A stretch of DNA of 49,583 nucleotides from Dehalococcoidia bacterium. Its GTDB lineage: Bacteria > Chloroflexota > Dehalococcoidia > Dehalococcoidales > BS750m-G39. The stretch covers positions 1 to 49,583 of the forward strand of contig JAUWIX010000007.1 of assembly GCA_030608005.1 (NCBI GenBank). The letters are read 5' to 3'. The translations under genes and the position numbers were made by a program. Positions 1 to 49,583 of the stretch are shown here, piece after piece; within the stretch, counting starts at the first letter, position 1, and each line of letters begins with the position of its first letter. The notes under the pieces are model-generated. The model worked only from the letters and a program-made list of their open reading frames with translations. It searched no databases and was not told where the DNA came from.

Positions 1-85
1 AATATTGTTCTTAGTTATATTATACCAAATGGTTGAAGAAGCTTAAAGCCATCCAAGACGGCTGTATATCAAGAATTGCTTACCA

Positions 86-335
86 ACCTCACCCCCTTTA
101 TCCCCCTCTCCTTAAAAGGAGAGGGGGAGTTGGTTTGTAAGAGAGGCGAAGCCTCTCTTAGACTCTCCTTTAGTATCCCCTCAAAGGAGAGGGGGAGGAA
201 TAAAAAAGAGGGGGCTAGCGCCCCTCTTAAAACTACTTCCCCCTTCCCCTCCAGGGGAAGGGGGACAGGGGGATGGGGTCAACGCTGCCGAGAAACGAAA
301 CATAATAATCTGTGTCACTAATCTATCTGAACTAG
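86..335 (-). repeat. Interspersed GC-rich palindromic repeat, copy A
   Basis: Full-length copy, about 250 bp, in minus orientation. Its head (from CTAGTTCAGATAG, positions 335 down to about 262) is nearly the same as the heads at 2251, 10203 and 49412. Its tail (GGGGGTGAGGT read on the minus strand) lies at 86-96. Between them are short perfect inverted repeats such as GAGAGGCGAAGCCTCTC and paired blocks of CCCCTCTCC and GGAGAGGGG. An 81-codon reading frame crosses it but looks like a by-product of the repeat, with no domain. Nothing is recognisable in positions 1-85. Confidence 0.85.
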
Positions 336-355
336 ATTTCGTAATATGCTACAAT
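327..355 (+). promoter_or_regulatory. Promoter of the VTT gene, start codon adjacent
   Basis: An extended -10 (TGC followed by TACAAT, 350-355) lies 7 nt before the ATG at 363. A weak -35 (CTGAAC, 327-332, spacer 17) is made of the terminal bases of repeat copy A. There is no Shine-Dalgarno sequence before the ATG, so the transcript would be leaderless or nearly so. Confidence 0.45.
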
Positions 356-362
356 ACTTCAG

Positions 363-947
363 ATGGGCAAAGGATATTGGCTTAAGAAGAACTTTATTCC
401 TATATTAACCTTGCTCTTTGTTATAGCCATTACAGTTGGTATTTACCTTTTTTTCGGGCGCCACCCAGAAAGGCTTTTGGAACTAAAGCACTATGCCTAT
501 TGGGGCGCCTTCCTTATCAGCCTGATTGGGAATGCCACTGTTATTCTGCCCGGCGCCGTTCTACCGATGCTTTCGACTATAGGTGTTGTTCTCTACCCGG
601 TTACTGGACCAGTTGGTCCAATCATTGTCGGGCTGGTTGGTGGAGCAGGAGCAGCTATCGGGGAGATAACCGGCTATATGGTAGGCTATAGTGGGCGGGG
701 GGTTGTGGAAAGAGTGAAGTTATATAATCGGCTGGCGGAGTGGGTGAGGAGGTGGGGGGCATTGACTATCTTTATCCTCTCCTTGGTGCCATTCTTCTTT
801 GACCTGGCTGGTATAGCTGCTGGCGTCCTTCGCTTCCCCTTATGGAAGTTTATCCTTGTCTGCTGGTTGGGCAGAACCATACTATATGTAGGTATTGTCT
901 TGGCTGCTGGCTGGGGGTGGGAAATGGTGCTGCCATACCTTGGTTAG
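363..947 (+). CDS. VTT-domain (DedA/SNARE-associated-like) membrane protein
   Basis: A 194-residue protein of the VTT/DedA family, integral inner-membrane proteins now linked to lipid scrambling or undecaprenyl-phosphate recycling. A first membrane helix covers roughly residues 10-32. The family core follows, with a Gly-rich stretch and the acidic position in IGEITGYMVGY (about 99-109), then two hydrophobic helices after residue 135. The typical C-terminal RxxPxxR element is seen only as SLVPFFFD, so this is a divergent member and its substrate cannot be named. The stop codon overlaps that of the convergent MFS gene in the shared bases TTAG (944-947). No ribosome-binding site precedes the ATG; the promoter lies immediately upstream. 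Confidence 0.75.
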   Translation: MGKGYWLKKNFIPILTLLFVIAITVGIYLFFGRHPERLLELKHYAYWGAFLISLIGNATVILPGAVLPMLSTIGVVLYPVTGPVGPIIVGLVGGAGAAIGEITGYMVGYSGRGVVERVKLYNRLAEWVRRWGALTIFILSLVPFFFDLAGIAAGVLRFPLWKFILVCWLGRTILYVGIVLAAGWGWEMVLPYLG

Positions 948-2197
948 CTCCGTCCCTTGATTTTCATTAGCAACGATGAACCGACTACAAAGTAGATAAA
1001 ACAAGCCCCAAGCATGACTTTGTAACCCAGTCCAGGGCTGTAGGCATTAAGGGGGTCCATGGCCAGTCCGATGAGGCGTGCCAGGGCAGCACCGCCGGCA
1101 GTAGCCAGGTTGGTCAGTCCAAGGTATCTTGCCTCCTCGCCTTTAGGTACCAAATCTGTGGCTAGAGCCCAGTTGCTGCTCATAAAAGCCCCGGTGGAGA
1201 TTCCTAGAAGACCGCCGCAGAATATTATATACCCGTAGCTATGGGCGAAAAATAGCAGCAAAATGCCCAAAGCTCCAAGGAATCCAGAGGAGACAACCAC
1301 TGGTCGGCGCCCTATTCTATCTGAGAGGCGCCCGGCAGGATAAACCACAGCCAGCAGACAAATGCCAACCACTATTAGAAGGTCGCCGGCTACCTCCGCT
1401 GGATTGGCTACCCCAACCACATCCATAAGAAAATATAGAGCGAATGTTTGCAAGGTAGCCATTGCCATGAGGATAAGGAGGCGGGAGACTAGGAAGAGTA
1501 TAAAATCAGGGCTTGCCTTAACATCAATCTTAAAACTCTTATATAGGGTGGGCAGTAAGGGCAATTGAGAGCCACCAGCACCGGGTCGCTCCTTAACCGT
1601 GAGGATGGTGGCTAGCATAGCGCCGAGCAGGACAATACCCAGCGCTGCCAAGGACAACCATAACCAGGGGCTTCCCTCACCGGCGAAGTAGCGACCCATA
1701 AAGTAGGCTATCAGGCGCACCAGGGCAAGCCCGCCCATTATCTCCAGGAGGCTCTTTACCCCTGAAGCTACTCCCCTCTTCCCCTCAGGCACTAGGTCGG
1801 GGATAAACGCCTGATATGGACCTTGCGCTGTATTACAGGTAATCTGAAGCAGGCAATAAACGATGAGGATGATAATAAAACTATCAGAGAGCCCTATCCC
1901 TGGGAGCAGGAACAGAGCTAATGCAGTGCCCAGTAGAATGTAGGGTCGGCGGTGCCCCCAGCCGAAGCCAGAGCGGTCGCTGAGCGCCCCAGCTATGGGC
2001 TGAACTGCCATGGCTAGAAATAAGCCAGCGAAGGTAAGCAGACCGAGGTAGGTATTCTTTTCCGATTCAGCAACAAAGTCCAGTAGCCGCAATGGCAGAA
2101 TAATGGTGTGTAAGCTATTCCACAGGGCAGCCAGGGCAAAACCAAAGATGGTAATCTTGATGTAATCTATACGGCGAAAGTGATTGTTGCTCACCAT
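944..2197 (-). CDS. MFS transporter, 12 membrane segments
   Basis: A 417-residue major facilitator superfamily permease. The A-type loop after helix 2 reads GALSDRSGFGWGHRRP, a form typical of GPH/SLC45-like sugar carriers, and the equivalent loop in the second half is GRLSDRIGRRP. The two halves each show about six hydrophobic segments separated by a charged central loop near residues 200-215 (VKERPGAGG). Substrate unknown; sugar or glycoside:cation symport is possible from the loop style, but drug efflux cannot be excluded. GGAAAG lies directly before the ATG. It is a single gene convergent with the VTT gene and divergent from repeat copy B. Confidence 0.8.
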   Translation of the reverse strand: MVSNNHFRRIDYIKITIFGFALAALWNSLHTIILPLRLLDFVAESEKNTYLGLLTFAGLFLAMAVQPIAGALSDRSGFGWGHRRPYILLGTALALFLLPGIGLSDSFIIILIVYCLLQITCNTAQGPYQAFIPDLVPEGKRGVASGVKSLLEIMGGLALVRLIAYFMGRYFAGEGSPWLWLSLAALGIVLLGAMLATILTVKERPGAGGSQLPLLPTLYKSFKIDVKASPDFILFLVSRLLILMAMATLQTFALYFLMDVVGVANPAEVAGDLLIVVGICLLAVVYPAGRLSDRIGRRPVVVSSGFLGALGILLLFFAHSYGYIIFCGGLLGISTGAFMSSNWALATDLVPKGEEARYLGLTNLATAGGAALARLIGLAMDPLNAYSPGLGYKVMLGACFIYFVVGSSLLMKIKGRS

Positions 2198-2250
2198 CTT
2201 TCCATTCTAGTCAAGCATAACAGAGCCAAGCTGAAGAGGCAATGCTTGAG

Positions 2251-2511
2251 CTAGTTCAGATAGATTGGTGACACAGATTATCATGTTTCGTTTCTCTGTG
2301 GCATTGACCCTATCCCCCTGTCTCTCTTCCCCTGGAGGGGAAGGGGGAAGATTTTGTTAAGAGGGGCGCTAGCCCCTCTTAAACACCCCAGAGAATAGAG
2401 AGCCCAAGAGAGGCGAAGCCCCTCTAACATAACTAATTCCCCCTCCCTTAGATAAGGGAGGGGGATAAAGGGGGAGGGTTACCTAAATCAAAAACTTAAA
2501 GGGGGTGAGGT
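2251..2511 (+). repeat. Interspersed GC-rich palindromic repeat, copy B
   Basis: Full-length copy in plus orientation filling most of the 417-bp gap between the MFS gene and hppA. The head starts with CTAGTTCAGATAG at 2251 and the tail ends with GGGGGTGAGGT at 2501-2511. Inner palindromic units include AAGAGGGGCGCTAGCCCCTCTT and the GAGGCGAAGCC motif. The hppA promoter begins 45 bp downstream. Confidence 0.85.
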
Positions 2512-2556
2512 GTAGAAAGTTGTGGGTGGTCAGGTACTAAAGCGAGTACAATGTTT

Positions 2557-2585
2557 TTGTTCTTACCGAGTTGCTGTGGTATAAT
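2557..2585 (+). promoter_or_regulatory. Sigma-70-type promoter for hppA
   Basis: TTGTTC (2557-2562), 17-nt spacer, TATAAT (2580-2585) with TGG just before the -10. The ATG at 2615 follows with a strong GAAGGAGGAG ribosome-binding site. Confidence 0.7.
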
Positions 2586-2614
2586 CTTGGCGGTTATTTA
2601 GAAGGAGGAGAGAT

Positions 2615-4813
2615 ATGCCAGGAATTTTTTGGGTTGTGGTGATAGGTGGGGCTATAGGCATTATTTTTGCCTTAGCCTTGACAAGATACATTCTGCGTGC
2701 TGATTCAGGAACAGCGGCGATGCGGGAGATTAATGCCATGATCTCAGAGGGTGCCTGGGCTTTCATCAGACGCCAATATTCCACCATTGGCATTACTGCT
2801 CTTGTAGTGGGAGTGATAATCGGTGTTCTGCTTGGCATGCTAAGCAGTCCAGCAGAGCTAGAGATGTTGGGAGTATCGGCTTTTGGCTTGGGATGGAGGA
2901 CAGCGGTGGCATTTCTTGCCGGGGCTCTTTGTTCCTGTATTTCGGGAATTGTGGGCATGTGGATTGCGGTTAAGTCAAACGTTCGTTGTGCTGCTGCCTC
3001 CCACCATGGCTTAAATGACGCTATCAGAATAGCCCTGCGTGGTGGGGCAGTTTCCGGTTTTCTTATTGTTGCCTTGAGCTTGCTTGGGGTAACCGCCATA
3101 TTTTTTGGTTTTGGTGGGGCTAGCCATCCTGAAATCGCTCCTCACCTTATTGTAGGCTTTGGCTTTGGGGCTAGTATGGTTGCCCTTTTTGCTCAGCTTG
3201 GCGGCGGTATCTATACCAAGGCGGCTGATATGGGGGCTGACCTGGTGGGCAAGGTTGAAGCCGGTATACCTGAGGATGACCCCCGCAATGCTGCTGTTAT
3301 CGCCGATTTAGTCGGTGATAATGTTGGTGACTGTGCTGGGCGTGGTGCTGACCTCTTTGAATCCACGGCAGCAGAGAACATCGGTGCCATGATAATAGGT
3401 GTAACCCTGTATATAATCTCGCTAAAGGCAGGAGTCCCTCCAATTATTGCTGTGGGTTGGGTGCTTTTCCCGCTCATTATTCGTGCCTTTGGTATTATTG
3501 CCAGCGTGATAGGTATACTTTGCGTGCGCAGTCGCGGTGCAGGAGAGGACCCGATGAACGCTCTCAACCGTGGCTATTATGTGGCATTAGCTCTGTGTGT
3601 GATAGCCATGTTTTTTACCTGTAAAGTGATGTTTGGCCCCATGTGCTTGGGAGGATGGCTATGGCTTACGGGAGCTGGCATTGTTGGTATAGTGGCTAGC
3701 GTAATAGTAATCCATATTACTCAGTATTACACTGAGTCTAGGTTTGGTCCGACAAGAAGGATTGCTGAAGCTTGCCGCACAGGTCCAGCAACCACCTTTG
3801 TTACCGGTCTGTCCGTGGGCTTTGAGACTGTTATGCCAACGGCGCTTACCATTTGTGCTGCTCTTGGGCTCTCTTATTGGTTCGGCACAATTGCTGGGTT
3901 AGACGTTCCGTGGTGGATGAGTGGTGCCTATGGCACGGCAATAGCTACTATGGGCATGCTGATGACCTGCCCCTTTATTCTGGCTGAGGACACCTTTGGT
4001 CCAATAACCGATAATGCTAATGGCATCAATGAGTTTACTGGTGCTGGTTCTGAGATAAGGCGAGTTACTGACCATCTTGATGCCACAGGCAATACCACCA
4101 AGGCTCTAACCAAGGGGTATGCCATGGTGTCGGCAGGACTGGCTGGCTTCCTCCTCTTCCAGGCTTATTTTGACCGAGTCCTGCTCTTCCAGGGTAGAGA
4201 AGGGGAGTTGTTTATTGTAAACCTTGTTTGCCCCGAGGTTCTTATTGGCGGCATTCTAGCCATTATGATGGTCTTCCTTTTCAGTTCCTGGGGGCTTAAA
4301 TCAGTGGGGGAGGCAGCAAGTAAGATTATTGAGGAAGTGCGCCGCCAAATCAAAGCTGACCCTGGAATCATGGAGGGGACATCCAGACCCGATTATGGCA
4401 GGGCAGTTAATATTACCACCGGGGCAGCACTGAAGGGGATGATTGCCCCTGGATTGCTTCCCGTGCTTCTCCCTGTAGTTATTGGGGTTATTTTTAGATT
4501 CATACCTGGCTGGGATGCCCCCATGGCAGTCGGTGCCTTTCTTATAGTAGGAACCTTTACCGCTATTCTTATGGCTTCCTTCATGAACAACAGCGGTGGT
4601 GCTTGGGACAATGCCAAGAAATATATTGAGGATGGGCAACTCAGGGATGAAGAGGGGAATGTTGTTCTCAAAGGTTCACCCATACATGCTGCCAGTGTAG
4701 CTGGTGACACTGTTGGTGACCCTCTTAAGGATACTGTGGGGCCTTCTTTGCACATTGTAGCTAAGCTCATAGCGACAGTAACTTTGGTGCTCTGTCCCCT
4801 GTGGGTTATTTAG
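2615..4813 (+). CDS. hppA: K+-independent proton-translocating membrane pyrophosphatase
   Basis: A 732-residue membrane-bound pyrophosphatase that couples hydrolysis of PPi to ion export, with roughly 16 membrane helices. Family hallmarks are present: ADLVGKVEAGIPEDDPRN (about 210-227), DNVGDCAGRGADLFES, and the C-terminal NNSGGAWDNAKKYIE and GDTVGDPLKDT motifs that form the pyrophosphate/Mg site. The subclass-determining motif reads GNTTKA at 492-497; lysine at this place, instead of alanine, marks the K+-independent H+-pumping class in the characterised family. Its own promoter and a strong ribosome-binding site support single-gene expression. In anaerobes it salvages energy from biosynthetic pyrophosphate. 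Long antisense reading frames across it are shadows. Confidence 0.97.
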   Translation: MPGIFWVVVIGGAIGIIFALALTRYILRADSGTAAMREINAMISEGAWAFIRRQYSTIGITALVVGVIIGVLLGMLSSPAELEMLGVSAFGLGWRTAVAFLAGALCSCISGIVGMWIAVKSNVRCAAASHHGLNDAIRIALRGGAVSGFLIVALSLLGVTAIFFGFGGASHPEIAPHLIVGFGFGASMVALFAQLGGGIYTKAADMGADLVGKVEAGIPEDDPRNAAVIADLVGDNVGDCAGRGADLFESTAAENIGAMIIGVTLYIISLKAGVPPIIAVGWVLFPLIIRAFGIIASVIGILCVRSRGAGEDPMNALNRGYYVALALCVIAMFFTCKVMFGPMCLGGWLWLTGAGIVGIVASVIVIHITQYYTESRFGPTRRIAEACRTGPATTFVTGLSVGFETVMPTALTICAALGLSYWFGTIAGLDVPWWMSGAYGTAIATMGMLMTCPFILAEDTFGPITDNANGINEFTGAGSEIRRVTDHLDATGNTTKALTKGYAMVSAGLAGFLLFQAYFDRVLLFQGREGELFIVNLVCPEVLIGGILAIMMVFLFSSWGLKSVGEAASKIIEEVRRQIKADPGIMEGTSRPDYGRAVNITTGAALKGMIAPGLLPVLLPVVIGVIFRFIPGWDAPMAVGAFLIVGTFTAILMASFMNNSGGAWDNAKKYIEDGQLRDEEGNVVLKGSPIHAASVAGDTVGDPLKDTVGPSLHIVAKLIATVTLVLCPLWVI

Positions 4814-4831
4814 AGTTCGTCTAAAAGGATT

Positions 4832-5872
4832 TCAGGGGTAGATGCTCAATGCTTGAAGCCCGGCAGTTTCAGGCAAGCCGAGCATGAGGTTCATATTCTG
4901 AATGGCTTGCCCCCCCGCCCCCTTGATGAGGTTATCAATACAGCTAATGACTATTAGCCTCCCCGCCCTGTGGTCGATGGTAGGATGGACCAGACAGAGG
5001 TTATTCCCCGTGGTGTGCTTGGTGTGTGGCGGGAAGTCAACTATCCTTACAAAGGGCTCATCCTGGTAGAAGTCCAGGTAGAGCTGCCTTAGTTCCTCCT
5101 CCCCCTTTTTGCCAGCCGCAATCTTGCCTGAGGCTAGTGGGGCATAGCAGGTGGTTAATATTCCTCTGGTCATGGGCACAATATGAGGCACAAAGGTAAC
5201 CGAGGGCGGTTGTTCTGGGCAAAGCCGCTTTAGCTCCTGGGCAATCTCAGGCAGATGTCGGTGTCCCTCTAAGGCATAGGCGGCGGCGTCTTCGTTGGCT
5301 TCTGAGAAGTGTGTTTGCAGGCTGAGGGTTCTGCCTGCCCCGGATACACCAGATTTGCTATCAATAACGATGTCGGGCTGAATCAATCTTGCCTTTACTG
5401 CTGGGGCTAAAGCCAGGATAGCCCCCGTGGGGTAGCAGCCAGGGTTAGCTACCAGTTGAGCCGAGGCAACTTGAGACCGGTATAGCTCGGTCAGACCATA
5501 CACCGCTTGGGCGAGTAGCTGTGGGGCGGGGTGAGAGAAACCGTACCAGCGTTGGTATTCGGCGGCATCCTTTAGCCTGAAATCGGCGCTAATATCCACT
5601 ACCTTAATGCCCTGCTCAAGCAGCGGCATGACCTCTTTGGCACTCTCTTTATGGGGCATGGCGGAAAAGGCAAATTCAACATCCCCCAGCTCTGCTTCAA
5701 TAGTTAGCTCTATACCAGCTAGGTGGGGGAAGACCTCGCCTAACCTTCGCCCAGCAGCACTCCGTCCGGTAACGGATGCAAGCTCTACCTGGGGATGCTG
5801 ATATAGTAGTCTTGCCAGCTCCACACCGGTATAACCGGTAACATTGATAATGCCTACTGTTGTTTTAGCCAT
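4832..5872 (-). CDS. argC: N-acetyl-gamma-glutamyl-phosphate reductase
   Basis: NADPH-dependent reduction of N-acetylglutamyl phosphate to the semialdehyde, third step of arginine synthesis. From the chosen start the protein has 346 residues. It begins with the Rossmann motif GIINVTGYTGVEL, and the catalytic cysteine lies in NPGCYPTG (Cys146). The substrate-side motifs SGVSGAGR and HRHLPEI follow. The frame extends ten codons upstream to 5902, but ATG 5872 is preceded by GGAG with good spacing and places the Rossmann strand right at the N terminus, so I prefer it. No other arg genes are next to it. Confidence 0.95.
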   Translation of the reverse strand: MAKTTVGIINVTGYTGVELARLLYQHPQVELASVTGRSAAGRRLGEVFPHLAGIELTIEAELGDVEFAFSAMPHKESAKEVMPLLEQGIKVVDISADFRLKDAAEYQRWYGFSHPAPQLLAQAVYGLTELYRSQVASAQLVANPGCYPTGAILALAPAVKARLIQPDIVIDSKSGVSGAGRTLSLQTHFSEANEDAAAYALEGHRHLPEIAQELKRLCPEQPPSVTFVPHIVPMTRGILTTCYAPLASGKIAAGKKGEEELRQLYLDFYQDEPFVRIVDFPPHTKHTTGNNLCLVHPTIDHRAGRLIVISCIDNLIKGAGGQAIQNMNLMLGLPETAGLQALSIYP

Positions 5873-5917
5873 TCTTCTCCGATTTTGGTTAAAGTATATC
5901 ACAAGCCCACCTCGAAT

Positions 5918-7615
5918 TTATACTACTCTTCCTCCCCTGAGGCCGCTAAGGATATGTTGAATCTCAAGGCTGGTTAAGCCAAATCGGTGCAGTGTGTGGC
6001 GGGTTATCTCCAGACTGGCTTCAAACTCAGGACGGACCAACTCAGAAACGCCGATGCCCTTTAATAGTTCAGCATCGGCATCACGGTGAACCCGAGCCAC
6101 GATATCCAGTTTAGGGTTGATTCTCAGCGCGTTTCTGGTGGTTAATTCTACACCTATAAAATCAGGGAAGGTGCAGATAAGGACACGCGCTTTATTCAAT
6201 TGAGCATGAGCAAGTATCTCAGGGTTGCTGGCATCCCCATAGATGCAGGGAATCCCCCTGGCGTGTAGTTCTGAGATGACCTGGGGGTCAAGGTCAATAA
6301 CCAGGTAGGAAAAGTTTCGCCGTTCCAGAACCCTTGCCAAACTACTCCCAACACGACCATGCCCACAAATTACGGCGTGTCCCGAAAGCTGCCATTTCTG
6401 GCTTTGCCAACTTGGGTCAAGGCGCTTGGCTACTAGTCTGCCAAATCTTTCTCCCTGGCTGAGGTGTCGATAAAGGAACGAGGCAAAACTTAAAGCAAAG
6501 GGGGTCAACAACATAGTGATGATAGCACTGGTCAGGGTCAAGGAGTAAAGATAAGGTGAGATGATGCCGGCTTCCATGCCCATCCCAGCCAGGACAAAGC
6601 TGAACTCTCCAATCTGTATTAGCCCCATACCGACAAATAGTGCTGTCTTGGGGCTATAGCCAAAAGACCAGGGAATAAGGGAGCAGATGATAAATTTAGC
6701 CATAATTATGACCATTACTATCACTGAAATTGCGGCTAAATTTTCCATCACAAAATGTGGGTCGGCAAGCATACCAAGGGAGACAAAAAAGAGGGCACCG
6801 AAGGTATCACGCAGAGGGACAATATCAGCAAAAGCCTGACGGGCGAAGGCAGACTGACCGATTAGTAACCCGGCAATAAAAGCGCCAACGGCGGCGGATA
6901 AGCCGAAGAAGTAAGCGCCAAGAGCTGCCACCAAACACAGGGCGACTACGGTGAGCAGAAATAGCTCTCTAGAACCTCCACCTGCCACCCGTCCCAGTAG
7001 CCAGGGCAGTCCCCACATTCCCAGAACCAGCATCACGGCAATAAAAAGCACTGCCTTGAGGGTGGCTATTCCCAGAGGCAACCATAATTCCCCACCTACT
7101 CCGCCCATAGCAGGCAAGATTATCATCAAGGGCACCAGGCTCAGGTCTTGCACCAGAAGAATCCCAATCATAACGCGACCGTGCCCTGAGTCGAGCTCCC
7201 CCCGCTCCATAAGGGTTTTAAGCACAATCATAGTGCTACTAAGGGCGATGAGAAAGCCGAAGAAGATAGCTTCAAGCATCGCCCAGCCTAGCAGCTTGCC
7301 CAAAGCTAAGCCTACCGCTGCCGTAAGTAATATCTGAGCTATGCCACCGAGAATGGCGACCTTGCCCATTCGCTTGAGTTCACTTAAGGAGAACTCAAGC
7401 CCTAAGGTGAACAGGAGCAGGATTACCCCGATGGTAGCCAAAGTATGGATTGTCTCCAGCTCATGAACTAAGCTAAAGCCATGGGGACCGACAGCAATAC
7501 CCCCTACAAGATAACCTAAAATGATGGGTAGCCTCAGTCGGCGGGCTAACATACCTCCAGCTATGGCAACAGCTAAGACAATGATTAGGTCAAGACCGAG
7601 TCCCAATTCCTCCAT
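5918..7615 (-). CDS. CPA2 monovalent cation/proton antiporter with RCK (TrkA-N) domain
   Basis: A 565-residue KefB/KefC-type protein. The N-terminal 385 residues form a Na+/H+ exchanger domain of about 12 helices, beginning with RLRLPIILGYLVGG and containing the FTLGLEFS and LSAAVGAFIAG motifs. From about 410 a TrkA-N nucleotide-binding domain follows: ICGHGRVGSSLARVLE (Gly-rich loop) and GDASNPEIL. No separate TrkA-C domain is seen, so the protein ends soon after the RCK-N fold. The role is likely K+ or Na+ efflux coupled to H+ entry, gated by nucleotide or redox ligand. The argC start codon is 45 bp from its stop, so the two may be cotranscribed. Confidence 0.9.
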   Translation of the reverse strand: MEELGLGLDLIIVLAVAIAGGMLARRLRLPIILGYLVGGIAVGPHGFSLVHELETIHTLATIGVILLLFTLGLEFSLSELKRMGKVAILGGIAQILLTAAVGLALGKLLGWAMLEAIFFGFLIALSSTMIVLKTLMERGELDSGHGRVMIGILLVQDLSLVPLMIILPAMGGVGGELWLPLGIATLKAVLFIAVMLVLGMWGLPWLLGRVAGGGSRELFLLTVVALCLVAALGAYFFGLSAAVGAFIAGLLIGQSAFARQAFADIVPLRDTFGALFFVSLGMLADPHFVMENLAAISVIVMVIIMAKFIICSLIPWSFGYSPKTALFVGMGLIQIGEFSFVLAGMGMEAGIISPYLYSLTLTSAIITMLLTPFALSFASFLYRHLSQGERFGRLVAKRLDPSWQSQKWQLSGHAVICGHGRVGSSLARVLERRNFSYLVIDLDPQVISELHARGIPCIYGDASNPEILAHAQLNKARVLICTFPDFIGVELTTRNALRINPKLDIVARVHRDADAELLKGIGVSELVRPEFEASLEITRHTLHRFGLTSLEIQHILSGLRGGRVV

Positions 7616-7708
7616 AGGTCGTCCCCAAATTGATAAAAGCAGGCTAACACAGCTATTCTAGCACAGAAGCGAAGGTAAGGCGTAGCCGCTGAAAGCTGGT
7701 AGATACCT

Positions 7709-7738
7709 TTGCCAAAGGCGGTGAATATATGCTACAAT
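7709..7738 (+). promoter_or_regulatory. Promoter of the citrate-synthase-like gene
   Basis: TTGCCA (7709-7714), 18-nt spacer, and extended -10 TGC-TACAAT (TACAAT 7733-7738). A CAGGAG ribosome-binding site lies between it and the ATG at 7761. Confidence 0.6.
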
Positions 7739-7760
7739 TAAGCCTCTCAGGAGTAGTTAG

Positions 7761-8984
7761 ATGTCTAAGATTTATTTTATTGATGTAACTAATCGGGACA
7801 CGGTTCAGGCTTCTCGTATTAGCTTAGCCAAGTTGCAGAAGACGATGCTCAATATATATCTGGGGCAGTTGGGAATCCATCAGTCAGAGTTTGCCTTTCC
7901 CTATACCAAGCATGAGCAAAACTATGTAAGGGCTAATCTGGAGCTAAAGGAGCTGGGAGCTATGGGCTCACTCATCCTTGAGGGTTGGTGCCGAGCCATT
8001 GTTGCTGATGTTAGCGGGGCGCTGCCTACTGGTGTGAGCGACTTTAACCTCTCCATCTCCACCTCAGACCAGATGATTTTGCATAAGTTCCAGGGGAAAC
8101 TTAACCGAGGACAGGTAATCAAGGAGATGGTGGAGGCAGTCAGTTGTGCCAAGAGGGGAGGAGCCCGGACCATAGGAGTGAATGCCGAGGACGCCTCTCG
8201 CACTGACCTCGGCTACCTTACTGAGTTTGCTCAAGCAGCCAAGGAGGCGGGAGCCGACCGATTCCGATACTGTGATACCCTGGGATATGATACTCCGGTG
8301 AGTATTTATCGACGAATCAGGCATCTAGCCGAGCAGGTAAAAATTCCTATTGAGCAGCACTGTCACAATGACTTGGGCATGGCGGTGGCTAACTCAGTGG
8401 CTGGGGCACAAGGGGCTATTGATGGGGGGGTTAATGCCTATATTAACACCTCAATAAATGGTCTCAGTGAGCGAGCTGGGCAAGCAGATTTGTTGAGCTG
8501 CGTCCTGGCAATTAAATTCGCCAGAGACATGGATAAGTATGAGATTGGTGACCCTATTAATCTCAAGGTTGCTTACCCCCTGGCTAAGTATGCTGCCTAC
8601 GCCTTCGGCGTGCCGATACCGATAAACCAGCCTGGGGTGGGAGCTAATGCCTTTGCCCATGAGGCTGGTATCCACGCTGATGGCGCTCTCAAGAACCGCC
8701 GCAACTATGAGCTCTACGACTATGAACTACTGGGTATCACTGATATAGAGGAAAAGCCGGCTGGTCGAGTTATTACTACCGGCGAGTATGGGGGATTGGC
8801 TGGCTTCAAGTATGTGTATGAAAGGCTAGGCGTTTCCTTCCCCGACAACGAGGCCGCTGGGCATATCCTGGAGCTGGTGCGCTATGCTAATGCCCATACC
8901 CAAAAGCCTTTGACTGACGATGAGCTACTCTTAATCGCCAAATACCCGGAGCAGGTGAGGAAGATTCTCACCATAACCCCTTAA
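7761..8984 (+). CDS. LeuA/NifV-family DRE-TIM acyltransferase, candidate Re-citrate synthase
   Basis: A 407-residue enzyme of the isopropylmalate/homocitrate synthase family, which condenses an acyl-CoA with a 2-oxoacid on a divalent metal. The N-terminal motif is DVTNRDTVQ (residues 8-16; Arg12 and Asp13 match the DxxxRDGxQ signature). The metal ligands lie in QHCHNDLGMAVANS (His200, His202), followed by INGLSERAGQADL. There is no C-terminal LeuA regulatory domain, which argues against leucine synthesis. Proteins with the DVTNRD-type start occur among the oxygen-sensitive Re-face citrate synthases of anaerobes, and Dehalococcoides is known to use one, so citrate formation is my preferred guess. 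Homocitrate or another 2-alkylmalate synthase is the alternative. It has its own promoter and a hairpin terminator. Confidence 0.75.
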   Translation: MSKIYFIDVTNRDTVQASRISLAKLQKTMLNIYLGQLGIHQSEFAFPYTKHEQNYVRANLELKELGAMGSLILEGWCRAIVADVSGALPTGVSDFNLSISTSDQMILHKFQGKLNRGQVIKEMVEAVSCAKRGGARTIGVNAEDASRTDLGYLTEFAQAAKEAGADRFRYCDTLGYDTPVSIYRRIRHLAEQVKIPIEQHCHNDLGMAVANSVAGAQGAIDGGVNAYINTSINGLSERAGQADLLSCVLAIKFARDMDKYEIGDPINLKVAYPLAKYAAYAFGVPIPINQPGVGANAFAHEAGIHADGALKNRRNYELYDYELLGITDIEEKPAGRVITTGEYGGLAGFKYVYERLGVSFPDNEAAGHILELVRYANAHTQKPLTDDELLLIAKYPEQVRKILTITP

Positions 8985-9008
8985 GTAATTATCCTCTGGT
9001 GGGAAAAT

Positions 9009-9043
9009 TGAGGCTGCCCTATATGACAGCCTCATTGCATTTT
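9009..9043 (+). terminator. Intrinsic terminator after the citrate-synthase-like gene
   Basis: Perfect 8-bp stem TGAGGCTG (9009-9016) with CAGCCTCA (9027-9034), a 10-nt loop, then TTGCATTTT. Confidence 0.6.
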
Positions 9044-9094
9044 CAAGTGGGCCGCCCCAGTGTGGTATTATAAAGTAAATGGCAGGTGTTAAAT

Positions 9095-9550
9095 ATGGTC
9101 GGTGAATTGCCGGGTATGAGCCTGAAAGCGATAGGTATTGTCAGAAATGAAGTTAAGCAACCATCGCGCCGTGACTATGCGGAAGTAGTTTCTGAAATTA
9201 TAATCGACACTGGTCTGACTGAAGCCCTGGACAACCTGGATGAGTTCTCTCACCTCATTGTTCTTTACTGGATGCATCAGCTTCCTGCTGGCAAGCAACT
9301 CTCACTCAAGGTTCACCCTATGGGTAAGTCGGAGCTTCCGCTAGTAGGTCGTTTTGCCACGCGCTCACCAAATCGCCCCAATCCGGTGGGGCAAGCTATG
9401 GTTAGGCTTCTCCAGCGCCGGGGTAACATATTAAAGGTTAAAGGTCTTGATGCCATTGATGGCACACCGGTAATTGATATAAAACCCTATATCCCTGGAT
9501 ATGATTCAGCAACCGATGCTAAAGCGCCTCCATGGATAGCCAATCAATAG
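9095..9550 (+). CDS. TrmO/TsaA-family tRNA t6A37 N-methyltransferase
   Basis: A 151-residue protein of the UPF0066 family. The E. coli member TrmO methylates N6-threonylcarbamoyladenosine at tRNA position 37 using S-adenosylmethionine. The beta-barrel begins with KAIGIVRN. The signature GRFATRSPNRPNPVGQ lies near residues 85-100, followed by GLDAIDGTPVIDIKPYIPGYD. In-frame starts exist at GTG 9086, ATG 9095 and ATG 9116. I chose 9095 because AGGTG is correctly spaced before it, but 9116 also fits the family's usual length. The 3' end overlaps the next gene by 19 bp, so the two are translationally coupled. Confidence 0.85.
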   Translation: MVGELPGMSLKAIGIVRNEVKQPSRRDYAEVVSEIIIDTGLTEALDNLDEFSHLIVLYWMHQLPAGKQLSLKVHPMGKSELPLVGRFATRSPNRPNPVGQAMVRLLQRRGNILKVKGLDAIDGTPVIDIKPYIPGYDSATDAKAPPWIANQ

Positions 9551-10206
9551 GTCATACATTACTAAATATCTACCGCAGACTCTTGGCTCACTTTGGACCC
9601 CAGCACTGGTGGCCGGCACAGGAGCCCTTTGAGGTGATAGTCGGTGCCATCCTCACTCAATCAGCTGCCTGGGGCAATGTGGAAAAGGCTATAGCCAATC
9701 TGAGGGCAGCCAAGGTGCTGTCACCAGGGGCGCTACGCCGACTTCCTCTCTCCCAGCTTGCCACCCTTGTTCACCCCTGTGGTTACTATAATGCCAAGGC
9801 ATTGAAGCTCAAGTCCCTTGCCTATTGGCTGGGTAATCATTATGATGATGACCTTGATAGGTTATTTGCCAGTAATACTGATGACCTGCGCCAGCAACTC
9901 CTTTCTATCCATGGTATCGGGCAGGAGACAGCCGATTCTATAATACTTTATGCCGCCAATAAGCCAATCTTTGTCATTGATGCTTACACTCGTCGTATCA
10001 TCAACCGTATTGGTTTAGCCCCGGATAGGAATAGCTATGCTGCCTATCAGACCCTTTTTATGGGGCATCTGCCGCCTGATACCGGATTATTCAATGAATA
10101 CCATGCTCTACTGGTCTGCCTGGGTAAGAATGTCTGCCGTAGCCGTCCCCTTTGCCAGCAGTGCTGCCTCAATAACATCTGCCACTTCTTCGCTAGTCCG
10201 AGCTAA
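9532..10206 (+). CDS. Endonuclease III-like HhH-GPD DNA glycosylase with Fe-S cluster
   Basis: A 224-residue base-excision repair glycosylase. The helix-hairpin-helix reads HGIGQETADSI (about 124-134) and the catalytic aspartate lies in FVIDAYTRR. Four cysteines in CRSRPLCQQCCLNNIC near the C terminus form the [4Fe-4S] site. The lysine that gives Nth its lyase activity is replaced by glutamate (GQETA where Nth has GRKTA). This points to a monofunctional glycosylase of the MagIII/MpgII type that removes alkylated purines, not a bifunctional Nth. The stop codon TAA (10204-10206) lies inside the first bases of repeat copy C, so the insertion may have set the C terminus. Confidence 0.88.
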   Translation: MDSQSIGHTLLNIYRRLLAHFGPQHWWPAQEPFEVIVGAILTQSAAWGNVEKAIANLRAAKVLSPGALRRLPLSQLATLVHPCGYYNAKALKLKSLAYWLGNHYDDDLDRLFASNTDDLRQQLLSIHGIGQETADSIILYAANKPIFVIDAYTRRIINRIGLAPDRNSYAAYQTLFMGHLPPDTGLFNEYHALLVCLGKNVCRSRPLCQQCCLNNICHFFASPS

Positions 10207-10272
10207 TTCAGATAGATTAGTGACACCGATTATCATATTTCGTTTCTCTATGGCATTGACCCTATCCCCCTG
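10203..10272 (+). repeat. Head fragment of the interspersed repeat, copy C
   Basis: About 70 bp match the head of copies A, B and G, from CTAATTCAGATAG to CCTATCCCCCTG. The rest of the element is missing. The remaining 210 bp up to 10488 contain different palindromic runs (CCCACCCTA paired with TAGGGTGG, a GGCTTCGCC core, and TGACGC/GCGTCA at 10437-10456), possibly a second, rearranged element. No gene is seen in that gap. Confidence 0.75.
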
Positions 10273-10488
10273 ACCCACTCCCATTTTTAAATTATCTCTT
10301 ACTTCCCACCCTAACCTACCCTCAAAGGCTTCGCCCCTTCAATCTACCCTTTCTAGGGTGGTGGGTGGGAAAAGATACAAAAGAGTTAGGGGGGAGCGGG
10401 GCTTTGTCCACTCTTTTTAATATCTTCCCCACACCTTGACGCCAGGGTAAGCGTCAGTTAAGATGAGTGGCTGAGAGGAACCGAGCTC

Positions 10489-11241
10489 ATGCCCTATTCC
10501 ACTATTATTTACACCAAAAAAGACCATGTTGCCTATATAACCCTCAACCGCCCTGAAGCAGATAATGTCATCAACCAGCAGCTAGCTCAGGAACTGGAAG
10601 ATGTTTGCCGTGGGATAAATCAGGATGAGGATATTTATGTAGTTATGCTTACTGGAGCTGGAGGTAAAGTCTTCTGTGGTGGCAGCCAGCTAGAGCTAGA
10701 GAAATCGGGCACTGTCTATAGTGCCGCCACTGCCATAGCTGGTATAGACCGACCGGTTGTTGCTGCCATAAACGGAGATGCTCTGGGGCAAGGGCTGGAG
10801 TTAGCTCTGAGCTGCGATATCAGGCTGGCATCAGACAAGGCAAGGTTTGGCTTTCCTCAGGTAGCTCAAGGGCTTATCCCTTTTGATGGTGGCACCCAGC
10901 GGCTACCGCGCATCGTGGGTAAGGGCAAAGCCCTGGAGTTAATCCTTACCGCTGAAACTATAATCGCTGAGGAGGCATTTGAGATAGGGCTGGTCAATAA
11001 AGTGGTCGCCGGGGCAAATCTAGCTGCTGAAGCTGAGGCTTTAGCCAAAACCATAGCCAGTAAGGGTCCTATTGCCCTGAGATATATTAAGGAAGCGGTA
11101 AATAAAGGACTGGATTTAACCCTTGAGCAGGGGCTTCGCCTGGAGGCTGACCTTTATTTCTTACTCCACACCACTGCTGATAGGGCAGAAGGCATCACTG
11201 CCTTCCTTGAGAAGAGACCTCCCCAGTTCAAGGGAAAATGA
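10489..11241 (+). CDS. Enoyl-CoA hydratase/isomerase family protein
   Basis: A 250-residue crotonase-fold protein that acts on acyl-CoA thioesters. The oxyanion-hole glycine region reads GKVFCGGSQLE and the second hole helix GQGLELALSCDIRLAS, which keeps the glutamate equivalent to rat Glu144. The second catalytic glutamate (Glu164 in PEI/PEV of hydratases) is glutamine here (GFPQVAQG). Hydration of a plain enoyl-CoA may therefore be impaired, and isomerase, dehydratase or ring-cleavage roles are possible. Its last codons overlap the next crotonase by 4 bp (ATGA). It is first in a run with a sirtuin and CoA transferase. Confidence 0.88.
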   Translation: MPYSTIIYTKKDHVAYITLNRPEADNVINQQLAQELEDVCRGINQDEDIYVVMLTGAGGKVFCGGSQLELEKSGTVYSAATAIAGIDRPVVAAINGDALGQGLELALSCDIRLASDKARFGFPQVAQGLIPFDGGTQRLPRIVGKGKALELILTAETIIAEEAFEIGLVNKVVAGANLAAEAEALAKTIASKGPIALRYIKEAVNKGLDLTLEQGLRLEADLYFLLHTTADRAEGITAFLEKRPPQFKGK

Positions 11242-11963
11242 GCAATTTTGAGACCATTATCTATGAAAAGCTTGATGACATAGGTTATGTTACCCTCAAC
11301 CGACCTCATGCCTTAAACGCCTATAACCTTAAGATGAGAGACGAGCTTTACCAGGTGCTGGACGCCATCAAGGACGACGCCGAGGTTAAGGTAGCCATAT
11401 TCCGAGGTGCCGGGGAAAGGGCATTCTGCGCTGGCGCTGACCTCACTGAATTCCTCACCGCACCCTCTCCCATAATAGCCCGGCAGGTGCGCTGGGAGCG
11501 GGATGTTTGGGGGCTTTTCCTGAGCATCGCCAAGCCGCTAATTGCTGCCCTTCACGGCTATGTTTTAGGCGATGGAATAGAGATAGCCCTGTGCTGCGAT
11601 ATCAGGCTGGCTTCGGAGGATGTCCAATTTGGTTTGCCTGAGCCGGGATTGGGCATAATCCCAGCCGCTGGTGGTAGCCAGACTCTGCCCCGAGTGATAG
11701 GCGGGGCTAAAGCGCTAGAAATACTACTATCTGGGCGGTGGATTAAAGCTGAGGAAGCACACCGCCTGAAACTGGTCAACCGGGTGGTATCCCGAAATGA
11801 GCTACTGCCCGAAGCCGAGAGGCTGGCCAGAAAAATTGCCGACTTTGACCCCGTTGCGGTAAGCTATGCTAAGCAGGCCATCACCAGGGGGCTTGACCTC
11901 AGCCTGGAACAAGGGCTGGAGCTTGAGGCTAAGCTGGCTCGCTTTGTTATCCCGTTACATTAA
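11238..11963 (+). CDS. Enoyl-CoA hydratase/isomerase family protein (second copy)
   Basis: A 241-residue crotonase paralogue of the preceding gene. Oxyanion-hole region ERAFCAGADLTEF; GDGIEIALCCDIRLAS carries the first catalytic glutamate and FGLPEPGLGIIP the second. With both acid/base residues kept, true enoyl-CoA hydratase activity in beta-oxidation or a related acid-degradation pathway is likely. Translation is coupled to the upstream gene through the ATGA overlap. The two are clearly related but not near-identical, so this is an old duplication or a heteromeric partner. Confidence 0.9.
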   Translation: MSNFETIIYEKLDDIGYVTLNRPHALNAYNLKMRDELYQVLDAIKDDAEVKVAIFRGAGERAFCAGADLTEFLTAPSPIIARQVRWERDVWGLFLSIAKPLIAALHGYVLGDGIEIALCCDIRLASEDVQFGLPEPGLGIIPAAGGSQTLPRVIGGAKALEILLSGRWIKAEEAHRLKLVNRVVSRNELLPEAERLARKIADFDPVAVSYAKQAITRGLDLSLEQGLELEAKLARFVIPLH

Positions 11964-11980
11964 AAATAGAGGAGAACATC

Positions 11981-12766
11981 GTGGAGGAACAGAACCTGGA
12001 TGCCCTTGCTGAAAAGGTGGCTGACCTGATTATCAATGCCAAAAGGGTGGTGGTCTTCACTGGTGCCGGCGTTAGCACTGAATCTGGAATTCCTGATTTT
12101 CGCAGTCCTGGTGGAATCTGGAGCAGGTTTGACCCCGAAGACTTTACCTATCAGAAGTTCATCAGAGACCCTGAAGCTAGGAGGAAGCAGTGGCAGATGC
12201 TTGGGGAGGGGCTTCTAACTACCGGGGCTAAGCCCAACCCTGCCCACTACGCTATTGCTGAGCTGGATAGATTGGGCAAGCTGGATTGTGTCATAACCCA
12301 GAATGTGGATAATCTTCACCAGAAGGCAGGGGTGCCTGCTGACAAGGTGTTTGAGCTCCATGGCAATATACAGTGGGCAGTATGCTTGAGCTGTGGTCAG
12401 CACTATCCTTTTGAGCAGATTAAGGTCAGGCTGGATAAGGGCGAGGAAATACCGGATTGTGAAGTCTGCCATGGTATCATGAAACCAAACGCTGTCTTCT
12501 TCGGCGAACAGCTGCCGTATGATGTACTGACTGAGGCAACCCACCGCTCATCCGACTGCGACCTATTTATCGTGGTTGGCTCAACCCTAATTGTCTACCC
12601 TGCTGCCTATATGCCTATCTACGCCGCTCAGGCGGGAGCCAAGTTAGTTATCATCAACCTCAGCTCTACCCCCATGGACAGGGAGGCCGCCGTCCTGATT
12701 AGGGCAAAGGCTGGGGAAGCAATGTCAAGGATAGTAGAAAGGGTAAGAGAAAAAATCAGCGGTTGA
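11981..12766 (+). CDS. cobB: NAD-dependent protein deacylase, sirtuin
   Basis: A 261-residue Sir2-family enzyme that removes acetyl or other acyl groups from lysine, using NAD+. The NAD motifs are GAGVSTESGIPDFR (about 28-41) and TQNVDNLH; the general base lies in ELHGN. A zinc site is formed by two CxxC pairs, CLSCG and CEVCHG, and GSTLIVYPAA closes the NAD pocket. It starts at GTG 11981 after a GAGGAG ribosome-binding site, 17 bp behind a crotonase. This context suggests reversal of lysine acylation caused by the reactive acyl-CoAs of the neighbouring pathway, an inference from position only. Confidence 0.93.
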   Translation: MEEQNLDALAEKVADLIINAKRVVVFTGAGVSTESGIPDFRSPGGIWSRFDPEDFTYQKFIRDPEARRKQWQMLGEGLLTTGAKPNPAHYAIAELDRLGKLDCVITQNVDNLHQKAGVPADKVFELHGNIQWAVCLSCGQHYPFEQIKVRLDKGEEIPDCEVCHGIMKPNAVFFGEQLPYDVLTEATHRSSDCDLFIVVGSTLIVYPAAYMPIYAAQAGAKLVIINLSSTPMDREAAVLIRAKAGEAMSRIVERVREKISG

Positions 12767-12864
12767 TTTTTATTAACAGGATAGGCTAATATATCTGTTT
12801 GGTTAAAAACTATAAGCGTGACCCTTCAATTTGACCCTCAGAAAGAAAGGAGAAACTTGCCAAG

Positions 12865-13605
12865 ATGGATAAAGTCTGGAATAGTGTTGAAGAGGCGATA
12901 TCCGATGTTGAGGATGGGGCAACAGTAGCAATCCCCGGCTTTTTTGCCGCTGGGGTTCCCAGAATTTTGCTCAGAGCTTTAATAGCAAAAGGCGTCAAGA
13001 ATCTCATACTGGCATGTGGATGTGGCCCCTTACTAGGGGCTTCCGAGGAGTTAGAATTGCTGGTAAAGAATAGGCAGGTTAAGAAGGTGATAGACTCCTA
13101 CGCGCTTTATCGCTCGGCGAGCAAAGGTATGCAAGACTCCTTTGAACAGGCAGTTAGAAGCGGTGAAATAGAGTTGGAAGTCTATCCTATGGGGACCCTG
13201 GCAGAGAAGTATAGAGCTGGTGGGGCTGGGATTCCCGCTTTCTATACCCCTACAGGGGCAGGCTCGGTAGTGGAGGAGAGCATCGTCACCAATATTGTGG
13301 AAAATAGAAAGGAGAAGGAGACGAGAATATTTGATGGCAAAAAGTATGTTCTGGAATATGCTCTAAAAACGGATTTCGCTTTCATTCATGCTAGTATGGG
13401 GGATAGAGAAGGGAATCTCAGATATAGGATGACATCAAGAAACTTTAATCATGTAATGGCCACAGCCGGTAAAATCACTATTGCTGAGGTTGAGAATCTA
13501 GTAGAGCCAGGGGAGATAGCCCCGGATGATGTACATACTCCAGGGATATATGTTCAACGGGTAGTAAAGGTGCCCCGTCTCACCTTTGCCATAACCATAG
13601 ATTAA
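12865..13605 (+). CDS. CoA transferase subunit A
   Basis: A 246-residue alpha subunit of a family I 3-oxoacid CoA-transferase, which moves CoA between an acyl-CoA and a free acid. Family features are an N-terminal segment with DGATVAIPGFFAAGVP, the CGCGPLLG turn, the TPTGAGSVV stretch and the closing DFAFIHASMGDREGNLRYR motif. Partner subunit B begins 20 bp downstream with its own ribosome-binding site. Substrates cannot be told from sequence; acetoacetate, glutaconate or succinyl-type acceptors are all possible. GGAGAAACTTGCCAAG precedes the ATG with loose spacing. Confidence 0.9.
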   Translation: MDKVWNSVEEAISDVEDGATVAIPGFFAAGVPRILLRALIAKGVKNLILACGCGPLLGASEELELLVKNRQVKKVIDSYALYRSASKGMQDSFEQAVRSGEIELEVYPMGTLAEKYRAGGAGIPAFYTPTGAGSVVEESIVTNIVENRKEKETRIFDGKKYVLEYALKTDFAFIHASMGDREGNLRYRMTSRNFNHVMATAGKITIAEVENLVEPGEIAPDDVHTPGIYVQRVVKVPRLTFAITID

Positions 13606-13625
13606 GAGTCAAGGAGGAATGGGAA

Positions 13626-14294
13626 ATGAAGTTTGAAGGACTCCCCCGAGAGATGATTGCCCTGCGAGCCAGTCGGGAGATAAAGGATGGCGACTATGTG
13701 AACCTGGGGATAGGTATCCCAACCCTTATCAGCAACTGGATAGAGGGAAAGGATGTAATCCTTCAATCAGAGATAGGCATGACTAAAACAGGGCCTTTAG
13801 CTTTCGGAGAGGATGTAGAGCAAGACCTCATAAATGCGAGCTGTCAGGCTGTAACCCAGCTTCCAGGGACCGCTTACTTTGACATATTTGAATCCTTTGG
13901 CATGATAAGAGGCGGGTATATGGATGTTATTGTAATGGGAGCTCTTCAGGTTAGTTCTAAAGGTGATTACGCTGGCTGGTCAAATCCGGCGAGAGGTCTA
14001 GAGGTTGGGAACATAGGCGGCTCCATGGATTTGTGTGCCGGGGCAAATAAGCTACTCATCACTATGGAGCATACCACTAGGGATGGTCAACCTAAAATTG
14101 TTAACGAATTAAGCTATCCCGCTACTGCTAAAGGAAAAGTAAACATGATATTCACTGACCTTGCTGTGATTGAGGTCATTCCACAGGGGCTGCTCCTTAA
14201 AGAGCTCTATCCCGGGCTTACTCTGGAAGATATCCAATCGGTAACTGAGCCCAAACTGATAATAAGCCCTGACCTGAAGGAAATAGAGCTTTAG
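13626..14294 (+). CDS. CoA transferase subunit B
   Basis: A 222-residue beta subunit, partner of the preceding gene. It carries the catalytic glutamate that forms the CoA thioester intermediate, in LQSEIGMTKTGP (about 54-65), where most relatives have SENG. GIGIPTLISNWI precedes it and GGSMDLCAGANKLLITMEHT follows near residue 137. The stop codon overlaps the stop of the convergent HdrD-like gene in the four bases 14291-14294. Confidence 0.9.
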   Translation: MKFEGLPREMIALRASREIKDGDYVNLGIGIPTLISNWIEGKDVILQSEIGMTKTGPLAFGEDVEQDLINASCQAVTQLPGTAYFDIFESFGMIRGGYMDVIVMGALQVSSKGDYAGWSNPARGLEVGNIGGSMDLCAGANKLLITMEHTTRDGQPKIVNELSYPATAKGKVNMIFTDLAVIEVIPQGLLLKELYPGLTLEDIQSVTEPKLIISPDLKEIEL

Positions 14295-16336
14295 GGAGAA
14301 TAAGGATGATATACCGCTGATTCGGCTACTAGCTCAGCAATATCCATAACCCTGAGCCGTTCTTCAGCCGCTTTCGCCTTAATCCCGTCATCAAACATTT
14401 GCAGACAGAAGGGGCAGGCGGTAACCACGATTTGAGCTTCAGTCTCGATTGCCTGCTCAGTGCGTAGCTCGTTAATTCTTCTGCCAATGCGCTCTTCTAG
14501 CCACATATGACCGCCGCCACCGCCACAGCAGAAGCTGTCCTTCCGGTTGCGCTCCATCTCGACCATCCTTATATCGGGGATGCTTGTTATAATCTGCCTC
14601 GGTGGCTGGTAAATATCATTGTATCTGCCTAGATAGCAGGGGTCGTGGTAGGTTACTACCCCACCAATGCCTTTGATAATTCTCAACTTGTCTTGTTTCA
14701 GCAACTGGGCAATAAACTCTGTGTGGTGAATAACCTCAAACTCCCCGCCAAACTGAGGGTACTCATTCTTTATGGTATTATAGCAGTGGGGACAAGCAGT
14801 AACTATCCTTTTCACATTGTAACTCTTCAACAGCTCAATATTTTTCTCCGCCTGAATCTGGAACAGGTATTCGTTACCCAAGCGGCGAGCTGGCTCACCA
14901 CAGCAGCTCTCCTCAGCCCCCAGGATGCCAAATTTAATCCTGGCTAGCTGAAGTAGCTTAGCCATAGCCTGAGATACTTTTATGCTTCTATCTTCCAGTG
15001 CCTCGGTGCAACCTACCCAGAACAGGACATCTATATCACTATCCTCGGCTAGAGTCTTGATACCAAGCCCTTCAGCCCAATCTGTCCTTGAGAGGGTGGT
15101 TCCCCGCCAAGGGTGCCCCCTGTCCTCAATGCTTCTCAGTGCCCCCTCAGCCGTCTCGGGGATGGAAGCCTGCTCCATCACCAGGTTTCGCCTCAGGTCA
15201 ATAACCTTATCAATGTGTTCGTTAGCCACAGGGCATACTTGCTGGCAGGCATAGCAGGTAGTGCACGCCCAGATTTCATCCTCGGTTACCACCTCGCCAA
15301 TTAATGATTCACCGGGATTGGCTGCTGCCTCCGCCTTGCCACTGAGCAATCCTGGACCTACTGCCAACAGATGCCTTTTGAGGTCCTGAATTATCTTCTT
15401 GGGGTTAAGCGGCTTGCCACTGGCGTATGCCGGACAGGCATCCTGACAGCGACCGCACACCACACAGGAGTAAAGGTCTAGGAGCTGCTTCCAGGTGAAG
15501 TCGGTTATCTTGGAGGCACCTAAAGTCTCCGCCGTCTCCAGGTCAATAGGGCGCAGGGCTCCTTTGGGGGGCGGCGACTGGAGAAGGACATTGAAGATAC
15601 TCGCCACCATGTGTAGATATCTGGAGTAAGCGATGAAGACCAGGACAAACAAGACGAAGCCCCAATGTGCCCAAAAGAAACCTATATTTGCCATTTGCAC
15701 TGAGCTTGGGCTACTGCCAGTGAAGAGCTGACTCAATGCCAAGCTTATCGGTGGCAGGCTGGTGCCTAAACCCACCGGGGCGTAACCAAGGGCAATGCCA
15801 GTTGCCTCCTTAAGAAGGTGGGTCATGGGATGGATGAAAACCGTAACCAGAATGACCATAGCCTCAATGGTCTGCTCTCCCTCTAGCCTTGATGGTTTCA
15901 CGATGTATCTCCGGATGATGCCCCATAAGGCGCCGATGATGATGAAGGGGGCAGCTATGTCCATAACCCAGGCATAGTAGAAGAAGAGGCTGGTATTTTC
16001 CATTGTCTCGGAGAGACCAAAACCAGCTCCGATGATTATGAATAGCAAATAGAAGGGGATGTATATGAAGAATCCCCAGGCCATAAAGACATGACCTATG
16101 CTGGCTCTATCCTTGATAGTCAGGTTTTTGAGCTGGCACCATTGCCCTAATACCGAGACTGCAGTGTTGAGCAGCCTCCTCGCCATGTGCCCAAATCCCC
16201 CCTCCCCTCTGCCCAGGGACAAATAGCGCCCAAGCTGATACATCCTACGCAGGAAGAGACCAATGGCAAGGGCGAATAAGACCCAAAAAATCGCATATCC
16301 CGAGATGCCCCAATAGGTCATACTAACCGGCGACAA
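14291..16336 (-). CDS. Membrane HdrD-like Fe-S oxidoreductase (candidate ETF:quinone oxidoreductase)
   Basis: A 681-residue fusion. Residues 1 to about 265 hold some six hydrophobic helices resembling the NarI/cytochrome b subunit. Then come two [4Fe-4S] motifs, CVVCGRCQDACP and CTTCYACQQVCP, a linker, and two CCG domains (CCGEPARRLG with TACPHCYNT, and SFCCGGGGGHMW with TACPFCLQM), as in heterodisulfide reductase subunit D. Proteins of this layout are proposed to take electrons from electron-transfer flavoprotein during acyl-CoA dehydrogenation and pass them to menaquinone in syntrophic bacteria. The nearby acyl-CoA genes fit that. No etfAB is in the window, so the electron donor is inferred. 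Confidence 0.85.
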   Translation of the reverse strand: MSPVSMTYWGISGYAIFWVLFALAIGLFLRRMYQLGRYLSLGRGEGGFGHMARRLLNTAVSVLGQWCQLKNLTIKDRASIGHVFMAWGFFIYIPFYLLFIIIGAGFGLSETMENTSLFFYYAWVMDIAAPFIIIGALWGIIRRYIVKPSRLEGEQTIEAMVILVTVFIHPMTHLLKEATGIALGYAPVGLGTSLPPISLALSQLFTGSSPSSVQMANIGFFWAHWGFVLFVLVFIAYSRYLHMVASIFNVLLQSPPPKGALRPIDLETAETLGASKITDFTWKQLLDLYSCVVCGRCQDACPAYASGKPLNPKKIIQDLKRHLLAVGPGLLSGKAEAAANPGESLIGEVVTEDEIWACTTCYACQQVCPVANEHIDKVIDLRRNLVMEQASIPETAEGALRSIEDRGHPWRGTTLSRTDWAEGLGIKTLAEDSDIDVLFWVGCTEALEDRSIKVSQAMAKLLQLARIKFGILGAEESCCGEPARRLGNEYLFQIQAEKNIELLKSYNVKRIVTACPHCYNTIKNEYPQFGGEFEVIHHTEFIAQLLKQDKLRIIKGIGGVVTYHDPCYLGRYNDIYQPPRQIITSIPDIRMVEMERNRKDSFCCGGGGGHMWLEERIGRRINELRTEQAIETEAQIVVTACPFCLQMFDDGIKAKAAEERLRVMDIAELVAESAVYHPYSP

Positions 16337-16374
16337 AGTTACCTCCTATATAAATCCAATTGAAAGGCAAGCCA

Positions 16375-16848
16375 TTAGCGTAGTCTGGTAACAGCGATAA
16401 AGATACCCAGAGCCAGGGCTAGTAGGTCAAGAAGCCCAAAACTGAGTCCCCGAGGAGAAAAGATGCTCACCAGGTAGCTTATTGGCACAGCAATGCCACC
16501 AACAATGGCTAGCCCCGTGCCACGCTTACGGTTAACCGAAAGGCTAACCACTTCTCCAATGGCATAGCCGACGCCTGCAGCCAGTAGCAAATTGAGGTAA
16601 ATGGAAGGCACCAAGCTTATCACTAACCCCCAGGCGATGCCACAAACAATAGCCATACCTAGCGCTGTTCCCGCAGCTCTCAGGTAGTATTTGGCGGAAA
16701 CGCGATAGGTAGGCAGTTTATATAACTTGGCACAATCTGGGCATCTAGCTCCCACCGGGGTCTGCACCATGCACTTAGGGCATATCGGCTTACCACACTT
16801 ACCGCACCTCAGATTAGTTTCAACATCGGGATGATAAGCACATCTCAT
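16375..16848 (-). CDS. B-box-type zinc-finger membrane protein
   Basis: A 157-residue protein with a cytosolic zinc-binding head and a membrane tail. Residues 3-39 carry CxxH, CGKCGKPICPKC and CPDC, a B-box-like ligand set. From about residue 52 on, three to four hydrophobic helices make up the rest. Similar head-plus-membrane proteins are found in many bacteria without a known job; some rhomboid proteases begin the same way, but no GxSG or catalytic histidine is seen here. It starts 11 bp downstream of plsY and is probably in that operon. Confidence 0.75.
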   Translation of the reverse strand: MRCAYHPDVETNLRCGKCGKPICPKCMVQTPVGARCPDCAKLYKLPTYRVSAKYYLRAAGTALGMAIVCGIAWGLVISLVPSIYLNLLLAAGVGYAIGEVVSLSVNRKRGTGLAIVGGIAVPISYLVSIFSPRGLSFGLLDLLALALGIFIAVTRLR

Positions 16849-16858
16849 TTTATGAGAG

Positions 16859-17560
16859 TCAACCCTCCCCTTGTTTTTCTTCTTGCTTCACAGGCTGCCG
16901 ATGTATCCAGGCTTCCCTATCCCTTATGTCACGGTCGAAAAGCAGGCGGTTGAGCAGTAGTTGCCTGGGAGGCACGGAAGCGGTAACCGAGGTTTTTGGC
17001 GCTGTTAGTCGCCTGATAACTACTATCAGGAACATCGCCACAAATCCTAGGGTAACTTGCATTGGCTCTTCAATGCCGAATGGCTGATGAAGAAACCAGC
17101 TAAATATGGGCAAAGATACCACCGCTGTAAGCACTCCCAAAGCTAGCTGCCGAAATGGAGCCATACTGTAAGCAATGATTAGAGCTATTAGCCCTAGCCA
17201 TGGTACCAAAATAAAAACAACGCCCGAAGTGGTTAGAATACCTCTGCCGCCGTTAAAGCGGAGAAAAACTGGCCAGTTATGCCCGATAATTGTAGCTAAA
17301 CCTACCGTTACCTGCTGGGCGATACCCAGACCTACCAGCTGAGCCGCCCACACCACCGCCATCCCCTTACCTAAATCAAAGATAATTACCAGGATAGCTA
17401 TCCATTTAGAGGTTAACCCCAATAGGTTGGTCGCCCCTACATTGCCGCTGCCATATTGCCTGATGTCTATCCCAAGGGACAACTTAGCTGCTAAATAGGC
17501 GGCTGGAACTGAACCTAAGAGATAGGCAGCTAATAGTAATAATACGAACTCAATAGCCAT
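16859..17560 (-). CDS. plsY: Acyl-phosphate:glycerol-3-phosphate acyltransferase
   Basis: A 233-residue integral membrane enzyme making lysophosphatidate, the first step of phospholipid synthesis. The three PlsY motifs are intact: GSVPAAYLAAK, GSGNVGATNLL and GHNWPVFLRFNGGRG. Standard PlsY proteins are about 190-215 residues; this one has an additional charged tail of about 40 residues after the last helix. A second, shorter paralogue lies at 41579-42139. Its ATG lies 9 bp after the stop codon of the upstream PHP gene. Confidence 0.93.
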   Translation of the reverse strand: MAIEFVLLLLAAYLLGSVPAAYLAAKLSLGIDIRQYGSGNVGATNLLGLTSKWIAILVIIFDLGKGMAVVWAAQLVGLGIAQQVTVGLATIIGHNWPVFLRFNGGRGILTTSGVVFILVPWLGLIALIIAYSMAPFRQLALGVLTAVVSLPIFSWFLHQPFGIEEPMQVTLGFVAMFLIVVIRRLTAPKTSVTASVPPRQLLLNRLLFDRDIRDREAWIHRQPVKQEEKQGEG

Positions 17561-17569
17561 AAGCTCTGC

Positions 17570-18418
17570 TCATAACCTAAGGTTGGGATTTCTCTGTTTT
17601 GCCAGAGCTATGAGTCGCTCCACTGATTCCATTGGCACATCGGCGCCACCAATGGCAGTCTCGGCGTTGGGGTCCAGACCATGGTAGTCACTACCACCAG
17701 TGGCAATAAGATTATGCCTATCGGCTAGTCCCACCAGCCTGTTGATTTCTTCTGCGGTATAGCCATCATAGTAAGCCTCAATGCCTACTAGGCCGGCCGC
17801 CTTTAGCTCAACAATCATCGCCTCCGGGTCATTGAGGGTTAACGGATGAGCCAGCACTGGCAACCCTTTAGCTTTAACTATTAGCCCCACTGCCTCTGCT
17901 GGGGTCATCTTTTCCCGCTCAACATAAGCAGGACCGTCTCGGCTTATATATTTGGTGAATGCTTCTTTATTTGTGGTGATATAGCCCTTCTCTAACATAG
18001 CTTGAGCAATATGAGGACGCCCGATAGAACTACCACCAGCTATTTCCTGAACTCGCTGCCAGTCGATATGGATACCCAAATTCTCCAGTTTAGCCACCAT
18101 CCCCTGAGCTCGCCTCACCCGGGAGGTTTTAAATCTATCTAGGTTAGCCTTAAGTTTAAGGTCAGTAAAATCGATAAAGTAGCCGAGGACATGAACCTCA
18201 CCCTGAGCGATATCGGTGCTGATTTCAATGCCGGGTATGACCTTTAGCCTGGGAAAGGCTTGAGCCGCGGCTTGGGCTGAAGCAATACCGTCCACAGTAT
18301 CATGGTCAGTCAGAGCAATAAAGGCTAACCCCCGCTCCGCCGCCTCCTGGATAATATCTGCCGGGGCAAGTCGACCATCAGAGGCGGTGGAGTGTATATG
18401 TAGGTCTACCTTGCTCAC
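17570..18418 (-). CDS. PHP-domain phosphoesterase (YciV/RNase AM-like)
   Basis: A 282-residue PHP metal-dependent phosphoesterase. Metal-binding motifs appear in order: DLHIHSTASDG (residues 4-14), ALTDHDTVDG (about 35-44), PGIEIS, VLAHPLTL and GGSDYHG near the C terminus. The insert between residues 95 and 170 is typical of the YciV group, whose E. coli member is a 5'-3' exoribonuclease that also degrades 3',5'-bisphosphate nucleotides. It is separated by only 2 bp from ymdB, so they are co-translated. With RNase Y upstream this part of the operon is rich in RNA-turnover functions. Confidence 0.85.
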   Translation of the reverse strand: MSKVDLHIHSTASDGRLAPADIIQEAAERGLAFIALTDHDTVDGIASAQAAAQAFPRLKVIPGIEISTDIAQGEVHVLGYFIDFTDLKLKANLDRFKTSRVRRAQGMVAKLENLGIHIDWQRVQEIAGGSSIGRPHIAQAMLEKGYITTNKEAFTKYISRDGPAYVEREKMTPAEAVGLIVKAKGLPVLAHPLTLNDPEAMIVELKAAGLVGIEAYYDGYTAEEINRLVGLADRHNLIATGGSDYHGLDPNAETAIGGADVPMESVERLIALAKQRNPNLRL

Positions 18419-18420
18419 CG

Positions 18421-19182
18421 CTATTCCACCTCCCTGTAGATTCGGGCGATGCTTATTGCCCTACCAGTGTCATCAGCCACCCCGACCATTATGGCGTTAA
18501 GTGCGGTTTTACCCTTACCCACGGATAAATGATGAGGCATCCCGGTCAAAAAGCGCTGAATCACTGCCTCGGCATCATCACCGATAACTGAATCTATAGG
18601 GCCGGTCATCCCTATATCGGTAACATAGGCAGTGCCATGGGGGAGCACTTGGGAATCAATAGTTCCCACATGGGTGTGGGTACCGAGCACGGCGCTGACC
18701 CGTCCGTCCAGGTAACGTCCCATTGCTACCTTCTCTGATGTTGCCTCAGCGTGGAAATCAACAATGATAATTGGCTGCTCAAGCTCAGTTAGCAGTTTGT
18801 CCATAGCTCTAAACGGGCAATCGAAATCGCCGATAAAGGTTCTCCCCATCAAATTAACCACTGCCGCCCGACCAATGGCTATATGTCCTCTACCAGGCAC
18901 CCCCGGAGGATAATTTAATGGGCGAAGGATAGGCATTTCACCATCAAGGTAGGGAATAATCTCCCTCTGAGCCCATATGTGGTTACCCGAGGTCAATACA
19001 TCAACACCAGTATTGAACAGCTCCTTGGCTGTAGTTGAAGTTAGCCCTATGCCGCCGGCGGCATTCTCACCATTGGCAATAACCAGGTCTAACTCATATT
19101 GCTGACGGAGGCCTGGTAAAAGCTGGCTTACTGCTCTCCTACCAGGCCTGCCCACTATATCGCCTATTGCCAATATCAGCAT
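18421..19182 (-). CDS. ymdB: YmdB-type metallophosphoesterase (TIGR00282)
   Basis: A 253-residue calcineurin-like phosphoesterase. It starts MLILAIGDIVGRPGRR; the metal ligands lie in GDIVG, NGENAAGG, TSGNHIW, VDFHAEATSE and GTHTHVGT. Bacillus YmdB hydrolyses cyclic nucleotides and affects biofilm and sporulation decisions. The frame extends to a TTG at 19200, but ATG 19182 has AGGA well placed and gives the family's usual start 8 bp after the rny stop. The gene order rny-ymdB is the same as in Bacillus. Confidence 0.92.
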   Translation of the reverse strand: MLILAIGDIVGRPGRRAVSQLLPGLRQQYELDLVIANGENAAGGIGLTSTTAKELFNTGVDVLTSGNHIWAQREIIPYLDGEMPILRPLNYPPGVPGRGHIAIGRAAVVNLMGRTFIGDFDCPFRAMDKLLTELEQPIIIVDFHAEATSEKVAMGRYLDGRVSAVLGTHTHVGTIDSQVLPHGTAYVTDIGMTGPIDSVIGDDAEAVIQRFLTGMPHHLSVGKGKTALNAIMVGVADDTGRAISIARIYREVE

Positions 19183-19189
19183 TGCTTTC

Positions 19190-20737
19190 CTACTTAGCAA
19201 AATCTATAGCTCTTGTCTCCCTGAGCACGGTAACCTTTATCTGACCCGGATACTCCAGACCTTCTTCTACCTTCTTAACGATGTCTCGGGCGAGCCTCAT
19301 TGCCCCCAGGTCATCAATCTCTTCTGGCTTAACTAGGATACGAATTTCACGACCGGCTTGAATAGCATAGGACTTATCTACTCCTTTGAAGCTATTGGCT
19401 ATATCCTCCAGCGCCTTCAGACGCTTCAAGTAATGTTCCAGAGACTCACGCCTTGCCCCAGGTCTGGCGCTACTAATAGCATCAGCCGCGGCCACGATAA
19501 AACCCCAAATGCCGGCAGTATCAGTCTCAAAGTGGTGCTCAGCGATGCCCTGGACTACCTCAGGGGATTTATCCCATTGCTTAACCAGTTCAGCCCCGAT
19601 GGCAGCGTGAGAGCCCTCTACCTCCCTGTCTACCGCTTTACCAATGTCATGAAGCAGTCCAGCCTTCTTGGCTATGGCAACATTGGCTCCCAATTCTCCA
19701 GCAATCATGCCGGCTAGACTGGCAGCCTCCACTGAATGGGCTAACACATTCTGTCCATAGCTAGTGCGGTACTTAAGGCGACCAAGCAACCTGATTAACT
19801 CAGGGCGCAGTCCGTGCACCCCCACTTGGTAAGCTGCCTGCTCTCCGGCGCTATAGATAGCAGCATCTACTTCCTCCTTAGTCTTGGCTACTACCTCTTC
19901 AATACGAGCTGGGTGGATACGACCATCAAGGATAAGCTTGGTTAAAGCCAGGCGAGCTATCTCTCGCCGCACCGGGTCAAAGCTGGATAGGGTCACTGCT
20001 TCAGGGGTATCATCAACGATGAGGTCAACCCCGGTAGCCTGCTCTAGAGCTCTAATATTACGCCCCTCTCGTCCGATAAGCCTCCCCTTCATCTCGTCAC
20101 TGGGAAGGGGGACAGTAGCCACCGTTGTTTCAGATACAACCTCAGAGGCACAACGCTGTATTGCCTGCGCCAGAATCCCCTGAGCTTTCTCATTGGCTTC
20201 CTCTTTTAACTTGGCTTCCCATTCCCGAAGGCGTCGTGAGATTTCATCCTGCATCTCAGTCTCTATGGTATCAAGCAAGGCTTGCTTTGCCTCGGCGGTG
20301 GACATGCCTGAAATCAACTCTAGCTGCCTTAACTGCCTATTTTTAACTTCATCAAGGTGACTGTGAATGGACTCTATCTCCTTTTCTTTGTTGGACAGAT
20401 TGCGCTCACGTTGCTCCACACCTTCTAGCTTGTGCTCCAAGGACTCCATCTTTTGAGATAGGCGGCTTTCCTGACGCTGTAGTTCAATGCGCCGTTCTCG
20501 ATGTTCGGCATCAGCTACTGATTTGATTTTCTCTGCTTCCTGTTTCGCCTCACTGAGCGTATTCTTGGACTCAGCCCTGGCTTCAGCCGTTATTCTAGAA
20601 GCTTTCCTCTGGGCAATACGAAGCTGACGGTTTACCATCATCCTCCTGAAGAGGAAGATAGCCATGCCGCCAAATACTACACCTATGACGAAACTAAAGA
20701 AAACGCCTAATATTGGTTCTATTCCCGTTATTCCCAT
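19190..20737 (-). CDS. rny: Ribonuclease Y
   Basis: A 515-residue endoribonuclease that starts mRNA decay at the membrane. An N-terminal membrane helix (about 8-30) is followed by a long charged coiled coil (about 35-190). A KH domain follows with [15 protein letters not shown], then an HD domain with the metal site in [18 protein letters not shown]. The C terminus shows RNase Y-specific [16 protein letters not shown]. Ribosome-binding site AGGGGGTG precedes ATG. Between it and recX lie 95 bp with no clear terminator. Confidence 0.97.
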
Positions 20738-20832
20738 TTTTCACCCCCTTTATTGGTGGCTTTCCCCTACTTGGGAATAGATTATAGATAGCTAATACTA
20801 CTCACTTTCCTACTTTGGGTCAAGGTAAGATG

Positions 20833-21471
20833 CTATCTAGACCTATTCACCACTTCCTGCCACACCTGTGGCACAGTATGGCTTATCACCCTATAACCAA
20901 AACCACGGCGCTTGAGATATCCACCTAGCCGACGGTGAAAGCTCTGATAATCAGACAGGGGAAAACTATGAGCTCGGCTCAGGGCTGCCCGATAGGCGCT
21001 ATCTTCATCGTCAATGCCAGCCACCACCTGGTCTATGATGTCATCGGCTACTCCCTTTTGCCTTAGCTCTAACCTGGCTAGCCACTGGCTACGTGGGTTA
21101 AACGATTCTCGGTTATCCTTCCAGAATTGAGCAAAAGCCAAATCATCCACCAACCCTTGCTCCCTTAGCTTGGCGAGCGCTGCCTCCACATTATCACCAT
21201 CAAAGCCACGCCGGTGAAGCCGCTCTCTTAATTCAGCCTCGCTCCGCGGTCGGTAGCTGAGGTAGTGGATAGCAGCATTAAGGCAACGATGTAAAAGGTC
21301 AGACCTAGCCAGCGCCTCAATGTTGCTTTCAGATAGCTCTTGCCCCACCTGTAAACTCTCTTTTACCGCTACCTCAGCTTCCAAACTGAAGGCAAACTTG
21401 CTGTCTAAGAATACATTTACCCGCTTTCCCTGTCTCCTCCCAGCACGGATGGCAGTAACCTTTTTCACCAA
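20833..21471 (-). CDS. recX: RecX regulatory protein
   Basis: A 212-residue three-helix-repeat protein that binds and limits RecA filaments. Recognisable motifs: LSYRPRSEAELRERLHRRGF (about 70-89), LREQGLVDDLAFAQFW, and GGYLKRRGFGY near the end. The start is TTG 21471 or GTG 21468; no ATG is available and the ribosome-binding site is weak, so low expression relative to recA is likely. It lies 90 bp downstream of recA, beyond a strong hairpin terminator, so recX would depend on read-through. Confidence 0.92.
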   Translation of the reverse strand: MVKKVTAIRAGRRQGKRVNVFLDSKFAFSLEAEVAVKESLQVGQELSESNIEALARSDLLHRCLNAAIHYLSYRPRSEAELRERLHRRGFDGDNVEAALAKLREQGLVDDLAFAQFWKDNRESFNPRSQWLARLELRQKGVADDIIDQVVAGIDDEDSAYRAALSRAHSFPLSDYQSFHRRLGGYLKRRGFGYRVISHTVPQVWQEVVNRSR

Positions 21472-21487
21472 TTTGCCCTACCCCTTT

Positions 21488-21524
21488 CAAAAACGTAAGG
21501 CTGAGGCCTAAGCCTCAGCCTTAC
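21488..21524 (-). terminator. Intrinsic terminator between recA and recX
   Basis: A perfect 13-bp stem (GTAAGGCTGAGGC, 21495-21507, with its complement 21512-21524) closed by a 4-nt loop. On the minus strand it is followed by G and then five T (21493-21489). It sits just past recA and before recX. Confidence 0.8.
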
Positions 21525-21561
21525 TCATATTGCCTATTAGCCTATTCTGTTGAGAATACTC

Positions 21562-22569
21562 TTAGACCAAAGGATTGTGGTTGGTGATAGCTGAGGCTCT
21601 AACCTGCTGCTCAATCTCCCGGGCAAGCTCGGGATTCTGGCTCAGGTATTGTTTGGCATTTTCCCTACCTTGCCCCAAGCGAATATCACCATAGGAGAAA
21701 AAGGCGCCGGTCTTCTTGACTATCCCCAGCTCTACGCCAAGGTCGATAAGATTTCCCTCCTTGCTTATCCCGTGGTCAAACATAATGTCAAACTGAGCAC
21801 TTTTGAATGGAGGGGCAACCTTATTCTTGACCACCTTAGCCCGGACAAGGTTGCCTATGGCTTCATTTCCATGCTTGATAGTCTCAACTCGCCTTAGGTC
21901 TATCCTTACCGAGCTATAGAATTTCAGAGCCCTGCCCCCTGGCGTCACCTCAGGATTACCAAAGATAATACCAACCTTTTCTCTTAGCTGGTTGATGAAT
22001 ACCACTGCAGTGCCAGACTTACCGATAGCGGCGGCTAGCTTTCTCAATGCTTGAGACATTAGACGGGCTTGTAAGCCAACATGAGTATCTCCCATCTCCC
22101 CCTCAATTTCAGCTCGGGGTACCAATGCAGCCACGCTATCAATTACTATGACATCAACAGCCCCGCTCCTGACCAGCGCCTCGGTAATCTCCAGAGCCTG
22201 CTCCCCGGTATCAGGTTGAGAGATGAGCAGGTCATCAACATTGACACCGCAATTGGCAGCATAGGAAGGGTCTAGAGCGTGCTCCACATCAATATAGGCA
22301 GCCAACCCCTCTTTCTTTTGTGCTTCAGCAATTATATGTTGACCTAGGGTGGTTTTCCCTGATGCCTCGGGACCAAATATCTCTGTAATCCGTCCTCTGG
22401 GGATACCACCTATGCCTAAGGCCAGGTCTAACGCCAGCGAGCCGCTGGGGATAGCCTCCACTGGTGACATAATAGCAGAGGCTCCCAGCTTCATCACTGA
22501 GCCTTTGCCAAACCGCTTCTCTATCTGGCTGATAGCTAGCTCCAGCGCCTTCTCTTTCTCTGTGGTCAT
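21562..22569 (-). CDS. recA: Recombinase RecA
   Basis: A 335-residue DNA strand-exchange ATPase. Walker A GPEASGKT lies at 66-73; [13 protein letters not shown] covers Walker B and the hydrolysis loop, and [16 protein letters not shown] spans loop L2. The protein is shorter at the C terminus than E. coli RecA, lacking the long acidic tail. No Bacillus-type or E. coli-type SOS box could be seen in the 100 bp upstream. The 102-bp gap to nadE is AT-rich and should hold the promoter, but no confident -35/-10 pair was found. Confidence 0.98.
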
Positions 22570-22671
22570 ATTCGCCTACTTGCATCATAGCACAGATGCC
22601 TCATCAAAACAAGGGCGAACAGCCAAATAATATATCATGGGAAAAAGATTTTATAAGGAAAAAGGGTGTAG

Positions 22672-23406
22672 CTAGGCCTCAAAGCTAGCCACCGGGGGTG
22701 GCTGGTGCTTATGTTCACTGGCCGCTATCATGGACTCAATCCTCTTTTTTAGCTCCTCCGATGCTTCACCGGTAACCAGATAGCGGTCAAGCTTATCATA
22801 GCTGAGCCCCAGTTCCCCTTCGTCGGTTTGCCCTTCCCATAAACCGGCTGAGGGAGGCTTGTTGATAATCGGCTGCGGAATGCCCAAAAATCGGGCTAGT
22901 TCTCTTATTTCTCCTTTGACCATATTGCCCAGGGGCAGAATATCCACCCCGGCATCACCATATTTGGTGGAGTAGCCCACAGAAAGCTCACTTCGATTAC
23001 CTGCCCCAACCACCATATATTTAAGCTGGTTGGCAAAGTAGTAAAGGGTGAGCATTCTCAACCTCGCTTTGAGGTTGGCTTTAGCCAGACGGCTGACATC
23101 GGGGTCTATCTTATCATCGGGTAGTACCTTGAGCAGGGCATCAAAAGCAGCATCAAGAACCACCGTACTAATGGGGATAGAAAACTTGTCAGCCACCGCC
23201 AGGGCATGCTCCATATCCTCCTGCCTACTGTAGCAGGGCATAATCACCCCGAGCATATTCTGGGGAAAGGCGCGGTAACACAGTACCGCCGCTACTGAGG
23301 AATCCAGTCCACCACTTACGCCCAGCACCACCCCCTTACACCCAGCAGCCAACACCTTGTCTCTTATCCACGAAACCAGCTTCTCAGCTAACTGTTCCAA
23401 ATTCAT
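22672..23406 (-). CDS. nadE: NAD+ synthetase
   Basis: A 244-residue ammonia-dependent NAD synthetase that amidates deamido-NAD+ with ATP. The P-loop SGGLDSSVAA lies at about 31-40. GTGNRSEL-type motif reads GAGNRSELSVGYSTKYGD, followed by GNMVKGEIREL and KPPSAGLWEGQTDE. There is no N-terminal nitrilase/glutaminase domain, so free ammonia or a separate glutaminase must supply nitrogen. This is the first gene of the minus-strand block that continues to recA. Confidence 0.95.
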   Translation of the reverse strand: MNLEQLAEKLVSWIRDKVLAAGCKGVVLGVSGGLDSSVAAVLCYRAFPQNMLGVIMPCYSRQEDMEHALAVADKFSIPISTVVLDAAFDALLKVLPDDKIDPDVSRLAKANLKARLRMLTLYYFANQLKYMVVGAGNRSELSVGYSTKYGDAGVDILPLGNMVKGEIRELARFLGIPQPIINKPPSAGLWEGQTDEGELGLSYDKLDRYLVTGEASEELKKRIESMIAASEHKHQPPPVASFEA

Positions 23407-23492
23407 ATCGCTCTCTGTTGTAGCACTAGGTTGGCAGTAGTATACTACCGTGTAGCTATCTGGTCAAAAGATTAGGTAGAAATGGTTTATTA

Positions 23493-23745
23493 ACCCTATC
23501 CCCTGTATCCCCTTCCCCTTGAAAAGGGGAAGGGGAAAAATAATCGAAGAGGGGCGTAGCCCCTCTTAAACACCAGAAAATAGAGAGTCCAAGAGAGGCG
23601 AAGCCCCTAAATGTATTGTAGGGAGTGTTAGAGGGACGAGGTCCCTCTTATACAACTACTTCCCCCGCCCTTGTAAGGGAGGGGGATAAAGAGGGAGGGG
23701 GATAAAGGGGGAGGGTTGCTAAGTAAATGCCTAAGGGGGTGAGGT
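23493..23745 (+). repeat. Interspersed GC-rich palindromic repeat, copy D
   Basis: Fills the 350-bp gap between nadE and the amidohydrolase. It lacks the 70-bp head but keeps the inner palindromes (AGAGGGGCGTAGCCCCTCTT, GAGGCGAAGCCCC, AGGGACGAGGTCCCTCTT) and the tail GCTAAGTAAATGCCTAAG, GGGGGTGAGGT. The tail ends 12 bp before the next start codon and may supply part of the ribosome-binding region (GGTGAGG, then AAGGA). Confidence 0.8.
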
Positions 23746-23756
23746 AGACAAGGAAA

Positions 23757-25301
23757 ATGTCAGCAGACCTTATCCTTAAGAATGCCAATGTGATAACGAT
23801 GGACCCCACCTGTCCCGCTGCTGAGCTGGTGGCTATCAAAGATAATAGGATTTTGCTGGTTGCCGGCAATGAGGAGTTGGAGCAAGTTAAGGGGGCAAAG
23901 ACCAAGATAATTGATTGCCAGGGCAAGACGGTGGTGCCTGGTTTCAATGATGCTCACTGCCATATTTTCTCCTTTATAAGGAAGCTGCGTAGCCTCGACC
24001 TGAGTCCATCATCGGTTAGCTCTATCGCTGACATAAAGGCATCTATCCGCCGCCGAGCCCAGAGCCTTCCACCAGGTAACTGGCTCACCGGCACCGATTA
24101 CAATGAGTTCTACCTGGCTGAGAAGCTGCATCCCAATCGCTGGGATTTAGACGAGGCAGCACCTCAGCACCCGGTAGTCCTGGCGCACCGCTCTCTGCAT
24201 GCCTGTGTGCTCAACAGCCTGGCACTCTCTCTAGCTGGCATCACTGGGGAAACCCCGGAACCACCTGGGGGGCTTATTGCTCGAGACCTTGACACCGGAG
24301 AGCCAAGCGGTCTTTTGCTTGAGATGTTGGGCTATATCAGGGAGAAGGTATTGCCCCCTCTATCCGAAGATGAGTTGGCCGAGGGCATAGCCTCAGCCAA
24401 TCGGCACTACCTGTCTATGGGCATTACCTCACTACAGGAGGCTACAGCGACCAACGATTTTGCTCGGTGGCAAACCCTCCAGCGGTTTAAGGATAGCGGT
24501 AAGCTTAAAAGCCGGGTGTCTATGATGTTTGGCATCGAAGCCTTGAGCCAGTTTCAGGAGGCAGGTTTAGCTTTAGGTTCTGGTGATAGTCAGTTGCGCC
24601 TGGGTGGGGTAAAGATGATTCTGAATGAAACTACTGGACAGCTACAGCCGCCACAGCCTGAGTTAAATCAGCAGGCGCTTGGTGTCCACCAGGCTGGATT
24701 TCAGCTAGCCATCCATTGCATTGAGCAGAGCACTGTGGAGGCAGCCATCGCTGCCCTGGAATATATCAGCAGCCAGGTGCCCTTGGCTGAGCGACGCCAC
24801 CGCTTGGAACATTGCTCCGAGTGTCCGCCCCAATTGCTCAGGCGGCTAATTGGGCTCAAAGCTATGGTGGTCACCCAGCCCCCTTTTATCTACTATAGTG
24901 GTGAAAGATATTTAGCCACCCTATCTCTCACCCAGCTTAGGTGGTTATACCGAATTAAATCCTTCCTCGGCGGTGGTTTAATGGTTGCCGGTAGCTCGGA
25001 TTCTCCGGTGGTGCCAGATAACCCGCTGGTTGGCATATATTCCGCCGTCACCAGGCGGGCTGAGTCAGGGCAGGAGCTTTTGCCTGAGGAATGCATCTCA
25101 GCCGAACAGGCGCTGGCTATGTATACTACCAACGCTGCTTATGCCTCGTTTGAAGAGAATATCAAAGGCTCCATCACTCGGGGTAAGCTGGCTGATATGG
25201 TAGTATTAAGCGCTGACCCCATAAAATCGCCCCCGGAGCGGATTAAAGATATTCGGGTGGAGATGACCATTGTTGATGGCAAGGTGGCATGGGAGGTTTG
25301 A
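23757..25301 (+). CDS. YtcJ-type amidohydrolase (Amidohydro_3)
   Basis: A 514-residue metal-dependent hydrolase. Residues 1-60 form the small beta-sandwich, ending in VVPGFNDAHCHIF with the HxH metal pair. Later metal-site residues lie in LAIHCIEQ and RRHRLEHCSE (histidines) and AGSSDSPV (catalytic aspartate). The C-terminal strand DMVVLSADP is the usual closing motif. Relatives act on amides, carbamates or imidazolones; the substrate is not predictable. The ATG follows directly after the tail of repeat copy D. Confidence 0.88.
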   Translation: MSADLILKNANVITMDPTCPAAELVAIKDNRILLVAGNEELEQVKGAKTKIIDCQGKTVVPGFNDAHCHIFSFIRKLRSLDLSPSSVSSIADIKASIRRRAQSLPPGNWLTGTDYNEFYLAEKLHPNRWDLDEAAPQHPVVLAHRSLHACVLNSLALSLAGITGETPEPPGGLIARDLDTGEPSGLLLEMLGYIREKVLPPLSEDELAEGIASANRHYLSMGITSLQEATATNDFARWQTLQRFKDSGKLKSRVSMMFGIEALSQFQEAGLALGSGDSQLRLGGVKMILNETTGQLQPPQPELNQQALGVHQAGFQLAIHCIEQSTVEAAIAALEYISSQVPLAERRHRLEHCSECPPQLLRRLIGLKAMVVTQPPFIYYSGERYLATLSLTQLRWLYRIKSFLGGGLMVAGSSDSPVVPDNPLVGIYSAVTRRAESGQELLPEECISAEQALAMYTTNAAYASFEENIKGSITRGKLADMVVLSADPIKSPPERIKDIRVEMTIVDGKVAWEV

Positions 25302-25419
25302 CCGCAAAACCTACGACCAGTCAATTGAGCTATTGCGGAAAGCAATAAATAAGACTAAACTGGGTATTAGGGAAAAGAATGAGGCGCTTAATAGATTAAA
25401 TAGGGTGAGGAGTATATAA
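25276..25419 (+). CDS. Possible 47-residue basic helical protein
   Basis: A short frame, ATG 25276 to TAA 25417-25419, overlaps the end of the amidohydrolase by 26 bp and fills most of the gap to the YbjQ-like gene. The translation is strongly charged and looks like an amphipathic helix (YDQSIELLRKAINK, later REKNEALNRLNRVRS). The ribosome-binding site is weak (GGTGGAG, 13 nt upstream). I recognise no family. It could also be a decayed remnant of a larger gene. Confidence 0.3.
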   Translation: MARWHGRFDRKTYDQSIELLRKAINKTKLGIREKNEALNRLNRVRSI

Positions 25420-25459
25420 TTACGATTGAATTCAAAAGTCTTTGTGAAAGGGGGAAACT

Positions 25460-26008
25460 ATGAAGGTAATTCGACTGATTGGCTCGCTAGCTTTCGTACT
25501 CGGGTTATTTATCGCGATCTTTGCTGGGATGCCTTGGTACATCTACAACGAGCCCATGTTGCCCTTGTGGTTGGAGATTGCGGTCTACGGCTTTCTCGGT
25601 GGTATCCTGCTGGTCTTACTGACGGTGGCTGTCGAACAGCGGAAAGCCAAGGCTATAGGGGAGGAACTTCCACCCGTTGGGACCCAGCCTCGGGTGTTGC
25701 TCCAGAATTCTGCAGAAGTCCCCGGTCGCGAGATAACCGAGAATTTGGGCTTGGTCAAGGGGCACACTATCTTTGCCATCTGGCTGGGCAGGGACATTTC
25801 TGCCATGGTGCGACTGATTCTTGGTGGTGAGCTGATTGAGTACACGGAGATGATGGGGCGAGCCCGTGAGGTGGCTACTGCTCGGATGATAGCCCAGGCT
25901 GAGGAGCTGGGGGCTGACGCGGTCATTAACGTCCGTTACGTGACTACCAGTGTCATAGCCAGCGCCGCTGAGCTTTTGGCATACGGCACGGCTGTCAAGC
26001 TCAAGTAG
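25460..26008 (+). CDS. YbjQ/UPF0145-domain membrane-anchored protein
   Basis: A 182-residue protein with two N-terminal membrane helices (about 5-26 and 35-55) followed by a YbjQ domain (about 80-182). The domain carries the family's MGRAREVATARMIAQAEELGADAVINVRY and ends in LLAYGTAVKL. YbjQ proteins form pentameric rings and were called heavy-metal-binding from structure alone; the function is not established. The membrane anchor is an addition to the usual ~105-residue soluble form. AAAGGGGG precedes the ATG. The last 8 bp overlap a decayed minus-strand gene fragment. Confidence 0.82.
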   Translation: MKVIRLIGSLAFVLGLFIAIFAGMPWYIYNEPMLPLWLEIAVYGFLGGILLVLLTVAVEQRKAKAIGEELPPVGTQPRVLLQNSAEVPGREITENLGLVKGHTIFAIWLGRDISAMVRLILGGELIEYTEMMGRAREVATARMIAQAEELGADAVINVRYVTTSVIASAAELLAYGTAVKLK

Positions 26009-26140
26009 CCCTTCTTCTGGTAAATAGCAGATACCCCCCAGCCACCCCACCCAAAATTATTGCCAGCCCGATGGTTATACCAGCACAGAATAGAGCCACA
26101 TCGTAGGAAAAGGGCTTGTGGGACTCAGGGCGAGCCAGAA
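26001..26140 (-). pseudogene. C-terminal remnant of a DUF1461 membrane protein
   Basis: Read on the minus strand, from about 26140 to a TGA at 26003-26001, the sequence encodes a fragment with SYDVALFCAGITIGLAIILGG followed by a basic end (LLFTRRRAT). It aligns with the last 45 residues of the intact protein encoded at 26916-27629 (FYDTALFCA, VVLGGLTG, YYFNKMRA). Upstream there is no start codon in frame and an early stop, so only the tail of a second copy survives. The two copies have diverged well past recent duplication. Confidence 0.65.
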
Positions 26141-26188
26141 TCCAAACTTTCTGTTATAGTAAGCTTGAAACTCTTGTGGGAGGTTGAT

Positions 26189-26401
26189 GTGCTGGTAAAA
26201 ATAGAAACCTATTTCGATGGGGAGTTTTGGTGTGCCCGAGGGATCGGAGAGGACATATTTACTCAGGCCAATACCCTGGATGAACTCTACCAGAATATCA
26301 GTGAGGCAGTAGCCGTTCATTATGGTGAGACGGATGAGCCCATTACCATCCTGACTCTGTCTGAGGTAAAGTTAGCCGGTGCCAAAGCTCCCACAAGTTA
26401 G
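26189..26401 (+). CDS. hicB: HicB-like antitoxin
   Basis: A 70-residue protein in the HicB partial-RNase-H fold: VKIETYFDGEFWCARGIGEDIFTQANTLDELYQNISEAV shows the beta-beta-alpha start (split here: FDGEFWCARG, then TQANTLDELYQNI). No DNA-binding C-terminal domain is present. Starts at GTG 26189 behind GGGAGG; the frame is open further upstream, but that part runs through the DUF1461 remnant. It overlaps the HicA frame by 23 bp, the normal tight coupling of the pair, in the less common order antitoxin first. Confidence 0.7.
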   Translation: MLVKIETYFDGEFWCARGIGEDIFTQANTLDELYQNISEAVAVHYGETDEPITILTLSEVKLAGAKAPTS

Positions 26402-26531
26402 CGGCAGTAAATTAGTCGGGCTTCTTCAGTCTCTAGGCTATGAAGTCATTAGACAACGAGGGAGTCACATTCGGCTAAGGAGGGTCACGCCTCTGGGTGA
26501 ACACACCATTACTGTTCCAGCAAATAAATAA
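26379..26531 (+). CDS. hicA: HicA-like mRNA interferase toxin, C-terminally truncated
   Basis: A 50-residue frame, too short for ordinary gene calling. The double-stranded-RNA-binding-like HicA fold is clear: SGSKLVGLLQSLGYEVIRQRGSHIRL (split: SKLVGLLQSLGYEV and RQRGSHIRLRR with the catalytic histidine of GSH), then GEHTITVPANK. Typical HicA proteins continue for another 15-25 residues (a GTLxxIL helix); here TAA at 26529-26531 ends it. In the same frame beyond the stop the codons read GGLLI, which resembles that missing helix, so a nonsense change is possible. The toxin may be inactive. Confidence 0.65.
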   Translation: MPKLPQVSGSKLVGLLQSLGYEVIRQRGSHIRLRRVTPLGEHTITVPANK

Positions 26532-26546
26532 GGAGGGTTGCTAATT

Positions 26547-26888
26547 ATGGAAAGCCAGTTGGAGCATTTAGATGAGATAAGAGCGTGCACGGATATGATT
26601 CGACAAGAACTGCCGGATACTATGGCGGCTAGAGATGCTTTCAGGGACGAGGTATATAAGGACGGGGCGCTTAGTCACAAGGTCAAACGGCTAATAGCTC
26701 TGGCACTAGGCCTCCATGCCGGGTGCCCGGGATGCATTATATATCAAACCAAGGTGGTGGTGGAGGCTGGGGCCACTAAAGCTGAGGTATTGGAAGCCGT
26801 GTCAGTGGCTATGGCCATGGGTGGCACTACTACCGGTGCATGGTCGTGGAGGGTGGTCAAGGTGCTGGAGGAGTTAGGGAAGTGGTAG
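26547..26888 (+). CDS. Carboxymuconolactone decarboxylase/AhpD-like protein
   Basis: A 113-residue all-helical protein of the CMD/AhpD family. The redox pair sits in HAGCPGCIIYQTK (Cys60, Cys63) with the flanking histidine, as in AhpD-type peroxidase partners. The helix AGATKAEVLEAVSVAMAMGG is typical. Function is either thiol-based peroxide reduction or an uncharacterised enzyme; I cannot separate them. The ATG at 26547 has AAGGAGG 10 nt upstream, which overlaps the hicA stop codon, so the two may share a transcript. A terminator follows the stop. Confidence 0.85.
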   Translation: MESQLEHLDEIRACTDMIRQELPDTMAARDAFRDEVYKDGALSHKVKRLIALALGLHAGCPGCIIYQTKVVVEAGATKAEVLEAVSVAMAMGGTTTGAWSWRVVKVLEELGKW

Positions 26889-26895
26889 CTAAATG

Positions 26896-26917
26896 AGCCC
26901 CAGCTCGGGGGCTTTTT
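26896..26917 (+). terminator. Intrinsic terminator after the AhpD-like gene
   Basis: AGCCCC (26896-26901), 6-nt loop, GGGGCT (26908-26913) and TTTT. It abuts the stop codon of the convergent DUF1461 gene. Confidence 0.7.
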
Positions 26918-27629
26918 AGCGGTTTTCCTGAGATACAGCTCTCATTTTGTTGAAATAGTAGATACTGCCGGTCAGCCCACCCAGAACCACGGCTCCGCCT
27001 CCTGTTGCCAGGGCGCAGAATAAAGCTGTGTCGTAGAAAAAGCCCTGGGGGAAGAGCATTATCAGGTAGTCCTTGGTCGGGTCAAGTAGCCATAGCTCAT
27101 TGGTGAAGCTGATGAGGTGAAACTGCCAAAAGAGCTGCTCAAAACCAAGCAGTGTCCCCAGCCCCAGAGCCAGCATCAGGGCTAGGGTAATGCCACTCCC
27201 ACCAACCACCCCCCACGCCAGCCGCCGCCAGTATCTTCGCTTCCGCCAGAAGAGGCTAACCCCGGCATAAGCTAAAACATAAACCAGCGTCCCCAGTAAA
27301 ACCCAGTAGTCCAGCCAAATCAGCCCCTTGACATCTTTAAGATGAATAATTTCACGCTGGTTAAACAGTTCAAATGGTTCGCCGTCTTTTACCACGGTAA
27401 GGCTGATATAATCCTCATCGGAGTTGAAATAGCTGATTAGCCCGCTGGCTGCCTTCTCTAGCTCTGGCTCAGCCAAGCCCGTAGCCTGGCTGATGTTATA
27501 TTTTTCAAAGCCATATTTATACAGCCAGAGGCTATTCGCTGCCCAGCCGATGCTGGCGGTCAGCAATAAGATGGGCAGACAGAGCATAAACAGCCATTTA
27601 GCCGCAATACCAGCAATTCTCAATTTCAT
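26916..27629 (-). CDS. DUF1461 (TIGR01906) integral membrane protein
   Basis: A 237-residue membrane protein. Helix one is at about 9-32. An extracytoplasmic stretch contains YKYGFEKYNIS and a region around YFNSDEDYI. Three more hydrophobic segments follow (about 108-128, 140-160, 200-225). The family is widespread in Gram-positive bacteria and Chloroflexi without known function. A decayed second copy of its C terminus lies 0.9 kb away at 26001-26140. Convergent with the AhpD-like gene. Confidence 0.8.
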   Translation of the reverse strand: MKLRIAGIAAKWLFMLCLPILLLTASIGWAANSLWLYKYGFEKYNISQATGLAEPELEKAASGLISYFNSDEDYISLTVVKDGEPFELFNQREIIHLKDVKGLIWLDYWVLLGTLVYVLAYAGVSLFWRKRRYWRRLAWGVVGGSGITLALMLALGLGTLLGFEQLFWQFHLISFTNELWLLDPTKDYLIMLFPQGFFYDTALFCALATGGGAVVLGGLTGSIYYFNKMRAVSQENR

Positions 27630-27677
27630 CCCCGTTAAGATTTTACACTGTCAGGGTTAAAAAGCATAGTATTATCT

Positions 27678-27826
27678 ACCTCACCTTAATCTCCCTCTCC
27701 ATGATATGGATATGTATTCCTATCATGAGGGGGAAAGGATATTAGAAGAGGGGCTGGCGCCTCTCTTAGACACTCCTCTTAAGTTGGGGTTTTCTCCTGC
27801 AAAGGGGGATAGGTTGCTAGGTAGTT
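27678..27826. repeat. Degenerate repeat element, copy E
   Basis: The 285-bp gap before dnaE holds a degraded element flanked by two tails in opposite orientation: ACCTCACCTTAATC at 27678 and GGGGGATAGGTTGCTAGG near 27804-27821. Inside are ATCATGAGGGGG and an AGAGGGGCTGGCGCCTCTCTT palindrome. It has no reading frame. Confidence 0.5.
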
Positions 27827-27894
27827 AAAATAAATTTGGTGCTTAATTTCTGAACCGTTACGGCTTAAAAGCATACCCCCAGAGATTATCCTTG

Positions 27895-27903
27895 TGCTAT
27901 AAT
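27895..27903 (+). promoter_or_regulatory. Extended -10 promoter of dnaE
   Basis: TGC-TATAAT with TATAAT at 27898-27903, 11 nt before the dnaE ATG; no usable -35. The leader would be only about five nucleotides, too short for a normal ribosome-binding site. Confidence 0.5.
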
Positions 27904-27914
27904 AGGTCAAAGCC

Positions 27915-30900
27915 ATGTTTAGTCATCTCCACGTCCATACCGAGTATAGCCTGCTTGACGGCATGTGCCGCATCCCGCATCTGGTTGAACGAGCCAGAGA
28001 ATTGGGAATGGACAGCCTGGCTATAACTGACCACGGGGTTATGTATGGTGCTATTGAGTTCTACCTTGCCGCCAGGGAGGCAGGCATAAAGCCCATTATC
28101 GGCTGTGAGGTTTATGTAGCCCCAAACAGCCGCTTCAGTCGGAATGCCAGCGATAAAAATAACTACCACCTTGTTCTACTAGCCAAAAATCAGACCGGAT
28201 ACCACAATCTAATCCAGCTCACCACCAAGGCGCACCTTGAGGGTTTTTATTACAAGCCGAGGGTGGATAAAGAGCTTCTGGAGCAGCATCACCAGGGTCT
28301 TGTTGCTTTCAGTGGCTGTGTTGCTGGTGAAATTCCCCGGCTTATTCTGGAGGGACATCTCCAGGAGGCGAAGCAGGTTGCCCTGTGGTATAAGCAGACC
28401 TTTGGCGATTTCTATCTGGAAATACAGAGGCATCCCATTCCTAAGCTGGGGCAAATAAACCAGGCTCTCATATCTATGAGCGATGAGTTGGATATACCGC
28501 TGGTGGCGACCAATGATGTTCACTATGTCAATCAGGAGGATGCCTCGGCTCAGGACCTGCTGCTGTGTATCGGGACCAACTCCTCTATCTATGATGACAA
28601 GAGAATGAAGATGGCTGGCGACTTTTTCTACCTCAAGAGTCCCCAGGAGATGGCTGAGCTTTATAGGGATATTCCCCAGGCAGTGGAGAACACCGAGCGC
28701 ATTGCTGATATGTGTAACCTCAAGCTTGAGTTTGGTCGCCTCCACCTCCCTGAGATAGATTTGCCTCAAGGCAAGACCGCTGACCAGTTCCTGGCTGACC
28801 TCTGTCGTCAGAACCTTCATCAACACTACCCCCAGCCCACCCTGGAGATAGAACAGCGGCTTGACTATGAGTTGGAGGTAATAAAACAAACCCAGTTTGC
28901 TAATTACTTCCTTGTTGTTTGGGATATCATCTCCTTTGCCAAAAAGCACAACATCCTGTTTGGGGTTAGAGGCAGTGCTGCTGCCAGCATTGTCCTCCAC
29001 TGCTTGGGCATCACCGAGGTTGACCCTATGGAGAATAAGCTGGTCTTTGAGCGCTTCCTCAATCTTGAGCGAAAGGAGATGCCAGATATAGATTTGGATT
29101 TTGAGGATGGACGCCGTGACGAGGTTATTGTCTATGTATCACAGAGATATGGGAAAGACCATGTAGCTCAGATTATCACCTTTGGTACATTAGGTGCCAG
29201 GGCGGCTCTCAGGGATGTAGGCCGGGCTCTGGGTATGGCCTATAGTGATGTTGACCGCGTAGCCAGGCTGGTTCCGTTTAGACCGGGCATGACCCTGGAG
29301 AGAGCCCTAGACGAGAATAGTGAACTGCGCAATATTTACCATGAGGATGATATCGTTCGCAACCTGGTTGATTCAGCCAGGAGGCTGGAAGGTGTTGCTC
29401 GTCATGCCAGTACCCACGCCGCCGGTGTAGTTATATCTAGAGAGTCGCTCACTAGCTATGTCCCGCTACAGCGGGTGAGCAAAGGCGACGGTGAAGCTAT
29501 GGTTATGACTCAGTTCACTATGGAAGACATTGCCCAGATTGGGCTACTCAAGATGGACTTTCTTGGTCTAGCTAACCTGACTATTCTGGGAAAGGCGAAA
29601 GAGATTATTGGTCAAAGCCGGGGCATTGATATTGACCTGTACCATATCCCGATGGACGATGCCAAGACCTTTGACCTTTTATCCTCAGGGGAAACGGCTG
29701 GCGTGTTTCAGTTAGATGGAGCTGGCATGCGCCGCTATATCAAGGAGCTTAAGCCAACCACATTCAGCGATATCGCCGCTATGATAGCTCTGTATCGCCC
29801 CGGTCCTATGGAGCATATCCCTACTTTCATCAAAGCCAAGCATGGCATTGAGCCTATCCGCTACCCCCACCCGGCACTCTCAAGTATCCTTGAGGAGACC
29901 TACGGGGTAATTGTATATCAAGAACAGGTACTGTTCATTGTCCAGGCCTTTGCTGGCTATAGCCTGGGACAGGCTGATATCTTCCGCAAGGCGATGGGCA
30001 AGAAGATTCCCGGGGTTATGAAAAAGGAGAGGCGTAATTTTATTGCCGGAGCCAGGAAGATGGGATATTCCGCCGAGGTAGCCGGCGAGGTTTTTGCCCT
30101 CATTGAGCCCTTCGCTGGCTATGCCTTCAATAAGGCTCACAGTTTTAGCTATGCCCTTATTGCCTATCAGACCGCCTATCTCAAGGCAAACTACCCGGCG
30201 GAGTATATTACCGCCTTCCTGGTTACCAATGCTGACCAGTCGGAGAAGGTGGCTACTGCGGTTGCCGAGTGCCGCCGTCTGGGCATCACTGTGTTACCCC
30301 CTGATATAAACCGGAGCCAGGTCAGCTTTTCTATAGAGAAGGGTGGTGAAGGCAATACCCCGGGCATTCGCTTTGGGCTAACCGCTATTAAGAATGTGGG
30401 GCTGGGGGCAGTAGAGCCTCTCGTTGCCGAGCGCCATAGGAGTGGCGAGTTCAACTCTATTGAAGACCTCTGCCGCCGTGCTGATATGCGCGGTGTGAAC
30501 CGGCGGGCAATGGAGAGCTTGATTAAGGCTGGAGCCCTGGACTGCTTGGGCGACCGTGGCACTCTACTCCACAACATCGGTCGTATCCTATCTCTAGCCC
30601 AACGGGAGCAGCACCTGCGGGAGACAGGGCAATCTACTATGTTTGACCTGTGGGGTGGGGCAACGCCAGCCCCTATGCCTAGCCTTGACCTACAAGCTGC
30701 CGACATCTCTATCAAGGAGAAGCTGGCTTGGGAGAGGGAGCTGATGGGTGTATACCTCACGGAGCATCCCTTCAGCGCATTTGCTACTAGGGTGACTTCG
30801 GAGAATACCACCCTATGTGGTCATATTGATGCTGAGCTAGCTGGGCAGGACATCGTGGTGGCTGGAATGGTAGCCTCGGTTCATCAGTTATTCACCAGAG

Positions 30901-31406
30901 AGCAGCGCCCCTTTGCCAGTGTGGTGCTGGAAGACCTAGACGGCAGAATAGAGGTAATGGTCTGGCCTAAGGTCTATGCCAATACCAGAGACCTATGGCA
31001 GGAAGGTAACATACTACTGGTCGAGGGCAAGGTAAGGCTGAGAGATGACCGAGTGCAGCTAAACTGCGAGTATGTGCGTCGCTACCAGCCAGAGGCAGCC
31101 CAACAGGGGGAACCAATAGTAGCTGAGGAGACCACAGCCTACACTGCACCGGTCAAAGGTCGCCGACTGGTAATAAGCATCAGCCAGACCAGCGATGAGG
31201 AAAGTGATGTAGCCTATCTCCATAAATTGATTGATACCTTGGGGGACTTCCCCGGGCAGGATGAGGTAAACCTGTGTGTAGCTAATGGGGAAAAGATTAT
31301 TAACCTCAAGCTGTCCAATATATACACCAACTACTGCCCCGAACTTCACCAGCGTCTGGTAGAGCTGGTGGGGGAGGAGGGGCTGAAGGTGGAGCCAAGT
31401 GGCTAA
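27915..31406 (+). CDS. dnaE: DNA polymerase III alpha subunit
   Basis: A 1163-residue replicative polymerase. The N-terminal PHP domain begins HLHVHTEYSLLDG and has ITDHGVMYGAIEF. The polymerase palm carries PDIDLDFEDGRR with Asp391 and Asp393, and the third catalytic aspartate is Asp548 in KMDFLGL. GTLGARAALRDVGR and YAFNKAHSFSYALIAYQTAYLKANYPAEY (split: FNKAHSFSYALIAYQ) mark the fingers. An OB fold is near residues 975-1045 and a C-terminal beta-strand domain follows. A run of small genes follows in the same direction and overlaps. Confidence 0.98.
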   Translation: MFSHLHVHTEYSLLDGMCRIPHLVERARELGMDSLAITDHGVMYGAIEFYLAAREAGIKPIIGCEVYVAPNSRFSRNASDKNNYHLVLLAKNQTGYHNLIQLTTKAHLEGFYYKPRVDKELLEQHHQGLVAFSGCVAGEIPRLILEGHLQEAKQVALWYKQTFGDFYLEIQRHPIPKLGQINQALISMSDELDIPLVATNDVHYVNQEDASAQDLLLCIGTNSSIYDDKRMKMAGDFFYLKSPQEMAELYRDIPQAVENTERIADMCNLKLEFGRLHLPEIDLPQGKTADQFLADLCRQNLHQHYPQPTLEIEQRLDYELEVIKQTQFANYFLVVWDIISFAKKHNILFGVRGSAAASIVLHCLGITEVDPMENKLVFERFLNLERKEMPDIDLDFEDGRRDEVIVYVSQRYGKDHVAQIITFGTLGARAALRDVGRALGMAYSDVDRVARLVPFRPGMTLERALDENSELRNIYHEDDIVRNLVDSARRLEGVARHASTHAAGVVISRESLTSYVPLQRVSKGDGEAMVMTQFTMEDIAQIGLLKMDFLGLANLTILGKAKEIIGQSRGIDIDLYHIPMDDAKTFDLLSSGETAGVFQLDGAGMRRYIKELKPTTFSDIAAMIALYRPGPMEHIPTFIKAKHGIEPIRYPHPALSSILEETYGVIVYQEQVLFIVQAFAGYSLGQADIFRKAMGKKIPGVMKKERRNFIAGARKMGYSAEVAGEVFALIEPFAGYAFNKAHSFSYALIAYQTAYLKANYPAEYITAFLVTNADQSEKVATAVAECRRLGITVLPPDINRSQVSFSIEKGGEGNTPGIRFGLTAIKNVGLGAVEPLVAERHRSGEFNSIEDLCRRADMRGVNRRAMESLIKAGALDCLGDRGTLLHNIGRILSLAQREQHLRETGQSTMFDLWGGATPAPMPSLDLQAADISIKEKLAWERELMGVYLTEHPFSAFATRVTSENTTLCGHIDAELAGQDIVVAGMVASVHQLFTREQRPFASVVLEDLDGRIEVMVWPKVYANTRDLWQEGNILLVEGKVRLRDDRVQLNCEYVRRYQPEAAQQGEPIVAEETTAYTAPVKGRRLVISISQTSDEESDVAYLHKLIDTLGDFPGQDEVNLCVANGEKIINLKLSNIYTNYCPELHQRLVELVGEEGLKVEPSG

Positions 31407-31629
31407 ACCAGAGGGGTGGCTGTTATTGACCACTGCTCCTGACCAGCTAACTGCTGAGATATGGAAGGATATTCTCCTTCAACAGGGCGTTCCGGCTATA
31501 GTCAACCCCGAGGACACCATATCATTTATGGGTGTTTCTGGTTTCCCCTGCCGAATAATGGTCGCCTATGGCTATCACCAGCAAGCCCAGGAAATCCTAG
31601 CCAGCCTGCAACTGGAAGCAGAGGAATAG
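31399..31629 (+). CDS. DUF2007-family small protein
   Basis: A 76-residue protein of the DUF2007 type, often called a putative signal-transducing protein (PII-like ferredoxin-fold domain). The pattern is a strand with VLLTTA-like residues (WLLLTTAP), a helix QLTAEIWKDILLQQGVPAIV, then the hydrophobic strand FPCRIMVAYGYHQQAQEIL. It starts at GTG 31399 and overlaps the dnaE end by 8 bp, so translation is coupled to the polymerase. What it does is unknown. Confidence 0.75.
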   Translation: MAKPEGWLLLTTAPDQLTAEIWKDILLQQGVPAIVNPEDTISFMGVSGFPCRIMVAYGYHQQAQEILASLQLEAEE

Positions 31630-31633
31630 GCTG

Positions 31634-32428
31634 ATGATAAGGAAGGATACATTACCAGGACACAGAAAAAGGCTACGGGAAAAGTTCATCAGGTCAGGAC
31701 TTGCTGGATTTAGCGATTACGAAATTATTGAATTGCTCCTAACCTTGGGCTCACCCCGGAAGGACTGTAAACAGCAGGCGAAGGAGGTCATCAAAAAATT
31801 CAAAACCCTGAGAGGAGCCCTGGAAGCCCCTTCTGAAGAGCTACAAGAAATAGACGGGATTGGTCCTCATAGTGCCTTCGGTGTTAGGCTGATGCAGGAG
31901 GTAGCCAGAGAGTTTCTCAAAGAGAAAATTATTGATAAGCCAATCTATAAATCCCCCAAAGAGCTTTTTGATTATCTCTATCACTCAATGCGAGACCTCA
32001 AGAAAGAGATATTCAAGGTTATCTATCTAAATAGCCAAAACCAGATTATTGACATCGCCGACCTGTTTGAGGGGACAATAAATAGTAGCTCTATCTCCCC
32101 CCGTGAGGTCATAGAGGGTGCCATTAAATGTAATGCTGCCTCGCTGGTTTTTGCCCATAATCACCCTTCAGGTAGCCCTGAGCCCAGTAGGAGTGATAAG
32201 GAGGTAACCAGAGACCTGGTATATGCTGGAAGTATTATGCGGATTAAGGTCCTAGACCATATCATAATAGGTGGCAACAAATACTTTAGCTTTGCTAGCG
32301 AGGGACTGATTGAGGAATACGAAGATAATTTCTTAAACCTGAAACTAAGAGGGGTATCTGAGGCTAAAAAAAGGCTATACCGGGCTAAATTATTTGCCCC
32401 TGAGCTTCATTGGGAAGAACGAGGCTAA
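31634..32428 (+). CDS. radC: RadC-family JAB/MPN-domain protein
   Basis: A 264-residue RadC protein. The N-terminal UPF0758 helical domain contains a helix-hairpin-helix (IDGIGPHSA, about 76-84). The C-terminal MPN+ (JAMM) metalloprotease-fold domain has the metal motif HNHPSGSPEPSRSD (about 175-188) and an upstream glutamate. Despite its name no DNA-repair role is established. It lies 4 bp after the DUF2007 gene in the dnaE operon. A second radC follows, clearly homologous. Confidence 0.92.
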   Translation: MIRKDTLPGHRKRLREKFIRSGLAGFSDYEIIELLLTLGSPRKDCKQQAKEVIKKFKTLRGALEAPSEELQEIDGIGPHSAFGVRLMQEVAREFLKEKIIDKPIYKSPKELFDYLYHSMRDLKKEIFKVIYLNSQNQIIDIADLFEGTINSSSISPREVIEGAIKCNAASLVFAHNHPSGSPEPSRSDKEVTRDLVYAGSIMRIKVLDHIIIGGNKYFSFASEGLIEEYEDNFLNLKLRGVSEAKKRLYRAKLFAPELHWEERG

Positions 32429-32667
32429 GAGCCAATCTCCAGCGAGCCAGACAAATTTCAACCATCTTGCTGCCAGAAGCAGAGAGCAGTTTTTTGTTCG
32501 CAATTTCTTGGGGCGGCAAGGTATTCTAACGAGAGACTGCGAAAATTTGGGAATTGGTGTGTTAAGAAGCAAAGAGTGGCACGCTTGGTTGCTTTCCCTT
32601 GCTTTCAGTTACTTTGACAAATGACCCAACTGGCGTAGAATAGCAGTTGCCCGCAATTTTCCACATA

Positions 32668-32697
32668 TTGACAATTGTGTAAGATTTATGCTATAAT
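32668..32697 (+). promoter_or_regulatory. Near-perfect sigma-70 promoter for the second radC
   Basis: TTGACA (32668-32673), 18-nt spacer, TGC-TATAAT (TATAAT 32692-32697). It is the only match to both consensus hexamers in the window. The 323-bp gap between the two radC genes (32429-32751) holds nothing else recognisable; a 76-codon reading frame there looks spurious. Confidence 0.8.
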
Positions 32698-32751
32698 ATG
32701 ACACTTGTCTACGCATTGTAGTAGGTAAGACAGGCAAGGAGAGTCGGGGAA

Positions 32752-33540
32752 ATGCCATCAGGCATGTTAAGAGGGCAAAGACCTTTAGCGCCGTTACAAG
32801 AAAGGTTTGCCAAGTCAGGTTTTCAAGGCTTTATCGACCAAGAGACTATTGAACTACTGTTAAGCCTAGTTTTACCCCACCGAGAGTGTAAGCGGCTGGC
32901 ACAAGAGTGCATTGAACAATTCAAAAACCTCAGGAGATTCCTGGCAGCTTCTCCTCAGGAACTGGAGCGAGTTGGGTTGACTTTCCCTTGTATCTTTTGT
33001 ATTAAGCTTCTACATGAATTACCCGAAGAGGTTCTTAAACAGAAGATTATTGAACAGCCTATTTATAAATCCTCTAAAGAGATTTTTGACTATCTCAGCT
33101 ACTCACTGCGAGACCTCAAGAGAGAGGTATTCAAGGTTATCTACCTAAATAACCGAAGCCAGATTATTGACACCACCGACCTCTTTGAGGGAACGTTAGA
33201 GGATATTCCTATCCGTCCCCGCGAGATTGTAGAAAGTGCTATTAACCGTAATGCCACTGCCTTGATTTTTGCTCATAATCACCCCTCAGGCGACCCCACC
33301 CCCAGCAAGAGCGATAAACAGCTCACCAGAGACATGGTCTTTGCCGGGAATATTGTGCAGATTAGGGTCTTAGACCACATTATTATAGGTGAGAATAGAT
33401 ACTTTAGCTTTGCTGATGAAGGACTGATTCAGAAATACGAAGATAATTTCCAGAACCTGAGGATAAGAGGGTTATTTGAAATCGGGGTGAGTTATTCTGT
33501 AGAACCACCTAAAGTTTCTGCCTTAGATAGTAACCGATAA
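32752..33540 (+). CDS. Second RadC-family protein, helix-hairpin-helix degenerate
   Basis: A 262-residue paralogue of the preceding radC. The MPN+ metal motif HNHPSGDPTPSKSD is intact, and the shared region KEIFDYLSYSLRDLKREVFKVIYLN (split: LRDLKREVFKVIYLN) shows the close relation. The N-terminal helix-hairpin-helix is lost: where copy one has DGIGPHSA, this one reads VGLTFPCI. It has its own consensus promoter, whereas copy one depends on the dnaE operon, so the pair is expressed separately. The last 20 residues are unique. Confidence 0.85.
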   Translation: MPSGMLRGQRPLAPLQERFAKSGFQGFIDQETIELLLSLVLPHRECKRLAQECIEQFKNLRRFLAASPQELERVGLTFPCIFCIKLLHELPEEVLKQKIIEQPIYKSSKEIFDYLSYSLRDLKREVFKVIYLNNRSQIIDTTDLFEGTLEDIPIRPREIVESAINRNATALIFAHNHPSGDPTPSKSDKQLTRDMVFAGNIVQIRVLDHIIIGENRYFSFADEGLIQKYEDNFQNLRIRGLFEIGVSYSVEPPKVSALDSNR

Positions 33541-33617
33541 ATGACCTTTTATCCTAACCTTTTCCCATTATTCTCGTTATTATAATATAGTGGATAATTA
33601 GTAGCGAGGAGGATTTA

Positions 33618-34001
33618 GTGAAAAGACTTTTGATGTTGGTTACGGTGACATTGGTAGCTATCTCTCTGGTGGCTGGGTGTGTTGGGGAGGTTAAGACCTA
33701 TACTGACTCAGGGCAGGCGATAACTATTGGCGTCGACCAGGAATTTGTTATTGCCCTTGGTTCTAATCCCACCACCGGCTATGGCTGGCAGAAAAGCCAG
33801 GATGAAAACATGCTCAGGCTAGTGGAGAAGAAATATAAGCCAGGCGAGGAGGCAGAAGAAGGTGCGGTTGGTGCCGGCGGCGTTGAGTATTTCCGATTCA
33901 AGGCGCTGAAGACAGGTAAAACCGAGATAACCCTGGTCTATAAGCGACCGTGGGAAGAAGAGATTCTAGCCCAGAAGGTATTCATAGTTAATATAAAGTA
34001 A
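33618..34001 (+). CDS. Chagasin-type (I42) cysteine protease inhibitor, lipoprotein
   Basis: A 127-residue secreted protein. A lipobox LVAGC gives the mature lipid-anchored N terminus (Cys21). The three inhibitor loops of the chagasin family are present: NPTTGYGW (about 54-61), GAGGVEYFRF (about 90-99) and RPWEEE (about 113-118). These loops enter the active-site cleft of papain-like proteases. GTG start behind GAGGAGG. No papain-like protease is encoded nearby, so the target is probably a foreign or extracellular enzyme, or another locus. Confidence 0.88.
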   Translation: MKRLLMLVTVTLVAISLVAGCVGEVKTYTDSGQAITIGVDQEFVIALGSNPTTGYGWQKSQDENMLRLVEKKYKPGEEAEEGAVGAGGVEYFRFKALKTGKTEITLVYKRPWEEEILAQKVFIVNIK

Positions 34002-34005
34002 CAGT

Positions 34006-34527
34006 TTACTGAAGAGTAGCTGAGGCTTCTAGCCAAAGAAGATACTGCTTCATTTCTACTCCCCCACTGTAGCCACCAAGCTTGCCCTCGTTAGCCACTA
34101 CCCGATGACAGGGAATGATAATAGGCAGTAGGTTTCTGGCTAGAGCCTGCCCCACCGCCCGCATTGCCCCAGCTTTGCCCATCTGCTCAGCTACCCAGGT
34201 ATAGCTTCTGGTCTCACCATAAGGAATAAGCCTGGTTATCTCCCACACCTCACGCTGAAAGGCGGTAGCTTGGGGAAGGTCAAGCTCATCGGGAAAGGCT
34301 ACCCGATGACCGCCAAAGTAAGCCCTGAGGCGCTGCAATAAGTCATTGAAGAAGTCGGCAGACCAAGTGGCATCCTTTACCCTGTCACCCAGTAGCTGTT
34401 TTGCTTCTTGAGCTGAGCGCTGGGGCAAGGTAGTGCGCAGCAGCCCTTTTGCCGAGCCCAATACCCCTACCCAACCCAGAACGGTATTAAACGTGGTGTA
34501 TTTTAGCTCCACTGCCACAGTAGGCAT
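34006..34527 (-). CDS. ogt: Methylated-DNA--protein-cysteine methyltransferase
   Basis: A 173-residue suicide DNA repair enzyme that transfers alkyl groups from O6-alkylguanine to its own cysteine. The acceptor is Cys140 in IIPCHRVV, followed by LGGYSGGVEMKQ. The winged-helix finger sequence FQREVWEITRLIPYGETRSYT precedes (split: FQREVWEITRLIPYG). No AraC-like Ada domain. Ends only 4 bp from the stop of the convergent chagasin gene. Confidence 0.95.
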   Translation of the reverse strand: MPTVAVELKYTTFNTVLGWVGVLGSAKGLLRTTLPQRSAQEAKQLLGDRVKDATWSADFFNDLLQRLRAYFGGHRVAFPDELDLPQATAFQREVWEITRLIPYGETRSYTWVAEQMGKAGAMRAVGQALARNLLPIIIPCHRVVANEGKLGGYSGGVEMKQYLLWLEASATLQ

Positions 34528-34563
34528 TATCCTGACTTAATCAACAACTGCAAAGAGGAAGGG

Positions 34564-34821
34564 TTAAGGCTGACCTGGCTGCCTTCGCCGTTGTAAATAA
34601 GCCGCCAGGAATATTAAGACAGCACCCAGGACAACACAGACCAGTACCCTAATTATCAGCGGTATATCCATAGTCAGGAAAAAGGCAAGGGTAAATACGC
34701 CAGACAGAGAGGAAAGCCCATACATCACTAAATGAGCCTTAATCGGCTTCCTTTTGACCCCCCACCAGATTAGCCAACCGATAAAAGCCAGCGATAAAAG
34801 TATAGCTAGAGCCGTTAGCAT
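34564..34821 (-). CDS. Small membrane protein, 85 residues
   Basis: Three hydrophobic segments (about 3-17, 30-50 and 54-74) with a basic C terminus QRRRQPGQ. I recognise no family. It starts 4 bp after the stop of an even smaller membrane protein upstream, and both lie in a minus-strand run behind hpf, so they are probably cotranscribed. Confidence 0.6.
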   Translation of the reverse strand: MLTALAILLSLAFIGWLIWWGVKRKPIKAHLVMYGLSSLSGVFTLAFFLTMDIPLIIRVLVCVVLGAVLIFLAAYLQRRRQPGQP

Positions 34822-34825
34822 CTAT

Positions 34826-34999
34826 TCACCAGCCAATTTCCTTAAAGTATCTCCCTAACAAGGCAAACATACCCACCATTAGCATAAGGCAAGCCAGTTT
34901 CCCCGGCTCAGAGAGGTATTTCACATACTCTGCCGCTAGATAGCCTACGCCAGAAAGACACAGCAGAATGCCAAAGCCATATAAAATATAAGTTCTCAT
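34826..34999 (-). CDS. Small membrane protein, 57 residues
   Basis: ATG at 34999 to TGA at 34828-34826. The product has two hydrophobic helices (YGFGILLCLSGVGYLAA, then LACLMLMVGMFALL) separated by KYLSEPGK and ends KEIGW. It fits exactly between its neighbours, 16 bp after one and 4 bp before the next. No family recognised. Coding is supported by position and composition only. Confidence 0.55.
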   Translation of the reverse strand: MRTYILYGFGILLCLSGVGYLAAEYVKYLSEPGKLACLMLMVGMFALLGRYFKEIGW

Positions 35000-35015
35000 C
35001 CTCTTAATCCCATTA

Positions 35016-35528
35016 TCACCTTGGTGGTGTGGGCTCCACCTCTCTTGGATAACGCAAATCCACCACTATTCTTCGTTCCACCTCTCCATGGCTAATTTTT
35101 ACCGTGTACTGGGTACGTTCATCAACTCCAAAGCCAGCCTTTTCCAAATCCTGGGTTGATAGTGTCCACTCCACCATTGCCTTGTCAAATGGCCCTATAG
35201 ATTCTTCTTCGGAAAACAAATCAAGGACCTTTTCGTTCTCCTGCCACACCGATGCCTGAACAAGAGTGGAATAGGTAGAAAAGCGGCGATTATCAATTTC
35301 ATAACGGAAGAATACCTTCTGCCCCCATTCTGCTGATACTTGGTAAGTCATTTTGGCGGTTTCGGATGGTGGATACCGCAGCCAGTAATCAGCCTCTATT
35401 GTCTGTTCCCGTTCTCCGGCGGTTACATAAGTGGTATCATAGATACCCAGATAGCCATCAACAATAAATATGGCAATAAGAGCGGCAAAGCAAGCTATAG
35501 CTAAATATAAGAATAGATTTCTTCGCAT
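35016..35528 (-). CDS. Membrane-anchored hypothetical protein
   Basis: A 170-residue product with an uncleaved or signal-type N-terminal helix (about 5-25, LYLAIACFAALIAIFIVDG) and an extracytoplasmic beta-rich domain. The domain has repeated charged/aromatic strands such as ADYWLRYPP, KVFFRYEID and YTVKISHG. No family recognised. The frame opens earlier (35603), but ATG 35528 sits exactly 7 nt after a near-consensus -10 and starts at the membrane helix, so I use it. Confidence 0.65.
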   Translation of the reverse strand: MRRNLFLYLAIACFAALIAIFIVDGYLGIYDTTYVTAGEREQTIEADYWLRYPPSETAKMTYQVSAEWGQKVFFRYEIDNRRFSTYSTLVQASVWQENEKVLDLFSEEESIGPFDKAMVEWTLSTQDLEKAGFGVDERTQYTVKISHGEVERRIVVDLRYPREVEPTPPR

Positions 35529-35534
35529 TGTTAT

Positions 35535-35563
35535 ATTATATTGCAAAAGCAGATGAAAGACAA
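35535..35563 (-). promoter_or_regulatory. Promoter giving a leaderless transcript
   Basis: On the minus strand TTGTCT (35563-35558), 17-nt spacer, TATAAT (35540-35535), then six nucleotides and the ATG at 35528. Transcription would start on or within a base or two of the start codon. Confidence 0.6.
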
Positions 35564-35583
35564 TCGCCTTAGATTTTCTCCTT

Positions 35584-36123
35584 TCACTCCAACTCGGGCT
35601 CAATCAGACCGTAGTTGCCATCCTTCCGCCGATATAGCAGGTTAAGCTCCTCACTATCAGCATTAAAGAACAGGAAGAAATCATGCCCCAGAAGCTCCAT
35701 CTGGTCAATGGCTTCAGCCACTGACATTGGCTTAACGGCAAACCGTTTGACCTTAATTACCCTTCTGGGTGGTTGAGCTGCTTCCTCCATAAGTTCACTT
35801 CTGGCAAATGAGCTTCCCCTCCCCTTCTCATACAGCTTCCCCTTGTAGTGCTCAATTTGCCGATTCATAACCGCTGCTACCTTATTAATAGCCGTGAGCA
35901 GGTCTTCCCCCCTCTCCACACCTCTTAGCAATGTGCCATTGCTGTCTAGGGTTACCTGAACTACAAAGTGCTGCTGCGGAGACTTTGTCTTTTCTTCAGC
36001 AATTTCTACCTTGTACTCTACGATATTAGGCAGATGGCGACCGAGCTTGCTCAGCTTGCGCTCAATAAAGTGGCGCACTGTGGGTGTTAATTCTATGTTT
36101 TTGCCGGTTATCTGTAGCTCCAT
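35584..36123 (-). CDS. hpf: Ribosome hibernation promoting factor, long form
   Basis: A 179-residue protein. The N-terminal HPF/YfiA domain (1-100) has MELQITGKNIELT and EYKVEIAEEK; it binds the 30S A/P site. A basic linker follows. The C-terminal dimerisation domain (about 120-179) carries VIKVKRFAVKPMS and EAIDQMELLGHDFFLFFNA, the feature of the long form that joins two ribosomes into inactive 100S dimers in stationary phase. CAGGAG precedes ATG. Confidence 0.96.
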   Translation of the reverse strand: MELQITGKNIELTPTVRHFIERKLSKLGRHLPNIVEYKVEIAEEKTKSPQQHFVVQVTLDSNGTLLRGVERGEDLLTAINKVAAVMNRQIEHYKGKLYEKGRGSSFARSELMEEAAQPPRRVIKVKRFAVKPMSVAEAIDQMELLGHDFFLFFNADSEELNLLYRRKDGNYGLIEPELE

Positions 36124-36151
36124 CTGTTCACGCTCCTGATAGTGATTCTTT

Positions 36152-36862
36152 TTAAATCTCCCTAGCCACTACTAGCCCCCATACCGAGGCGGCTCCGGCT
36201 TCCTTTAGCGCCCTAGAACAGGCATCAAGGGTAGCCCCAGAGGTGGAGACATCGTCTATAAGCAAAACTTGCTTATCCTTTAGCCTGCGGTCTCGGCAGA
36301 AAAAGGCACTGGCTACGTTGCTACGCCGCTCATTTACTGTGGATGTTCTGGCCTGGGGAGGGGCGTAACGCTGTCGGATGAGGTAGTCATCTACTACCGG
36401 TAAATTGGTGAGCTTACCTAGCTCTTGAGCCAGCAAGCTGGATTGGTTGTAGCCGCGCTCCCTCAACCGTTTCTGGTGCAGTGGCACCGGCACCAGAACT
36501 TCCCCGGGCACAGGGTTGCTGGCGAGATAATCGTCGAGCAACTGGGCGAGGAGCACAGCCAGGGCTCTAAGGTTTCTATACTTTAGCTGATGAATAGCCT
36601 GTCGTATTACCCCATCAAATCGAAATGGGGAACGAATGCTATCAATCTCCGCTTGCCAGCCAATACAATTGGGACAGAGTATAGCGCTGGACTGAGGTCT
36701 ACCACACTTGGGACAAAGCGGGGGCATAATTCTGGGTAATGACTGGCGGCAGGATTGGCAAATAAAATCGCCTTCCCTTCCACAGCCAACACACCAGCGT
36801 GGAAACAAAAGGTCGAGTGCCATCCCCTTGAGTTTAGTTAACTGAGGAAGCACCTTTAGCAC
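36152..36862 (-). CDS. comF: ComF-family phosphoribosyltransferase-like protein
   Basis: A 236-residue protein. An N-terminal zinc ribbon, LFPRWCVGCGREGDFICQSC (split: WCVGCG and ICQSC) with further cysteines CPKCGRP and CPNC, is followed by a type I phosphoribosyltransferase fold. The PRPP loop is VLLIDDVSTSGATLDACSRAL, and VPVPLHQKRLRERGYNQS is the ComF signature. In competent bacteria ComF aids DNA uptake; the nucleotide substrate is unknown. The start is GTG 36862 or ATG 36823; neither has a convincing ribosome-binding site. Confidence 0.88.
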   Translation of the reverse strand: MLKVLPQLTKLKGMALDLLFPRWCVGCGREGDFICQSCRQSLPRIMPPLCPKCGRPQSSAILCPNCIGWQAEIDSIRSPFRFDGVIRQAIHQLKYRNLRALAVLLAQLLDDYLASNPVPGEVLVPVPLHQKRLRERGYNQSSLLAQELGKLTNLPVVDDYLIRQRYAPPQARTSTVNERRSNVASAFFCRDRRLKDKQVLLIDDVSTSGATLDACSRALKEAGAASVWGLVVAREI

Positions 36863-36897
36863 CTATAACTTAGAGCTTCAGGGTAACGACTAAGGTT

Positions 36898-37110
36898 CTA
36901 GCGGGAGCGGGGGCTATGTAGTGCCCCGCTGATAATGGGTTCGTTAATATAAACATCACCGTTCCTGATTTTCAGGTTGAAACCACAATCAGGATTGGTG
37001 CAAACCCATGCTTTGTAGTGAATGGCTGCCCCTTGACTGCCAAAGTCAGATAGGGGCACCAGGTCTCCAGTCTTGCACTTCTGACACTTGGGGAAATTGA
37101 ATTGTTCCAT
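36898..37110 (-). CDS. Small zinc-ribbon protein
   Basis: A 70-residue protein with two knuckles, CQKCKTGDLVPL and CTNPDCGF, giving four zinc-binding cysteines. The C-terminal INEPII and basic SPRSR end are not recognised. It has a strong AGGAGG ribosome-binding site and lies 43 bp downstream of thpR. The function is unknown; RNA or protein binding is possible. Confidence 0.65.
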   Translation of the reverse strand: MEQFNFPKCQKCKTGDLVPLSDFGSQGAAIHYKAWVCTNPDCGFNLKIRNGDVYINEPIISGALHSPRSR

Positions 37111-37153
37111 GAAGTCCTCCTCCCAACCAAAATTGAGTCTTTTGCAGTATACA

Positions 37154-37756
37154 CTATGCAGTGGTTGTTGACAAGGGCTTATTTAGTTCCACTGAGCCGA
37201 TTCGACTATAAATAGCGCCCTCCCTGGTTAGTTGGCTCCTCATCAGGCTGATAGCATCTACTTGGAAAGTATAGGCTGCCTCAAATCTGGTGTCAGCTAT
37301 AAGCTGCCCAAATCTCTGCCGCTCATCTGGTGAGGCTCGGTCACGAAGGCGGGCTAGGGTCAGATGGGGCGTGAACCGTCTCAGCTCGGGGGCAAAACCC
37401 AACCCAGCCAAATTGGACTCAATGCGTTGCTGGAGTTGGACTAGCTTATCCACTTCCCCACTCAGCCCCACCCAGGCTATCTGAACCCGCCTCAAATTGG
37501 GGAAAACTCCTAATTCCTTGACCTCCAGGTGGAAAGGTGATGCTCCCTGAACAGCCTCCCCCATTGCTCTGGTTATTTGGTCAATCCTATCCACGGCAAC
37601 ACTGCCCAAGAACTTTAGGGTCAGATGAATGCTATAGGGGTCAACCCACTTCACCCAAGGCTGGTTGCCTGATTTCAATTGAGCCTCAAGCTGGACGAGC
37701 CCTGTTTTTATCTCGTCAGGCAGCTCAATGGCAATAAAACAGCGGATTTGCTCCAT
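37154..37756 (-). CDS. thpR: RNA 2',3'-cyclic phosphodiesterase
   Basis: A 200-residue LigT/2H phosphoesterase. Two HxTx motifs, IHLTLKFLG (His44, Thr46) and PHLTLARLRD (about 127-136), form the active site, and the beginning RCFIAIELP is typical. The bacterial enzymes open 2',3'-cyclic phosphates of RNA, and in vitro form 2'-5' ligation products. Four bp separate it from the amidohydrolase upstream. Confidence 0.93.
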   Translation of the reverse strand: MEQIRCFIAIELPDEIKTGLVQLEAQLKSGNQPWVKWVDPYSIHLTLKFLGSVAVDRIDQITRAMGEAVQGASPFHLEVKELGVFPNLRRVQIAWVGLSGEVDKLVQLQQRIESNLAGLGFAPELRRFTPHLTLARLRDRASPDERQRFGQLIADTRFEAAYTFQVDAISLMRSQLTREGAIYSRIGSVELNKPLSTTTA

Positions 37757-37759
37757 AAT

Positions 37760-38611
37760 TTATGGCTCGCCTTCAATACTAAGGAGCCTCTGGGCATTAC
37801 CTGATACAATGAGGCTCTCTGTTTCTTCAGGCAAGCCCAGTGCTTTTATCTCTTCTAGCAACCGACTCTGTGTCAGCAGGGGATAGTCGCTGCCGAAGAG
37901 AATCTTATCTGCGCCCACAAGCTGGATAACCTGATTATATACCTGAGGAGTATAGAGAAAGGGCGAAGCAGCGGTATCAAAATAGACATTGCTCATTGCC
38001 TTTTTGACCTCGGGCATCAAGGCATAGAAGGGTAGACCGCCTCCCCAGTGGGCACAGACTATGGTTAAATCGGGGAAGCTGGTAATAAATGGGTAGAGTA
38101 TATCTGGGGTGATACCCCCTTTCCCTGGATAGTCGTGACCTACAGGTTCAGAGGCGTGGGTAAGCAGAATTAGCTTGTGCTTCCTCAATACCTCAACCAA
38201 GGGCTCCATCACTACCTCATCGCCGAGGTCAAATAGTTGCATATCCGGTCTCATCTCGCCAACCCCTCTTATTCCCGCTTTGGCACAGCGCTCAACTTCA
38301 GCTATAGCTGCTTTGGGCGACTGCGGCTGAACAGCACAGAAGCCCACAAGCCTCTGGGGATAACGGGATACTGACTCTATGATGTAATCGTTGGTTTCAA
38401 CGCACAGCTCGTGGGTAGTCCAGCCGATATTGAGGATAACCGAGATGTCAACCCCATCTCTATCCATACTGGCGATGAGCTCATCAGCAGTAGCCATTTT
38501 GGCATCCTTGTTAGAGTAGAGGATAGCGAAACATGGGTCACGCTCAATATACTTACTGCGGTTTTTCTTTATTTGGGGTGGAAATACATGGGTGTGAAAG
38601 TCGATAATCAT
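37760..38611 (-). CDS. Amidohydrolase-2 family metal-dependent hydrolase
   Basis: A 283-residue TIM-barrel amidohydrolase. IDFHTHVFPP gives the first metal histidines, LLTHASEP and CAHWGGG the next, and LFGSDYPLL the catalytic aspartate. Members of the family include decarboxylases of aromatic acids and lactonases; the substrate is unknown. The first possible start is GTG 38614, but ATG 38611 lies 6 nt after an extended -10 element, without a ribosome-binding site, so I choose it as a leaderless start. Confidence 0.85.
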   Translation of the reverse strand: MIIDFHTHVFPPQIKKNRSKYIERDPCFAILYSNKDAKMATADELIASMDRDGVDISVILNIGWTTHELCVETNDYIIESVSRYPQRLVGFCAVQPQSPKAAIAEVERCAKAGIRGVGEMRPDMQLFDLGDEVVMEPLVEVLRKHKLILLTHASEPVGHDYPGKGGITPDILYPFITSFPDLTIVCAHWGGGLPFYALMPEVKKAMSNVYFDTAASPFLYTPQVYNQVIQLVGADKILFGSDYPLLTQSRLLEEIKALGLPEETESLIVSGNAQRLLSIEGEP

Positions 38612-38617
38612 CACCAG

Positions 38618-38647
38618 ATTATAGCAGAACCCCTTAGATTACTTCAA
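38618..38647 (-). promoter_or_regulatory. Promoter with start codon at the transcription start
   Basis: Minus strand TTGAAG (38647-38642), 18-nt spacer, TGC-TATAAT (TATAAT 38623-38618), six nucleotides, ATG 38611. It resembles the other start-proximal promoters in the window. Confidence 0.6.
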
Positions 38648-38664
38648 GCTAGGTGAGGGCTCAC

Positions 38665-39306
38665 TCAGGTAGGTCGCTGTTCTGGTTTTTCCTCAGCCAC
38701 TTCTTCAGCCGCTGCTTCAGCCTCAGCCGCCACCTCTTCCACCTCCACACGCGCCTCGCTGACCTTCACCACCATTTGGTCGTGGTCAGTAATAAGGGTA
38801 ATATCGGGGCTAATGGCGATGTCTCTGACATAGATTGCCTGTCCTGCCTCCTCAAGTTGGCTCAGGTCAACCTCAATCTGAGGCGGGAGCTTATCAGGCA
38901 GGCATTCCATACTCAAGCTGGTGAGGCTGTGAGTCAGGGTGCGCCCAGTTTCTTTCATTGCCGGCGCTTCACCAACCAGGATAATAGGAACATCCGCCCT
39001 TATCTTCTCTGTCTTTCTCACCTGATAGAAGTCAACATGAAGCAGTTCTCTGCTGCACACATCCCTCTGGATTTCCTTGATGAACACACTTCTGGGTTGT
39101 TTATCCTCTTCAATGCCAAGAGCGATAAGCCTGGTCATTCCTGCCCGGGCTATAATCTGCTGAAGCTTAGCCGTATCACACTGTAGGGCTAGGGACTCAA
39201 GACCGTGCCCAAAAAGGTGAGTCGGGGTGATGCCCTGACGGCGCAGAAATCTCGTTTTCTTACCTAGTATGTCTCTTTTGCTAGTCTGCAGTGTTAAATC
39301 TTCCAT
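38665..39306 (-). CDS. rplY: 50S ribosomal protein L25, Ctc type
   Basis: A 213-residue L25/Ctc protein that binds 5S rRNA. The N-terminal L25 domain (1-95) has LGKKTRFLRRQG and LHVDFYQVR, and the C-terminal TL5 beta domain (about 100-190) ends in DITLITDHDQMVVKV. A Glu/Ala-rich tail of about 25 residues closes it. The long two-domain form is the general-stress Ctc type. Strong GAGGAGG ribosome-binding site. An antisense reading frame over it is a shadow. Confidence 0.94.
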   Translation of the reverse strand: MEDLTLQTSKRDILGKKTRFLRRQGITPTHLFGHGLESLALQCDTAKLQQIIARAGMTRLIALGIEEDKQPRSVFIKEIQRDVCSRELLHVDFYQVRKTEKIRADVPIILVGEAPAMKETGRTLTHSLTSLSMECLPDKLPPQIEVDLSQLEEAGQAIYVRDIAISPDITLITDHDQMVVKVSEARVEVEEVAAEAEAAAEEVAEEKPEQRPT

Positions 39307-39371
39307 CTATCTCCTCCTCTACCACTGTTAATTAAAGCAGAGGCAGAGATAAAAATCAAACTTTTTAGTTG

Positions 39372-39642
39372 TCTTACTTCTCCCCCTTTAAACATATCTT
39401 TTTCTTCCCACCCGCCCACCCTATAGAGGCTTCGCCTCTAAAACTCTCCAGCCCCCACCCCCTTTAGATTTTTGATTAAGGAAGCCCCCTGTTTTTATTT
39501 CTCCCCCTCCTTTGAAAAGGACTAACCTAACGGGGTGTTTAAGAGGGGCTGATGCCCCTCTTCTAAAAATTCTTCCCCCTCCCTTGTAAGGGAGGGGGAA
39601 GAAGGGGGAGGGTTGCTAAGTAAATGTCTAAGGGGGTGAGGT
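39372..39642. repeat. Composite interspersed repeat, copy F
   Basis: The 411-bp gap before the transketolase genes is filled by repeat modules. A tail in minus orientation (CCCACCCCCTTTAGATTTTTG, 39456-39476, matching the tail of copy B) and one in plus orientation (GCTAAGTAAATGTCTAAG, then GGGGGTGAGGT, to 39642) face each other about 190 bp apart. Between them is the AGAGGGGCTGATGCCCCTCTT palindrome. Upstream lies a GAGGCTTCGCCTC palindrome in a second module. Confidence 0.75.
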
Positions 39643-39666
39643 TAATAAATACCCTCGTTTAAAATC

Positions 39667-39695
39667 TAGACCTAGGTCTAAGAGTGTAGTATAAT
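39667..39695 (+). promoter_or_regulatory. Transketolase promoter overlapped by a palindromic operator candidate
   Basis: TATAAT at 39690-39695 with a possible -35 TAGACC at 39667-39672 (spacer 17). The -35 is inside a perfect 14-bp palindrome, TAGACCTAGGTCTA (39667-39680). A dimeric repressor bound there would block the polymerase. Confidence 0.5.
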
Positions 39696-39717
39696 TAAGC
39701 AAACGCAGGGGGTGGTA

Positions 39718-40620
39718 ATGTCGCTGCCTGAAGAGGGTAATCTACCATCAATCTCCGACAGTGTGACAACCTCGGCTAATAGTGTAGACGCCGAGGTTTT
39801 TTCATCGTCAGCATCGGAAGCTGAAATGGAGGCTATTGCTAAAAGGCTTCGTCGCTACATCATCACTATGACAGGAAAGGCTGGTAGCGGTCACCCCGGT
39901 GGTTCCCTTTCGGCAGTGGAGATTTTAACCACCCTCTATTTGAGAGTGCTACGACATAAGCCCTCAGACCCTCAGTGGGCGGATAGGGACAGGTTCATCC
40001 TCAGCAAGGGGCATGCTGCCCCTCTGCTCTATGCTACCCTGGCTGAGTGCGGCTACTTCCCGGTGGGTGAGCTACTTACGTTGAGGCAGATGGATAGTCG
40101 CCTCCAGGGTCATACTGATAGAACGGTTACCCCAGGGGTGGAGATGTCAGCCGGCGCTCTGGGACAGGGATTATCCTTTGCCCTTGGCGTGGCTTTGGCT
40201 GGTCGGCTTAATTCGCAACATTACCGGGTATATGTTCTACTGGGGGACGGGGAGTGTGATGAGGGGCAGGTGTGGGAAGGGGCTATGGCTGCTGCTCACT
40301 TCAAGGTGGACAACCTGGTGGCTATAGTGGACAACAATGGTCAGCAAATAGATGGCTGGAACCGCGATGTTATGAACCTTGACCCCTTCCCTATGAAGTG
40401 GCAAGCCTTCGGCTGGCATGTTGCTGAGGTTGATGGTCATGACCTGGCTCAGCTTATCCAAACCTTTGACCAGGCAAAGCTAGTAAAAGGGCAACCAACG
40501 GTCATCATTGCCCATACTATAAAGGGCAAGGGAGTCAGTTTTATGGAGAATAATCCCGATTTTCACGGCAAAGCACCTAATGCTGAGGAAGTAAAGATAG
40601 CACTTAAGGAGCTGGAGTAG
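39718..40620 (+). CDS. Transketolase, N-terminal (TPP-binding) subunit
   Basis: A 300-residue subunit of a split transketolase. The TPP/Mg site is GDGECDEGQVWEGAMAAAH (split: GDGECDEGQVWEG) and VDNNGQQIDG; KAGSGHPGGSLSAVEIL and SKGHAAPLLYATLA are substrate-channel motifs. It transfers two-carbon units in the non-oxidative pentose phosphate pathway. The first 30 residues (Ser/Glu-rich) are an extension absent from most relatives; an internal ATG before EAIAKRLRRYI could be the true start, though AGGGGG sits well before ATG 39718. The partner follows 2 bp later. Confidence 0.92.
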   Translation: MSLPEEGNLPSISDSVTTSANSVDAEVFSSSASEAEMEAIAKRLRRYIITMTGKAGSGHPGGSLSAVEILTTLYLRVLRHKPSDPQWADRDRFILSKGHAAPLLYATLAECGYFPVGELLTLRQMDSRLQGHTDRTVTPGVEMSAGALGQGLSFALGVALAGRLNSQHYRVYVLLGDGECDEGQVWEGAMAAAHFKVDNLVAIVDNNGQQIDGWNRDVMNLDPFPMKWQAFGWHVAEVDGHDLAQLIQTFDQAKLVKGQPTVIIAHTIKGKGVSFMENNPDFHGKAPNAEEVKIALKELE

Positions 40621-40622
40621 AG

Positions 40623-41561
40623 ATGTCTCAGGAGGTTTCCCTGAGAGAAACCTACGGTCAAACCCTGGTTGAGTTGGGCAGAGAGAACCCAGATATTGTG
40701 GTGCTGGATGCCGACCTGTCTCGGTCGACAATGACCAAGTTTTTTGCCCGTGAATTCCCAGGCCGCTTCTTTGACTGTGGTATCGCCGAGCAGAATATGG
40801 TTGGCATTGCTGCTGGGCTAGCTGCCTCGGGCAAGCTCCCCTTTGTCAGCACCTTTGCCGTTTTTGCCCCTGGTCATTGCTTTGACCAGATTCGCATGTC
40901 TATAGCTCAGCCCAAGCTCAATGTTAAGCTGGTGACTACCCACAGTGGTATCAGTGTTGGCGAGGATGGCACCTCCCACCACTCTATTGAAGACTTGGCT
41001 TTGATTGGCTCCCTGCCTGGCTTTACTGTCATCGTTCCTGCTGATGCCATTGAAACCGCCCAAGCAGTAAGGGTGGCTGCTGCCTGCTACGGACCATTCT
41101 ACATCAGGCTGTGCCGTCCCAAACTACCTCTGGTCTATACCGAGGACTACCGTTTTAACCTTGGGAAGGCGGTAACCATGAGGCAGGGTAATGATGCCAC
41201 TATAATAGCTATCGGAATTATGGTGATAGCGGCGCTGGAAGCTGCCGAAAACCTGAAGCGGGAAGGCATAGACTGCCGGGTACTAAATATATCCACCCTT
41301 AAGCCCATTGATGAGGCGGCTATTATTGAGGCTGCTGCTGAAACCGGGGCTATTATTACCGCTGAGGAGCACCTGGAGCACGGTGGCTTGGGCAGTATCG
41401 TGGCTCAGGTGCTTGCCAGGCACCAGCCGGTGCCGATGGAGTTTGTGGCGATTAAAGATACCTATGCCAAATCAGGTAATGCCAGCGAACTTCTTGAGAG
41501 GTATGGTCTTACCGCTAAAGATATTGAGCAGGGTGTAAGGTCAGCGATAGCAAGGAAGTGA
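40623..41561 (+). CDS. Transketolase, C-terminal subunit
   Basis: A 312-residue partner with the pyrimidine-binding domain (DCGIAEQNMVGIAAGLA contains the catalytic glutamate) and the C-terminal transketolase domain (about 190-312, with TAEEHLEHGGLGSIVAQ). THSGISVGEDGTSHHSIEDLALIG (split: SVGEDGTSHHSIEDLAL) supplies catalytic histidines. Split enzymes of this type are common in archaea and many anaerobes. ATG follows the upstream TAG by 2 bp. Confidence 0.94.
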   Translation: MSQEVSLRETYGQTLVELGRENPDIVVLDADLSRSTMTKFFAREFPGRFFDCGIAEQNMVGIAAGLAASGKLPFVSTFAVFAPGHCFDQIRMSIAQPKLNVKLVTTHSGISVGEDGTSHHSIEDLALIGSLPGFTVIVPADAIETAQAVRVAAACYGPFYIRLCRPKLPLVYTEDYRFNLGKAVTMRQGNDATIIAIGIMVIAALEAAENLKREGIDCRVLNISTLKPIDEAAIIEAAAETGAIITAEEHLEHGGLGSIVAQVLARHQPVPMEFVAIKDTYAKSGNASELLERYGLTAKDIEQGVRSAIARK

Positions 41562-41578
41562 CTAAGCTCTTCCTGTCC

Positions 41579-42139
41579 CTAGGCATTAACCAGTCGCCTC
41601 GTCCTGAGGAAATGAGTAAAGCCTATCAGACAGGGCAGGGCAATGCCGTAAGCAGTAAGCATTCCGGGAACTCCAAGCCACCAGCATGCCAGTGGTAGAG
41701 GGATAAACAGAACGCAACTGGCTAGAATTACATTCCGAAAGATAAATAGGGCTAATAGCGCTGGGGTAGCTAAGATTAGCATTGGCTGAGTGATTGTAGT
41801 CAGTAGCACACCAATGGTGGTGCTCTCCCCCCGACCTCCCCTGAAACCAATGAAGATTGGCCAGTTGTGACCGGCGACTGCGGCTGCTCCGGTAAGCAGA
41901 ACTATTGGCTGGGGGAGATTGGCTGCCTGGGCAATAAGAACAGCCAGTGCCCCCTTCCCGGCATCAACAATACCTACCGCCACCCCCACCTTGGCCCCTA
42001 ATTGATGGAAGGCATTAGCGGCACCCATGTTCTCATCCCCAACCTGCCGAATGTCAACACCCTTCAAAACATGCCCAGCAATATAGGCGGTAGGGATGGA
42101 GCCGAGAAGGTAACCCAATATTACTATTAACCAGGGCAT
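41579..42139 (-). CDS. PlsY-like glycerol-3-phosphate acyltransferase, second copy
   Basis: A 186-residue PlsY homologue of ordinary length. Motif 1 GSIPTAYIAGH and motif 3 GHNWPIFIGFRGGRG are kept, but motif 2, normally GSGNxGATN, reads GDENMGAAN. In PlsY that loop belongs to the active site, so activity or specificity may differ from that of the copy at 16859-17560. It lies between a transketolase and a tRNA gene, not in a lipid operon. Confidence 0.82.
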   Translation of the reverse strand: MPWLIVILGYLLGSIPTAYIAGHVLKGVDIRQVGDENMGAANAFHQLGAKVGVAVGIVDAGKGALAVLIAQAANLPQPIVLLTGAAAVAGHNWPIFIGFRGGRGESTTIGVLLTTITQPMLILATPALLALFIFRNVILASCVLFIPLPLACWWLGVPGMLTAYGIALPCLIGFTHFLRTRRLVNA

Positions 42140-42153
42140 ATTTGCTCTCTAAT

Positions 42154-42238
42154 TGGTGCCGAGGGTGGGACTCGAACCCACAAGGATTACTCCGCCGGAT
42201 TTTAAGTCCGGTGCGTCTGCCAATTCCGCCACCCCGGC
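42154..42238 (-). tRNA. tRNA-Leu (TAA)
   Basis: 85 nt with CCA encoded. Anticodon loop CTTAAAA is closed by a CCGGA/TCCGG stem, with the long variable arm typical of leucine tRNAs and the TTCGAGT loop. Acceptor GCCGGGG pairs with CCTCGGC through one G-U. Confidence 0.96.
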
Positions 42239-42345
42239 TGCTAACAGAGGTTATTTTACCGCTTTTGGTGGGGGGGGTTCAAGCTAGAATATGGAGAGAA
42301 TGGTGGTATAATACAAGTAACCATGAAAACATACGGCGGTAAAAA

Positions 42346-42822
42346 GTGATTGATGCAATAATTGGTGGTGCTATTGCAGCCGTTATAGGCGCGTTAGCAG
42401 GGGTGGGCACATCCTTATTGCTTAACTATCTGAACGAGAAAAAAGAGCAAGCCCTAATAGTTAATGACCTTCTCGTTGAGATAGAGGCGAACTTGAAAAT
42501 CTGCCATAGCCCAGCGAGTGCCAAAATGTGGTGGATGGTCAAATTCAAAACAGAGGCATATAACAGCTACAAAGGGAAAATTACTTTTCTCCCTGAGGAG
42601 GTTCGTAATACCTTAAGCGACATAGTGCATACGGTAGAAGGAGTTAACACAGCCATAGAAGTTCAGAGATGGCGCTCTGGTTCTGGGGTAGCTAAGCCAC
42701 AGGAATATCGCCCAATCAAACACCCTGACTACTTGGAGCAGCGGCTCACATTTTGCCGAAATGAACTACAAAACTGGCAAAAGCAACATACCTCAAAAAA
42801 AGAAATCAGGAGGGTGGGATGA
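42346..42822 (+). CDS. Membrane-anchored hypothetical protein A between tRNA genes
   Basis: A 158-residue product. A Gly/Ala-rich membrane helix (about 4-28) is followed by a soluble, mostly helical region: NEKKEQALIVNDLLVEIEAN, then LPEEVRNTLSDIVHTVEGV and a basic C terminus. No known family is recognised. GTG 42346 follows AAAAA without a good ribosome-binding site. The two genes of this islet are visibly more AT-rich than their surroundings. The stop overlaps the start of the next gene (ATGA). Confidence 0.6.
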   Translation: MIDAIIGGAIAAVIGALAGVGTSLLLNYLNEKKEQALIVNDLLVEIEANLKICHSPASAKMWWMVKFKTEAYNSYKGKITFLPEEVRNTLSDIVHTVEGVNTAIEVQRWRSGSGVAKPQEYRPIKHPDYLEQRLTFCRNELQNWQKQHTSKKEIRRVG

Positions 42823-43067
42823 AGAAAGAAAACATTAAGAATTTGCTATTGGCAATTGTTGTTTTGTTTGTATTAGTACTGGTAATTTGGAATACTATAG
42901 CCTTAAATGAAATAAGAACGCAGGTAAGGTGGTTAAGATCGGACACAGCGGGCTTGGAATCAGATATAGCTAGTCTAGGATGGGACTTGGGTGATATGCA
43001 AAAACAATTGAATGGCTTTGAAGGTGACCTCCAGAGTATTGAGATGCTTTTGCGTTTAATGCGTTGA
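42819..43067 (+). CDS. Membrane-anchored coiled-coil hypothetical protein B
   Basis: An 82-residue product coupled to the preceding one by a 4-bp ATGA overlap; AGGAGG lies just upstream. A single membrane helix (about 8-30) is followed by a coiled coil with heptad leucines (LESDIASLGWDLGDMQKQLNG; split: LESDIASLGWDL). No family. The two products probably interact at the membrane, in the manner of small two-component holin-, phage-shock- or defence-like pairs, but no such role is shown. Confidence 0.6.
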   Translation: MKKENIKNLLLAIVVLFVLVLVIWNTIALNEIRTQVRWLRSDTAGLESDIASLGWDLGDMQKQLNGFEGDLQSIEMLLRLMR

Positions 43068-43126
43068 GTAGGGCTAATTAGTAGGCTAAATGAAGGTTTC
43101 CTCTTTAACAGGCTGCAAATAAAGCT

Positions 43127-43202
43127 TGGAGGCGACGACCGGATTCGAACCGGTGAATAGGGGTTTTGCAGACCCCCGCCTTATCCTCTTGGCTACGTCG
43201 CC
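43127..43202 (-). tRNA. tRNA-Cys (GCA)
   Basis: 76 nt with encoded CCA. Acceptor GGCGACG/CGTCGCC, anticodon loop CTGCAAA with GGGGT/ACCCC stem, T arm ACCGG-TTCGAAT-CCGGT. Confidence 0.96.
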
Positions 43203-43220
43203 CCTCAATAACACCCTTTT

Positions 43221-43295
43221 TGGAGCGGAAGACGAGATTCGAACTCGCGACCCTCTCCTTGGCAAGGAGATGCTCTACCACTGAGCCACTTCCGC
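43221..43295 (-). tRNA. tRNA-Gly (GCC)
   Basis: 75 nt with encoded CCA. Acceptor GCGGAAG/CTTCCGC, anticodon loop TTGCCAA, T arm GCGAG-TTCGAAT-CTCGT. Confidence 0.96.
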
Positions 43296-43303
43296 TTTTA
43301 TTT

Positions 43304-43390
43304 TGGTGCCGAGAGGGAGATTTGAACTCCCACGAGCTTATCGCTCACTAGCCCCTCAAGCTAGCGTGTCTGCCATTCCACCATCTCGGC
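43304..43390 (-). tRNA. tRNA-Leu (GAG)
   Basis: 87 nt with encoded CCA and a long variable arm. Acceptor GCCGAGA/TCTCGGC, anticodon loop TTGAGGG closed by CTAGC/GCTAG, T loop TTCAAAT. Confidence 0.95.
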
Positions 43391-43396
43391 GTAGTT

Positions 43397-43472
43397 TGGC
43401 AGGAGTGGCAGGACTCGAACCCGCGACCTGCGGTTTTGGAGACCGCTGCTCTTCCAACTGAGCTACACTCCT
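43397..43472 (-). tRNA. tRNA-Trp (CCA)
   Basis: 76 nt with encoded CCA. Acceptor AGGAGTG/CACTCCT, anticodon loop CTCCAAA with GCGGT/ACCGC stem, discriminator G as usual for tryptophan tRNA. Confidence 0.96.
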
Positions 43473-43515
43473 AGCTTTGTAATCTATATTATCATAAATT
43501 TTGATAAAAATTAAG

Positions 43516-43592
43516 TGGTACCCCTGGGGCGACTCGAACGCCCGACACGCGGTTTAGGAAACCGCTGCTCTATCCACCTGAGCTACAGGGGC
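43516..43592 (-). tRNA. tRNA-Arg (CCT)
   Basis: 77 nt with encoded CCA. Acceptor GCCCCTG pairs with CAGGGGT (terminal G-U), anticodon loop TTCCTAA with GCGGT/ACCGC stem. Confidence 0.95.
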
Positions 43593-43763
43593 ATATTAAT
43601 CATTTGAAAATGCCCTGCGCCCCAATATATTACACTCTTCCAGATATGCTTTCAAGTGAAATATTGGGCAGTCTTGGGGGCTTGACAAAAATAAGCTACC
43701 TACTCAAAATGCAGTACCATCTTGTGATGTGAATTCAGTGGTTATATTTTTCTGGAGGGGAAA

Positions 43764-44876
43764 ATGAGAACTGCCCCCCGTCTGGGTCGGATTTTAGGGA
43801 TTCGCCTGCAATTACATCCTACCTGGGCTATTGCCATTCCCTTGATAATAGCAATCGTGGTGACTCAGTTCCCTGAGGCTTATCCCTTATGGCAAAGGAT
43901 AGTTCTTGGCATGGTTGCCAGCCTCCTCTTTTTGGTGGCGGTGAGTATTCGTGAACTTGTCCTCAGTTTTTTGGCTCTCAGTAGAGGTATCCCAGTGAAG
44001 AGGGTTACTCTATTTGTCTTTGGTGGAGTGCCTCAGATAACTAAAGAGGCTACTCTCCCTGTTCTTGAGCTGCTGTTGGCTGTGGCTGGACTTCTGTCCA
44101 ACCTAATAATAGCCGGAATATTTTACGCGGTTCATTCTGTACTGGTAAACACTGGCAGCGTTATTATTGATGGACTTATCCTATGGTTGGCTTTCATGTA
44201 TTTTATGCTGGCTTTGTTCCACTTTATCCCTGGTTTTCCTCTAGATGGAGGTAGGCTTTTGCGGACACTGCTATGGAAGGCAACCGGCGATTATGACCGG
44301 GCAACAGGTATTGCTAGCTGGACTGGGCGGGGTATTGGCTTACTCTTTATTGCTTGTGGCATTCTGTTACTGATTTTGGCACATCAATGGTTTAACGGGC
44401 TAGTGTTGGCATTTGTGGGGTGGGTTTTACACAGTGCAGCAGCCCAGAGTCGCCGTCAGACGGTATTGCGTAAAGCTCTTCAGGATATTATGGCTCGGGA
44501 TATAATGGCTAGGGAATGTCCTCTTACCAGCCAGCAGTTCAGCCTAGGTCAATTAGTCCGCGATTGCATTCTAGTTACCGGGCAGCGCTACTTCGTTGTA
44601 GTTGATGGTGGTAAATTGCAAGGGATGGTGACCGTGCGTAATGTAAAACGAGTACCTAAAGAGCGCTGGGACTCTACCCCTGTAGGCGAGATTATGACAC
44701 CTGCTAGTGAGCTTAAGACTGCCCATGCCCAACAACCAGCAGCAAGCCTGCTGGAGCAAATGGATGAGTTGGAAATTAACCAGATGCCAGTGTTAGAACA
44801 AGATACGGTAATTGGTGTTGTCACTCGGGATAGCCTAATTCGTTTGGACAAGATTCGAGCCGAGCTTAAAATATAA
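43764..44876 (+). CDS. Site-2-protease-fold protein with CBS pair, zinc motif lost
   Basis: A 370-residue M50-family membrane protein. The order is four to six helices (about 20-225) followed by two CBS domains (about 240-300 and 305-365; DIMARECPLT, GEIMTPASEL). The expected HExxH in the third helix reads RELVL (residues 63-67): both zinc-binding histidines are replaced while the glutamate remains. The second site FPLDGGRLLRTLLW, with Asp161, is intact. It cannot bind zinc in the usual way, so it is likely a regulatory pseudoprotease, or it uses another metal site. The CBS pair suggests control by adenine nucleotides. TTGACA at 43682-43687 may be its -35. Confidence 0.85.
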   Translation: MRTAPRLGRILGIRLQLHPTWAIAIPLIIAIVVTQFPEAYPLWQRIVLGMVASLLFLVAVSIRELVLSFLALSRGIPVKRVTLFVFGGVPQITKEATLPVLELLLAVAGLLSNLIIAGIFYAVHSVLVNTGSVIIDGLILWLAFMYFMLALFHFIPGFPLDGGRLLRTLLWKATGDYDRATGIASWTGRGIGLLFIACGILLLILAHQWFNGLVLAFVGWVLHSAAAQSRRQTVLRKALQDIMARDIMARECPLTSQQFSLGQLVRDCILVTGQRYFVVVDGGKLQGMVTVRNVKRVPKERWDSTPVGEIMTPASELKTAHAQQPAASLLEQMDELEINQMPVLEQDTVIGVVTRDSLIRLDKIRAELKI

Positions 44877-44887
44877 TCGCTCCAAGC

Positions 44888-46372
44888 TTAATTGCAGCAA
44901 TCATTCCGTGCGGTGATAACTTTTTGGCTGACCGGAGTAGTTGTCAACAACGCCTGTCCAGGAATTTCGTCAATGACTTTCCTTTGTCGGCTTTCTTTAG
45001 AGTAGACTCTCCATTCCGCTTTGAACCACCGGAAGGGGCTTTCTGCCTCTGAGTTTATTCGTAGCCTCAAGTCACGGGGGTCACCAGTTATCCATGACAC
45101 ATGTCTAATGTTGGTGAGGGGCGTACCGGTGACTATTTCAACTTCATAATGGTCACGCTTAACCCCAGGGGGCAGTAACCCACACCGATAAATACTCCAG
45201 TCCACCTGCACATAATTTCTGGGGGCAGCTCTGGTTCGTAAGTAGAGTCGGCAATCTTCGGGGCTATCAGCACTGAGCCAACGCGATTCCTTAATGCTGG
45301 CAAGAAAGGAGAGAAATCCCACTTTACTGACCTGGTAACTACTTCGTTTGCCCTCAGCAGGGCACTGCCCAACTACATCCTCCCACTCTTGCCACTTGGC
45401 GTAAGATTCGTTCCAGTGCCGCAGGCTACCGCTATCGGTGAGAACTTCCCCAACAACATCCTCCCAGTAATCTGTTCCCGGTATCCAACCAGCTTTATGT
45501 TCTAAAGTGCCGCTTTTAGCCAAGACGGAGCATTCTATACCTCCGCCAAAAAGATAGTGCAGGATTTGCTCCGCCATGAACCCGGCTACCTCATCTAAGA
45601 CGGAAAAATCGCTATGACTATACTCTCCATAGTAGATGACATCAGCCCCATCAGAGTATTGAGCTGAGAGTGGTATAATGTTGTCATCCATGTTTCTGGG
45701 CATAGCGTCAACTCCGCCAACATTAAATTGCTCACTAAGCGGTGCCGCTTCACCCGATATGAAAGCTAGCCAGTGTCTAACCGCACCTACCCATCTCCCA
45801 TCTTGAGAGCTATCGTAGTAGGCTAAGGAGTTACAAACCCCTCGGTCCGAGAGCAACCATCGGGCTCGACAATAATCCAATGCCGAAGCGCCACCAGCAG
45901 CATAATACCTGTGCATACTCTTAATAGGGCTATTGATAGTTACCACCAGTGCCACCTTGTCAGCCAAATCGCCTACATTCTGTGCTACGGCATAAAGGGC
46001 TGCCTTGCCTCCCATACTGTGCCCGATTAAGATTAGATTCTTTTTGTTATGAAAATGCTTGTCGATGCTGTCAGCGATGTTAATAGCCCAAGTTTTAATA
46101 TCTACATCGTTGGGATAACATCTTTGCAATGTATCAACCCGAATCTTAGTTTTAGGATTAGCTTGTTGGTAGTCAAGGATATGTGCCGGTAGCTGCTCCA
46201 TGATGGAATCAGCCAAAAGCTGCATAGCACAGACATTGCCACCAGCACCATGAAGAAAAACGAAATTCAGCTCCTTGACCTGAACCGGGTTCTCCGGCGC
46301 TGATTGTGCTGAGCTACAGAAGCCGAGTTGGAGGCACAGTCCAACGGTTATTAGTAATGCTAACCGTTTCAT
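44888..46372 (-). CDS. Secreted alpha/beta hydrolase with an unknown C-terminal domain
   Basis: A 494-residue exported protein. A signal peptide (about 1-25, LALLITVGLCLQLGFCSSAQSA; split: LALLITVGLCLQLG) precedes an alpha/beta-hydrolase domain with FLHGAGGN (oxyanion region) and the nucleophile elbow LIGHSMGGKAAL. The catalytic histidine probably lies in EYSHSDFS. After about residue 290 an unrecognised domain follows with two WEDVVG repeats and four or more cysteines. Likely a lipase or esterase-like enzyme acting outside the membrane. The frame opens at TTG 46408, but ATG 46372 gives the clean signal peptide. Confidence 0.75.
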   Translation of the reverse strand: MKRLALLITVGLCLQLGFCSSAQSAPENPVQVKELNFVFLHGAGGNVCAMQLLADSIMEQLPAHILDYQQANPKTKIRVDTLQRCYPNDVDIKTWAINIADSIDKHFHNKKNLILIGHSMGGKAALYAVAQNVGDLADKVALVVTINSPIKSMHRYYAAGGASALDYCRARWLLSDRGVCNSLAYYDSSQDGRWVGAVRHWLAFISGEAAPLSEQFNVGGVDAMPRNMDDNIIPLSAQYSDGADVIYYGEYSHSDFSVLDEVAGFMAEQILHYLFGGGIECSVLAKSGTLEHKAGWIPGTDYWEDVVGEVLTDSGSLRHWNESYAKWQEWEDVVGQCPAEGKRSSYQVSKVGFLSFLASIKESRWLSADSPEDCRLYLRTRAAPRNYVQVDWSIYRCGLLPPGVKRDHYEVEIVTGTPLTNIRHVSWITGDPRDLRLRINSEAESPFRWFKAEWRVYSKESRQRKVIDEIPGQALLTTTPVSQKVITARNDCCN

Positions 46373-46738
46373 GCTGTTTTTCCCTTGCGTGGCGAATGAT
46401 AGCACCAATTGAAATGCGGTTACAAGATTATGAGATAACAGCTAATGTTATGGTAGGGTCAAACAGCGGAGAATGGTAAAGCTGACGAGGAGTTCTAGGT
46501 GCTGTCCTCTTTGGTGGAGCTGGGTTACAATAGGCAGAACTTTTAAGCTGGCCTTCAGCCTGACTATTCAGCCCAATAGCTATCATTGAAGATAATTATA
46601 GCAACAAGGCGTGTACTCTGCAACTCTCAAGCGGGATAAAATGATAAGACTTACTGTGTCATTGGCCGGTTCCCTCTGCCCATGCTTGCCACTTAATACG
46701 GGGCTAGCCCTTAACGACACCCCAATTTCCTAAAGCGG

Positions 46739-46811
46739 GCCACCTGAGGGCTGGCAGGCAATCTAATCGGCGGGGCAACTTCAAGCTCCCCAGTGGATTG
46801 CGCAGAGTGGC
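46739..46811 (+). ncRNA. Candidate structured RNA leader of iorAB
   Basis: Within the 492-bp gap before iorA three nested helices can be drawn: GCCAC (46739-46743) with GTGGC (46807-46811), GCAATC (46758-46763) with GATTGC (46796-46801), and GGGG (46772-46775) with CCCC (46788-46791). It ends 53 bp before the TTG start. I match it to no known riboswitch. The rest of the gap (46373-46738) shows nothing recognisable. Confidence 0.35.
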
Positions 46812-46864
46812 ATAGTTTGGTAAACTTGTAATGGAACTTTAACATACAAGGAAGGGGGCTAGCA

Positions 46865-48763
46865 TTGAAAAAATTAACTATCAGTTCTGATGCACCGGGA
46901 GAAAGGCTATTTATGCTTGGCAATGAGGCAATAGCCAGGGGGGCTATAGAGGCCGGGGTTCAATTGGCGGCTGCTTACCCTGGCACCCCGTCAAGTGAGA
47001 TATTGGAAACCATCGCCAGTGTAGCCAAGGAACTAGACATCTATGCTGAGTGGTCGACCAATGAGAAGGTAGCCTTTGAAGTAGCTCTAGCCGCCTCCCT
47101 CTGCGGGTTAAGAGCGATGGCATCAATGAAACATGTTGGTGTAAACGTAGCCCATGACCCATTAATGTCAGCTAGCTATATAGGCGCCAGAGGCGGCTTG
47201 GTGCTACTCACCGCCGATGACCCCTGGGCGTGGAGTTCACAGATTGAGCAGGACAGCCGATATATTGCCGAGCAGGGTTACCTACCCATCCTTGAGCCCT
47301 CTTCTGTCGAGGAAGCCAAGAACATGATGGCTGACGCCTTTGCCCTCTCTGAGGAATTTGGGCACCCGTTCATCGTCAGGTCGGTAACCAGAATAGGTCA
47401 TGCCCGGAGCGATGTAACACTGGGAGAGATATCAAAGGAAAGGAGAAAGGGCTTTTTTAAGAAAGACCGCTCCCGGTTGGTGTTAACCCCAGCTGAAGCC
47501 AGAAAGGACCGGCCACTGATGATTAAACGATTTGAAGAGATAGGTAAACGGGTGAATACACTCCCTTATAACCAGTTAAAGCTAGCTGATGGAGCCAAGC
47601 TGAGTGTAATCGCCTCTGGTCTATCATACAGTTATGCCCAAGAGGCAATAGAGTGGCTTGGTCTTGAGGACAAGATTTCAGTACTCAAGATTGGAACGCC
47701 GCACCCCCTCCCCAAGGAACTGGTAGTAAAACTGCTAAGCTCGGTGCCAGAGGCACTGGTAGTAGAAGAGCTAGAGCCGTTTGTTGAACTTCATGTTAAA
47801 GCCATTGCTCAGGAAGCCAATATCTCGACAAAAATCCACGGCAAGGACTTACTGCCGGTAATGGGCGAGCTATCCACCAGCAAGGTAACCGAGGCTATTG
47901 CCCAGTTGACCAACTCCAAACTCCCGGTCAATTTCGGGGAGATAGAGAAGCTTAGAGAAGAGACAGCGCCGCTTCTGCCGCTGAGACCACCAACCCTGTG
48001 TCCCGGCTGTCCGCACCGAGCCTCCCTCTATGCCATTAAGACAGCAGCCAAAAGGGTGGCTAAAGATTATGGTAAAGATGTAGTGCCTATCTACCCGGGT
48101 GATATTGGCTGTTATTCCCTGGGCTACATACCACCACTAGAATCCAATGATATTACTATCTGTATGGGAGCTGGCTTTGGTCTGGCTAACGGCTTTGCCC
48201 ATGCCACAGATGTGCCGATAATAGCCCACCTGGGTGACTCAACCTTCTTTCATGCCGGGATACCACCACTAATAAATGCCGTTTATAATAAAGCAAATAT
48301 AACTATGGTAGTGCTTGACAACTCAGCTACCGCCATGACCGGTTTCCAGCCACACCCGGGCACTGGCTATACTGCTACTGGCGAAGAAACGGTTCAGCTA
48401 AAACCTGAGGACATAGCCAGAGCTTGTGGAGTAAAATTCGTCGAGGTTATAGACCCCTTTGACCTGAAAATGGCAACCAATACCATAGAAAAGGCAATAA
48501 GATTTAACGGACCATCACTGATAGTTTCTAGAAGGCTCTGCGCCATAATAGAGCTGAGGGAAAAGAGGGAGAGAAGAGAGAAGGTCATTCCTTATCACAT
48601 AGACCAGGATAAGTGCAGTGAAAAATGTGAGGCATGCATCAAACTTCTGGGCTGCCCGGCGATAATAAAAGAGGACGGTAAGACTGTAATTGATAGCTCC
48701 TTGTGCACTGGTTGCGGGCTCTGTGCCCAGATTTGCCCATACAAAGCTATAGTACAGGAGTAA
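46865..48763 (+). CDS. iorA: Indolepyruvate:ferredoxin oxidoreductase, alpha subunit
   Basis: A 632-residue subunit that oxidatively decarboxylates aryl 2-oxoacids from aromatic amino acids to acyl-CoA, reducing ferredoxin. The pyrimidine domain is at about 15-190. CPGCPHRASLYAIK begins the TPP domain, with GDIGCYSLG and HLGDSTFFHAGIPPL (the TPP/Mg motif). The C-terminal ferredoxin domain has CSEKCEACIKLLGCP and CTGCGLCAQICP, two [4Fe-4S] clusters. TTG start behind AAGGGGG. iorB follows 5 bp later. Confidence 0.96.
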   Translation: MKKLTISSDAPGERLFMLGNEAIARGAIEAGVQLAAAYPGTPSSEILETIASVAKELDIYAEWSTNEKVAFEVALAASLCGLRAMASMKHVGVNVAHDPLMSASYIGARGGLVLLTADDPWAWSSQIEQDSRYIAEQGYLPILEPSSVEEAKNMMADAFALSEEFGHPFIVRSVTRIGHARSDVTLGEISKERRKGFFKKDRSRLVLTPAEARKDRPLMIKRFEEIGKRVNTLPYNQLKLADGAKLSVIASGLSYSYAQEAIEWLGLEDKISVLKIGTPHPLPKELVVKLLSSVPEALVVEELEPFVELHVKAIAQEANISTKIHGKDLLPVMGELSTSKVTEAIAQLTNSKLPVNFGEIEKLREETAPLLPLRPPTLCPGCPHRASLYAIKTAAKRVAKDYGKDVVPIYPGDIGCYSLGYIPPLESNDITICMGAGFGLANGFAHATDVPIIAHLGDSTFFHAGIPPLINAVYNKANITMVVLDNSATAMTGFQPHPGTGYTATGEETVQLKPEDIARACGVKFVEVIDPFDLKMATNTIEKAIRFNGPSLIVSRRLCAIIELREKRERREKVIPYHIDQDKCSEKCEACIKLLGCPAIIKEDGKTVIDSSLCTGCGLCAQICPYKAIVQE

Positions 48764-48768
48764 GGGAA

Positions 48769-49374
48769 ATGATAAAAGAACTCAATATACTAATCAGCGG
48801 GGTTGGTGGACAGGGTGTAATCTTAATGTCTGAGCTTTTAGGAAATTCAGCAGTTAAAGATGGTGTGAGGATTAGAGGCTCTGAGCTGCTGGGAATGGCA
48901 GTCAGAGGCGGCTCGGTATTCAGCACTATCAGAATGGGAAGTGATGTATATGGACCACTTACCCCCTTGGGAAAGTGCGACATTCTGGTGGGAATGGAGC
49001 CATCAGAGGCACTGAGAAATATCACCTATCTATCGAAGTCCAGCCTAATCATACTCAACACAGCCATAATAGTCCCCTTTACCGTCCCCCTGGGTCAGAG
49101 CAAGTATCCTAGTCTGGAAGTAGTACAGGAAAAACTAGAGAGCGCCTCAGGCAAAATAGTTAAGCTGGATGCCAATCAAATCGCCAGGGGGACAGGGAAC
49201 CTGCTAACAGCCAACATTGTGATGCTAGGGGCGTTATTTGGCACTGAGTTGCTTCCGATAAAGATAGAAACTATAAAAGAGTCCATCACCGAGCGTTTCC
49301 CGGACAAATTAGTCCCGGTCAACATTAAAGCCTTTGACCTTGGTTATCAGACATGCCAGCAGGCACTTAAATAA
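48769..49374 (+). CDS. iorB: Indolepyruvate:ferredoxin oxidoreductase, beta subunit
   Basis: A 201-residue gamma-domain subunit that binds CoA. ISGVGGQGVILMSELLG near the start is the conserved GxGGQG loop, then RGSELLGMAVRGGSV and LVGMEPSEALRN. The open frame extends back into iorA, but ATG 48769 has GGAG spaced properly and starts at the beta strand. With iorA this forms the heterotetramer. Confidence 0.96.
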   Translation: MIKELNILISGVGGQGVILMSELLGNSAVKDGVRIRGSELLGMAVRGGSVFSTIRMGSDVYGPLTPLGKCDILVGMEPSEALRNITYLSKSSLIILNTAIIVPFTVPLGQSKYPSLEVVQEKLESASGKIVKLDANQIARGTGNLLTANIVMLGALFGTELLPIKIETIKESITERFPDKLVPVNIKAFDLGYQTCQQALK

Positions 49375-49411
49375 TCCGTGGAGGATATAACAACCAAGCA
49401 GCACCCCTGAG

Positions 49412-49583
49412 CTAGTTCGGATAGATTGGTGACACAGATTATTATGTTTCGTTTCTCTGCAGCATTGACCCCATCCCCCTGTCCCCCTTCCCCTCTAGGG
49501 GAAGGGGGAAGTAGTTTTAAGAGGGGGCTTTGCCCCCTCTTTTTTATTCCTCCCCCTCTCCTAGAAGGAGAGGGGGACTAAGG
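49412..49583 (+). repeat. Interspersed GC-rich palindromic repeat, copy G
   Basis: Head from CTAGTTCGGATAG, nearly identical to copies A-C, then the inner palindromic blocks (CCTCTAGGGGAAGGGG, AAGAGGGGGCTTTGCCCCCTCTT). It runs off the window before the tail. Confidence 0.85.

Follow-up and report, generated by a model that had tools for sequence, protein, structure and literature searches.

A conserved pseudo-site-2-protease of Dehalococcoidia and its strict tail-to-tail linkage with a predicted secreted hydrolase

Results

The window, i.e., the whole stretch of DNA that was analyzed, comprises 49,583 nucleotides of a Dehalococcoidia genome (contig JAUWIX010000007.1). Its forward strand carries at 43764..44876 a gene for a protein of 370 aa, a pseudo-site-2-protease with a C-terminal CBS pair, as recognized from the open reading frame, Pfam, phmmer and an AlphaFold model. 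The next gene (44888..46408) lies on the reverse strand, and a gap of 11 bp separates the two convergent stop codons (44877..44887). On the basis of Pfam, alignment and gene context, it is predicted to encode a secreted alpha/beta-hydrolase (PGAP1/lipase-like) with the motif GHSMGG and the triad Ser131-Asp242-His265. A promoter and terminator scan of positions 43000-46900 gave nothing clearly above shuffled sequences.

The phmmer search matched the window protein to the site-2-protease (S2P) of Methanocaldococcus jannaschii (3b4r, E = 3.7e-15). In this alignment, R63 and L67 fall on the two zinc histidines of HELGH, E64 on the catalytic Glu, D161 on the Asp of PMDGG, which is the third zinc ligand, and H153 on the Asn of the NPDG motif. 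The HExxH motif of active M50/S2P peptidases, which holds both zinc histidines and the catalytic Glu, reads RELVL in the window protein (residues 63-67; 43950..43964, forward strand), as seen in the translation and the clade alignment. The NPDG region reads HFIPGFPLDGG (residues 153-163; 44220..44252, forward strand), where the Asn is replaced by His153 and the Pro, Asp161 and GG are kept. The AGP motif is AGL, and a further histidine, His18, belongs to an N-terminal RLHxTW-like motif of the clade alignment (43815..43817, forward strand). A misaligned or nearby HExxH was ruled out, as there is no second one anywhere in the 370 residues. The first-pass annotation of this DNA, made from the sequence alone, had reported the loss of both zinc histidines in RELVL and the retention of FPLDGG with Asp161; the codons at 43950-43964 and the 3b4r alignment bear out both readings. 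His153, AGL and the convergent hydrolase were absent from it.

The M50 family scored above the Pfam cut-off. For the CBS pair (about residues 241-361; 44484..44846, forward strand), Pfam alone scored only the second domain; the pair is also present in the AlphaFold model (mean pLDDT 81.5), and residues 246-368 matched the S2P CBS tandem 5g5r. Foldseek with this model placed 3b4r_B first (probability 1.00, TM 0.80 on the target) and 5g5r third. Judged by its defining motifs, the window protein is a homologue of S2P group III, yet would not be an S2P peptidase. With the members of this group, SpoIVFB of Bacillus subtilis, MJ0392 (3b4r) and the Archaeoglobus fulgidus S2P (5g5r), the clade described below has in common the membrane core fold, the GG beta-hairpin, PxxPLDGG and the CBS tandem. 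It differs from them by RExx(hydrophobic) instead of HExxH, usually by a His for the NPDG Asn, by the convergent predicted secreted hydrolase, and by the loss of CBS in one subclade.

The named relatives were Dehalococcoidales/Dehalococcoidia MAGs. An initial survey of 61 genomes gave a clade of 18 sequences (support 100/100) that came from several families and all lacked HExxH. Wider searches covered 156 genomes of the order and 294 of the class, together with a phylum sample of 400 genomes. The final set of S2P homologues without HExxH, called dead S2Ps below, contains 34 loci, of which 33 gave readable alignment rows and 32 sequences entered the tree. The 34th locus, in G256 (L193 2380-3518), is broken into a pair of overlapping frames, through an assembly error or because the copy is decaying. 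The comparison set comprised 104 close homologues outside the clade, 80 of which were fetched solely in the hunt for exceptions. With the motif columns removed, the 32 dead sequences were monophyletic inside the active S2Ps (support 100/98); they belong to many families of the class Dehalococcoidia. Their nearest active sisters, L139 (G234) and L140 (G359), both carry HELAH.

All 34 clade members lack HExxH and all 104 close homologues have it; this loss is therefore not due to chance. Position 63 is Arg in the 33 readable rows and also in the split gene of G256, and position 67 is never His. Position 64, that of the catalytic Glu, is Ser, Gln, Ala or Met in 7/33 rows. Position 153 is His in 29/34 members and Asn in the other 5, whereas position 161 is acidic in 33/34 (Asp in 31/34, Gly or Glu in 3). 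The 104 homologues outside the clade all have H63, E64, H67, N153 and D161. His18 is invariant in the clade (33/33 readable) and variable among the active homologues (76/104). Besides Arg63, only structural PxxP and Gly positions were fixed in the dead clade. The conservation of the change in orthologues, which the first-pass annotation had proposed to look for, was thus found throughout the clade.

These columns bear on whether the protein could be catalytic through a different metal or acid-base site made of His18, Glu64, His153 and Asp161. The invariance of His18 and the frequencies of His153 and Asp161 would suit such a site. Nevertheless, Glu64 is replaced in more than a fifth of the rows, and His153 and Asp161 each give way to other residues in several members. 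The alternative metal site was rejected since the residues proposed for it are not conserved as a set, and we regard a new activity of this kind as improbable. Also, L089 and L090 (Chloroflexi CF_65 and CF_16) combine an intact HELAH with a His at the NPDG Asn position, so that this His is no mark of new activity or of zinc-motif loss.

Synonymous and non-synonymous rates gave dN/dS values (NG86, 13 pairs) mostly between 0.1 and 0.5, alike for the dead S2P and the hydrolase, with one very close pair higher; the coding sequence of the dead S2P is under purifying selection. Missing catalytic residues would also be expected if the gene were decaying or its sequence locally wrong. However, the same loss recurs at 34 orthologous loci, which refutes a local error, the frames are open except for the apparently split one of G256, and the origin is single, so that decay or error is to be regarded as most improbable. 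According to the phylogeny and the alignment, the gene is old and kept, and its zinc site was lost once. The classification as a pseudoprotease, already put forward in the first-pass annotation, is well supported by these sequence comparisons: the protease fold is present, the catalytic residues are lost, and the loss is conserved under selection across one clade of many families.

The CBS pair is absent in ten clade members (L171, L173-L176, L180, L183, L185, L187, and L189), which form one subclade (98/99) with open frames of about 244-334 aa and still have the convergent hydrolase. The annotation of both CBS domains as kept thus holds for the window protein and fails for this subclade. Because CBS was lost in these ten members, what stays constant in the module is the hydrolase together with the Arg63-bearing membrane core of the S2P.

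The hydrolase scored above the Pfam cut-off for PGAP1 and matched other alpha/beta-hydrolase families, and a PDB sequence search returned weak esterase matches only. Ser131, Asp242 and His265 are invariant in 32/32 hydrolases; the GxSxGG nucleophile elbow, the Asp and the His follow each other in order, and by sequence the catalytic residues are intact. The N-terminus is hydrophobic with AxA-like sites at its end and, by eye, resembles a cleavable signal peptide.

Clustering of neighboring open reading frames placed an S2P without HExxH, adjacent and convergent, at 34/34 hydrolase loci. The intergenic gap is mostly -4 to 55 bp, larger overlaps coming from stop-to-stop frames. Upstream neighbors of the dead S2P vary, whereas the tail-to-tail hydrolase is constant. 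In the order, the hydrolase occurs in 28/156 genomes, the same 28 that hold a dead S2P when the CBS-less forms are counted. Beyond those 28, the class sample had it only in G256, G272, G321 and G397, at S2P loci of the Arg type, and none was found in the rest of the phylum sample of 400. No hydrolase is present alongside the nearest active sisters in G234 and G359, hence the gain of the hydrolase and the loss of HExxH map to the same branch. Two genomes (G051 and G131) contain two dead S2Ps each, every copy with its own hydrolase and both modules complete. Between the distance matrices of dead S2P and hydrolase, the correlation is r = 0.87, and none of 2000 permutations was as high, though shared phylogeny alone gives high values. 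The linkage of dead S2P and hydrolase is strict; the mechanism behind it is an interpretation, which we discuss below.

The two genes might also be a cassette, inherited vertically with losses or transferred, which shares a common terminator and involves no functional interaction. Their sporadic distribution in the order, the variable upstream neighbors and the small convergent gap are in line with this. On the other hand, co-occurrence shows zero exceptions across at least nine of the order's families and a further three of the class (f51, f85, and f101), second copies are paired in two genomes, and the motif loss coincides with the gain of the partner. A mere cassette thus appears rather unlikely.

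A second S2P-CBS clade without HExxH was observed on Acidobacteriaceae contigs (L091-L112, alignment A3), with an invariant RExAR and HxxPAYPLD. The protein is single copy in each of ten genomes, with rsmD divergent and rsmI downstream. It resembles the dead clade by the change of the first His to Arg, the kept Asp, the His at the NPDG Asn and the CBS pair. It differs from it by its position in a separate clade on a very long stem and by having no linked hydrolase, and looks independent of the Dehalococcoidia clade. Because the first His is also Arg there, this family would fit the idea of Arg as a favored zinc substitute at that position.

An active CBS-S2P with HELAH, which the first-pass annotation had suggested looking for, is present in the window's own genome (G000:C1:22765-23865). 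The dead gene of G001, G002 and G003 is preceded, at a distance of 2-7 kb, by the active one. Gene order around the active copy is thiC-thi4-S2P-greA in L033, L036, L071 and L074, in some with a geranylgeranyl-reductase-like gene, which places the active copy among thiamine genes. In L072 (750-3558) and L073 (2415-5181), the active S2P is gone from the thi4-greA stretch and the dead S2P directly follows greA. When the empty site was sought in the G004 assembly, the greA neighborhood was not found there.

These observations concern the possibility that the dead S2P regulates the active CBS-S2P, as a decoy or allosterically, through shared substrates or through mixed dimers formed via CBS. The co-residence of both copies, close together in the three genomes above, is in favor of it, and the rhomboids include known regulatory pseudoproteases, the iRhoms (PMC3149277). 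However, four MAGs of family f1 (G005, G007, G009, and G010), one of them 93% complete, hold the dead S2P and have no detectable active CBS-S2P. In G007 and G009, thi4 directly adjoins greA, and the place occupied in relatives by the active gene holds no S2P. Also, a dead S2P is absent from most of the genomes that have an active one, and ten clade members are without CBS domains. A regulatory role on the active paralogue is not supported in view of the four f1 genomes, and we consider it unlikely. Overall, the first-pass interpretation was partly supported.

Discussion

Most likely, the dead S2P core works with the hydrolase as a membrane partner that does not itself cut, the two genes forming a tail-to-tail module; we give this reading a probability of about one half. 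It is suggested by the long retention of the dead form, always tail-to-tail with the same hydrolase. The loss of CBS in ten members and the genomes without an active CBS-S2P favor the hydrolase as partner over regulation of the paralogue. Among the alternatives, the latter would come first, followed by the non-interacting cassette and then by a new metal site.

We infer that proteolysis is absent because both histidines are gone and even Glu64 drifts. Since Arg63 and Asp161 form a fixed pair, Arg63 may take the place of the zinc charge opposite Asp161, and this putative pair would steady the site without zinc. The core would bind a membrane segment, perhaps the signal peptide of the hydrolase, or a lipid or lipoprotein substrate. 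It may thereby control export, retention or substrate access of the hydrolase, and in members that have it, the CBS pair would serve as an additional sensor of nucleotides. Against this partnership, the genes are convergent and not co-transcribed, and the MAGs in which the linkage was traced are incomplete. As established for mjS2P, the active site of an S2P faces the interior of the membrane close to the cytosol, and a direct contact with a hydrolase predicted to be exported is not obvious; a physical interaction is thus easiest to imagine by way of a membrane client or of the signal peptide. A bolder scenario, in which the zinc centre was given up when the secreted serine hydrolase was recruited, the dead core presenting a membrane-bound client and the hydrolase supplying the chemistry from outside, we hold to be doubtful. 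If true, the module would replace an intramembrane protease by two components.

S2P-type pseudoproteases are barely known outside plants. In the open-licence papers searched, we found no description of a bacterial CBS pseudo-S2P (the first-pass annotation had called the M50/CBS group hardly described in this respect), and the matched passages of a review of bacterial S2Ps make no mention of pseudo-S2Ps (PMC10202637). The chloroplast S2P pseudoprotease EGY3 of Arabidopsis, described as stabilizing chloroplast proteins, is likewise an S2P homologue without HExxH that is kept as a functional non-protease (PMC10978774). It is a plant protein, and is likened to the dead clade here by its description, not by its sequence. 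To our knowledge, neither a CBS pair nor a linked hydrolase is known for EGY3. The iRhoms, too, are intramembrane pseudoproteases and determine what becomes of the clients they bind (PMC3149277), but they are eukaryotic and of the rhomboid fold, which makes them an analogy only.

The present case concerns one bacterial clade with one origin, in which the event can be placed on the tree, and it offers a natural and testable gene pair. The case gives direct access to the role of an S2P core that is unable to cut, and it names an uncharacterized predicted secreted hydrolase as the likely client or effector of the dead S2P.
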